Shown here: in pieces, positions 1-40,045 of the stretch
Layout of the letters: each line of letters begins with the position of its first letter
Numbering within the stretch: position 1 is the first letter of the stretch
Origin: a virus
DNA length: 40,045 nt
Direction: 5' to 3' (one strand)
IMG/VR virus record: IMGVR_UViG_3300032288_004525
Coordinates: 1 to 40,045 of that record
Made by a program: the position numbers and the translations under genes
The notes under the pieces: generated by a model
The model's input: only the letters and a program-made list of their open reading frames with translations
What the model was told of the DNA's origin: nothing
Database searches by the model: none

Positions 1-780
1 GTCTGTTTTGCGACCTTTACCAGGAGTAGGATCGCGAGCACCATAGATACCGTAACCGGTAAACTGACCTGTTTTCTTATCTCTGTCGTGGCTGAGTGTT
101 GGATTAAATCCACTTTCTTGCTTTACCTGACCGGCCAATGCAGCAACAGCATATGCAAGATTCTCTGGTGATACACCTTTCTTGCGAAGTTCATCTGCAA
201 ACGCTTGCATGATATTCTCTTTGTTGTTTTTTCCATAAACAGATGATTTTCTTGCTGCTTCAATATCACTTTGATTCACATCAACATCAAGACGACCAAA
301 AGATTGTATATCACCTTTATCATTTTTGATCACTTTGATACCAGATTTTGTCAAGTCATCATCATTTATCTTCTTCAAAAATTCTACACGAGGATCATCA
401 GCAGGTATATCACCCTTTTGTAATAGATCAAGAGTTCCCCTCTGCTCAGATGACAATTGAGATTTTGCACCAACATCAGAACGATTTTTACCAATACCTA
501 AAGATTCTTTGGTTTTTGCACTCAATTCAGGCTTATCACCTTCTTGAGGTCTCTGTGAAGAACCTGTGATGACGCTTTTCAGCTTTTCACCTGTTGGATC
601 GTCTCTATCATAATTATAAGGAAATGCAGATTGCAATTGTTGCGCTGTCAGTCTACTCAAAAGAGATCGACCCTCAGTTGTATCTACAAGCTCCAACCTT
701 TTAGTTGGAGCAAGGTTCATAATTTTATGATAATCAACTGTCAGATTTTGAAATCTACTATCTTGTGCTTTTGCTACCAT
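1..780 (-). CDS. Tail protein with lysozyme-like domain (partial; C-terminus beyond window)
   Basis: A leftward reading frame starts with ATG at 780 and stays open to base 1, giving the first 260 residues. The N-terminal ~80 residues have a motif (LTAQQLQSAFPYNYDRD) of a kind I associate with phage hub or tail-lysin proteins, but from memory only. Residues ~80-190 are polar. From ~190 the sequence resembles the phage tail lysozyme family (PF18013-like): a helix, then QVKQESGFNP, whose Glu fits the catalytic acid of muramidases, then a GYGIYG segment. It lies one base downstream of the small ORF that follows gp26, the place where phages usually encode the tape measure, so it may be a tape-measure or hub protein carrying a peptidoglycan-cutting domain. 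The missing C-terminus prevents a choice between tape measure and separate tail lysin. Confidence 0.75.
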   Translation of the reverse strand, partial: MVAKAQDSRFQNLTVDYHKIMNLAPTKRLELVDTTEGRSLLSRLTAQQLQSAFPYNYDRDDPTGEKLKSVITGSSQRPQEGDKPELSAKTKESLGIGKNRSDVGAKSQLSSEQRGTLDLLQKGDIPADDPRVEFLKKINDDDLTKSGIKVIKNDKGDIQSFGRLDVDVNQSDIEAARKSSVYGKNNKENIMQAFADELRKKGVSPENLAYAVAALAGQVKQESGFNPTLSHDRDKKTGQFTGYGIYGARDPTPGKGRKTD

Positions 781-978
781 TTATCTTCTTCTTGCTAGGG
801 CCGCCCTGTCGCGGTTCTGTTGTTCTAAACTCTTCAAATGATCTTGAAGCATATCGATATAGACTGCGCGTTCCCAAGGCATCATGTTTTCCAGTTCATT
901 CAGACTGTACTTGTGGTGCTGCATCATAGCAAAGTTGGTCTTGAAATAGTTCTTTAGCGTATCATAGCTAAACATCAT
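781..978 (-). CDS. Small gp51-position / tail-assembly-chaperone-like protein
   Basis: A 65-residue protein (starting MMFSYDTLK) beginning at an ATG that overlaps the gp26 stop as ATGA (978-975). A GTG at 1029 would extend it within gp26, but the ATGA junction is more natural. It is helical and charged, ends in an Arg-rich tail (ALARRR), and has an NMMPWER-like motif. In T4, gp51 follows gp26; in lambda-like phages the T part of the G/GT chaperone pair sits here, before the tape measure. The same frame can be reached from gp26 by a -1 shift on a seven-T run, giving a gp26-extension fusion of about 307 residues. Direct homology to T4 gp51 (249 aa in T4) cannot be shown here. Confidence 0.7.
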   Translation of the reverse strand: MMFSYDTLKNYFKTNFAMMQHHKYSLNELENMMPWERAVYIDMLQDHLKSLEQQNRDRAALARRR

Positions 979-1703
979 TGAAAAAAAGCTGAGAAATCTC
1001 GGTACTCCTTCCTGTGCAGCGTCTTGCACTTAGGGCAGGTATTCTCGATATCAACCACAAAATATGGGAAATTATCGACAAACATCTCCAGCCTTCTGAA
1101 TTGGAACTCAGATAGTTCCTCAACAAACTCCATCAATTCTTTCTTACTCAAATCTTTTGTTGTATATATCTCATCACCCTTCACAATCATATCAATGCAA
1201 TTGGCAATGACTTTGATCTTGCGGTCGATCACCGCTTCACCAACCTCCATCTGTTTCATCAGAGCATAGGTGGGATATTTCATCTTCATAGATAAACCAT
1301 TACCCAGTTCGATATTATTGCTGATTGATTCGTCTTTAGCAATTCTACATTTTGAAAGGTCAAGATTATCTTCATATACAAAACCACACCTATTATCATC
1401 AATGATAGCATTGCAGGTGAACTGTAGTTCTATCTTATCACCTATAGACAAACCTCTGAGAGCGATAAAAAGAAAATCAACGTCGAAGAATGGTAGCTTA
1501 TCAACCTCTACACCCTCGGTCAGAATACAGTTATTGAGTATCTGCTTGGTGACATTGATAACTTCATTTGTATCTTCTGCTTCGGCTGCCATCAACAAAA
1601 GTTTTTCTTCTCTGACCTTGAATGGTCTGACCTGAATTTCTTTTTGTGTTGAAGGTATTCTCAGATCATAGATAGGTAATTCTATCTTTGGTAACCAAGT
1701 CAT
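975..1703 (-). CDS. 26: Baseplate/tail assembly protein, gp26 family
   Basis: A 242-residue protein with the features of the T4 gp26 baseplate family (PF12322-like): N-terminal MTWLPKIELP, then a helical core beginning REEKLLLMAAE, and ALRGLSIGD in the middle. The C-terminal part carries a CPKC motif, and FTCNAII...CGF earlier in the protein could supply further metal ligands. T4 gp26 is a baseplate hub assembly protein. Its position directly before a short overlapping ORF and a large tail gene resembles lambda gpG. The start ATG at 1703 has a purine-rich AAAGGA-type ribosome site upstream. Its last codons (GCT TTT TTT CAA TGA) contain a candidate slippery site. Confidence 0.85.
   Translation of the reverse strand: MTWLPKIELPIYDLRIPSTQKEIQVRPFKVREEKLLLMAAEAEDTNEVINVTKQILNNCILTEGVEVDKLPFFDVDFLFIALRGLSIGDKIELQFTCNAIIDDNRCGFVYEDNLDLSKCRIAKDESISNNIELGNGLSMKMKYPTYALMKQMEVGEAVIDRKIKVIANCIDMIVKGDEIYTTKDLSKKELMEFVEELSEFQFRRLEMFVDNFPYFVVDIENTCPKCKTLHRKEYRDFSAFFQ
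981..987 (-). promoter_or_regulatory. Candidate -1 ribosomal slippery heptamer at the 3' end of gp26
   Basis: On the minus strand a run of seven T (987 to 981) is read in the gp26 frame as the last T of GCT, then TTT TTT, so it fits X XXY YYZ with all U. Slipping back one base turns CAA TGA into TCA ATG ATG and joins gp26 to the following 65-residue ORF. Only three bases separate the run from the gp26 stop. Position and geometry match the G/GT frameshift of long-tailed phages. No downstream stimulatory structure was assessed. Confidence 0.6.
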
Positions 1704-1720
1704 AATATATCCTTTCGTTA

Positions 1721-2374
1721 TTATAGTATATTAGTGGTGATGGCTGTATATGAACTATTCGCATCAATGCTTGAAGATGGATCAAGATTACCTCTAGTCC
1801 ATTTAGTATATGTGAAGGTTACACCAAGACGTAGAAATTGGTCATCAGCCCATGTAACCTGCTGAGGATTGACTAGAACTGGCCACGCATCTTTCAAACT
1901 AAACATATACTCAACATCAGAAGAACCATAACCACCTTTTTTATCGTATTCGCTAAATTGAAAAATATCGATTTGACATGCATAGTCATCTCGATAATTG
2001 AAATCGTATGTGGTTATAGGATTGATCAGATCCATCCAATCATCAAATAGCTGTCTCTCAATGGACTGTGAACGACAAAGAAACGTGAGATTGATATCTT
2101 CATAGCTTGTTTGAAATGGCATCTTGAAACTTGGCCCATAATAACGGAGATCCACATTTTGAAAGCCGCGACCAGGAAACTCTGCAACTTCACACAGATA
2201 GATTAAATCTTCAAATATAGAATTGTATTGTCTCAAAGGATTATTGAGTCCTGTCGGCAGTATTCTAACAGCAAAACGACATGATTTGGCTAGAGAACCA
2301 TACTTGTCAGACACCTTTTTGAAGGTGTCCATATCAAGCCCTCTTGGAGCATTTTCGATACTGATTGTTGCCAT
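1721..2374 (-). CDS. Tail tube fold protein (gp19/gp54-like; baseplate-tail tube junction)
   Basis: A 217-residue protein with the signature of the T4 gp19/gp54 tail tube fold: YLCEVAEFPGR, then a YGPSFKMPFQTSYEDINLTF segment, FDDWMDLINP, and a YDFNYRDDY strand. The family forms hexameric rings of the inner tube or starts the tube on the baseplate. It is longer than T4 gp19 (163 aa) and shorter than gp54 (320 aa). Its place beside gp26 and gp4, away from sheath genes, favours a gp54-type initiator or a second tube-like protein over the major tube subunit. ATG at 2374 follows a short gap after the upstream gene; an AAAGG-type ribosome site is present. Confidence 0.8.
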   Translation of the reverse strand: MATISIENAPRGLDMDTFKKVSDKYGSLAKSCRFAVRILPTGLNNPLRQYNSIFEDLIYLCEVAEFPGRGFQNVDLRYYGPSFKMPFQTSYEDINLTFLCRSQSIERQLFDDWMDLINPITTYDFNYRDDYACQIDIFQFSEYDKKGGYGSSDVEYMFSLKDAWPVLVNPQQVTWADDQFLRLGVTFTYTKWTRGNLDPSSSIDANSSYTAITTNIL

Positions 2375-2383
2375 TTTTTACCT

Positions 2384-2878
2384 TTATATGTTGTATTCGA
2401 ATTGTGCTACAGGTAAACCAATAGCTTTATCCCATTCTTCGGGTAACATTTCAATAAACTTGCTGCGAACATGGGTGAAAAGATATCTCTTCACGCACGG
2501 ACGGGTGAGAGAAGCTAATTTCTTGGTAGAGGCCAGCAGGTCATATGATAGTCTTAGTCTGGTTGTGGAATTATATTTGCTATTATTACGGAAATCTTTG
2601 AGTTTATCCAATAGCAGTTGGCGTTCACCCTTACTCAGATAGTGCAGGTTCAGACCTAGAAAACCATCATTGTATGGTTCAATGGGGAATACCAGAGGAA
2701 ATCTATCATACATGGGCAAAGTCTTCTTCATCTTCGGATCATATGCGAAGAAATACATCTTGCCGATGATTGCGTTGTCTCGCCCTCTCTCGTCACTACT
2801 TACAAGGTTCTTTCGGTAGCCAGCAGCACTGCGAGCCTTACCAATAAACCAGTCTGTTGAGTCTTTTTCTGTAGCCAT
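2384..2878 (-). CDS. Conserved T4-like phage protein of unknown function
   Basis: A 164-residue protein I cannot name. Visible features are KMYFFAYDPKMK, then DRFPLVFPIEPYNDGFLGLN and HYLSKGERQLLLDKL in the middle, and a basic C-terminal half ending in EEWDKAIGLPVAQF. I associate this pattern with hypothetical genes next to gp4 in marine T4-like phages. Lying between the gp4 nuclease and the tail tube protein, it is probably a head-completion or tail structural factor. The ATG at 2878 has no clear ribosome-binding sequence; a late-promoter match lies only 6-13 bases upstream, so the mRNA could be nearly leaderless or the true promoter could lie elsewhere. Confidence 0.7.
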   Translation of the reverse strand: MATEKDSTDWFIGKARSAAGYRKNLVSSDERGRDNAIIGKMYFFAYDPKMKKTLPMYDRFPLVFPIEPYNDGFLGLNLHYLSKGERQLLLDKLKDFRNNSKYNSTTRLRLSYDLLASTKKLASLTRPCVKRYLFTHVRSKFIEMLPEEWDKAIGLPVAQFEYNI

Positions 2879-2883
2879 GGAGC

Positions 2884-2891
2884 TATTTATA
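2884..2891 (-). promoter_or_regulatory. T4-type late promoter match TATAAATA (leftward)
   Basis: The minus strand reads TATAAATA, the T4 late consensus recognised by gp55-type sigma factors. It lies in the 67-bp gap 2879-2945 between the gp4 gene and the 164-aa gene. With standard spacing, transcription would begin at about 2878, right at the ATG, so it either makes a leaderless transcript or is a chance match in AT-rich DNA. Confidence 0.5.
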
Positions 2892-2945
2892 TGTTGCCAA
2901 AGGGTTGCCAGTATGCTATAAAAGGTATGTAGACCAGCATATGAA

Positions 2946-3386
2946 TTACTTTATACCTAGTTCATCCTCAGTGATTAGCTTGAACTCCCATCCTTTATCC
3001 AAGCAGAACTCCTGTGCTGATTTCCATTTTGCCTGGTTCACACCCCATGTCATAACCTCTGTCAGATAGGCCTTTGTCCTTTTCTTCTGTACTTTTGGCT
3101 CCATCGTTTGCTTCTTTGGTTTGACCTCAAGCATCAGTGTCTTGGTGCCACCATTTGGTGTTTTGACTCTAACGATAAAGTCTGGGAAATACCTGTGAAT
3201 ACGATTGTCTACAGGTGAGCGATATGGTATAGCAATCTCTTCAGATTTCCATTCTATCACGTTGATGTTTTCATCTAAATATTTCATGACCTTTAGTTCC
3301 CATAACGAGCGATATATGATGCCCGTTGGGTCACCCCCATACTTCTTGGGGTTCTTTGGTGAGAATTTGCCTTTGTAGGTTTTCAT
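2946..3386 (-). CDS. 4: Head completion protein gp4 (TnsA/restriction-like nuclease fold)
   Basis: A 146-residue protein closely resembling T4 gp4 (150 aa): start MKTYKGKFSPKNPKKY, then RSLWELKVMKYLDEN, PDFIVRVK and a LEVKPKK strand, with TWGVNQAKWKSAQEFC near the end. E30, D69 and E87-x-K89 form the E...PD...ExK pattern of TnsA/restriction-type nucleases. T4 gp4 completes the packaged head before tail joining and is thought to act on DNA at the portal. A TTG at 3416 could add ten residues, but ATG at 3386 gives the family-like N-terminus. No strong ribosome site is visible. It is the first gene of the leftward block. Confidence 0.88.
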   Translation of the reverse strand: MKTYKGKFSPKNPKKYGGDPTGIIYRSLWELKVMKYLDENINVIEWKSEEIAIPYRSPVDNRIHRYFPDFIVRVKTPNGGTKTLMLEVKPKKQTMEPKVQKKRTKAYLTEVMTWGVNQAKWKSAQEFCLDKGWEFKLITEDELGIK

Positions 3387-3393
3387 ATAAATA
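3386..3393 (+). promoter_or_regulatory. T4-type late promoter TATAAATA before gp48
   Basis: A perfect TATAAATA lies in the 36-bp divergent gap. The predicted start near 3399 leaves a leader of about 24 nt that includes an AGGA ribosome site (3407-3410) before the gp48 ATG at 3423. This probably drives the rightward baseplate operon late in infection. Confidence 0.75.
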
Positions 3394-3422
3394 TGTATGC
3401 AACAATAGGATAACAATAAAAA

Positions 3423-4598
3423 ATGTCAGATAGCCTGAGTACGTCAGCAGACACCGCACTAACAGAACTACCGGATAGTAAAGCTGCTATCAGTACGATA
3501 AATGCTACATCTTTACCTGGAAATAGAGTTGATTCACCGGCATCCGTATTGCAAGGTACATATTCTGGAAGAAGTGGCGGCACCGTAACAAATCAATCTT
3601 CTGAGGCTATTGATAAATTTAGCAAATTTCTTGGTTTCTCCAATGAAAATAAATACGACTTCAACTACCGTTCATTTCCAAGTGATCTAGGATCAGAGTA
3701 TAATAGTCACTATATGATCATCAATATAAATGTACAGGTGGATAGAGAAACAAAACCCAGAACAAATATCGTAAATTCAACCAATTTTCAACCCGCAAAT
3801 TATACACCAACAACAGAAGCTTCGAGGGTCGATAAACTCAGAAATTCTATGAGACCTTCACTTATACCTAATAGTATAGGAGATTTATGGAATACTACGA
3901 GAGATATAATAACAGACCCCAATGCTGTGAACTTACCTCGTAGTACTAGAAAAATCAAAGAAGCAATAGCACTCTATATGCCTATGCCTACAGTTTATAC
4001 TCATACAAATGTTTATGAAGAAGTCTCGCTTACCGCATTTGGTGCACAAGCTTTGAAGTTGGGTGGAACATTTTTTGGTAAAACTTTACAAGCCGCACTC
4101 GCAGGCAGATTAGCGGCAGCAACCAGTTCTGCCGCACCTAATATAATAAATGCTGCTGGACAGTTGATAAGAAGAGGTGCAACAGCAGCTGGTATGCCTA
4201 TCAATCCTAAGATCGAGGTTCTATTCTCACATACACCTCAGAGATCATTTCGTATGGAAATTCTGATGGCCCCCAAGAATGAGAAAGAATCTGAAACTGT
4301 GAAAAATATCATTGATACACTAAGGTTTCATGCTGCACCTGAAATCGATAGTGTGGCTGGTTTCATACCAATTTTCATACCACCAGCAGAGTTTGATATC
4401 ACTTTCTATCATAAAGGTAAAATAAACAATAAAATTCCTTTGATAAACACCTGTGCGCTCGAACAGATTGAAGTGGATTATGCACCTACAGGTGTTTATT
4501 CAACATTTGCAAATGGTCATCCAGTTGCTATCAGATTGAGCCTGGCCTTCAGAGAACTTGAGATCCTACACAAGCAAAGAGTTGTACAGGGGTTCTAA
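3423..4598 (+). CDS. 48: Baseplate tail tube cap protein, gp48-like
   Basis: A 391-residue protein similar in length to T4 gp48 (364 aa). The N-terminal ~75 residues are low complexity. The centre has an Ala-rich helix region (~220-260). The C-terminal half carries a conserved stretch with RSFRMEILMAPKNEKESETV followed by VAGFIPIFIPPAEFDITFY and an LEQIEVDYAPTG strand, the tube-like fold of gp48. In T4, gp48 caps the central hub and starts tail tube assembly with gp54. It begins the rightward block and is followed four bases later by gp53, as in relatives where tube-cap and wedge genes are adjacent. Confidence 0.82.
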   Translation: MSDSLSTSADTALTELPDSKAAISTINATSLPGNRVDSPASVLQGTYSGRSGGTVTNQSSEAIDKFSKFLGFSNENKYDFNYRSFPSDLGSEYNSHYMIININVQVDRETKPRTNIVNSTNFQPANYTPTTEASRVDKLRNSMRPSLIPNSIGDLWNTTRDIITDPNAVNLPRSTRKIKEAIALYMPMPTVYTHTNVYEEVSLTAFGAQALKLGGTFFGKTLQAALAGRLAAATSSAAPNIINAAGQLIRRGATAAGMPINPKIEVLFSHTPQRSFRMEILMAPKNEKESETVKNIIDTLRFHAAPEIDSVAGFIPIFIPPAEFDITFYHKGKINNKIPLINTCALEQIEVDYAPTGVYSTFANGHPVAIRLSLAFRELEILHKQRVVQGF

Positions 4599-4601
4599 TA
4601 C

Positions 4602-5339
4602 ATGTCAAAATTTTTTGATTACTTTCCAAAAATTCCTTATGATATAGCTAAGACGAACTATACAAGCTATCAAAATCCTACGAATATCTTTTTTCGCATA
4701 GGTATGGTCAAAGAAACGCTAGAAAATATATCTTCGTATTACATATATCAGATAAAAGATGATGAGAAACCTGAGATACTTGCTGATAAAGTTTATGGTA
4801 CACCAGAAGCACATTGGATTATTTTGATGGCCAATGAAAGACTAGATGCATCTTATGATTGGCCTTTGAACTATGCAGATTTCAATAAGTATATCGCAAA
4901 TAAATATCGCACAGCAGCTGGCGGTAATACTTTGAGTGATTCACAAGTTATCTCTTGGAGTCAAGGTGCTACACCAGGTTCAAATAGCATTCATCACTAT
5001 GAGATGGTGATTGATCGAACTGATGCATCAACCGAAACTACTTCAGTTTTCAGATATGTTGTAGATTATGATAAGAAAACTGATTCCGAAATTTCTTATG
5101 TTCCATATTCATATTACAACAATCTTGGTGATGGCAGTTATTCAACATATACTGTAAACGGTAAAACAGTTCTCCAGAAAGTTTATAGAAACCTGGTTAC
5201 AATATATGATTATGAATTTGAACAGAATGAGAAAAAAAGAGAGATAAAGGTAATAAAACCAGAATATTATGTGCAGATCAACAATGAATTGAAAAAGCTC
5301 GCAGGTTTAAATGACACTTATATTAGAAGACCTATGTAA
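4602..5339 (+). CDS. 53: Baseplate wedge protein gp53
   Basis: A 245-residue protein with the gp53 N-terminal signature: MSKFFDYFPKIPYDI, then NPTNIFFRIGM, and DKVYGTPEAHWIILMANER, a LysM-like domain shared by the gp53 family (PF11246). T4 gp53 (196 aa) bridges wedges around the hub. The middle (~100-190) is a larger insert relative to T4. The C-terminus (VIKPEYYVQINNELKKL) is also conserved. It lies between gp48 and the gp27-like hub, with three-base gaps. Confidence 0.85.
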   Translation: MSKFFDYFPKIPYDIAKTNYTSYQNPTNIFFRIGMVKETLENISSYYIYQIKDDEKPEILADKVYGTPEAHWIILMANERLDASYDWPLNYADFNKYIANKYRTAAGGNTLSDSQVISWSQGATPGSNSIHHYEMVIDRTDASTETTSVFRYVVDYDKKTDSEISYVPYSYYNNLGDGSYSTYTVNGKTVLQKVYRNLVTIYDYEFEQNEKKREIKVIKPEYYVQINNELKKLAGLNDTYIRRPM

Positions 5340-5344
5340 AGATC

Positions 5345-6583
5345 ATGTCAGATTATAGCGATATTTTAACAGAAGCTCACGAAAATTCAGGTACAACATT
5401 CTCGATATCTTTCGACGGTGTATCAGAAATCAATCTTGACCAGGTAACACCCAAAGAGGTGATGCTTGGTGAAAGTTTATTGACACCAGGTCTTCAAACG
5501 TCTGTGAAGTTTGATAGCTATTTGCATACAGGTAAAATAAAAAATTTAGATGAATTTAAAAATAAATTGATGTATATCAACATAGAAAAACCAAGTCTTT
5601 ATTCATGGGATATGCAAACAAACTTAGATATAGCACAACGAGTTTATCGTCTTGACACCAGACACCTAATCAATAATAATAACGAACGATTTATCTTGAG
5701 AGCCTGTGATGACACACAACTTACAGATCCGGCCACACTTGTTAGTAAATCTTGGAAATGCACAGCACCTTCAGATATTGTAGAAGAAGTTCTAGGTGGT
5801 TGTGCTGGAGCAAAAATGCTCGATATAGAGTTTGCTGATTATCCTAGAGACTATATTGCAGAGAATATTCATCCATTTCAGGTTGTATCGCAGCAAGCCG
5901 GCTATGCTCTTGCTGAAGGTACAGACCCTTCTTTCGTGCATTATATGACATATGGTGAAAATAATGGTGTGCCTACCCATCATTTCAGATCATTAAAGAG
6001 CCTATCTAAACAACAGCCAATAATGGAATATTTTTTTAACGAGATAAATAATTCTCTTGCTGATCCTAGTACTATAATGACATACAATTTCCCATGTGAT
6101 TTTGATCTCATGTCTGACATATTGAATGGTATTGATGCTGATGGTAGGGATATCAATAGTCTCGTTTTATTTGATCCAATCAATAAAGCATTCAGCCTCT
6201 TCAATGACCAGTTCAATCTTTATGGTTGTGGTATAGGATCTGGTGTGATGAAGATGGCTATATCAAATCAGAATACATATCAACAGCAAGATATGTGCCC
6301 TGATTATGCGAAAGAATATCTGCTGAAAAGACAGGCTAGAATGGGTTTGCTAGATAGTAATAAGATTGCGCTGCGAATGACAGTACCTTTCAATCCAGAA
6401 TTACATGCTGGTAAAGTCATCGACGTATCTCTATATAATAAAGAAACACGACCTGCACCAGAAAAAAATTATGGTTCTGGAACATATCTGATACTACATA
6501 TGTTTCATCATATAATTCAAGGTGGTCTTGCAACAACAACAATGGATTGTGTTGCAAGTACAGTTGGAAGAGGAATAGTATAA
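5345..6583 (+). CDS. 27: Baseplate central hub protein, gp27-like
   Basis: A 412-residue protein, close to T4 gp27 (391 aa), which forms the trimeric ring at the tube/spike junction. The order fits: an N-terminal beta domain (PGLQTSVKFDSYLHTG), a middle part with SDIVEEVLGGCAG, and a C-terminal PFNPELHAGKVIDVSL strand followed by YLILHMFHHIIQGG, typical of hub proteins related to gp27, Mu gp44 and the VgrG gp27 half. It is followed one base later by the gp5 OB-domain gene, as expected for hub plus spike. Primary sequence similarity to T4 gp27 is low, so the call rests on motif and gene order. Confidence 0.78.
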   Translation: MSDYSDILTEAHENSGTTFSISFDGVSEINLDQVTPKEVMLGESLLTPGLQTSVKFDSYLHTGKIKNLDEFKNKLMYINIEKPSLYSWDMQTNLDIAQRVYRLDTRHLINNNNERFILRACDDTQLTDPATLVSKSWKCTAPSDIVEEVLGGCAGAKMLDIEFADYPRDYIAENIHPFQVVSQQAGYALAEGTDPSFVHYMTYGENNGVPTHHFRSLKSLSKQQPIMEYFFNEINNSLADPSTIMTYNFPCDFDLMSDILNGIDADGRDINSLVLFDPINKAFSLFNDQFNLYGCGIGSGVMKMAISNQNTYQQQDMCPDYAKEYLLKRQARMGLLDSNKIALRMTVPFNPELHAGKVIDVSLYNKETRPAPEKNYGSGTYLILHMFHHIIQGGLATTTMDCVASTVGRGIV

Positions 6584-6584
6584 T

Positions 6585-7829
6585 ATGTCATCAACACCAA
6601 GAAGTTCAGCAGCATCGGGGCTTTGCTACGGTATCGTTGTAGGTGGGCATGATGCGGATGCACCAAGTGATTATTCAGGTAATCTCAGAGTATATTTTCC
6701 AGGTATTCATGGTAAAGACGTTGACGTAAAGCATCTGGCCTTCAGCCCTCGCTTGATGAGCCCAACCAGAAGTTCTCAGCAGGAGTTTCCAGGTGGTTTA
6801 GACCCCGGTACACTTGTCGTAGCCATGAAAGACACCGGTTCAAACCAGTGCCAGATCATCGGTCTAGCAAACGATATCAATAATAATGACCAGACAATTG
6901 CTGGTAATATGAGCTTGCTGCAAGGTATTGCTCAATATTTGACAATGAATATTCAGGTCAGACCACCACCCACAACGGTGGATGCTAATGTAAATGGTGC
7001 TCAAATCCGTCAGATACAGGAAAAAGGTGAGCTTTGGAATCATGGTATGACGAGAGGTCTACCAACCCATGCTGCAACCTATAACCTTGCTGGTATGAGA
7101 TTACCTCAGGTATCTAATGTTTCAACCGCTCTCCAATCATACGATAATTTGATTACCAGCAGTATGCTAGGTAATTTACCAGGTATTGCACTATCTCTTG
7201 GTACTCTGGTTAGCAGTATATTGAATACGAAAAGCACAATGAAAACTCTGAGCAAAACCATGACAGGTCCAAGCATGATGGCTTTTCAGAGCATGTCATA
7301 TCTGCTGCAAAGCGTAGAGCAAAAAGAAAGTGCTGGTTTTATGACAGGCACCCGTGTGAACCAAGATGTATATACAAGAAATGCCATCAGTCTTATCGGT
7401 CAGGCTACAGGTGTTTCTGATATGGTCCACATATTTCAAAGATTGCAGTATGATAGCTCATTGTTTGGATTAGATAGCCTGGCACCAGTCATAAATGCTA
7501 TAGCAACACCTAATGGAACCACCTACAGAAGCTTTCATCCAAACGGTCAGATGATGACACTAACACCAGCAACCGTGGTGGCCGCAGCATCGGTTGTCTC
7601 CAATTTGCTCGGCGGTGCTGGTTTCCCAGGTATTATTCCAGGTCAGAATATGTTCGGCTCTTCAGCGGGTACTATGCAATCCATGCTACAGAGACTAGGC
7701 ACAGGCTCATCTGCAATAGGTATGCTACAGTCTATTGCAAACAATCCAGCTAAAATTTTCGTCAACCTATCCGCACAAGCTTTAATACAAGGTGGTAATC
7801 CAATTCAAAACATGTATCCAGGTGCATAA
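6585..7829 (+). CDS. 5: gp5-like spike protein, OB-fold part without lysozyme
   Basis: A 414-residue protein. The N-terminal ~100 residues match the gp5 OB domain: YGIVVGGHDADAP, NLRVYFPGIHGKD, GGLDPGTLVVAMKD and NQCQIIGLAND. Whereas T4 gp5 continues into a lysozyme domain and then a needle, here the remaining ~300 residues are Gly/Ala/Met-rich with no visible muramidase motif, and the needle is in the next gene. The C-terminal region may pack in the hub. It is therefore half of a split gp5. It lies three bases upstream of the needle gene, which suggests the two products are made together. Confidence 0.75.
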   Translation: MSSTPRSSAASGLCYGIVVGGHDADAPSDYSGNLRVYFPGIHGKDVDVKHLAFSPRLMSPTRSSQQEFPGGLDPGTLVVAMKDTGSNQCQIIGLANDINNNDQTIAGNMSLLQGIAQYLTMNIQVRPPPTTVDANVNGAQIRQIQEKGELWNHGMTRGLPTHAATYNLAGMRLPQVSNVSTALQSYDNLITSSMLGNLPGIALSLGTLVSSILNTKSTMKTLSKTMTGPSMMAFQSMSYLLQSVEQKESAGFMTGTRVNQDVYTRNAISLIGQATGVSDMVHIFQRLQYDSSLFGLDSLAPVINAIATPNGTTYRSFHPNGQMMTLTPATVVAAASVVSNLLGGAGFPGIIPGQNMFGSSAGTMQSMLQRLGTGSSAIGMLQSIANNPAKIFVNLSAQALIQGGNPIQNMYPGA

Positions 7830-7832
7830 ATC

Positions 7833-8885
7833 ATGGCTCTAGAAAATCCAACAGCAGCAATTTCTACAGCATTTCCCGGTAAGACATTCACGAACGGTGA
7901 TACTGTCACTGTAGGTACCGACTCATATACCTATAAAGATGGTGAGTTTAGTCTTGGCGGTGAATCATCGGATGGTGTTAGCAAGAGTACTACACCAACC
8001 ACTTGGGACGCTCCAAAAGATGCCCGTGAGCTTGAAGGTGCTGGCACCTATCCTAATTTCTATGCACATAAGACAAGGTCTGGTCACGTTCTGCTAATGG
8101 ACGATTCCAAAGGAGCTGAGAGTGTCACACTCCAGCACCGAGGCGGTTCGATGGTGCAGTTTCATCCAGACGGTAAAGTGGCTATCACAGCACAGAATGG
8201 TCAGTATATGTTGACATTCGGTGAGAATCGAGTCAAGATTACTGGTGCATATGATATCACCGTCGATGGTGCAGCCAGTCTGAAGGTTGAAGGTGATTAT
8301 AATGTGACTGTCGGTAAAGATATGAACCTGACGGTGCAAGGTGATATCAACATGACAGGCAGAAATATCAACCAACACGCAAGAGGTAATATCGATATTG
8401 CAGCAAAGAATATGACGACCAAGACCGAAGGTTCATATGCTGCACAAGCCGATGGTGCAATGCAGCTAACATCCGTGGGCAGTATGCTGGTGGCCTCATC
8501 AACCGATTCCGCTGCCATATGTGGTAAGACGCAGGTATCGGTTCTAGCCGACGTTGGTGCAGTGATGGTTCGTTCAGGTCTGACCATGTCGCTCCAGGCT
8601 ATGACGGGTGATATTGCAATTCTTGCTACAGCTGGTCGAATGTCAATTCAAGGTCTGACAGCTATTGTCACAGGTGAAACTCTCGCAGCACTACAGGCCA
8701 GCACACAGGTCTCGATTAGTGCAGCAACGATTCAAACATCTGGTGTACACCTAATGAATACAGGAACTCTAACACCTCAAGTACCACCTATTCCTTTGAA
8801 TCCTAAGGTCGCACATGTTGCTACACCTAGAACGATACCTGTTCAAGAAATATTCGATGCTGGTGGGTTGCAAGGCGCTTATTAG
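7833..8885 (+). CDS. Spike needle beta-helix protein (gp5 C-terminal-like)
   Basis: A 350-residue protein. Residues ~70-330 are a string of short beta repeats such as GGSMVQFHPDGKVAI, VEGDYNVTVGKD and VQGDINMTGRNI, the VxGDxNxxV pattern of the intertwined trimeric beta-helix of the T4 gp5 needle and VgrG spikes. The N-terminal ~70 residues (GDTVTVGTDSYTYKDGEFSLGG) are an extra domain not present in T4 gp5C and may bind the upstream OB-domain partner. The C-terminal ~30 residues are Pro-rich. The protein is expected to form the membrane-piercing tip under the hub. Confidence 0.8.
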   Translation: MALENPTAAISTAFPGKTFTNGDTVTVGTDSYTYKDGEFSLGGESSDGVSKSTTPTTWDAPKDARELEGAGTYPNFYAHKTRSGHVLLMDDSKGAESVTLQHRGGSMVQFHPDGKVAITAQNGQYMLTFGENRVKITGAYDITVDGAASLKVEGDYNVTVGKDMNLTVQGDINMTGRNINQHARGNIDIAAKNMTTKTEGSYAAQADGAMQLTSVGSMLVASSTDSAAICGKTQVSVLADVGAVMVRSGLTMSLQAMTGDIAILATAGRMSIQGLTAIVTGETLAALQASTQVSISAATIQTSGVHLMNTGTLTPQVPPIPLNPKVAHVATPRTIPVQEIFDAGGLQGAY

Positions 8886-8902
8886 TAAGGATAAATAAAT
8901 TT

Positions 8903-9304
8903 ATGGCAGTAAAAATTACAAGACAACCAGATTATTCAGACTTGGACCTAGATTTCATGGCTCATCCAACTACAGGTGATATCGTGAAGAAAAAAGGTGC
9001 AGAGGCTATCAAACGCTCTCTGAGAAATCTTATCTTGACAAATTTTTATGACCGACCATTTAGACATGGTATTGGTTCAGACGCGCAGAAATTACTGTTC
9101 GAGAATGCTAATTATCTTACAGCAAATTTTCTGACAGATTCTATACGAGAGGTTATAAGAAAGTTCGAACCTCGTATCATTGTGCTAGGTATTGATACTA
9201 TTTTCGATTATGATAATAATGGATATTCCGTTACTATAACATATTCGATCATAAACAGACCAGAACCTCTCGTCACCACAATTTTCTTAGAAAGAATTAG
9301 ATAA
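8903..9304 (+). CDS. 25: Baseplate wedge protein gp25 (GPW/gp25 family)
   Basis: A 133-residue protein equal in size to T4 gp25 (132 aa). It shows the family features: DLDFMAHPTTGDI, then IKRSLRNLILTNFYDRPF, the conserved FYDRPFRHGIGS loop, IREVIRKFEPRI, and a closing strand. It forms the core bundle of the wedge with gp6 and gp7 and is conserved in contractile injection systems. A ribosome site (AAGGA, 8887-8891) precedes the ATG. The gp6 gene starts two bases after its stop, in the normal order gp25-gp6. Confidence 0.93.
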   Translation: MAVKITRQPDYSDLDLDFMAHPTTGDIVKKKGAEAIKRSLRNLILTNFYDRPFRHGIGSDAQKLLFENANYLTANFLTDSIREVIRKFEPRIIVLGIDTIFDYDNNGYSVTITYSIINRPEPLVTTIFLERIR

Positions 9305-9306
9305 AA

Positions 9307-11388
9307 ATGGCAGTTACCTCTAATACAGCACTGAGAATAACAGAGCTAGACTTTGACAGCATAAAGACAAACCTCAAAAACTATCTGAGAAGTCAATCTG
9401 AGTTTCAAGATTATGATTTTGAAGGTTCTGGTATGTCAGTTTTGCTAGACATTCTGGCTTACAATACACATTATATGAGTTATTATATGAACATGGTTGG
9501 TAACGAAATGTTCATGGATACTGCACAACTCCGTTCATCTATTCTTTCCCATGCTAAAAACGTAAACTATGTACCAGGATCAAAGCACGGTGCAAAAGCA
9601 CTCATAAACATACTTGTTACACCATCAAATACAGAAGACAATACAGCAACATCGCTTGTACTAAGCAAGTATTCAAATTTTTTAGGTGAAGACATTGATG
9701 GTGTGAATTATAATTTCGTGACAACAAATTCTTCTACAGTATCAAAAAGCAATGGTAAATTTTCTTTTGCCAACGTAGAAATAACTCAGGGTCAAACAAT
9801 ATCTCTCCAATATATTATGGATCCAACAAATACTAAACGCCGTTTCAAGATACCTTCAGCAAACGTAGATACAGATACCATCGAAGTTCGTATTCAAGAA
9901 TCATCTTCAAATACGGATACTCTGACATATACAAAAGCTAATAGTATAATTGACTTGGTTTCAAATTCAACCGTCTTTTTCATCGAAGAGACAGACGATT
10001 TGAATTATCAAGTATACTTCGGTGATGGTATTATAGGTAAATCACCCAAGAATGGAAATATCATAACAGTTACATATCTGGATACAGTTGGGCCAGAAGC
10101 TAATAATATATCTAAATTCACATCAAAAGATGACATTGGTGGATTATACAGAGACAATGTTATTGTAACATCTACCACATCTTCATATGGTGGTATTGAT
10201 AAAGAAACAATTGAACAAGTAAGATTCCGTGCTCCTATCGCATACTCGACGCAAAACAGAGCGGTTACAGCTGGAGACTATGAAACACAACTACTAAAAG
10301 ATTTTCCTAATATTGAAGCTGTTTCCGTATGGGGTGGTGAGGATAACGAACCAGTTGTATATGGTAAAGTATATATCGCAGTGAAGACAAAACAAAATTT
10401 CCCACTATCAAACGTAAGTAAAGAGTATATCAAAGACCAGTTGATTAGAAATCGAAATGTTGTGACAGTCACCCCAGAAATAGTAGACCCAGAGTATACA
10501 TATATCAGAGTAGTAGGTAAAGTAAACTATAATCCAAAAGAAACATCGATGACACCAAACGAACTGAGAGAGCTTGTCAAGTCTGCAATATATGATTACA
10601 ATGACAAAGAACTTTCAAACTTCAATTCTACTTTCCGTAAATCTAAGTTGCAGGCTTATATGGAAGCTGCCGACAAGTCTATTACGGGAAGTGATATAAC
10701 AATTTATATACAGAAGAGAGTGATATTGACAACTTCTGGTGCTAAAAAATATCAGATATCATATAACATGCCTATCAAAAAAGGTAATTTTTACGATAGA
10801 TTATATTCTTTCCCTGAAATATATTCTTATGATAACAATGGTATTGAAAGAAATATACTATTTGAAGAGGTGCTCGATGCTGTAAGCGGTATCAATTCTT
10901 TTGAAATACTCAATTCTGGTTATGGATACGATTCTGCTCCATCAGTTGTTATAACAGGTGATGGTTCTGGTGCAACAGCGGTAGCCAAAATATCAAATGG
11001 TAAAGTTTCAAGCGTTCAAATATTGACAAAAGGTTCTGACTATACGATAGCGACCGTTCAGCTTGTTGGAGGTGGTGGTGAAGGAGCGGTGGTGAATGCA
11101 TTGCTCGAAAATGATTATGGTACAATCAGATCATTCTATTATAGAATAAACGGCGAAAAAGTTGTTGTCACTGGAAATTTAGGTACAATCAAATATTCTA
11201 CAGGCCTGGTTACGATCAATTCATTGATGACTACTGGTGCGGTTGAGAATGATTTTTATGCAAGCGATGTTGTGACATTCTTTGCACCAGCTGGAAGAGA
11301 AATCATACAACCGATGAAGAATAGAATATTAGTGATCGATGATGCTGACTCAAAAAGTGTTCAATTAGATATGGTCGCTGAAACGTAA
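9307..11388 (+). CDS. 6: Baseplate wedge protein gp6 (baseplate J-like)
   Basis: A 693-residue protein, close to T4 gp6 (660 aa). Visible family features are YDFEGSGMSVLLDILAYNTH and MVGNEMFMDTAQLR near the N-terminus, YFGDGIIGKSPKNG and RFRAPIAYSTQNRAVTAGDYE in the middle, and a helix-rich C-terminal region. gp6 dimers form the ring that holds the wedges together and starts sheath contraction. Residues ~528-600 hold an insert of the NSGYGYDSAPSVVITG type that recurs in gp7 and gp8 here. The stop overlaps the next ATG (TAATG). Confidence 0.9.
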   Translation: MAVTSNTALRITELDFDSIKTNLKNYLRSQSEFQDYDFEGSGMSVLLDILAYNTHYMSYYMNMVGNEMFMDTAQLRSSILSHAKNVNYVPGSKHGAKALINILVTPSNTEDNTATSLVLSKYSNFLGEDIDGVNYNFVTTNSSTVSKSNGKFSFANVEITQGQTISLQYIMDPTNTKRRFKIPSANVDTDTIEVRIQESSSNTDTLTYTKANSIIDLVSNSTVFFIEETDDLNYQVYFGDGIIGKSPKNGNIITVTYLDTVGPEANNISKFTSKDDIGGLYRDNVIVTSTTSSYGGIDKETIEQVRFRAPIAYSTQNRAVTAGDYETQLLKDFPNIEAVSVWGGEDNEPVVYGKVYIAVKTKQNFPLSNVSKEYIKDQLIRNRNVVTVTPEIVDPEYTYIRVVGKVNYNPKETSMTPNELRELVKSAIYDYNDKELSNFNSTFRKSKLQAYMEAADKSITGSDITIYIQKRVILTTSGAKKYQISYNMPIKKGNFYDRLYSFPEIYSYDNNGIERNILFEEVLDAVSGINSFEILNSGYGYDSAPSVVITGDGSGATAVAKISNGKVSSVQILTKGSDYTIATVQLVGGGGEGAVVNALLENDYGTIRSFYYRINGEKVVVTGNLGTIKYSTGLVTINSLMTTGAVENDFYASDVVTFFAPAGREIIQPMKNRILVIDDADSKSVQLDMVAET

Positions 11389-13730
11389 TGTCAACCAACA
11401 ATAAAATATCCAACATAGTAAAATCGCAAGTACCTTTCTTTGTAAAGAATGATCATCCACAGTTCATCGCTTTCTTAGAGGCATACTATGAATTTTTAGA
11501 ACAGAATGGTCAGGTTGTAGATAGTATCAAAAATACAAGAAACTACTATGATATTGATACTACGATAGACCAGTTTGCCGAAAAAATCTATGATACTTAT
11601 CTGAAATTATTTCCTAAAAATATAAGAGCGGATAGAAATCTGCTGCTAAAACATGCGAAAGATTTCTATCTCTCAAGAGGTACAGAAAAGTCTATCAAGT
11701 TCTTGATGAACATCATGTTTGCAGAAGAGAATGTGGACTTCTACTATCCGAAAAAAGACATACTTCGCGCTTCTGATGGTAAATGGTATGTACAAAAGTC
11801 TTTGAAAATTGAAGATGTGAGAATTGACAATGTTTCAAATACCAGTTTTTCAGCCCTTGAAAAGTTCGTCAATACAATCATAACCGGAAATACTTCGGGT
11901 GCAACAGCAATAGTTGAGCGAGTGGATCGTTTTTATGAATCTGGCACAGAAGTTCAAGAGTTAGTCTTGAGTGACCTCAGAGGTACTTTTAGAAATAACG
12001 AATTAATATATGGTATCTTTGAAGAAAACAATTCTAACAGATCGATCAAAGCGAATGTTTTTGGAGGCATTCTCAACTCAGTAAGAATTACTGAAAGTGG
12101 TTCTGGTTATAGCGTAGGTGATCCTGTAATTATCCAGAGTGGTTCTGGATCGGGCGCAAATGTTCAAGTTGCTAAAGTAAGTAGTGGTAATATCGCCTCA
12201 ATCGTTGTAATAGAAGGTGGTTCAGGATATCAAAATAATCAGTACGCGCTAATCTCCGGCGGTGGTGGAACTGGAGCGAATGCATATATTTCTGCTGTGG
12301 ATCCTGATGAAACGGTACATCCAAATACATATACCATTTACTATAGTACCATTGAAATGGAAGCCAATACAGCTATAGGAAACGCAAAGTATTCTAATCT
12401 AGTCTCGTCCGTAATAGATCCTGCGAATAATTGGATTGCTAACTCATTATCATCGTTTGTATATGGAAATACTGGACCTGTGAAAACGGTTTTTGTTGCA
12501 TCAAGAGGTTCAAACTATTCTTCACCACCCTCTATTTCTATTGTTGCAAATACGTTTGTAAGTGACTTAGGAATTTTAAGTCGTATGGTAATTAATAATG
12601 GTGGAGTTGGATATCAGATAGGTGACACTATCAATATTGAAAATGTTCTATTTGGTCTAGGAACTGGTGCAGCAGCAAACGTCAAAAATGTTGCTGCCAA
12701 TGGTATGATTACAGAAGTGCGTTGGGTACCTGTCACAGGTCATTTCACTGGTGGTTCAGGGTACTCTACGGAATTTTTACCTGTAGCGAATGTGATATCT
12801 TCAAACGTAAATGCATATGGTGCAAATATTTCTGTAACAGAAATTTTAGGTACAGGCGGTTCTTTCTTCAGTTCAAATACCAAGATAGGTGCTATCGAAA
12901 GATTGATAATTTATAATAAAGGATCTGGTTATCTTGAGGCACCAACCTTAGACCTAACAGGTTATGGTGATGGTACAGCAAAAGCCAACGCAACTATCAT
13001 TCAAGGTGTCTTCACATATCCTGGTAGATATCTCAATGATGATGGTATGCTAAGTACAGCAAATTACCTACAAGATAGAGACTACTATCAAGAATTTTCA
13101 TATGTTCTAAAGTTGAAATCTTCGATTGACAATTATCGTCAGGCTTTGAAAGACCTAGTACATCCTGCTGGTATGAAACTGTTTGGTGAATATCGTATTG
13201 AAGATACGTCGATAAGCAATACATCTAACTTTGAAATATATGATTCTGTTGAAAAAGGTGTGAAATCTAAAACTTATACTAAGAGTGGTAATACCATAAA
13301 CATAGCATATACTTCTCACGGTTTGTCTGTAAATGCAAACGTGACTCTTGAGTTTACAAGTGGTGGATCGAAGAATGTCAAGAATGGTATATATAGAGTA
13401 ACGTCAGTAAGTGCAAACAATTTCTTTGTTGTTCAACCTAGAAGCGGTGTTGCTAATATCACGATTCTAAATTCAGGTGCATTATATAACGCTAATAGCT
13501 ATATCATATTTACAGAAGAAAATGGCAATAAGGCCAATGCAGTATACAATGTCAATGCACATGGTTCAATCGTCTCTGTAACATTGACAGATTATGGAGC
13601 ATACTATAGTTCTACACCTACAGCTACAGCAAATGGTTCAAATTCTGTTCCTGCAACTTTCAATATAACACTAAATCATTATGCAAATAATACTTCAGGT
13701 AATGTCAATGTTGGAATATTGCTAGTATAA
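11388..13730 (+). CDS. 7: Baseplate wedge protein, gp7 position
   Basis: A 780-residue protein following gp6, where gp7 (1032 aa) lies in T4. The N-terminal ~150 residues are a helical domain conserved in T4-like phages (VPFFVKNDHPQFIAFLEAYYEF; FYLSRGTEKSIKFLMNIMF). From ~230 to ~540 there are at least five copies of a beta repeat with GSGY motifs (ESGSGYSVGDP, GGSGYQNNQY, NGGVGYQIGD, NKGSGYLEAPT), then a conserved helical part (FSYVLKLKSSIDNYRQALKDL), then further repeats. In T4, gp7 links the wedge core to the periphery. It starts by TAATG overlap with gp6. Confidence 0.75.
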   Translation: MSTNNKISNIVKSQVPFFVKNDHPQFIAFLEAYYEFLEQNGQVVDSIKNTRNYYDIDTTIDQFAEKIYDTYLKLFPKNIRADRNLLLKHAKDFYLSRGTEKSIKFLMNIMFAEENVDFYYPKKDILRASDGKWYVQKSLKIEDVRIDNVSNTSFSALEKFVNTIITGNTSGATAIVERVDRFYESGTEVQELVLSDLRGTFRNNELIYGIFEENNSNRSIKANVFGGILNSVRITESGSGYSVGDPVIIQSGSGSGANVQVAKVSSGNIASIVVIEGGSGYQNNQYALISGGGGTGANAYISAVDPDETVHPNTYTIYYSTIEMEANTAIGNAKYSNLVSSVIDPANNWIANSLSSFVYGNTGPVKTVFVASRGSNYSSPPSISIVANTFVSDLGILSRMVINNGGVGYQIGDTINIENVLFGLGTGAAANVKNVAANGMITEVRWVPVTGHFTGGSGYSTEFLPVANVISSNVNAYGANISVTEILGTGGSFFSSNTKIGAIERLIIYNKGSGYLEAPTLDLTGYGDGTAKANATIIQGVFTYPGRYLNDDGMLSTANYLQDRDYYQEFSYVLKLKSSIDNYRQALKDLVHPAGMKLFGEYRIEDTSISNTSNFEIYDSVEKGVKSKTYTKSGNTINIAYTSHGLSVNANVTLEFTSGGSKNVKNGIYRVTSVSANNFFVVQPRSGVANITILNSGALYNANSYIIFTEENGNKANAVYNVNAHGSIVSVTLTDYGAYYSSTPTATANGSNSVPATFNITLNHYANNTSGNVNVGILLV

Positions 13731-13733
13731 ATA
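13726..13733 (+). promoter_or_regulatory. T4-type late promoter TATAAATA before gp8
   Basis: A perfect TATAAATA overlaps the gp7 stop codon. The predicted start near 13739 leaves a 14-nt leader that contains the ribosome site AGAGGAT (13743-13749) before the gp8 ATG at 13753. This suggests a second late transcript for gp8 and the fibre genes. Confidence 0.7.
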
Positions 13734-13752
13734 TAAGAAATTAGAGGATCAA

Positions 13753-15072
13753 ATGAGTTCAGCAGCATTCGTCAATATGCGAGTATATAACGCCGAGCAA
13801 TTCAGGCTTGCACCTTCTCGCACTACAGGAAACAATAGTCTGTATTTGACTTTTGGTAAAGTGAACTCATGGGCTAATGACTCTTCACCAGATATAGCAA
13901 ATACATCTGTTGCAACGCAAAATGAAATCTGGTCAAATATGATAGGTGGTAAAAGATTATTTTCTGGTGATATGGTGCATGTTGTACCTAGATATAATTG
14001 GACAGCAAATATAAGTTATACCGCATATGATCATATGAACTCAAATCTGTATGATGGTAATACTAAATTCTACATCGTCACAAGTGATTTTAATGTTTAT
14101 AAGTGTATTGCAAACGCAAATAATTCGGTATCAACAGTTGAACCATCTTCGATCAATCCAGCATCGTTGAGTCAGACTTCTGATGGTTATGTTTGGAAAT
14201 ATTTGTATACTATCAGTGATAGTGATCAGCTAAATTTTACAACCTCAGACTATATTCCGGTTAGAAAATTATCTTATGATGACGGTTCTCTACAGTGGCA
14301 GGTACAAGATCAAGCGATTGCTGGACAAATCAATTCTATTCTTGTTACCGATCCAGGTCAAAATTATACAGATGCCGCAAACGTAGTTGTAGCAATCGAT
14401 GGAGATGGTCAATCTTGTTCTGCGACCGCATCTGTAAATGCAACATCAAACATAATAAACAGCATTATTGTGAATGATTATGGTTTTGACTATACATACG
14501 GAACAGTATCGATTAGCGGTGGAAATGGCACCAATGCAACCGCAAGAATCATAATTTCACCTCCTGGTGGTCATGGTAGTAATCCTATCTATGAACTCGG
14601 CGCATCTTATATCATGATAAACGGATCATTGATAAACTCTGAGGGTGGTGTATTTCCAATATCGAACGATTACAGACAAATTTCGATAATTGTAGATCCT
14701 CTAAAAACTTCTGAAATAGTATCTACCAATCTTACCTTTACTCAAACACACACTTTATCAACGATAGGTTCAGGTAATTATACTGTTGATGAAGAAGTGT
14801 ATCAAGGTGGAAGTTATGAAACTGCATATTTCAAAGGTAGATTAGTCTCATGGGATTCTGCAAATGGTGTGGCTGTAATGATAAATACAACAGGATCACC
14901 AACCTCACAATCTTTGATTGGCATTAATAGTTCTACGGCAAGGTATGTTACAAGTATCATAGAACCTCAGCTTAAAGAAGGTACAGGTCAAGTAGTTTAT
15001 GTGAATAATATTTCACCCATAACAAGAGCTGTCGATCAAACCGAGAATTTCAAGATCGTCATCAAGTTTTAA
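13753..15072 (+). CDS. 8: Baseplate wedge protein gp8
   Basis: A 439-residue protein resembling T4 gp8 (334 aa) in its N-terminal half: YNAEQFRLAPSR-type start, LYLTFGKVNSWAND, NEIWSNMIGGKRL, VPRYNWTANISYTAYDH, NFNVYKCIANANNS-type strand and GYVWKYLYTI. gp8 is a dimeric wedge protein. Residues ~195-275 carry the extra GxxY beta repeats (ILVTDPGQNYTDAANVVVAI; YGFDYTYGTVSISGG) absent from T4 gp8 and explaining the added length. It has a strong ribosome site and its own late promoter. Confidence 0.87.
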   Translation: MSSAAFVNMRVYNAEQFRLAPSRTTGNNSLYLTFGKVNSWANDSSPDIANTSVATQNEIWSNMIGGKRLFSGDMVHVVPRYNWTANISYTAYDHMNSNLYDGNTKFYIVTSDFNVYKCIANANNSVSTVEPSSINPASLSQTSDGYVWKYLYTISDSDQLNFTTSDYIPVRKLSYDDGSLQWQVQDQAIAGQINSILVTDPGQNYTDAANVVVAIDGDGQSCSATASVNATSNIINSIIVNDYGFDYTYGTVSISGGNGTNATARIIISPPGGHGSNPIYELGASYIMINGSLINSEGGVFPISNDYRQISIIVDPLKTSEIVSTNLTFTQTHTLSTIGSGNYTVDEEVYQGGSYETAYFKGRLVSWDSANGVAVMINTTGSPTSQSLIGINSSTARYVTSIIEPQLKEGTGQVVYVNNISPITRAVDQTENFKIVIKF

Positions 15073-15087
15073 AGAGAGCAATAAGAA

Positions 15088-18000
15088 ATGACTTTTGAAG
15101 CAAATACGAGTACTCTTAGAACAGATTTTAACGTAACACCTTACTACGATGACTTCGATAAAACGAAGAATTTTCATCGTATTCTTTTCCGCCCTGGTTA
15201 TGCTGTTCAGGCCAGAGAACTCACACAAATACAATCAATGCTACAACATCAGATTGATAGTTTTGGTAAGCACGTTTTTCGTGAAGGTAGTATTGTTCTT
15301 CCTGGTGCATATACACTTGAATGTGCCACAACTGGTAATCCTATATGGTACATCAAGGTCAAAGATACCGACTCTACCAATAATGAAGTAACCATATCAA
15401 ACTTCACGAATCAGATTCTTACAGGTAATACATCTGGTGTTCAAGCTTATGTTGAAATCGTAGAAGATGGTGTAGAAACAACTTCTGAACCTAAAACATT
15501 GATGATCAATTATCTCAGTGTTTCAAATGCAAACTCTAACGTCAAAACATTCCAAGCTGGCGAGACACTTTACGCAGCAAATGTAGGCACACTTGTTGTC
15601 ATCAATACAGATCCTTCAGGTAAAGGATCTATCTTCTCTATTGAAGATGGTGTTGTTTTCGCCAAAGAACACTTCATTTCATTTTCATCCCAGAAAACAA
15701 TTCTAAGTAAATATAGTGATTCACCAACCTGTAAAGTTGGTTTCTTGATTGATGAAAATATTATCAAAAATACAGATGATACATCATTGCTAGATCCTGC
15801 TCAGGAAGCATCAAATTATTCTGCACCAGGTGCAGATAGATTCAAGCTCAACCCCATTCTTACAGTAGTTGACATCACAGATGATATTGGACCACCAGAT
15901 TTTGTGACGCTATTCACAATTAAAGATGGCATTCTTCAAAAAACTTCTGAGAGAACTCAGTATAATGTTATGGCTAATGAATTGGCCAAAAGAACCTATG
16001 ATGAATCTGGTGACTATTATGTGAATGGACTGAACATTCGTTTGCGCGAACATTTGGATAGTGCAAATAATGGTGGATTATACACAGCAGCACAAAACGG
16101 AAATAGTGCGTTGCTTTCCGTTGGTGTAGAACCCGGTCTTGCATATGTCAAAGGTTATGAAGTAGGCCCTTTGACGACTACGTTCCTTGAGGTAGATAAA
16201 TCTCTAGATTACAATTATGTAAACTCACAGCTTTCGTCTGCTAGTATGGGTTCATATATAACTGTCAAAGAGATTGTAGGATCACAGATCCTTGATCAAG
16301 GTTTGACAATCCAGCTTTATGATAAAGCTATGAATAGAATTTCAAATGGTGTTTTTTCGATTGGTTCTCAGACCGGTAATAATATCGGTTCTGCAATATT
16401 GAAGACAATTGAGTATAACTCAGGTACACTTGGTACCGCAGCCGCAAAAATGGATGTTTATCTAATAGACATCAAAATGCTTGGTTCAAATTCATTCTCA
16501 AGTGTCAAAAGTATATACTATGATAATGCAAGCTTGGCTGATTTTGGTGCTGACGTTGTACTGAGTTCGACAAATACGGCGGTATTACAAGAAGCATCTT
16601 TGACACCACTACTATACTATGTTGGTTCAAATGGTGTTAGAAAAATTAAAGATAGTGGTGATACTTCTAACGATACGACATTCACCTTCAAAAAAACTCA
16701 GTCAGGTTTGTCTATTGCTCAGGCCGGAACTCTTACTGTTCCTTATGCAATATCTGGTGAAGTATCACCATATGGTACATCTGGTGGTTTGTCAACATCA
16801 CAAAAACATGAAATAACACTATCATTAGATGCAAGTATCAATGTTCGTGTTGGTGGTACAGTCTCAAATTCAAATCCGAAAACCATTATTGGTACAGGTA
16901 CAACATTTACCAATTTGAACGCTGGTGATAAGCTTGAATTTTCAGGCACCTCGGGTATATACTATATTGAAAGTATTGGAGATGCAACATCTCTAACTTT
17001 GACAAGTAATCTTGCATCAACGCTGTCGTCAGCGACAGCATTCAAGGCTTACAAAACTGGTGATATCATCGATCTTACAACGAAAGGTAATACAGGCACC
17101 GTTCGCACTGTTACATCGTTACCTACATCAATTTCAATCGATTTGCAAGAAACATATTCTACCACTGTTCCAGCTACGGTTACTTCTAGAGTTTCTAGAA
17201 CTGGTGCGGTTCAAAGCAATAAACTTTTGAGAAAAGGTAGATATGTAATCATCAATTGTAGTACTGCCGGTACGACTGGACCGTTTACACTCGGTTTCTC
17301 CGATATCTATAAAGTGAATTACATTATCAAGAAGACAGGTTCAGCACCTTCGTCTGTTTCAGACGGAACAAATGTTACCTCTAATTTCAAAATCGATAAT
17401 GGTCAAAAAGATGGATACTATGATCTCGGCACCATAACACCAAATATAACGCTTGGCGCTACAGACTACCTATTGGTGCAGTTAGATTATTTCTTCCCAG
17501 ATTTCACTGCTGGTGTAGGTTATTTCTCAATAGACTCTTATCCTATTGATGATACTGGTGTAACATCTAACACCATCAAGACTGAAAATATTCCGATATA
17601 TAAGTCACCAACGTCTGGTCAACAGTATGATCTCAGAAATTATCTAGATTTCAGACCAGTAAAATCTATTACGGCAGCAGACTCAACAACAGTTATTGGT
17701 GCATCTACAAATCCTTCAGTATCATCATCGTTCTACTACTCTGGTAGCGGTCTGAGAATACCGGCTGCTGGTAGTACGATCACTTATGATTATTCATATT
17801 ATCTTTCTAGAAGAGATATGATTATCGTAGATAAAGACGGTAATTTTTCAACGATACGAGGTATACCTTCTGCGATTCCGACAACGCCTCGCACACCAGA
17901 CAATTCGATGGCTCTCGCTGTTGTCAACATCTCGCCTTATCCTTCAATTTCACCTTACTATGGACAATCAATAGGTCGTAAAGATTTGTCTTCATGGTTC

Positions 18001-20976
18001 ACGAGAATTGCGCCTATTAGACAGACGATGCGAGATTTAGGTGTTATGAAAGATCGTATTGAGAACCTTGAATATTATACAACACTATCTCTCCTTGAAA
18101 AATCTGCTATAGATTTCAGAGTTCTTGATGATAATGGTCTTGATAGATTCAAGAATGGTGTGTTCGTTGACACATTTACAAGTCATATCTTAGGTGCAAC
18201 AAACAACCCAGACTATAAAATTGTTGTTGATACTAAAGAAAAATCTATTCGACCAACATATACGATGGAATCTTTTGGTTATGATTATATTTCTGGTTCT
18301 AACGTACAAAGAAGTAGCAATGATATCATAACTCTAGCTTATTCTGAAGTAGCTTTTGCAAATCAGGCCCGTGTGACAACAACTAGAAATACTGAAAGAA
18401 CTACCTATCGATTCATAGGTAATCTAACACTGACACCGGATAGTGATGTTTGGGTAGATACATCATTTGCACCTGATTCAAGTTTAACTTTTGGTCCTAC
18501 AGACGAAGAAGTTACCAAATTGAGAGGTGGTTTGACAACTGAATGGGATTCATGGAGAACAAACATTTCAGGTTATGCGGTATATAGAGGTTCTGTAGGT
18601 GGAGCTTCTGGTGGCCAATCTAGCAATCCTAATTATGTTGGAACTTATTCTAGTAAAGAAGAAGCACAATCAGTCGCCAATCAATATACAAATTCAACCA
18701 ATGTAACTATTGAAACAATTTATAATACTTCTAGAACAGGCATAGAAAACTTCCTCGTTGTTAATAGTCAAACACAAGCTCTCGGTAATAAGGTTGTTGA
18801 TGTTAGTATTGTACCATATATCAGACCACAGACAATTAAAGTTATTGGTCGAGGTTTGAAGCCATATGCAAAGTTTTACGCATATTTTGATGAACAGGAT
18901 ATGAGTAGCTATGTTACACCTTTGACAGAAGCTGAATATAACAATGCAAGATTAACAATAACGGCTAGTTCTGAAGGTTCTGAACTCAAGGCTGATGTAA
19001 ATGGTTTTGTATATTTCTTGCTGAGATTGCCTCAAGAAAAAAGATTTACGACAGGTACCAAGAGATTTATACTCACAGACAGCCCAACCAATAGTGCTGA
19101 AGATGCAACAACCCTTGGAGTAGGTTACTTCACCGCACAAGGTCTTGTGCAACAGAAGCAAGATACAATTCTTACAACAAGACAAGTTATTCCTCAACAA
19201 AAAGAAGTTGGTCAATCTTACAACACTTCAGCGTTTGAAAATGTACCTCAAGTTGTTGCTGGCGGCGGAGGTAAGGCTTGCTTAGCCTATTCATTCGTGG
19301 CCCGCGCCCCTGATGGTGAAGAAGGTATGTTTCTCACAAGCTTCGATATATTCTTCGAACAAAAACATCCTACACTAGGTGTTTGGTTTGAAATCCGTGA
19401 AATGGATAGTGCAGGTAAGATCACTAGAAACCAAGTACCATTGTCTGAAGTTTGGTACAAGAGTAGTGATATTCCACTCTCAACAAATGGTATCAATAAT
19501 CCTATGAGAGTAAGATTCTCTTCACCTATTTTCTTGTATAATAAGACTCAATATGCATTCATCATTCACCCAGAGGCTGCAAATCCGAACTACTATCTAT
19601 GGGTCTCAAGACTGGGTGAAAATGATATCAATACAAATACTCCTGTAACCGGTCGTCCGATGAATGGAACAATGTATACAACAAACAATAATCTAAACTG
19701 GGATATCGTACCTGATGTGGATCTAACATGCGTTGCTTATAGAGCCAGCTTCTCAACATCAGTGGTTGGCCAGGCAATTCTAGGTAATAAACCTGTAGAA
19801 AAGTTCAAGTTGGCAAATGTATCTAATGAGATGGCAGGATATGGTCGATACATATCTACTGGCGATAGATTGACGCTGACTGCAAATGGAACAATCAATA
19901 CGACCGACAAGTTGGTTGGATTGACTTCAGGTGCAAATTCTAGCGTTCTATCTATAAACGGTACAGTTTATACAATGTCAAATACCACATATATCAATGG
20001 TGAAACTTTGCAGGTACGCAGAGCGAACGCTTACATGACAACTATATCTGCAAACGTAACCGGTGTTGTAAATGGTAGAGGTCAATTGAATGAATTTAGA
20101 TCGAGTGCAAATCTAATTTCAATGACACTAACCTCATCAAATGGTCTGTTCAGCACAAATGATAGTGTTGTAAGCCCAACAGGTGAATATGCTACAATTC
20201 AAAGCATTGAAAATTTCCGTTACTCTGTTGTAGATTTTGAACCATCATTCTTATCTTTCAACAAAACATCTATCAACTTTGAAATGCAAACATATTCAAA
20301 TGTTGGTGTATCTGGATCATATTTCAACATCAATCCAAACGAGAATAATTATCTAACAGATGAAAGAGCATTATATTCTAGATCAAATGAAATTGCTTAT
20401 CTGAGTTCGGACCGTTCAAATAAGATAAGAGTATCAATGTCTACAGCAACAAACTATCTATCACCTGTTGTTGATTTGACAAGAACACATGCTGTATATG
20501 TTGATAATATTATCAATAACAATGCAACTGGAGAAAATGGTGTTTCGGGTGGTTATCTAAGTAATAGATATATTTCGAAGACGATAACACTTGCAGAAGG
20601 TCAAGATGCTGAAGATATGAAAGTTGTGTTGACAGCATACAGACCACCAAATACAGATGTTCGTGTTTGGGTCAAAATATTGAACGGTGAAGATTCGGAA
20701 AGTTTGTCAAACAAATATTGGATAGAACTTGTAAAAGCTGGTAATGGTGATGCCACATACTCATCTCTTTCTGACAGAGATGATTTCAAAGAATATGAGT
20801 TTGATTTTCCAACATCATATTTGACCGCACCTCAAGGCCAAGTTCAATATACGACTAGCGCAGGCATCACGTTTACTGGCTATAAATACTTTGCAGTGAA
20901 GATAGGTCTGATGGCTTCAAACTCTGCTGTTATACCTAGAGTTGCAGATTTGAGAACAATCGCTCTTCAAATCTAA
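15088..20976 (+). CDS. Giant baseplate/fibre structural protein with DUF4815-type N-terminus
   Basis: A 1962-residue protein. The N-terminal ~100 residues match the DUF4815 pattern of T4-like cyanophage structural proteins (YYDDFDKTKNFHRILFRPGY; QIQSMLQHQIDSFGKHVF; GSIVLPG). Later conserved parts include RIENLEYYTTLSLLEK (~990), VSIVPYIRPQTIKVIGRGLKP (~1240) with AYFDEQDMSSYV, and a C-terminal jelly-roll-like half (~1400-1962) rich in Thr, Ser and Asn. Such proteins follow gp8 in marine T4-like phages, where T4 has gp9-gp12, so this is probably a peripheral baseplate or proximal fibre protein. Its exact role in the virion is inferred. Confidence 0.75.
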   Translation: MTFEANTSTLRTDFNVTPYYDDFDKTKNFHRILFRPGYAVQARELTQIQSMLQHQIDSFGKHVFREGSIVLPGAYTLECATTGNPIWYIKVKDTDSTNNEVTISNFTNQILTGNTSGVQAYVEIVEDGVETTSEPKTLMINYLSVSNANSNVKTFQAGETLYAANVGTLVVINTDPSGKGSIFSIEDGVVFAKEHFISFSSQKTILSKYSDSPTCKVGFLIDENIIKNTDDTSLLDPAQEASNYSAPGADRFKLNPILTVVDITDDIGPPDFVTLFTIKDGILQKTSERTQYNVMANELAKRTYDESGDYYVNGLNIRLREHLDSANNGGLYTAAQNGNSALLSVGVEPGLAYVKGYEVGPLTTTFLEVDKSLDYNYVNSQLSSASMGSYITVKEIVGSQILDQGLTIQLYDKAMNRISNGVFSIGSQTGNNIGSAILKTIEYNSGTLGTAAAKMDVYLIDIKMLGSNSFSSVKSIYYDNASLADFGADVVLSSTNTAVLQEASLTPLLYYVGSNGVRKIKDSGDTSNDTTFTFKKTQSGLSIAQAGTLTVPYAISGEVSPYGTSGGLSTSQKHEITLSLDASINVRVGGTVSNSNPKTIIGTGTTFTNLNAGDKLEFSGTSGIYYIESIGDATSLTLTSNLASTLSSATAFKAYKTGDIIDLTTKGNTGTVRTVTSLPTSISIDLQETYSTTVPATVTSRVSRTGAVQSNKLLRKGRYVIINCSTAGTTGPFTLGFSDIYKVNYIIKKTGSAPSSVSDGTNVTSNFKIDNGQKDGYYDLGTITPNITLGATDYLLVQLDYFFPDFTAGVGYFSIDSYPIDDTGVTSNTIKTENIPIYKSPTSGQQYDLRNYLDFRPVKSITAADSTTVIGASTNPSVSSSFYYSGSGLRIPAAGSTITYDYSYYLSRRDMIIVDKDGNFSTIRGIPSAIPTTPRTPDNSMALAVVNISPYPSISPYYGQSIGRKDLSSWFTRIAPIRQTMRDLGVMKDRIENLEYYTTLSLLEKSAIDFRVLDDNGLDRFKNGVFVDTFTSHILGATNNPDYKIVVDTKEKSIRPTYTMESFGYDYISGSNVQRSSNDIITLAYSEVAFANQARVTTTRNTERTTYRFIGNLTLTPDSDVWVDTSFAPDSSLTFGPTDEEVTKLRGGLTTEWDSWRTNISGYAVYRGSVGGASGGQSSNPNYVGTYSSKEEAQSVANQYTNSTNVTIETIYNTSRTGIENFLVVNSQTQALGNKVVDVSIVPYIRPQTIKVIGRGLKPYAKFYAYFDEQDMSSYVTPLTEAEYNNARLTITASSEGSELKADVNGFVYFLLRLPQEKRFTTGTKRFILTDSPTNSAEDATTLGVGYFTAQGLVQQKQDTILTTRQVIPQQKEVGQSYNTSAFENVPQVVAGGGGKACLAYSFVARAPDGEEGMFLTSFDIFFEQKHPTLGVWFEIREMDSAGKITRNQVPLSEVWYKSSDIPLSTNGINNPMRVRFSSPIFLYNKTQYAFIIHPEAANPNYYLWVSRLGENDINTNTPVTGRPMNGTMYTTNNNLNWDIVPDVDLTCVAYRASFSTSVVGQAILGNKPVEKFKLANVSNEMAGYGRYISTGDRLTLTANGTINTTDKLVGLTSGANSSVLSINGTVYTMSNTTYINGETLQVRRANAYMTTISANVTGVVNGRGQLNEFRSSANLISMTLTSSNGLFSTNDSVVSPTGEYATIQSIENFRYSVVDFEPSFLSFNKTSINFEMQTYSNVGVSGSYFNINPNENNYLTDERALYSRSNEIAYLSSDRSNKIRVSMSTATNYLSPVVDLTRTHAVYVDNIINNNATGENGVSGGYLSNRYISKTITLAEGQDAEDMKVVLTAYRPPNTDVRVWVKILNGEDSESLSNKYWIELVKAGNGDATYSSLSDRDDFKEYEFDFPTSYLTAPQGQVQYTTSAGITFTGYKYFAVKIGLMASNSAVIPRVADLRTIALQI

Positions 20977-21007
20977 AAATACACTTATAATTATGGAGAT
21001 GATGTGA

Positions 21008-21781
21008 ATGTCCAGTTTTGACTTTGACTTTGGTGAAGGCCCTGTGCCTGCACATAAACACGAAAAAGGCGGAGGTATCGTCGCAAACACGGTAATGATA
21101 GACGACACTGTTTTTATTGGACCATATGCTTTAGTTTACGGAAATGCAAGAGTATATGGTGATGCAAAGATAGATGGTTATTCTAGAGTATATGAAAACG
21201 CATTCATTTCTAATGATGCTAAAGTTTATGGAAATGCTGAAGTTTACGGAAATGCAGTCATAAGTGGTAATGCTCGCATCAGTGGTAATGCAAAAGTATA
21301 TGGTAAAGCTAAGATTATTGATCAGGCTCAAGTTTACGGTGAAGCTGAAGTTTATGGTAATGCTATTGTCAGAAACTCAGCAGAAGTATATGAAGATGCC
21401 AGAGTATACGGTGATGCAGAACTGAAAGACTTTCATAAGGTCTATGCAAACTGTGTGTGTACAAAAAAACCAATCGTGATTACAGGATTTGTTTCTGATA
21501 TAACACTCACAGACCATCACATAACGATTGGTTGTGTAGTTTTACCACCAAGCTTATGGAAAAGTAAAGGTCGGACAATTATCAGAGCATTTGGTCATTC
21601 TGACGAATATGCAAGAATGTGGTTGAGTTCAATATTGAGTATATTAGAATACTATGAGTGTACTGATAGAGAAGAAGACTTGCAACATGCAAGAGACACA
21701 AACCTTATCAAACGCATTCTCAGTGGCGATACTCAAGATAGAATTATAGCGAGACGGAAATTACATGGAACACAAAACTGA
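21008..21781 (+). CDS. Left-handed beta-helix (hexapeptide-repeat) protein
   Basis: A 257-residue protein. Residues ~30-145 are tandem hexapeptide repeats such as VYGNARVYGDAKI and ISGNARISGNAKVYG, predicting a triangular left-handed beta-helix like LpxA-type acyltransferases or fibre shafts. The C-terminal ~110 residues are a non-repeat domain (ITIGCVVLPPSLWK; EYARMWLSSILSILEYYE; DTQDRIIARRKLHG), mostly helical and unrecognised. No acyltransferase catalytic His is placed with confidence. The position among fibre genes suggests a structural shaft or a virion decoration. A GGAG ribosome site precedes the ATG. The end overlaps the next gene by 17 bases. Confidence 0.75.
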   Translation: MSSFDFDFGEGPVPAHKHEKGGGIVANTVMIDDTVFIGPYALVYGNARVYGDAKIDGYSRVYENAFISNDAKVYGNAEVYGNAVISGNARISGNAKVYGKAKIIDQAQVYGEAEVYGNAIVRNSAEVYEDARVYGDAELKDFHKVYANCVCTKKPIVITGFVSDITLTDHHITIGCVVLPPSLWKSKGRTIIRAFGHSDEYARMWLSSILSILEYYECTDREEDLQHARDTNLIKRILSGDTQDRIIARRKLHGTQN

Positions 21782-21965
21782 CGTACCTGGCATATTCAAG
21801 AATCCTGTGACAGGTGCTCTTATAAATAAGGATAACAAGGCTCTTCAAGCTTATAAAAAACGTAAAATGAAAGAGCAAAAGCTAGATATCGTAGAAAGAG
21901 ATATTGCAGGCTTAAAAAATGATATGCAAGAGATCAAAGAACTACTCAGAGGGCTCGTAAAGTAA
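21765..21965 (+). CDS. Small coiled-coil protein, conserved type in marine T4-like phages
   Basis: A 66-residue protein starting inside the end of the hexapeptide-repeat gene. The N-terminal half has GIFKNPVTGALINKDNKALQ, the C-terminal half is a predicted coiled coil (IVERDIAGLKNDMQEIKELL). Short proteins with this FKNP-TGA-INKD motif plus coiled coil occur beside fibre genes in T4-like cyanophages; it is probably a virion or fibre-assembly component. The fibre gene starts at the base after its stop. Confidence 0.75.
   Translation: MEHKTDVPGIFKNPVTGALINKDNKALQAYKKRKMKEQKLDIVERDIAGLKNDMQEIKELLRGLVK
21821..21828 (+). promoter_or_regulatory. T4-type late promoter match TATAAATA inside the small gene
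   Basis: A perfect TATAAATA lies within the 66-aa gene, about 140 bases upstream of the S74 fibre gene. It could supply an extra late transcript for the fibres, or be a chance match in AT-rich coding DNA. Confidence 0.4.
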
Positions 21966-22847
21966 ATGGCTTTAGCAAACGTAAATATTACAGATACCTT
22001 TGATGTTTGGAGAACCCGAACAAATCAGATTATTGTAAGTCTTGAACAACAAGGTGGTTCTGCAAATGCTGTTATTGGTGCATTTGAAAAGGCTAACACG
22101 GCCAATTATTTCGCATATCTTGTAAATGCAAATACTGTTGCTGCATTTGACAAAGCTAATACGGGCGGTTCAATCAGCTATCTGGCCTACGATAAAGCAA
22201 ATGTGGCTAATCTTGTTGCGTATAGTGCTTTTGTCAAAGCAAACGCTGCAAATATATCAGCCGGTGCAGCTTTCGATAAGGCTAACGCAGCATATGGAGC
22301 TTTTGATCGTGCGGTTGAAGTCGGTGCAGCAGCAAACAGTTTTATGATATCTACAGTAGATGGTGCAAATACTATTGCTATCGCAGCATTCGAACAAGCC
22401 AATAGTGGCGGTGGTGGCGGTGGTGGCGGATCAAGCATAACCATATCAAACGATGTGACATCAAATGCAACAAGATATATTACATTTATCAGTGGCACTA
22501 CAGGATTGGCTACGGTAATACACACATCAAATACAGGATTGACATTCAATCCAAATACAGGAACTCTAAGCGCAACAATTTTCAACTCTTTATCAGATAT
22601 ATCACTAAAAGAAAATATTGCGAAAATTGACAATAGCTTAGATGTAATCGAACAACTGAATGGTGTGAAGTTCAATTGGAAAAAGAATGGTCTTGAAAGT
22701 TACGGTGTCATAGCACAAGATATTGAAAAAGTGATACCTCAACTTGTAAATGAGTTTGATGGTGTCAAAAATGTTAACTATGATGGTATCATCGCTTTTC
22801 TTATTGAAGCAATAAAAGAACTCAACAAAAAACTAGAGAATAGATAA
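21966..22847 (+). CDS. Tail fibre with C-terminal S74 self-cleaving chaperone domain
   Basis: A 293-residue protein. The N-terminus (MALANVNITDTFDVWRTRTN) is the kind seen in marine phage fibres. Residues ~30-150 hold AN-rich repeats (AFDKANTG, AYDKANVAN, AFVKANAAN). A Gly run then leads to a beta region. The C-terminal ~84 residues are an intramolecular chaperone of the peptidase S74/endosialidase type: SDISLKENI, then LNGVKFNWK, YGVIAQDIEKVIPQL and YDGIIAFLIEAIKELN. The S210/K215 spacing of five matches the catalytic dyad, so cleavage before S210 would release the chaperone after trimerisation. Confidence 0.88.
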   Translation: MALANVNITDTFDVWRTRTNQIIVSLEQQGGSANAVIGAFEKANTANYFAYLVNANTVAAFDKANTGGSISYLAYDKANVANLVAYSAFVKANAANISAGAAFDKANAAYGAFDRAVEVGAAANSFMISTVDGANTIAIAAFEQANSGGGGGGGGSSITISNDVTSNATRYITFISGTTGLATVIHTSNTGLTFNPNTGTLSATIFNSLSDISLKENIAKIDNSLDVIEQLNGVKFNWKKNGLESYGVIAQDIEKVIPQLVNEFDGVKNVNYDGIIAFLIEAIKELNKKLENR

Positions 22848-22848
22848 C

Positions 22849-23187
22849 ATGGCAGCCTATGTAGAACTTTATATGGATCAAGGCGCAACATTCGAGAACA
22901 CCCTGACAATAACAGATGATGTGACGAATGCTACTGTCAATATCTCAGGTTACTCATTCTCTAGCCAGATGCGTAGATCCTATTACTCATCAAATGCTAC
23001 AGCAAATATAGTCTGCACAATCACGGACGCAAGTAATGGTGTGGTTGTAATGTCAGTCACAGCAGCAAATACCTCCAATATAAAAGCTGGCAGATATCTA
23101 TTTGACGTAGAATCAATCAATACAATAAACAATACTAGCAGAATCTTAGAAGGCATCATCACAGTAACACCGGGAGTCACACGCTGA
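22849..23187 (+). CDS. Small beta-sandwich-like virion protein
   Basis: A 112-residue protein starting MAAYVELYMDQGATF, followed by alternating strands (ISGYSFSSQMRRSY; NGVVVMSVTAANTS; AGRYLFDVESINT) and ending in a VTPGV segment. The pattern resembles small beta-sandwich proteins (BppU N-domain-like) next to phage fibres; I do not recognise a named family. It lies one base after the S74 fibre stop and overlaps the next gene as TGATG, so the two are probably co-translated. A role as fibre adaptor is inferred from position. Confidence 0.65.
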   Translation: MAAYVELYMDQGATFENTLTITDDVTNATVNISGYSFSSQMRRSYYSSNATANIVCTITDASNGVVVMSVTAANTSNIKAGRYLFDVESINTINNTSRILEGIITVTPGVTR

Positions 23188-23426
23188 TGGGTGATATGAA
23201 AGTAAGAATTTCTGTGAATAGCCAAAACAGAGTTTCTATAAATAACCAGAACAGAGAAAACATAAGAACGGTGGGTGTTGGTCCTGTTACTGGTGCTACT
23301 CGATTGTCTCAATTGACAGATGTCAACGTCTCGAATGTGCAGAACAACCATTCTCTAATTTACGATTCTACCACCGAAAAATTTGTATCTAAAGAAATAC
23401 CCGTAGTAAACGGAGGAAATTTTTAA
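23187..23426 (+). CDS. Small protein of unknown function in fibre cluster
   Basis: A 79-residue protein (starting MGDMKVRISVNSQNRVSINN). The N-terminal part has two short repeats of the V-x-I-x-x-x-x-Q-N-R form. The C-terminus (LSQLTDVNVSNVQNNHSLIYD) resembles the linker that ends with a strand just before fibre modules (LxDVxxxxxxNxxxLxYD), common in phage fibre proteins. It may be a short fibre or connector. It shares a stop/start overlap with the previous gene and abuts the next one. Confidence 0.6.
   Translation: MGDMKVRISVNSQNRVSINNQNRENIRTVGVGPVTGATRLSQLTDVNVSNVQNNHSLIYDSTTEKFVSKEIPVVNGGNF
23237..23244 (+). promoter_or_regulatory. Possible late promoter match TATAAATA inside a small gene
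   Basis: A perfect TATAAATA lies in the 79-aa gene, 183 bases upstream of the next fibre gene. Being intragenic, it is only a candidate. Confidence 0.3.
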
Positions 23427-24599
23427 ATGGCCAATACTAGGATTCAAGTAAAGAGATCCACAACGACAGCAGCTCCTTCGGGTGGTTCTCTTTCTGCCGG
23501 TGAAATTGCATACTCATATTCATCGAACATTTTATTCGTAGGATCTTCTGCCGGAAATGATGTTTTACCTTTGGGTGGTAAGTATTATGTCGAAAAAACA
23601 AATTCTGCATATGACATAGCTATTGCATCTTTTGCTAGTGGGAATGCGGCCGCTGGCGGATCTATCGCAGAAGCTTATAATAAGGCCAACTCAGCAAACT
23701 ACTTTGCTTATCTTGTCAACGCAAATACAGTCGCAGCATTTGACTCTGAAAATATAACCCGCGCTATTGCAATTGCAGCATATGGTAATGCAAACTCTAA
23801 GTTCTCAGCTTCTGGTGGTACAATCAATGGTGATGTCAACATCTCAGGTAACCTAACTCTTACTGGTAATACCACATTCATAAATGTTGCATCATATGTC
23901 ATTGGTGATCCTCTTCTATATCTTGCAAGTAACAACTATGTTTCTGATATCGTGGACATTGGTTTCATAGCAAATTATGTCAACGCAACTGGATCTAACG
24001 TACACACAGGTTTCTTCAGAGATGCTGGAACTAAAGAGTATTATGTATTCGAAGGTTATGATGAAGAGCCACATAACAACGTAATTGATCCTGCTGGCAA
24101 TAACTTTACTATCTCAGTACTAAACGCAACTCTACGCACCAGTAACATCATTCTTGGTGGTATCAATGCAATCAGCTGGATACGTTCATCATATGATACA
24201 ACAAACCTTGTTGCTGGAGCAGTCACTACAGCAAATACTATTGCGATTGCAGCATTCTTACAGGCCAACAATGTCGGTGGTGCACTCAATACAACAAATA
24301 TCGCAGCAACATATGCATTTAGTACGGCTAATATAGCAAACACAATAGCAATTGCAGCGTTTGCAGCAGCTAATGCAGCATCCGGTGGTGGTACAACTGA
24401 TGCAAATAATATCACTTCTGGTATACTTGCAGTAGCTTATGGTGGTACTGGGCTCAACTCTGTTGCTACTAACGGTGTCCTTTATGGTAATGCAACAGGA
24501 CCATTAGCAATAACCTCAGCTGGTACAGAAGGTCAGGTGCTACAAGCCGGTTCAACAGGGATTCCTAGCTTTGCAATGTTGGATGGTGGAAGCTTCTAA
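23427..24599 (+). CDS. Tail fibre protein with Mtd-type N-terminus and AN-rich repeats
   Basis: A 390-residue protein. The N-terminal ~50 residues (MANTRIQVKRSTTTAAPSGG; LSAGEIAYSYSSNILFVG) match the fibre N-domain seen in Mtd/hyaluronidase-like fibres and many marine phage fibres. Residues ~60-130 and ~270-320 carry AN-rich repeats (ANTVAAFDSEN, ANTIAIAAFLQANN), and the middle is a beta region (INGDVNISGNLTLTGNTTF). The C-terminus ends YGGTG-type, with AGTEGQVLQAGSTGIPSF, the usual repeat end of short-tail-fibre-like proteins. No C-terminal chaperone is visible, so assembly may need a partner. Confidence 0.8.
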   Translation: MANTRIQVKRSTTTAAPSGGSLSAGEIAYSYSSNILFVGSSAGNDVLPLGGKYYVEKTNSAYDIAIASFASGNAAAGGSIAEAYNKANSANYFAYLVNANTVAAFDSENITRAIAIAAYGNANSKFSASGGTINGDVNISGNLTLTGNTTFINVASYVIGDPLLYLASNNYVSDIVDIGFIANYVNATGSNVHTGFFRDAGTKEYYVFEGYDEEPHNNVIDPAGNNFTISVLNATLRTSNIILGGINAISWIRSSYDTTNLVAGAVTTANTIAIAAFLQANNVGGALNTTNIAATYAFSTANIANTIAIAAFAAANAASGGGTTDANNITSGILAVAYGGTGLNSVATNGVLYGNATGPLAITSAGTEGQVLQAGSTGIPSFAMLDGGSF

Positions 24600-24632
24600 T
24601 ATACTCAATAAAACTGTGAAGGAAAATACATC

Positions 24633-25112
24633 ATGAGTGACACAAATGCATATGTAAATGCATACATAGATAATGCCATTGGTATGATACATGAAAATAT
24701 CAATGTTATTCTACAGCTAAAAACACAGGTCAAAATAGCCAATGATGTCATCAAAGAAAAAGATGGTATCATTGGTTCTCTCACACCTCAACTAGAATCT
24801 AGCAAAGTCAATTTCAATGAAATGGTTGTTCTCCGCGACAAAGTGAAGAGCTTGGAAGAATCATACAATACCATGCTCATCAAAGCTTCACATGTTGATA
24901 CAGCACTTGCTCAAATTGCACAAATGAAAGCTGAAATAAAACAACGTGATGATAAGATAGCAAAATTGAAAGAACAGTTGGCGCTTGCATTGAAGCCTAC
25001 CAAGAAAACGATAAATACCAAGAACAAACTGATAGCAGTTGCTGGTGATGCGAAAGACGAAGTGAGTAATACTCCAGTAGCAATAGCAGGTAACGCAACA
25101 GATGACTTCTAA
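24633..25112 (+). CDS. Coiled-coil protein in fibre cluster
   Basis: A 159-residue, mostly helical protein. Residues ~20-130 show heptad-like spacing (LKTQVKIANDVIKEKDGIIG; LRDKVKSLEESYNTMLI; MKAEIKQRDDKIAKLKEQL) and predict a long coiled coil, followed by a Lys-rich stretch and an acidic tail. It is unrecognised by family. Set between two fibres, it could be a fibre-assembly scaffold or a helical fibre segment. A ribosome site (GAAGGAAA) precedes the ATG; its stop overlaps the next ATG (TAATG). Confidence 0.7.
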   Translation: MSDTNAYVNAYIDNAIGMIHENINVILQLKTQVKIANDVIKEKDGIIGSLTPQLESSKVNFNEMVVLRDKVKSLEESYNTMLIKASHVDTALAQIAQMKAEIKQRDDKIAKLKEQLALALKPTKKTINTKNKLIAVAGDAKDEVSNTPVAIAGNATDDF

Positions 25113-26122
25113 TGGCTAATACAGTAATCGCACTCAAGAAATCTAGTACACCCTCTGCAACACCGGCTAGCCTTGCTTACGGTGAGCTGGCTATCAACTA
25201 TGCTGATGGTAAGCTATTTTATAAAGCTGCGAACGGTAGTATTCTCGAAATTTCCGGTTCTGGTGGTGGAGGTGGTGGAGGTTCATCAAACAGTTTCAGC
25301 ACCATCAATGTAAACGGAACACTTGTTGTTTCTGATTCACCAACCAATATTCTAACACTCGTACCTAGTGGTGATATCACTCTTACGGGTGATGCTGTCA
25401 ATGATAAAATAACAATTGGTATGAGTTCTTCTACTAATGTTGTTCCTGCTTTTGATCAGGCTAACTCAGCACAGACAATTGCCATTGCAGCTTTCACAAC
25501 AGCAAACGCAGCAGTCAATGTTGCAACTTTAGATGGTGCCAACACTGCCGTAGGTGCAGGCGCAAATAACTACCTATTATCTGTTATTGCAGGTGCCAAC
25601 ACTACCGTTGGTGCTGGTGCGAATAGCTATTCTTTAGCTACCCTTGCAGGTGCCAACACTGCCGTAGGTGCAGGAGCGAATAGTTACCTCTTGTCCGTTA
25701 TTGCAGGTGCTAATACAGCCGTTGGTGCTGGTGCAAATGCTTATGCAACTGCTGTAGGAACTGAGGCCAATGTCATCGCGATTGCAGCATTTACAGCAGC
25801 CAACGCAGCCGGCGGAGCTGGTGTGGCAGCTGCATTCGACCAAGCTAATACAGCACAAACAATCGCCATTGCTGCTTTTACACAGGCTAATACTGGTGGT
25901 GGAGGTGGTAGTTCACTCAATACAGCAAATATTATAGTATTTTCAAACACAAGAATATCAACAAACGCAAATAGCGGTGCTGTTATAATTGCCGGTGGTC
26001 TGGGTGTAAGCGGTAACATATACACCGCAAATAGGATTGGTTATTCGAACACCACCAACGTGAGTGTTGTATATACATATTATAACACAATAACATCATC
26101 TTTGGATACGGTATTTGGATAA
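25112..26122 (+). CDS. Tail fibre protein with Mtd-type N-terminus and 19-residue tandem repeats
   Basis: A 336-residue protein. The N-terminus (MANTVIALKKSSTPSATPAS; LAYGELAINYADGKLFYK) is the same fibre-attachment type as in the 23427 gene. A Gly run and a beta region follow. Residues ~141-216 consist of four 19-residue repeats (AGANTAVGAGANSYLLSVI type), flanked by IAIAAFTTANA and AFDQANTAQTIAIAAF repeats. The C-terminal ~60 residues (AVIIAGGLGVSGNIYTANRI) resemble the module before fibre tips. The gene is joined to the following adhesin by TAATG, suggesting that they act together. Confidence 0.78.
   Translation: MANTVIALKKSSTPSATPASLAYGELAINYADGKLFYKAANGSILEISGSGGGGGGGSSNSFSTINVNGTLVVSDSPTNILTLVPSGDITLTGDAVNDKITIGMSSSTNVVPAFDQANSAQTIAIAAFTTANAAVNVATLDGANTAVGAGANNYLLSVIAGANTTVGAGANSYSLATLAGANTAVGAGANSYLLSVIAGANTAVGAGANAYATAVGTEANVIAIAAFTAANAAGGAGVAAAFDQANTAQTIAIAAFTQANTGGGGGSSLNTANIIVFSNTRISTNANSGAVIIAGGLGVSGNIYTANRIGYSNTTNVSVVYTYYNTITSSLDTVFG
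25532..25759 (+). repeat. Four tandem 57-bp repeats in fibre gene
   Basis: Units start at 25532, 25589, 25646 and 25703. Each encodes 19 residues of the GANTAVGAGAN type. Units 1 and 3, and units 2 and 4, are most alike in codon choice, which suggests duplication of a two-unit block. Confidence 0.8.
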
Positions 26123-29100
26123 TGGCGCAAGTTAATAGAACGCTCACATATCAAGGTGATATGCTCGTTCACGATACACATGATGATATCAGCATGGCTG
26201 ATGGTGCTTACAGTTGGCAGTTTGATGGTACTACTCAAGCCGTACATATCCCACATAATACTGTATTGAACTTTTCCAATGGTGATTGGACTATTGAATT
26301 TTGGATGTGCCCAGCAGCAACAGACGTTTTGTCAGGAACTGGTCGTGGAATATATTCCAAAAGAGCAACAAGCGCAATTTTCGCAAGCGTTGCTATTGAT
26401 TATAACGCTACAGTAAATACCATAAGAATAGCTGTTGCAAATGCTGCCGGTAGTGCATGGACAGTAAATACTACAATGACTCTAGATATTGGTGTTTGGC
26501 AACACATAGCATTTGTTCGCAATGGTGCTAACATATACGGATATAAGAATGGTGTTCGTTCCACACTAAGCACCGCAATGGCTTCAGCAGTAATTTTTGA
26601 TGATGGTGCTGCTGCCACTATAGGTCAAATTGCTGTTATTCCTATTTCTACCACTACGAGCTATGGTGCTGCTCGTTTCAAAGGTCTATTATCAAATCTT
26701 AGGGTTACGAAAGGTGTTGCGCTATACACAGCAACAACTATTCCTATACCAAAATCACCACTAGTCAATCAAGGTTCAGTAACAAGCTTATTGACTTGTC
26801 AATCAGCAACATTCAGAGATAACTCTTCATATGCACACATACTAACTGATGTCAACACACCGACAATATCATACAAAAATCCATTCACAACTGAAAAGAG
26901 TTTGAAGTTTGATGGCACTTCAGAATATATAACAACTCCTTCTAATGCGGTATTTGCATTTGGTACTGGCGCATTCACTGTTGAATTTTGGATTAAGTAC
27001 ACTGTACTACCAACAACTGGTAACGCAAGAATGGTTCCTCTTGATCACGCGGGTGTCTCTGGTGGTTTTGGAATGTTTTTATCATCTGGTGGTATAGATA
27101 TATACATTACTGCTGGTGCGGGCCTTGGAAATTTTCCATATACATGGTCTCTTGATACCTGGTATCATGTTGCTGTGGTAAGAAGCGGAACAACTTGTAC
27201 AGCATATGTCAATGGTATTGCGATTGGTACAAATACGGTTTCTACAAATTTCACTTCTCCAGGAACAGTGTTTATAGGTAGAAATGCGTTCAATGCGCTA
27301 CAATTTTTAGCTGGATATATGTCTAATTATCGTATCACAAAGGGTACTGCTGTTTATACAAGCAACTTTATACCACCTGAACCATTCACAGATTCTGACG
27401 CAAAAGGTGCATCGATACTTTTATTCACTTCTGGTGCTACACTCAGAGACCTTTCTTCAAATGGTTTAGCAATAACTGCTACTGGTGGTCCCACTGTTTC
27501 TTATGAAAACCCGTTTGATACGACATTGACGGATGAATCTTCTATACCTTTTGCAAACAGATTGACTAATAGTGTTTACTTCAGCTCATCAGCCAGTAGC
27601 TATTTGTCAGTCGGAACTCCAACAGCAATGACTGGTGTATTTACTATTGAGTACTGGTTGTATTTGCATAGTCTTACTGATGCTACTAACGGTCACGGAA
27701 TATTTTTCCAAGGTACAACAAGCTCGAACGCAAACCGAGTTCAAATGAGCGCTCTTCCATCACCAAACCGACTAGGTTTTTTCTGGGAAAATGCTTCAGC
27801 ATTAAATATGAATCTCCTTTCGTCAGCGGGATCGATAACAACGAAAACTTGGTTACATGTTGCAGTAGTTTCTAATGGATCAGGATCTACAGTGAAAGTA
27901 TATGTCAATGGCGTGGAGTCAGGTAGTACATCATATGTGAATGCCCCATCACCAGCAACAAATCTATATCTTGGTCTTCATCGATCTGGTGGTGTGTTGC
28001 GACAACAATTTGATGGGCAAATCTCAAATTTTAGATATACAAGAGCTGTTGTTTATTCAGGAAACTTTACACCACCAACAGCACCACTTCAGATAACACA
28101 ATCTGCTGGAACAAACATTGCTGCCATTACAGACAAAACATCTGTGCGTTTATTGACTTGTCAAAATTATGGAGAATTTGTTGATAATTCAATCTATGAA
28201 CAACCTATTTTAGCGTTTCCTACAACATTGACAACAACAATTAGAAACACACCAGTAACGTCAAAATTCAATCCTTTCAATTCAACGAATCAAACGTCTG
28301 CGTTGACTAACAACTATTATAGTGCATTCTTCAATGGCACATCACAGTTCTTAGCAACAAATGCTCCAGGATTTACATCATCAAATTTCACAATTGAATG
28401 TTGGTTTTATCTGACAAGTAATTTGACTTTCTTATCTCCAGATAATGCATATACTGCTACTATAGTAGGAAGTAACGTGAACACTGGCATGATTCTTTAT
28501 GTAGGTGCCCCAGCAGGAGCAGGTTCGACACCAACTGCTATAGTTTTGACTGGTCTAGGAGCAGGCCATACAGGGCCTGTAGCTTCTGTTACCGGTATGA
28601 CAATTCCAATCAAAACTTGGCATCATGTGGCTGTCAGCAGAAGTGGTTCAACCTTTGCTATGTGGTTCAATGGTGTCAAGCAAACATTTACAACCTTGAC
28701 GAATACAGGTAACGCATTTGCGGCTGGTACTCTAGCTATTGGATACAATGCAGAAAATGCAAGCTATCGCTACTGGTTCCCAGGATACATCTCCAACCTT
28801 AGAATCGTATTGGATAATCCCGTATATGATCCTACAGGTGGTGATATTACTGTTCCAACAGCACCACTCGTAGTTACCAATAGAACATATCTACTTGCAT
28901 GTCAATCATCATTGCATGTCGATAACACAACTACACCATTCACGATGACAGCAACTGGTGCTACAACAGACAAGTTCAATCCATTTAGAACACAATCTGA
29001 TTATTCTGTATCTCTCAATGGTAGTAGTCAGTACCTAACATTACCAATGTCAACGAATTTCGTTTTCAATGGCGACTTCACTATTGAAGCTTGGATAAAT

Positions 29101-31827
29101 CCTACAATTTTACCGGCATTAGGTGATCAATACTGGATCATTGGTAACTGGGCCCGTTCATTTTATTTGAATGTTGTGAATACATCAGGTGCAATTTATT
29201 TAGGTTTTGCTTTCAGTTCTGATGGTACATTAGGCACAGTTCAATCTGTAATTAAACCAGCAAATATTATAACTAACACATGGCAACATGTTGCTGCTGT
29301 TCGCGTTGGTACCACTGTCACATTATATCTTGACGGTGCATCTATTGGATTTGGAACCATATCAATTACCAATTTCAACTCAGGTACAATTGCTATCGGT
29401 CAAATCACTCCTGGTCCAGTGGCTGGTTACTATTTCCCAGGATATATTTCTAATCTTCGTGTTGTCAAAGGAACTGCTGTCTATACAGATAACTTCATAC
29501 CATCATCATCACCTTTGACTGCTATTGCAAACACATCATTGTTGACTTGTACTTCATCACAAATACGAGATTATTCTGGCAATAGTATTACCATAACAAA
29601 CAATGGTACTGCAACGGTTTCTTCTACAGTGTTTCCACCGTTTACGACTACATCGGCAACAAGTCAAGTAGAATTTCCTGCGTCTAAATTACTATCGACT
29701 GGTTCGTTGTTGACGAAAAGCTATCTAGACGATAGTTCAATATTCAATAGAACATATGCAACATATTTCAATGGTATCAATCAGTACCTAACTGGGCCAG
29801 CTAGTGTAGCATTTGCTTTTGTAAGTGGAGATTTTACTTTTGAATGTTGGATATGGACCGATCCATTCACTAATACAAATGGTCGGGCTATTTATAGTGC
29901 TAAACCAGATTTCAATTTTAGTTTAGATAATACAGGTAGAGCATCGTTCACAACATCGTCGCCCCCTGGTGGTTCTACTATAACTGGTACTACCAATGTT
30001 GCTACAAGTTCTTGGAATCATATAGCAGTTACTCGTCAAAATGGAACGATAAGACTATTCGTGAATGGTGTGTCAGACGCAACACCAATAATAGACTATG
30101 ATTTTGTTGGATCTAAAAGTCTGGGTGGTCGCATTGGTTTTGATATATATGGTGTAGTTGGTGGATTTGCTGGCGATACTCTTTGGAATGGATATATTTC
30201 AAATCTTCGTTTTATTAAAGGTACAGCACTATATACGACAACATTCACGCCGTCGCTTACACCACTAACTAATTACAATGAATTTATATATGAAACATCT
30301 TTATTAGCTTTTCAAGATAGTTCTGCAACTATAGATAACTCGTCATATGCACACGCTTTGACAGCAGTCAATGGACCACTAACGACAACGAATATTCCTA
30401 CACGATTCTATAGTGGATCGTTCAATGGAAGCAGCACATCTTTACAGGTAACCACAACAGCAGTTACGGGTGCATGGACTATTGAGTTTTGGGTTTATAA
30501 CGCCAGTTTTGGTGGAGCAGGCGGCAAAGGATATGTATTCAACGGCACTACAAGCTCAGATGCAGATAGAGTGCAGATAGGTGTTGATAGCACTGGGCAA
30601 TTTTATTACTATCACGAAAACTCATCATCAGGAACTTTTACTGTCAACTCTGGCGCAACACTACTATCTCTGAACAAATGGCATCACGTTGCTGTTGTTT
30701 CTGATGGAACTACTCTAACATTATTCATTGATGGTGTATCTGTTGGTTCAGGAACAATCGCAAACAGCCCTTCACCAGGCACCAACTTTTATATTGGATT
30801 CCTAAGAAATTCTGGAGCATTGCAATATCATCAGGGTTATATTTCAGATTTTAGATATGCAGGAGCATCGGTGTACACAGCAAGCTTCACGCCACCAACA
30901 CAAAAATTGACAGCGATTGGTGGTACATTTTTGCTTGCGCTACAAACCGCAAATGTTACTAAAGATAACTCTACCAATAATCTAACGATAACAAACAACG
31001 GTTCTGTCACAGCAGTAGCACCTATCTCATGGCCTACTGTGCAAAAGCAATATTCGACAGGTGTGATTGAGATTGTTGGTCATCTTGATGATTTCAATCC
31101 CGTTCAGAATGGTAATGTGAGTGCATATTTTATTGGTGATGGATATTATTTGAGTACACCTTCAAATGCATCTTTCAGTTTTGGCACTGATGATTTTACT
31201 CTTGAGGCTTGGGTATATCCTATTAACGGTGGACGAGCAGCAGATGCACTTAAATATGGAACTATAATATCTCAGTTTTTAGCCGGTAGCACTGGTGCCG
31301 GTTCAAATTCTTGGGGTCTAGGTATAGGTATGAATGGTGGAGTATTTTCTAGTGTAACATTTGAAGCCGATGGAGGATCTAGACTGGATATTACTGGTTT
31401 AACATTTGCTCTCAACACATGGCATCATCTTGCCGTTGTTCGTAGCAGTGGAACATTAACAGCTTATGTTAATGGTACATCGATAGGTAGTTCATCTTAT
31501 GCATCTTCTATAAACAATAATTCTTCTGGATCTGTTCAAATGGGAAGAAGTGCTTTTGCCGGTTCATATAGTAACTGGCTAAACGGATATCTATCAAATG
31601 TTCGTGTCACAAAAGGTGTCGCTGTTTATACTGGCAACTTCACAACACCAACATCACCGCTACAGATAACTCAATCTGCAAGTGCGAATATTGCAGCAAT
31701 TACTTCAACATCGTCTGTATCGTTGTTGACATGTCAAAACAGTGATCTTTCTGATATATCAACAAATCGGTTTTCAATATTCAACAATGGTGGTGTAACA
31801 TTCAACAATGAAATAATACCGTTCTAA
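26122..31827 (+). CDS. Giant multi-LamG adhesin (eight concanavalin A-like modules)
   Basis: A 1901-residue protein made of eight LamG/concanavalin A-like modules (LamG_3 type), starting near residues 30, 258, 483, 732, 960, 1212, 1430 and 1666. Each has an opening strand with an FDG/FNG-like motif, a FTIEFW-type strand, a WHHVAVVR-type strand, and ends with G-Y-I-S-N-L-R-x-x-K and a YTxxFxPPxxPL segment. Such domains bind carbohydrates, so it probably contributes to host recognition. The modules are divergent copies, which implies repeated internal duplication. The N-terminal ~25 residues are not LamG and may attach it to the preceding fibre. No transmembrane segment is seen. Confidence 0.85.
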   Translation: MAQVNRTLTYQGDMLVHDTHDDISMADGAYSWQFDGTTQAVHIPHNTVLNFSNGDWTIEFWMCPAATDVLSGTGRGIYSKRATSAIFASVAIDYNATVNTIRIAVANAAGSAWTVNTTMTLDIGVWQHIAFVRNGANIYGYKNGVRSTLSTAMASAVIFDDGAAATIGQIAVIPISTTTSYGAARFKGLLSNLRVTKGVALYTATTIPIPKSPLVNQGSVTSLLTCQSATFRDNSSYAHILTDVNTPTISYKNPFTTEKSLKFDGTSEYITTPSNAVFAFGTGAFTVEFWIKYTVLPTTGNARMVPLDHAGVSGGFGMFLSSGGIDIYITAGAGLGNFPYTWSLDTWYHVAVVRSGTTCTAYVNGIAIGTNTVSTNFTSPGTVFIGRNAFNALQFLAGYMSNYRITKGTAVYTSNFIPPEPFTDSDAKGASILLFTSGATLRDLSSNGLAITATGGPTVSYENPFDTTLTDESSIPFANRLTNSVYFSSSASSYLSVGTPTAMTGVFTIEYWLYLHSLTDATNGHGIFFQGTTSSNANRVQMSALPSPNRLGFFWENASALNMNLLSSAGSITTKTWLHVAVVSNGSGSTVKVYVNGVESGSTSYVNAPSPATNLYLGLHRSGGVLRQQFDGQISNFRYTRAVVYSGNFTPPTAPLQITQSAGTNIAAITDKTSVRLLTCQNYGEFVDNSIYEQPILAFPTTLTTTIRNTPVTSKFNPFNSTNQTSALTNNYYSAFFNGTSQFLATNAPGFTSSNFTIECWFYLTSNLTFLSPDNAYTATIVGSNVNTGMILYVGAPAGAGSTPTAIVLTGLGAGHTGPVASVTGMTIPIKTWHHVAVSRSGSTFAMWFNGVKQTFTTLTNTGNAFAAGTLAIGYNAENASYRYWFPGYISNLRIVLDNPVYDPTGGDITVPTAPLVVTNRTYLLACQSSLHVDNTTTPFTMTATGATTDKFNPFRTQSDYSVSLNGSSQYLTLPMSTNFVFNGDFTIEAWINPTILPALGDQYWIIGNWARSFYLNVVNTSGAIYLGFAFSSDGTLGTVQSVIKPANIITNTWQHVAAVRVGTTVTLYLDGASIGFGTISITNFNSGTIAIGQITPGPVAGYYFPGYISNLRVVKGTAVYTDNFIPSSSPLTAIANTSLLTCTSSQIRDYSGNSITITNNGTATVSSTVFPPFTTTSATSQVEFPASKLLSTGSLLTKSYLDDSSIFNRTYATYFNGINQYLTGPASVAFAFVSGDFTFECWIWTDPFTNTNGRAIYSAKPDFNFSLDNTGRASFTTSSPPGGSTITGTTNVATSSWNHIAVTRQNGTIRLFVNGVSDATPIIDYDFVGSKSLGGRIGFDIYGVVGGFAGDTLWNGYISNLRFIKGTALYTTTFTPSLTPLTNYNEFIYETSLLAFQDSSATIDNSSYAHALTAVNGPLTTTNIPTRFYSGSFNGSSTSLQVTTTAVTGAWTIEFWVYNASFGGAGGKGYVFNGTTSSDADRVQIGVDSTGQFYYYHENSSSGTFTVNSGATLLSLNKWHHVAVVSDGTTLTLFIDGVSVGSGTIANSPSPGTNFYIGFLRNSGALQYHQGYISDFRYAGASVYTASFTPPTQKLTAIGGTFLLALQTANVTKDNSTNNLTITNNGSVTAVAPISWPTVQKQYSTGVIEIVGHLDDFNPVQNGNVSAYFIGDGYYLSTPSNASFSFGTDDFTLEAWVYPINGGRAADALKYGTIISQFLAGSTGAGSNSWGLGIGMNGGVFSSVTFEADGGSRLDITGLTFALNTWHHLAVVRSSGTLTAYVNGTSIGSSSYASSINNNSSGSVQMGRSAFAGSYSNWLNGYLSNVRVTKGVAVYTGNFTTPTSPLQITQSASANIAAITSTSSVSLLTCQNSDLSDISTNRFSIFNNGGVTFNNEIIPF

Positions 31828-31847
31828 ATAGGTATAAAGAGGATAAG

Positions 31848-32579
31848 ATGGCAAAATTACAAGGTGGTTCTAGAACATACGGAAGTCATACAGTAGACAC
31901 CGCATTGGTTGCTGGTGCTGGTGCTGGCTTTTCTAATATGGTTCTACTCACTTCAGGAACTGCGGCTACATATTCTTTACCCACTGCACTGCAAGTTCCT
32001 GGTGCTAGATTCAAAGTCACTATCATTGGAGCGGGTGGTGGTGGTTCTGGTTCTGCTGCTACCATCGGTTCTGTAGGCAGCGGTGGTGCATCTGGTGGTG
32101 TTATCATCATTTATCTGACAGTTGTAGCTGGTGCATATACATTCACATATAGCGTAGGTGCAGCAGGAACAGCAGGAGCAGCAGCCGGTGCTGGTGGTGC
32201 TGGTGGTCTTTCCAACATAATTTATAACGGCGTAACTTATCAGGTTGCTGCTACAGGTACAGCGGCCGCTGCTGGTGCTGGTGGTACAGCAGGTGCAATT
32301 ACAGGCGTAACTAACGGTACGACACCAAATGCTATTGCTATCTCTGGTCAGCAAGGTGGTAACGGTGGTACATCATCTGCAACAACACCAGTGACAGGCA
32401 TTGGTGGTGATACACCTCTCGGATTTGGTATGGGTGGTAAAACTGTAGGTATCGCAGCGGGTGCAGGCCGTGCTGGCATTGGTTTCGGTGCTGGTGGTTC
32501 TGGTGGATATTCTGCTGGTGCTGCAACAGGTCAAGCTGGTGGTATCGGCGGTGCAGGCCTTATTATTGTTGAATATTGA
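31848..32579 (+). CDS. Glycine-rich adhesin tip protein
   Basis: A 243-residue protein. A beta-rich N-terminus (RFKVTIIGAGGGGSGSAATI) is followed from ~60 by Gly/Ala-rich repeats (GGAGGLSNIIY; GAGGTAGAITG; FGAGGSGGYSAG) and closes with GAGLIIVEY. This resembles the polyglycine helix (PGII) tips in gp38-type distal fibre adhesins and other Gly-rich fibre ends, where loops between Gly runs contact the receptor. It follows the LamG protein, with a good AGAGGA ribosome site. Its role as receptor-binding tip is inferred from the composition and position. Confidence 0.72.
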   Translation: MAKLQGGSRTYGSHTVDTALVAGAGAGFSNMVLLTSGTAATYSLPTALQVPGARFKVTIIGAGGGGSGSAATIGSVGSGGASGGVIIIYLTVVAGAYTFTYSVGAAGTAGAAAGAGGAGGLSNIIYNGVTYQVAATGTAAAAGAGGTAGAITGVTNGTTPNAIAISGQQGGNGGTSSATTPVTGIGGDTPLGFGMGGKTVGIAAGAGRAGIGFGAGGSGGYSAGAATGQAGGIGGAGLIIVEY

Positions 32580-32593
32580 GAAAGGTTCATAAA

Positions 32594-32920
32594 ATGGAAT
32601 ACACATATAAAATTACGAACATCTACTGTTATCCCACATATGAAAACAAAGAGAATACCGTATTCAATGTTTTATGGATCTACTCAGGCACCGATGGCAC
32701 ATACAGTTCGAACATCAACGGTTATACTATGATACCATTCGATCCTGATGTTGAGTATACACCTTTTGATGACCTGACTGAAGAGCAGGTGATATCTTGG
32801 GTTGAACAGAACACTGATCCAGCCTTACTATCAGAAATGAGAGCGCAGATAGAGGCGGAAGTGATTGCACAATCTAGCCCACCACCCGTCATAAACCCTA
32901 TTTTACCTTGGCAGAAATGA
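32594..32920 (+). CDS. Small conserved phage protein (DUF7936-like)
   Basis: A 108-residue protein when read from ATG at 32594 (MEYTYKITNIYCYP); a TTG at 32576 would add six residues but overlaps the previous stop and is unlikely. It has an alternating strand pattern (FNVLWIYSGTDGTYSSNING), a YTPFDDLTEEQVISWVE segment, then a helix and a Pro-rich end. I associate such short proteins with marine phage fibre clusters, but its function is unknown. An AGAAAGG ribosome site lies just upstream. It sits between the Gly-rich tip and the first RCC1 gene. Confidence 0.65.
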   Translation: MEYTYKITNIYCYPTYENKENTVFNVLWIYSGTDGTYSSNINGYTMIPFDPDVEYTPFDDLTEEQVISWVEQNTDPALLSEMRAQIEAEVIAQSSPPPVINPILPWQK

Positions 32921-32926
32921 TAAATA
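32919..32926 (+). promoter_or_regulatory. Near-consensus late promoter GATAAATA before the first RCC1 gene
   Basis: One mismatch to TATAAATA. The predicted start near 32932 leaves a 28-nt leader with an AGGAA ribosome site before the ATG at 32960. It overlaps the stop of the previous gene. Plausible driver of the RCC1 cluster. Confidence 0.45.
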
Positions 32927-32959
32927 TTTCTAAAGCTATAACATAAAAACAGGAAAAAA

Positions 32960-34198
32960 ATGGCAAATTTTATAACTTCGAGTGGTGAAGAATTAGCATC
33001 AACCTTTATGAATGATTCTTCACTAATTGATAGGTTTATTGGTAATCAGATATGGACTTGGGGAGATAACACCTACGGACAATTAGGTGATAATAGCAAA
33101 AGTTATGCCACGGCAAAATCTTCACCAGTACAAGTTAGTGGTAATCAAACAAATTGGATCAAATTACCTGATAGCATAAGCGCAAGTGCAACTCATATAG
33201 GTGCAATTAGATATGTTACTACAGGAAGTAATTTATGGTTGTGGGGTAATAACAATAGTAATCAAATAAACGTAACAGCCTATAGTGGCTTAACTTTATC
33301 TTATCCGTTACAAATTAAAGATATCGATACAGAAAACCCTCCAGATTTTTTATCTATAACTGATGTCTCACCATTTCAAACTACTGTACGCAGTAATACT
33401 GCATTTAGAACTTTTGCAAAAGGTTCAGGTGAATTTTTAGGAAATGGTTCTACAGCTGGTAGTAAAGCAAATAGCTTGCTACCTTTCTTTAATTCTGGAG
33501 GTGCTAATATATTGAAAGAGGTCTCTATTGGTCTCGATGGTGGTGTTGCTATACAAGCCAATACGGGAATTTTATTTTCAATAGGTTCAGCTAATATTGC
33601 TCCTAATGGTACTACAGGTTATTGGAGGCCAGCTCAACAGGTTGTTCCTACTGGTTATCCTTGGTCAACAGTATCTGCCGGAGATTATCATGTAGCTGGA
33701 ATTACTACAGATGGTAGATTATGGAGTTGGGGAAGAAATAATTATGGTCAGTTAGGTAATACAACAATTACAGTTGGAAGCACAGTAAATACATATACAC
33801 AATTACAAGGTTCTAGTAACAATTGGTCTAAGGTTTCTGCCGGTAGCGATCATACAGCAGCAATCAAAACCGATGGTTCTTTGTGGTTGTGGGGTAGAAA
33901 TGATTATGGACAGCTAGGTGATGGTACTGTAATACATAGGTCTTCTCCAGTGCAGATAATTGCAGGTGGTAAAAATTGGAAACAAGTATCTTCTGGTTAT
34001 AGACATACAGCAGCAATCAAAACCGATGGTTCTTTGTGGTGTTGGGGTAAAAATGATAGAGGTGAATTAGGTGATGGCACCATAATACATAGGTCTTCAC
34101 CTGTACAAACAGTTTTAGCTGGTAAAAATTGGAAACAAGTTGCTGCCGCCAAAGAATTTACTGCTGCAATAACCTACTACGAATCATTCTTAACATAA
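32960..34198 (+). CDS. RCC1-type seven-bladed propeller protein 1
   Basis: A 412-residue protein with seven RCC1-like repeats of the form LWxWGxNxxGQLGDGTxxHRSSPVQ. The clearest are the first (IWTWGDNTYGQLGD) and the last three (LWSWGRNNYGQLGN, LWLWGRNDYGQLGD, LWCWGKNDRGELGD); the middle ones are degenerate. The N-terminal ~30 residues (ANFITSSGEELASTF; SLIDRFI) form a short attachment-like segment shared in style with the other two RCC1 genes. RCC1 propellers are typical binding platforms and are uncommon in phages; here they fit a receptor-binding or virion decoration role. This copy is followed by a DUF4376-like assembly factor. Confidence 0.83.
   Translation: MANFITSSGEELASTFMNDSSLIDRFIGNQIWTWGDNTYGQLGDNSKSYATAKSSPVQVSGNQTNWIKLPDSISASATHIGAIRYVTTGSNLWLWGNNNSNQINVTAYSGLTLSYPLQIKDIDTENPPDFLSITDVSPFQTTVRSNTAFRTFAKGSGEFLGNGSTAGSKANSLLPFFNSGGANILKEVSIGLDGGVAIQANTGILFSIGSANIAPNGTTGYWRPAQQVVPTGYPWSTVSAGDYHVAGITTDGRLWSWGRNNYGQLGNTTITVGSTVNTYTQLQGSSNNWSKVSAGSDHTAAIKTDGSLWLWGRNDYGQLGDGTVIHRSSPVQIIAGGKNWKQVSSGYRHTAAIKTDGSLWCWGKNDRGELGDGTIIHRSSPVQTVLAGKNWKQVAAAKEFTAAITYYESFLT
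33851..34040 (+). repeat. Direct repeats in RCC1 gene 1
   Basis: Bases 33851-33887 and 34004-34040 carry the same 37-bp sequence encoding HTAAIKTDGSLW in the last two blades of propeller 1, about one blade apart. Closely similar stretches recur in propeller 2, so the DNA is suited to recombination between blades and genes. Confidence 0.75.
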
Positions 34199-34207
34199 GA
34201 GGAAAAA

Positions 34208-34843
34208 ATGTTTGTAATCATACAGAATAGCTCATTGATCTTTGGTCCAAAAAATTGGAGCAAATTGATTTTTGAAGAAATTATAAAAGAAGATTGCAAT
34301 CTAGAATGTAATATCAGTGTACAAAACGATGAGAATCTTCCAGTCGTTTTAGACAATGATGTAAAGATTCTTCCTGTCGTTTCGATAAATCAACCCTCAT
34401 ATAATTCGAAAATTGAAAGATTGGAGGGTCCTTATTGGAATTTCTATGAAGATAGAGCTGAAATGTATTATACTGTTGGTGATCTACCTATAGATGCTGT
34501 AAAAAACAGACTCAAGAATATCATATCTTCCAATAGATATGAGTATGAAAAGATAGGTTTTGATATGAAAATACAAAATGCTGATATCTATATCAATACT
34601 GGAAGAACTGAGAGGTCTGTCTTTTTACAGACACTATTTTACATGGAAGACAATGAAACCATAAACTGGAAATTTTCAGAAGGTTGGATGCAACTCACAA
34701 AACCAGATATGCAGCAGATTGTTTCTAAGATCAAAACACATGTTCAGTCATGTTTTATATGGGAACAAAACAAGATCGCTGAAGTTGATGCTGCAAATAC
34801 ACTTGAAGAACTTGATGCAATCAATACTGAGGTTGAGATATAA
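34208..34843 (+). CDS. DUF4376-like tail fibre assembly protein
   Basis: A 211-residue protein. The N-terminal half has a beta domain with a GPYWNFYEDRAEMYYTVG segment. The C-terminal ~110 residues match the DUF4376 pattern found in tail fibre assembly proteins and fibre ends: RYEYEKIGFDMKIQNADIY, then a Thr-rich turn, NWKFSEGWMQLTK, and a helix ending with the AANTLEELDAINTEVE repeat. Its place directly after the first RCC1 propeller and overlapping the second (TAATG) suggests it folds or attaches those adhesins. An AGAGGA ribosome site precedes the ATG. Confidence 0.7.
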   Translation: MFVIIQNSSLIFGPKNWSKLIFEEIIKEDCNLECNISVQNDENLPVVLDNDVKILPVVSINQPSYNSKIERLEGPYWNFYEDRAEMYYTVGDLPIDAVKNRLKNIISSNRYEYEKIGFDMKIQNADIYINTGRTERSVFLQTLFYMEDNETINWKFSEGWMQLTKPDMQQIVSKIKTHVQSCFIWEQNKIAEVDAANTLEELDAINTEVEI

Positions 34844-36066
34844 TGCCTTATACTGGTGCAAATAATAACTTCAGAATAAGAGGTTCCGACATAGGTGCGG
34901 GCCCTTATGGTTTAATACCACTAGAATTTTTCATAGACGCTTATCCTAATATTTTTCCAAACTTCAAAAAATCTAACTTATGGTTGATGGGTGATAATCA
35001 ATACGGTCAACTAGGTGATGGTACTGTAATACATAGATCATCACCAGTTCAATTATCAACAAGTGTAGCAAACAATTGGAATAAGATTAGTGCTGGAGAT
35101 AATTTTAATGTTTCTATAAATAGCAACACCGAGACAACACTATTCAATAGTCAAGGTTTTTCTTGGGGCAATAATAACTATGGTCAATTGGGTGACAATA
35201 CCATGGTCAATAAATCTTCTCCCGTTCTTTTTCAATCTTCTACTGATGTTTCTTGTGGATGGAATCACATATCTACTATTACAAACAATGGTGATTATCG
35301 TTATCTATGGACATGGGGAAGAAATGATTACGGACAACTAGGTGATGGTACCACAATACATAGATCATCACCAGTTCAAGTCGCAGGCAATTTTATTTGG
35401 TCCCAAGTATCTTGTCGCGCATGGAATACAGCAGCAACTAAAATAGACGGTACATTGTGGACATGGGGAAGAAATGATTACGGACAACTAGGTGATGGTA
35501 CCACAATACACAAGTCTTCACCCGTCCAAACAGTCGGTGCTGGTACTACATGGAAAATAGTTTCCTGTGGTGTAAATCATATGGCGGCAATCAAAACCGA
35601 TGGTACTCTTTGGAGTTGGGGTGTTAATGATCAAGGTCAATTAGGTGATGGTACAAGAATACATAGATCATCACCAGTTCAAGTAGGTGTTGACACTACA
35701 TGGAGAACTCTTTCTTGCGGTACTAATTATACAGCAGCAATCAAAACTGATGGTACATTATGGTCTTGGGGTTATAACGATTTAGGTCAATTAGGAGATG
35801 AAACTCAAACACACAGGTCTTCACCTGTTCAAACTATAGCAGCAGGTACAAAGTGGAAGTATGTGTCATGTAGCAATCATACAGCAGCAATCAAAACTGA
35901 TGGTACATTATGGTTGTGGGGTTATAATAATCTAGGTCAACTTGGTACGAATGATATCGAACATAGGTCTTCACCTGTTCAAACTGTATCACCAACTACA
36001 AATTGGATGAGAGTTGCTGCCGGTAATACACACACCATCATGATTCGTGAAAGTAATTTTTTCTAG
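34843..36066 (+). CDS. RCC1-type seven-bladed propeller protein 2
   Basis: A 407-residue protein with seven well-kept RCC1 repeats, the most regular of the three copies: LWLMGDNQYGQLGDG, FSWGNNNYGQLGDN, LWTWGRNDYGQLGDG twice, LWSWGVNDQGQLGDG, LWSWGYNDLGQLGDE and LWLWGYNNLGQLGTN, each followed by HRSSPVQ or close to it and by a TAAIKTDG strand. The N-terminal ~40 residues (NNNFRIRGSDIGAG) are a different attachment-like segment. Two blades share a 53-nt identical stretch, pointing to recent duplication or gene conversion. It would form a closed seven-bladed propeller. Confidence 0.87.
   Translation: MPYTGANNNFRIRGSDIGAGPYGLIPLEFFIDAYPNIFPNFKKSNLWLMGDNQYGQLGDGTVIHRSSPVQLSTSVANNWNKISAGDNFNVSINSNTETTLFNSQGFSWGNNNYGQLGDNTMVNKSSPVLFQSSTDVSCGWNHISTITNNGDYRYLWTWGRNDYGQLGDGTTIHRSSPVQVAGNFIWSQVSCRAWNTAATKIDGTLWTWGRNDYGQLGDGTTIHKSSPVQTVGAGTTWKIVSCGVNHMAAIKTDGTLWSWGVNDQGQLGDGTRIHRSSPVQVGVDTTWRTLSCGTNYTAAIKTDGTLWSWGYNDLGQLGDETQTHRSSPVQTIAAGTKWKYVSCSNHTAAIKTDGTLWLWGYNNLGQLGTNDIEHRSSPVQTVSPTTNWMRVAAGNTHTIMIRESNFF
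35308..35510 (+). repeat. Pair of 53-bp identical direct repeats in RCC1 gene 2
   Basis: Bases 35308-35360 and 35458-35510 are identical and 150 bp apart, one blade unit. They encode the WTWGRNDYGQLGDGTTIH part of adjacent blades. Such identity in an otherwise diverging repeat family indicates recent duplication or conversion. Confidence 0.85.
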
Positions 36067-36103
36067 AAAGATTTTTGAGTTGATTAATCATTTAGTTAAA
36101 ATC

Positions 36104-36577
36104 ATGGCAATTGATGGGTTTTTTACTACAAAAGATGCACATAATACATGTTCTATTGTTATGGATCTTTCTTATGAAAAAACAACATTCGGTGAGAAAA
36201 TATCAAATTTCAATATGATACCGGAGAATGCTAATGAAATGTTTTCTAACATACTAAATACAAAGATTGAGGTTGATGAGCCGAGTTCTGGTGTATTTTT
36301 CAAACCAGTCTCTTGGATTCACTTTGAAAATTTCGAAAGTAGTAATGAATGGTTGTTTTTTTGTGCGTTGTCCGAAACAACACTGAATATCTTTGAGCAT
36401 CAATCCGGCGCTACGACTGCGTTAGACGGTTACGAGTTCAATTATAGAAATTTATTTGAATGGGATTTACAACTCAATTTTATGTTGAAACCGGGTCAAG
36501 GTGTACTTTTTAGACCATGGTTATTTCATAGTTTCAATGGAGGCCTAATTCAAATGTTTAAACTGAGAGAAGTATAA
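36104..36577 (+). CDS. Putative double-stranded beta-helix (2OG-oxygenase-like) protein
   Basis: A 157-residue protein from ATG at 36104; a GTG at 36047 would add 19 residues and overlap the RCC1 stop. No clear ribosome site exists for either. The C-terminal half looks like a jelly-roll: a WIHFENF strand, WLFFCALSETTLNIFEHQSG, and the closing LKPGQGVLFRPWLFHSF, which resembles the distal His region of small 2OG-Fe(II) oxygenases or cupins. A full metal triad (HxD...H) is not evident, so enzyme function is only possible. It ends with TAATG at the third RCC1 gene, and may modify or attach propellers. Confidence 0.6.
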   Translation: MAIDGFFTTKDAHNTCSIVMDLSYEKTTFGEKISNFNMIPENANEMFSNILNTKIEVDEPSSGVFFKPVSWIHFENFESSNEWLFFCALSETTLNIFEHQSGATTALDGYEFNYRNLFEWDLQLNFMLKPGQGVLFRPWLFHSFNGGLIQMFKLREV

Positions 36578-37764
36578 TGGCAGCAACAAACTTTCAAGTT
36601 AATGGTATTGATTTTGATGATGCCTACGTCAGAAAAGATGTTTTTACTAATATGAGTTCGCTATGGACTTGGGGAAATGGTGCTTCGGGACAATTGGCCA
36701 ATGGTGGTTCTGGTACTGGTAATCATAGGTCTTTACCAGGTCAGATAACGGCAGATGCTAATACTTGGAAAAAATGTTTTAGTTTAGCAAGTGGATCGAG
36801 ATTTGCTATAGCAAATAATGGCACATTATGGTGTTGGGGTTATAATGCTAATTATGTTTTGGGTAATGGTACCAATACAAATGTATTAACTCCAATAAAA
36901 CTAAATGCCGGAAACAATTGGATGCAGGTTACATCAATAGGTGGTTTAACTGCTGCACTGAAGAATGACGGAACTGCATGGTGGTGGGGTAATTATGCCA
37001 ATAGATCAACACCCTCTCAATACGGTGTTGATACAGATTGGATTCATATTGATGGAGGTTATGCACTTAAGTCTAATGGTTCATTATATGAAATGAGATT
37101 GAATGTCGTTAACATTTTAAATGTAACCGCTAATACGTTACCCTTAAATTTTGGAACCAATAACAAATATATCAGCGGCACCATTAACTATGGTGGCGCG
37201 ATCATCAAAACTGATGGTACACTATGGACTTTTGGAAACAACAACTACGGTGAATTAGGAGATAATACTTTTGGTCTACATAGATCATCACCAGTTCAAG
37301 TATATGGTGGTGGTACATGGAAAGATGTATCTTATCGTAGAATCGGAACTTCTGGTGCAGTAGTCGGAGCAATCACAGCTAACGGTATGTTACATATGTG
37401 GGGCCATAATACAAATGGTAATTTAGGAATTGGATCAAATTCTCATAGATCAATACCGACAGTATTATATGTAACAACTTCTAATCCTAATAGCTGGATG
37501 AAAGTTAGTGCACCTAATTCAGCTCAAACTATAGCAGCATATCCTATTGGTAATAGAGAAGTTTTAGAACCTACGGTCGCCCTTTCTTCTGATGGTACCG
37601 CTTGGTCTTGGGGTATGGGTACATCCGGTCAATTAGGTGATAATAATACTGCGCAGCCCGGTACTACACATAGATCATTTCCTGGACAAATACGCACTGG
37701 TCAAGTATGGATAGATATATCAAGTTGTATGGGAATAACTAAATTTGATTTCGAATCTACATAA
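36577..37764 (+). CDS. RCC1-type seven-bladed propeller protein 3
   Basis: A 395-residue protein with seven RCC1-like repeats, more diverged than in copy 2: LWTWGNGASGQLANG, LWCWGYNANYVLGNG, AWWWGNYANRS, a degenerate LYEMRLN repeat, LWTFGNNNYGELGDN, LHMWGHNTNGNLG and AWSWGMGTSGQLGDN, with HRSSPVQ or related ends. The N-terminal ~25 residues (NFQVNGIDFDDAYVRKDV) again differ from the other two, fitting the idea of different attachment tags on a shared propeller. It starts by TAATG overlap with the preceding gene. Confidence 0.83.
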   Translation: MAATNFQVNGIDFDDAYVRKDVFTNMSSLWTWGNGASGQLANGGSGTGNHRSLPGQITADANTWKKCFSLASGSRFAIANNGTLWCWGYNANYVLGNGTNTNVLTPIKLNAGNNWMQVTSIGGLTAALKNDGTAWWWGNYANRSTPSQYGVDTDWIHIDGGYALKSNGSLYEMRLNVVNILNVTANTLPLNFGTNNKYISGTINYGGAIIKTDGTLWTFGNNNYGELGDNTFGLHRSSPVQVYGGGTWKDVSYRRIGTSGAVVGAITANGMLHMWGHNTNGNLGIGSNSHRSIPTVLYVTTSNPNSWMKVSAPNSAQTIAAYPIGNREVLEPTVALSSDGTAWSWGMGTSGQLGDNNTAQPGTTHRSFPGQIRTGQVWIDISSCMGITKFDFEST

Positions 37765-37767
37765 ATA
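37760..37767 (+). promoter_or_regulatory. Near-consensus late promoter CATAAATA before the glycosyltransferase genes
   Basis: One mismatch to TATAAATA; the predicted start near 37773 leaves a 20-nt leader with TAGGTGA ahead of the ATG at 37793. It overlaps the RCC1 stop. A plausible start of the glycosyltransferase unit. Confidence 0.4.
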
Positions 37768-37792
37768 GTATATTAGAATAGGTGATGATATT

Positions 37793-39097
37793 ATGAATGG
37801 TGATCCTTTAACAACTGTAAAATTTCTCATGTCTATACATCAGAACGATGATGCTAAAATTGTTCTAGATGTGATGAAGAAATATTGTATAAGTCTACAG
37901 CAAATAGATGCTGTTGGTGAACTATATTCGAAGATGAGAGAGTTCAGTGGCTGTTATGAAATGTGTCAAAAAGCTTTGACCTTGATCAAAACAGATGAAG
38001 AGTTGATATCAGTCAAATCAAACATGATAAGGGCGCTGATATCACTCAATAAACCTATAGAGGCATTAGATTGCCTTGATTTTCTAGAAGACAAACTTCC
38101 AAACAATCAAAGTAATCGTATGGATAGAGCTATGTGCCTCTTTCTTTTAAACAAGAAAGATGATGCAGAATCTATATTGAGAGAGATATTGGAAGAGCCA
38201 CATTCAACCGAATTAGATAAAAAAATAAGATTCAATCTTGGTACTTATAATCTAAGAAAAGGATTATTCAAAGAAGGTCTTAGAGGTTTTCTGGTTGATG
38301 GGCGGAAAGTGGATATTTGGAGAAAGTATGATCTTCCTATATCAAATATTTGGACGGGAGGTCCAAAACCAGACAAAACTATAATGGTTTGCACTGAGGG
38401 AGGTTTAGGAGATGAGTTTATATCTATCAGGTTTATGAAGCATCTGAAAGATATAGGTATGAATCCTATATGGTATACTGATAGAGAAGACCTTGCCAAA
38501 ATATTCGAAAGAAATGGATATCAAGTTGTCACATCCCTCAATGATTATAAGAAAGAATGGTTATGGTGTTATGGTATGGCAACACCTTGTTATCTAGACT
38601 TAGAAGAAGATGATCTTTGGTATGGGCCATATCTGCAACCTATTCGCCGAAAAAAAATATTACCTGGAAAATTGAAGATAGGTCTCAAGTGTTCGGGTAA
38701 TGCAAAGTATGATCAAGACTTGCACAGGACAATACCTTTCAAAGAAGTGATTGATTGCCTACCAAAAGATGCGACAATCTATTCATTTCATGTAGACGAA
38801 GATATCGATGATCCTCGTGTTGTATCTCTAAGAGATAATATAAAATCTTGGGAAGATACTTTAGATTACCTAGATCAGATGGATGTGGTTGTTTCTAGCT
38901 GTACCTCATTACCGCATGCCTCTGGTGCGCTAGGTAAGAAAACGATAGTTATGGTACCTATCTTGACATATTATACATGGACATATCCTACAAAACATAC
39001 AAAATGGTATTCAGAAAATACAACTGTATTGAGGCAAGTAGAGTATGATAATTGGAATGCACCTCTCAGTGAATTGAAAGAACTTTTTGATGTATAG
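37793..39097 (+). CDS. TPR plus glycosyltransferase family 9-like protein
   Basis: A 434-residue protein. The N-terminal ~180 residues are helical TPR-type repeats (AKIVLDVMKKYCISLQQIDA; PIEALDCLDFLEDKLPNNQS; KDDAESILREILEEP). From ~195 a GT-B fold begins with the GGLGDEFISIRFMKHL motif, the donor-side loop of heptosyltransferase-like (GT9) enzymes. Further on are LKIGLKCSGN and VVSSCTSLPHASGALGKKTIV, which resembles the HLAAALG nucleotide-sugar binding motif. It may transfer a sugar to lipopolysaccharide or to virion proteins; the substrate cannot be told. It is followed by two further glycosyltransferase-like genes. Confidence 0.8.
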   Translation: MNGDPLTTVKFLMSIHQNDDAKIVLDVMKKYCISLQQIDAVGELYSKMREFSGCYEMCQKALTLIKTDEELISVKSNMIRALISLNKPIEALDCLDFLEDKLPNNQSNRMDRAMCLFLLNKKDDAESILREILEEPHSTELDKKIRFNLGTYNLRKGLFKEGLRGFLVDGRKVDIWRKYDLPISNIWTGGPKPDKTIMVCTEGGLGDEFISIRFMKHLKDIGMNPIWYTDREDLAKIFERNGYQVVTSLNDYKKEWLWCYGMATPCYLDLEEDDLWYGPYLQPIRRKKILPGKLKIGLKCSGNAKYDQDLHRTIPFKEVIDCLPKDATIYSFHVDEDIDDPRVVSLRDNIKSWEDTLDYLDQMDVVVSSCTSLPHASGALGKKTIVMVPILTYYTWTYPTKHTKWYSENTTVLRQVEYDNWNAPLSELKELFDV

Positions 39098-39779
39098 TCG
39101 ATACACTTTTTTGATGATATCTACGATCAATTCAACCTATGGTAATATAGATAGTTATACCAGATTCAAACAAACTGTCGAAGCAATAGATTCTGTTATA
39201 AATAAAGTTCCTGGTTGCAAGATACTCTTCGTTGATAACTCTAACACACCGATTCAAGAAAGTTGGAGGAATATCATTGAATCAAAGGTCACAGTTTTCC
39301 ACCAACTCGAACACAATCTATTCAGTATTATAGGAAATATACACAAACTAAAAAGTGCATCGGAAACAAATATGATGTACAGAGCTTTCGATTTACTCAA
39401 AGAGTATAACTTATTAGGTGAAAGAATATTCAAATTGTCTGGCCGTTATCGTCTTGCAGATAGTTTTGATGTTGGTATATACAATAATCCTATATTTCAA
39501 GATAAGTATGCATTTGTGGTAAAACAATGGGCTTCAACCTACGATAACTGGTTGACAAAAAGAACAATTATGAGATTGGAAACAGCACTTATATCTTTCA
39601 CACCCAGTCTATTAGATGAATTTCAATCTTTTTTACCCGGTGTTTTATGGCAAACAATGAAAACTGATGATTGTATAGAAGAAGCTCTATTCGAATACAT
39701 ACCTCATAATAAAATTATACCTCTAGAACTTGTTCATGTGGAAGCCGAAAAGGCAGAAGGTGGGTTTATATTTCAATGA
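39090..39779 (+). CDS. Putative GT-A-type glycosyltransferase
   Basis: A 229-residue protein read from ATG at 39090, overlapping the previous gene by eight bases; ATG at 39114 is an alternative. The N-terminus has an alternating Rossmann-like pattern (CKILFVDNSNTPI), then IFKLSGRYRLADSFD, of the kind in GT-A-like proteins of phage and bacterial glycan clusters. The C-terminal ALFEYIPHNKIIPLE and VHVEAEKAEGGFIF segments are also of that type. No classical DxD is certain. It overlaps the next GT gene as ATGA, so the two are probably translationally coupled. Confidence 0.62.
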   Translation: MYSRYTFLMISTINSTYGNIDSYTRFKQTVEAIDSVINKVPGCKILFVDNSNTPIQESWRNIIESKVTVFHQLEHNLFSIIGNIHKLKSASETNMMYRAFDLLKEYNLLGERIFKLSGRYRLADSFDVGIYNNPIFQDKYAFVVKQWASTYDNWLTKRTIMRLETALISFTPSLLDEFQSFLPGVLWQTMKTDDCIEEALFEYIPHNKIIPLELVHVEAEKAEGGFIFQ

Positions 39780-40045
39780 AAACTGCTGCATATACTATTT
39801 GTAAGAATGAGATCAACCGAGTCGATCAGTGGATCTACTATACCAAAGATTTTGACTACAGAGTTGTACTCGATACTGGATCAACCGACGGTACATATGA
39901 GGCGTTACAAAAAGTACCAGGTATCATACTTGAACAGTTGATTATGCCCAAGTTTAGATTTGATATACCTCGGAATTATAATCTGAACATGATACCTGAA
40001 GATGTTGAATGGTGTCTTTCACCTGATATGGATGAATATTTCTCA
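39776..40045 (+). CDS. Glycosyltransferase family 2 (partial; C-terminus beyond window)
   Basis: The ATG at 39776 overlaps the previous stop (ATGA), and the frame stays open to the end, giving 90 residues. The start MKTAAYTICKNE carries the CKNE motif of GT2 proteins, followed by VVLDTGSTDGTYEAL, the nucleotide-binding loop, and CLSPDMDEYF, where DMD fits a DxD metal site. It therefore belongs to the GT-A family 2 group. Its acceptor is unknown; it joins the TPR-GT and GT-A-like genes in a right-hand glycosylation unit. Confidence 0.83.
   Translation, partial: MKTAAYTICKNEINRVDQWIYYTKDFDYRVVLDTGSTDGTYEALQKVPGIILEQLIMPKFRFDIPRNYNLNMIPEDVEWCLSPDMDEYFS

Follow-up and report, generated by a model that had tools for sequence, protein, structure and literature searches.

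The window analyzed here is a 40,045-nucleotide stretch (positions 1 to 40,045) of the IMG/VR virus record IMGVR_UViG_3300032288_004525. On its minus strand lies an open reading frame (ORF) for a gp26-like protein of 242 residues (975-1703), which we assigned, like the gp51 part described below, by profile matches to Pfam and PHROG families. The protein matches PF12322 with 174.8 bits against a cut-off of 24.5 (E=2.6e-51, profile positions 3-218 of 219) and phrog_150 with E=2.9e-55, a full-length match to the gp26 family above its cut-off, and we propose it as the short tail assembly chaperone (TAC-N). The gene ends in TCA GCT TTT TTT CAA TGA, with the TGA at 977-975. As a preliminary description of this DNA had stated, a run of seven Ts occupies exactly positions 981-987; it forms a phased slippery heptamer, T_TTT_TTT, that starts three codons before the stop and is separated from it by the single codon CAA. 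No stop interrupts the -1 frame between a point 52 nt upstream of the gp26 stop and a TAA at 783-781. A -1 slip on the T run would join 241 residues of gp26 to a 66-residue extension (SMMFSY..., 781-981) in a fusion of 307 residues, in agreement with the length of about 307 and the absence of an intervening stop given earlier. The ATGA overlap reported at this junction is also present (975-978, with the ATG at 978-976 on the TGA) and makes coupled re-initiation of the short ORF possible; if separately started, a free gp51 ORF would span 781-978 and encode 65 residues.

The preliminary description recognized the next ORF as a short -1 extension but did not identify its family. The short ORF belongs to the gp51 family, as it matches phrog_634 ("baseplate hub assembly catalyst") over residues 1-60 with E=6.7e-26, and it also matches positions 236-281 of phrog_150, the part equivalent to the C-terminus of T4 gp51. 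We refer to it as the gp51-like C-terminal part of a proposed TAC-NC. The gene that follows (1-780, minus strand, at least 260 residues) runs off the edge of the window and is a candidate tape-measure protein with a tail-lysozyme-like region, its PF18013 match falling below the cut-off. A homologue on the 140-kb contig of locus L016 is 715 residues long, contains the PF18013 tail lysozyme and matches the tape-measure family phrog_9570; it is the last gene before a strand switch, after which the genes lie on the other strand. In S-PM2 (L006, 2380-3705), the long gene after gp51, annotated only as hypothetical, has an ADP-ribosyltransferase-like region (PF01129, PF03496). The window resembles the lambda gpG/gpGT locus in having a short chaperone ORF with a slippery site close to the 3' end, then a -1 extension, all just upstream of a long gene. 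Unlike lambda, in which the slippery sequence is GGGAAAG, the window has T_TTT_TTT; the likeness to lambda is one of arrangement. The gene after gp51 occupies the place of the lambda tape measure and is a candidate for that protein.

In-frame heptamers of the A6/T6 type occur 11 times in the main ORFs of the window, and two of the 11 lie within five codons of a stop. The other near-stop case, TTTTTTC at approximately 36057-36063, is located two codons before the stop of a plus-strand gene at 34843-36066; the ORF that follows starts at 36047 and is in the +1 rather than the -1 frame, which gives no indication of a -1 frameshift into that ORF. That gene and its plus-strand neighbors at 32960-34198 and 36577-37764, in the tail-fibre region, match PHROGs annotated as "regulator of chromosome condensation" (RCC1-like repeats). 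Also on the plus strand, 26122-31827 encodes a 1901-residue protein whose matches to baseplate wedge and virion structural PHROGs fall in as many as eight stretches per family, so that it appears repetitive. The plus-strand tail and fibre genes are interrupted by a single minus-strand ORF of 122 residues (22983-23351), which has no PHROG match.

Comparison of the junction across T4-like relatives, which had been proposed as a check, bore out the arrangement seen in the window. From IMG/VR contigs and isolate phages, we collected 153 distinct non-T4 loci with both gp26 and gp51 parts, 108 of which share less than 80% identity with one another across the final 240 nt of gp26 (ungapped). The gp51 part lies in the -1 frame of gp26, with no stop between them, at all 153 loci, and a phased T_TTT_TTY heptamer is found 2-4 codons before the gp26 stop at 151. 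Every member of the window's own clade (L001, L002 and L014-L019) keeps T_TTT_TTT, and most relatives have six Ts followed by a C. One of the two exceptions, L010 from Vibrio phage D533, reads TCA CTT TTC AAG TAATG at the junction. In the other, L122, an apparent internal deletion at approximately 1485-1510 removes the C-terminal part of gp26 together with the slippery site and leaves gp51 intact; this appears to be a genuine mutant or an assembly artefact and not a clean natural loss of the signal. Three loci that had seemed to be without gp51 (L020, L058 and L073) were rejected as such, as their contigs end right after gp26. We found no gp51-like sequence in the +1 frame past the gp26 stop in the 10 relatives checked, and that frame is short in 9 of them. 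Outside T4 itself, nearly all of the T4-like relatives examined have the slippery arrangement. Because near-stop heptamers are rare in the window's ORFs and the arrangement recurs so widely, the relation of gp26 and gp51 in the window lies far beyond chance.

The T run encodes two phenylalanines, and their codons could be compared with those of other Phe-Phe pairs in the same genes. The C-terminal Phe-Phe of gp26 is encoded by a slippery sequence in 151 of 151 cases, compared to 4 of 155 for Phe-Phe elsewhere in these genes; among representatives below 80% identity, the corresponding counts are 106/106 and 3/111. Additionally, the residue before the C-terminal Phe-Phe varies (S, A, N, D, R or G), and its codon always ends in T. 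This slippery coding and the constant final T of the preceding codon argue that selection at the 3' end of gp26 acts on the nucleic acid, beyond the protein alone.

T4 itself arranges the same two families differently. Its gp51 matches phrog_150 from 13 to 280, almost the whole profile, and its C-terminal part matches phrog_634; the match of T4 gp26 to phrog_150 stops at 235. Since T4 gp51 covers nearly all of phrog_150, the long form exists there as a single polypeptide, and we read it as a gp26-like domain with a gp51 tail in a separate gene, gp26 corresponding to the short form. T4 genes 26 and 51 are thus related, separate and on opposite strands, whereas the window has one gene with a -1 frame extension; we did not find a T4-type stand-alone long gene with its own gp26 domain in the window, which represents part of the genome. 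The T run is absent from the end of T4 gene 26, which reads GAG TTC TTT GAG.

The full frameshift arrangement also occurs in Ochrobactrum phage OC, Acidovorax phage ACP17, Vibrio phage D491s and Stenotrophomonas phage YB07. It is likewise present in Aeromonas phage P19, which like T4 belongs to the Straboviridae and in which the translated gp51 part has no Met near its start. The Vibrio and Serratia phages D533, BX-1, K475, 207E48.1 and 3M (those with a classification are Ackermannviridae) retain the -1 relation but lack the full heptamer, having shorter, YTT TTY-like sites instead; such relatives count against the frameshift reading, and in Serratia phage 3M we found no Met near the gp51 start. 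In our survey the Vibrio and Serratia phage loci with gp51 in the -1 frame and YTT TTY-like sites are L010, L180, L181, L183 and L184. The distribution suggests that frameshifting is old in the T4-like group and that the two-gene solution of T4 replaced it. Because phage P19 retains the frameshift arrangement, with no ATG at the gp51 start, such a replacement would have been late and within the Straboviridae. We regard it as an evenly balanced question whether frameshifting was the ancestral route to the gp26/gp51 pair and the separate T4 genes arose by late duplication and fusion within that family.

Many relatives carry further signals around the heptamer. The -1 signal of bacterial dnaX consists of a Shine-Dalgarno (SD)-like element, a heptamer and a downstream hairpin, and cyanophage relatives similarly combine an upstream SD-like element (GGAGGG), T_TTT_TTC and, often, a downstream hairpin. 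Among the relatives, mostly cyanophage-like, the Glu codon at position -5 from the heptamer is GAG in 111 cases and GAA in 25, compared to 943 and 2329 elsewhere in gp26, and it is this use of GAG for GAA that places GGAGGG approximately 10 nt upstream of the heptamer in cyanophages. Consistent with this, the calculated pairing energy with the 16S anti-SD in these mostly cyanophage-like relatives is strongest at approximately 10 nt upstream (mean about -7.5 kcal/mol). A stem approximately 5 nt after the heptamer has at least 8 of its 11 pairs in 78 of 146 sequences, compared to at most 12 in shifted registers, and its pairing exceeds that of arm-swapped controls (z about 8, in a control that leaves relatedness in place); S-PM2 has a different downstream stem that is equally strong.

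This tripartite signal occurs in many cyanophage relatives, and the window does not have it in that form. The window's SD-like element, AGGAAGGAG (1005-1013, minus strand), lies 17 nt upstream of the heptamer, further than the approximately 10 nt conserved in cyanophages. Its duplex with the anti-SD amounts to -8.3 kcal/mol and is best at a spacer of 15 nt between the 9-mer and the heptamer, and the element is possibly a weak frameshift stimulator. A search for stable RNA downstream of the window's heptamer revealed nothing unusual (z -0.29). Both the distant element and the ordinary downstream RNA count against frameshifting in the window.

Start codons at the junction bear on the other way in which gp51 could be made. 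An ATG lies close to the junction in 128 of the surveyed relatives, at positions -1, +2, +5 or +14 relative to the stop; many of the window's close relatives have TAATG, and in many cyanophages an ATG lies 5 nt beyond the beginning of the gp26 stop codon. The window's ATGA likewise offers a second route to free gp51, which counts against frameshifting there. In 18 of the 153 relatives, however, there is no ATG, GTG or TTG near the gp51 start. These include Synechococcus phage S-T4, pelagiphage HTVC008M and Methylophilales phage Melnitz, in which the deposited gp51 or hypothetical coding sequence begins within the conserved domain. Even within the window's clade, L017 has only a TTG and the ATG of L018 is located elsewhere, and both keep T_TTT_TTT.

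Re-initiation may add free gp51 in some phages. That both routes operate, with frameshifting giving the fusion and re-initiation some free gp51, would supplement the best explanation and not compete with it. The window's ATGA and the frequency of an ATG among the relatives speak for such a combination, but the ATG is neither universal nor fixed in position, and the cyanophage SD-like element is spaced for stimulating a slip and not for starting at the ATG; on balance, we consider it somewhat unlikely. A stricter version holds that gp51 is made solely as a separate protein of approximately 65 residues by termination and re-initiation at the ATGA, the slippery run being incidental. An ATGA or TAATG overlap by itself forces a -1 relation, the cyanophage ATG would fit the same scheme, and Vibrio phages such as D533 have TAATG without the full heptamer. 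This leaves the slippery coding of the C-terminal Phe-Phe unexplained, and it is also at odds with the relatives that lack a standard start codon and with the retention of T_TTT_TTT in L017 and L018. Because the position of the ATG is not fixed and start codons are missing from those 18 relatives, re-initiation, judged from these sequences, cannot be the general route to gp51 unless rare start codons are invoked, and we hold re-initiation on its own to be very improbable.

The -1 change could also come from RNA polymerase, rather than the ribosome, slipping on the T run. The window does have seven Ts, but the six Ts and a C of most relatives are a short run for transcriptional slippage, and the SD-like element and downstream stem of cyanophages are of the kinds that act on ribosomes; we regard this origin as extremely improbable. 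Finally, a sequencing or assembly indel, or gene decay, that split a single gp26-gp51 gene can be dismissed as next to impossible, since, for all that T runs are error-prone and T4 gp51 is a single fused polypeptide, the identical split recurs at the identical place in 153 distinct loci, finished phage genomes among them.

To compare the window's gp26 with known chaperones, we predicted its structure from 54 sequences using AlphaFold2, folding gp26 alone. The model is confident (pLDDT 90.2, pTM 0.79). Foldseek places the HK97 tail assembly chaperone 2ob9 first among PDB structures (E 0.47, probability 0.85). After realignment, the top three PDB matches are 3fgx, 2ob9 and 3klu (YqbN, which we take to be a chaperone of the tail assembly kind), with Z scores of 7.5-7.6 over residues 1-96; the fourth match has Z 4.9 and the fifth 2.5. 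The leading scores are below the tool's own comfort level, and such middling values count against the frameshift reading. The structural comparison suggested in the preliminary description thus places two tail chaperones among the top three matches, and the identity of these matches agrees with the chaperone reading of the modeled protein.

Frameshifting in tail chaperones is classical, having been described for lambda gpG/gpGT and as conserved in dsDNA phages (Xu, Hendrix and Duda 2004; PMC5009743). According to papers that cite it (PMC12846349, PMC10274946), the study of Vladimirov, Gautam and Davidson (2022, Virology 566:9-15) identified the chaperone genes of T4-like phages, which, from our comparison with T4, would be genes 26 and 51. 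PMC12846349 credits that study with poly-T -1 signals in the chaperone genes of T4-like phages, and PRFect (PMC10274946) refers to it for a short gene and a fused long gene that some T4-like phages use in place of a frameshift. The locus of phage Adele (Vandenendeviridae, Andersonviridae; PMC12846349) is a chaperone locus of other phage families than the window's. The preliminary description had suggested a hidden, undescribed tail chaperone pair: the biology is supported by our survey and by the fold, but the suggestion that it was undescribed does not stand in light of the 2022 study, as represented by its citing papers. A frameshifted T4-like chaperone pair is, by these accounts, already known, and the window adds a new case. 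In the open literature searched, in which the 2022 study is represented second-hand, we found no described gp26/gp51 frameshift in cyanophages. What we add is a quantified survey, a codon control within the same genes, the absent start codons and the three-part cyanophage signal.

Sequence and comparison together establish the ORFs and the frames they occupy, the conservation of the slippery site, and that the two parts are homologues of gp26 and gp51. On this basis, the gp26-gp51 region of the window is very probably where a T4-like phage encodes its tail assembly chaperones, and this phage makes two versions of the chaperone from one stretch of RNA by -1 slippage. Most ribosomes would finish gp26 and release the 242-residue short chaperone, and a minority would shift back by one base on T_TTT_TTT, pass the TGA out of frame and continue for 66 more residues, yielding the long chaperone, a gp26-gp51 fusion of 307 residues. 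If lambda gpG/gpGT is a guide, the part common to both forms may coat the tape-measure protein, and the extra tail may recruit tail or hub parts. We infer the slippage in the window's phage, its rate and the ratio of its products, and their action as chaperones.

The arrangement matters for how these genomes are read. Current annotations of cyanophage and pelagiphage genomes show the downstream part as a separate "gp51", call it a truncated hypothetical protein, or omit it, and a joined gp26-gp51 feature would be the more accurate annotation. In some of these genomes, frameshifting is the sole evident way to make the conserved N-terminus of gp51.

Follow-up and report, generated by a model that had tools for sequence, protein, structure and literature searches.

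Three paralogous RCC1 genes lie in a row in a T4-like phage, each with its own N-terminal segment. The window, 40,045 bases long, is one complete linear record of IMG/VR. Based on family searches, its genes include baseplate wedge, hub, tail tube, and tail-fibre families, and the nearest matches to gp6 are in Pelagibacter phage HTVC008M, Synechococcus phage BUCT-ZZ01, and Methylophilales phages. Near the right end, the order is a LamG protein, a glycine-rich protein, a DUF7936 protein, RCC1-A, s1, RCC1-B, s2, RCC1-C, and a TPR protein, all on the + strand and almost abutting or overlapping (Table 1). The original prediction of three RCC1 paralogues in a row with small partner genes between them is borne out in coordinates, frames, and order, and its phage adhesin cluster agrees with the gene families, which place the trio in a T4-like adhesin and tail region. 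Upstream of the trio, the LamG protein (26122-31827; 1901 aa, with eight LamG, concanavalin A-like, stretches) is a probable large adhesin, and an S74-like protein is also present (21966-22847).

Table 1. Positions in the window of the three RCC1 genes, their parts, and the genes between and directly after them.
Feature	Position	Strand	Evidence or remark
RCC1-A, whole gene	32960-34198	+	RCC1 propeller
Slot-A N-terminal tag, 30 aa, MANFITSSGEELASTFMNDSSLIDRFIGNQ	32960..33049	+	Eight best tag matches elsewhere all slot-A
RCC1 propeller A, middle blades degenerate	33050..34171	+	PF00415 E 1.8e-50
s1, 211 aa, DUF4376 C-terminal domain	34208..34843	+	PF14301 E 4.1e-10
RCC1-B, whole gene	34843-36066	+	RCC1 propeller
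Slot-B N-terminal tag, 45 aa	34843..34977	+	Eight best tag matches elsewhere all slot-B
RCC1 propeller B, seven clear blades	34978..36051	+	PF00415 E 1e-77, seven stretches
s2, about 165 aa, start uncertain (GTG 36047 or ATG 36104)	36047..36577	+	Family in 10 trio loci
RCC1-C, whole gene	36577-37764	+	RCC1 propeller
Slot-C N-terminal tag, 28 aa	36577..36660	+	Eight best tag matches elsewhere all slot-C
RCC1 propeller C, some blades degenerate	36661..37725	+	PF00415 E 5.2e-29; AlphaFold2 model
TPR-containing protein directly downstream of slot C	37793..39097	+	Weak TPR matches, E 5.8e-4

All three proteins contain an RCC1-like domain, with repeats of about 50 residues over the curated PF00415 cut-off. 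There are 16 such matches in the window (A has 4 stretches, B has 7, and C has 5), and none in 14 control genomes in the same Pfam search. Seven blades had been predicted for each protein. This is correct for B, which has seven HMM blades over threshold and for which the closest solved structures are UVR8, HERC, and RCC1; A and C have five each, with further degenerate blades between them that were counted by eye, the middle blades of A by eye only. Strong evidence that seven is the closed unit comes from the relatives, in which the blade number is quantised, being a multiple of seven in 143 out of 153 complete distinct ORFs (128 with 7 blades, 11 with 14, 2 with 21, one with 28, and one with 42). 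For C, an AlphaFold2 model of moderate confidence (mean pLDDT 69, pTM 0.73) was aligned by Foldseek over 384 columns to complete seven-bladed propellers, for example UVR8 and RCC1 (E 7e-20, TM about 0.67-0.71). Alignment rows for the AlphaFold2 modelling came only from the window and the fetched related loci, with one relative left out. Exceptions to the multiple of seven include three proteins of slot A, for which six HMM blades were counted (L012 14303-15337, L057 8283-9281, and L084 109-1137). There are also very large RCC1 ORFs, with 28 blades in L031 (656-7993, together with collagen and Peptidase_S74 parts) and 42 in L082 (2956-9381).

The premise of the original prediction that RCC1 propellers are mostly eukaryotic or bacterial surface proteins is not supported, because they are common in phages; a scan of IMG/VR found at least 599 RCC1 stretches in viral contigs. 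The eukaryotic RCC1, UVR8, and HERC proteins share the fold and the repeat with the window proteins, but are only 17-22 % identical to them in structure alignments, and differ from the phage family in that the loop columns are unconserved within the latter. Among the matches listed, 25 related loci have the A-s1-B layout, most of them also with C, and in 22 of 23 trio loci the s1 proteins are homologous. With s1 as the query of a second scan, 24 distinct relatives were identified, of which 22 have RCC1 genes on both sides; the remaining two have RCC1 on one flank, with no qualifying gene within the search range on the other. Large records that were sampled (105-260 kb) mostly have about 19-21 RCC1 repeats, equivalent to one trio, and two have 42-47. 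The trio is a widespread conserved cassette, present in many metagenomic phages and also in Synechococcus phage S-SRM01. A second IMG/VR record (L009, IMGVR_UViG_3300033571_016090) has a slot C that is 100 % identical to that of the window and the same gene order.

As originally noted, the short N-terminal segments of A, B, and C differ. Comparisons between genomes show that these tags and the propeller bodies have different histories. Of 67 tags, 65 have their closest counterpart from other genomes in the same slot; shuffling the slot labels inside each genome gives 23.5 +/- 5.4 (p 0.0002). For bodies, the number is 21 of 67, with 22.6 in the same null. A slightly different score gives 64 for tags and 22 for bodies. 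Body pairs from the same slot and from different slots are just 0.2 points apart in mean identity (nominal p 0.049). The tags are therefore slot-specific and conserved, and the bodies carry essentially no slot signal. In a likelihood tree, in which many deep branches are weak and the A and C of the window are very long branches, the bodies are often grouped by genome, and the slot labels are over-dispersed (38 changes versus 31.5 when shuffled). The longest exact DNA match between bodies has a median of 36 nt within a genome (maximum 179) versus 18 nt between genomes. The window's own three copies are older, with longest exact matches of 16-26 nt.

Because there is essentially no slot signal and the bodies tend to group by genome, they look homogenised between the slots of one genome, with the tags staying put. 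Instead of three heads that evolved separately, they thus resemble copies of a single scaffold with differences at the loop positions. Recombination between slots is the presumed cause, although duplications that repeatedly replaced the bodies and left the tags in place would be expected to give an identical pattern. Conserved slot-specific tags on unconserved bodies fit the part of the original prediction that proposed a distinct attachment tag for each copy of a similar, exchangeable body. Exchange with other folds was not seen, as the tags are found only on RCC1 bodies in the loci examined; among all fetched loci, no match to the tags on a non-RCC1 protein was below E 0.05, and a general attachment tag is therefore not claimed. 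In six of the loci (L099, L100, L105, L110, L120, and L123), slots A and B have longer, unrelated-looking N-terminal tags, with s1 and the propellers unchanged.

Most of the variation in the bodies is held by six columns per blade (6, 8, 9, 19, 40, and 41). Identity in these loop columns is 13.0 % between genomes, where 13.3 % is expected by chance, and 18.9 % between slots of one genome; for the other columns it is 65.5 % and 75.3 %, respectively. Shifting the blade register changes these identities little, therefore the blades look mutually replaceable. Loop differences comprise 211 synonymous and 3148 nonsynonymous changes, about as for unrelated codons. Positive selection at the loop columns was rejected as a claim, since the synonymous share is that of saturated codons; loop variability may be due to lost constraint rather than selection, the counts fitting both. 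It is possible, and tentatively proposed, that a common scaffold is continually copied between three slots with fixed, position-specific docking tags and diversified only at the six loop positions of each blade, providing three changeable binding surfaces per virion.

The locus is probably a three-slot tail-surface cassette, in which the tags most likely dock and the propellers would bind a host surface feature. Each protein would consist of a short slot-specific N-terminal tag and a seven-bladed RCC1 propeller, with each tag most likely serving to dock the protein at a separate tail or baseplate site. The propeller would face outward and present its hypervariable loops for binding. Fusions in relatives point to such a location. 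In Pseudomonas phage PollyC, RCC1 is joined to a region matching phrog_33642, tail fiber assembly (residues 1-334, E 1.7e-66), the Pfam match to Phage_T7_tail being only E 6.7e-5 and below the curated cut-off. In Ppr_SeaP2, the propeller is fused behind a tail-fibre N-terminus. Directly before slot A, L046:4769-8122 combines collagen, a seven-blade RCC1 propeller, and Peptidase_S74, and the L031 fibre directly upstream of slot A has RCC1 within collagen and Peptidase_S74 parts. In A, B, and C, Pfam finds no tail-fibre attachment domain besides RCC1, and the single PHROGs tail match is marginal (phrog_13857 to the A body, E 5.4e-5); in the loci examined, their tags form a separate family. Mass spectrometry has found three tandem RCC1 proteins in virions of Escherichia coli phage W70 (PMC11370258) and gp1 in those of GAP32 (PMC5259590), for which the authors favour DNA packing or assign no role. 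These precedents are distant relatives with a different gene order, 121Q having a different tag type as well. Together, the tail-fibre fusions and the virion data from distant relatives favour tail-surface heads over condensation of DNA.

A role in condensing DNA inside the capsid is implied by the labels RCC1 and 'DNA condensation protein'. PHROGs, GenBank, and papers assign the RCC1 proteins of phages to DNA condensation or nucleotide metabolism, and authors have suggested condensation for distant relatives (PMC7247149; PMC11370258). Many members of the cassette are basic (median pI 8.8), but A, B, and C have a charge close to neutral (+0.3 to +2.1), therefore charge is a weak test. This role is highly improbable given that the genes sit among tail-fibre genes, that the propeller is fused to tail-fibre parts in relatives, and that there are three distinct conserved tags and loop columns without residue-level conservation.

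The same fusions and virion data argue against intracellular host-takeover proteins, which would bind a host protein in the manner of BLIP-II or Kti13 and be in the late region by chance. RCC1 propellers are general protein-binding scaffolds, and there are non-structural neighbours, for example glycosyltransferase- and sulfotransferase-like genes, which would suit such a role; however, a fixed host target would require conservation, and the loop residues are unconserved. Host takeover is thus considered improbable.

In a role as virion decoration, the propellers would coat the tail or head surface and aid stability or weak non-specific adhesion rather than bind a receptor. The homogenised bodies fit a purely decorative role too, given a scaffold common to all three slots and loop residues near chance between genomes, and the main receptor binding could fall to the large upstream fibres, the LamG and S74-like proteins. 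However, in the fusions the propeller is next to the N-terminal part of a tail fibre or to collagen and S74 parts, and loop residues are strongly different between slots within one genome. Decoration alone is therefore regarded as rather unlikely.

The s1 protein belongs to DUF4376 (PF14301, 40.5 bits versus a cut-off of 25), and matches phrog_10508, tail fiber protein, in PHROGs (E 2.9e-13). Located between A and B, it most likely acts as their chaperone, of the tail-fibre-assembly type, or as their partner. There was no Pfam or NCBIfam match for s2, searches of PDB sequences with s1 and s2 gave nothing significant, and NCBIfam was uninformative on the trio as well as on the partner and neighbouring genes. 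An HFE (HxE) motif and a distal H are invariant in 10 s2 sequences. In Foldseek, the AlphaFold2 model of s2 (pLDDT 85) best matches 2OG-Fe(II) oxygenases (ALKBH6, E 4.8e-5), and also cupins, with modest TM of about 0.4-0.6. On the basis of the model, s2 is a putative double-stranded-beta-helix, 2OG-Fe(II) oxygenase-like protein, and between B and C it may modify the propeller heads.

Phage RCC1 proteins, their tandem copies, and their presence in virions are already known; in the open-access literature, to which the search was confined, no description of a slot-specific tag cassette was found. The most similar known locus is gp335-gp344 of S-SRM01 (NC_070963, Kyanoviridae), which has RCC1-A, a DUF4376-type protein, RCC1-B, and later RCC1-C, with tags that match those of the window slot by slot. 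It differs in having several genes (TPR, 2OG, and others) between B and C; identity among its own three bodies is 70-73 %, and its slot A has six HMM blades. A TPR protein of a length comparable to that in the window is annotated after RCC1 in S-SRM01, and genes that are N-terminally similar to the window TPR protein were found downstream in several trio loci. Escherichia phages W70, 121Q, and phAPEC6 (phrog_4219) also have tandem paralogous RCC1 genes of similar length, but these are distant in sequence, no DUF4376 companion is annotated, and a role in DNA packing has been suggested by the authors. In 121Q (L146 8323-21256), eight translated RCC1 proteins share one nearly identical N-terminus (about MLPFARMVKYGNIAP) and have divergent bodies; one tag with many heads is the reverse of the three tags on one scaffold type in the window. 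The tail fibres of Pseudomonas phages PollyC, Ppr_SeaP2, and Littlefix likewise have an RCC1 propeller, there on the C-terminal side of a tail protein, but as one fused protein and not as a tagged trio.

The combination of tag and propeller, the slot specificity of the tags, and the fusions to tail-fibre parts argue for heads on the tail surface, and the role of phage RCC1 proteins is made directly testable in the cultured phage S-SRM01. The opposite evolution of tags and bodies would be an unusual natural case in which the docking part is fixed and the display scaffold is homogenised and re-diversified.

A candidate ORF at L018:4500-8120 was dropped because it is in the wrong frame. In L012, L014, L017, and L018, sulfotransferase-, glycosyltransferase-, methyltransferase-, and 2OG oxygenase-like genes are present downstream of C or between B and C.
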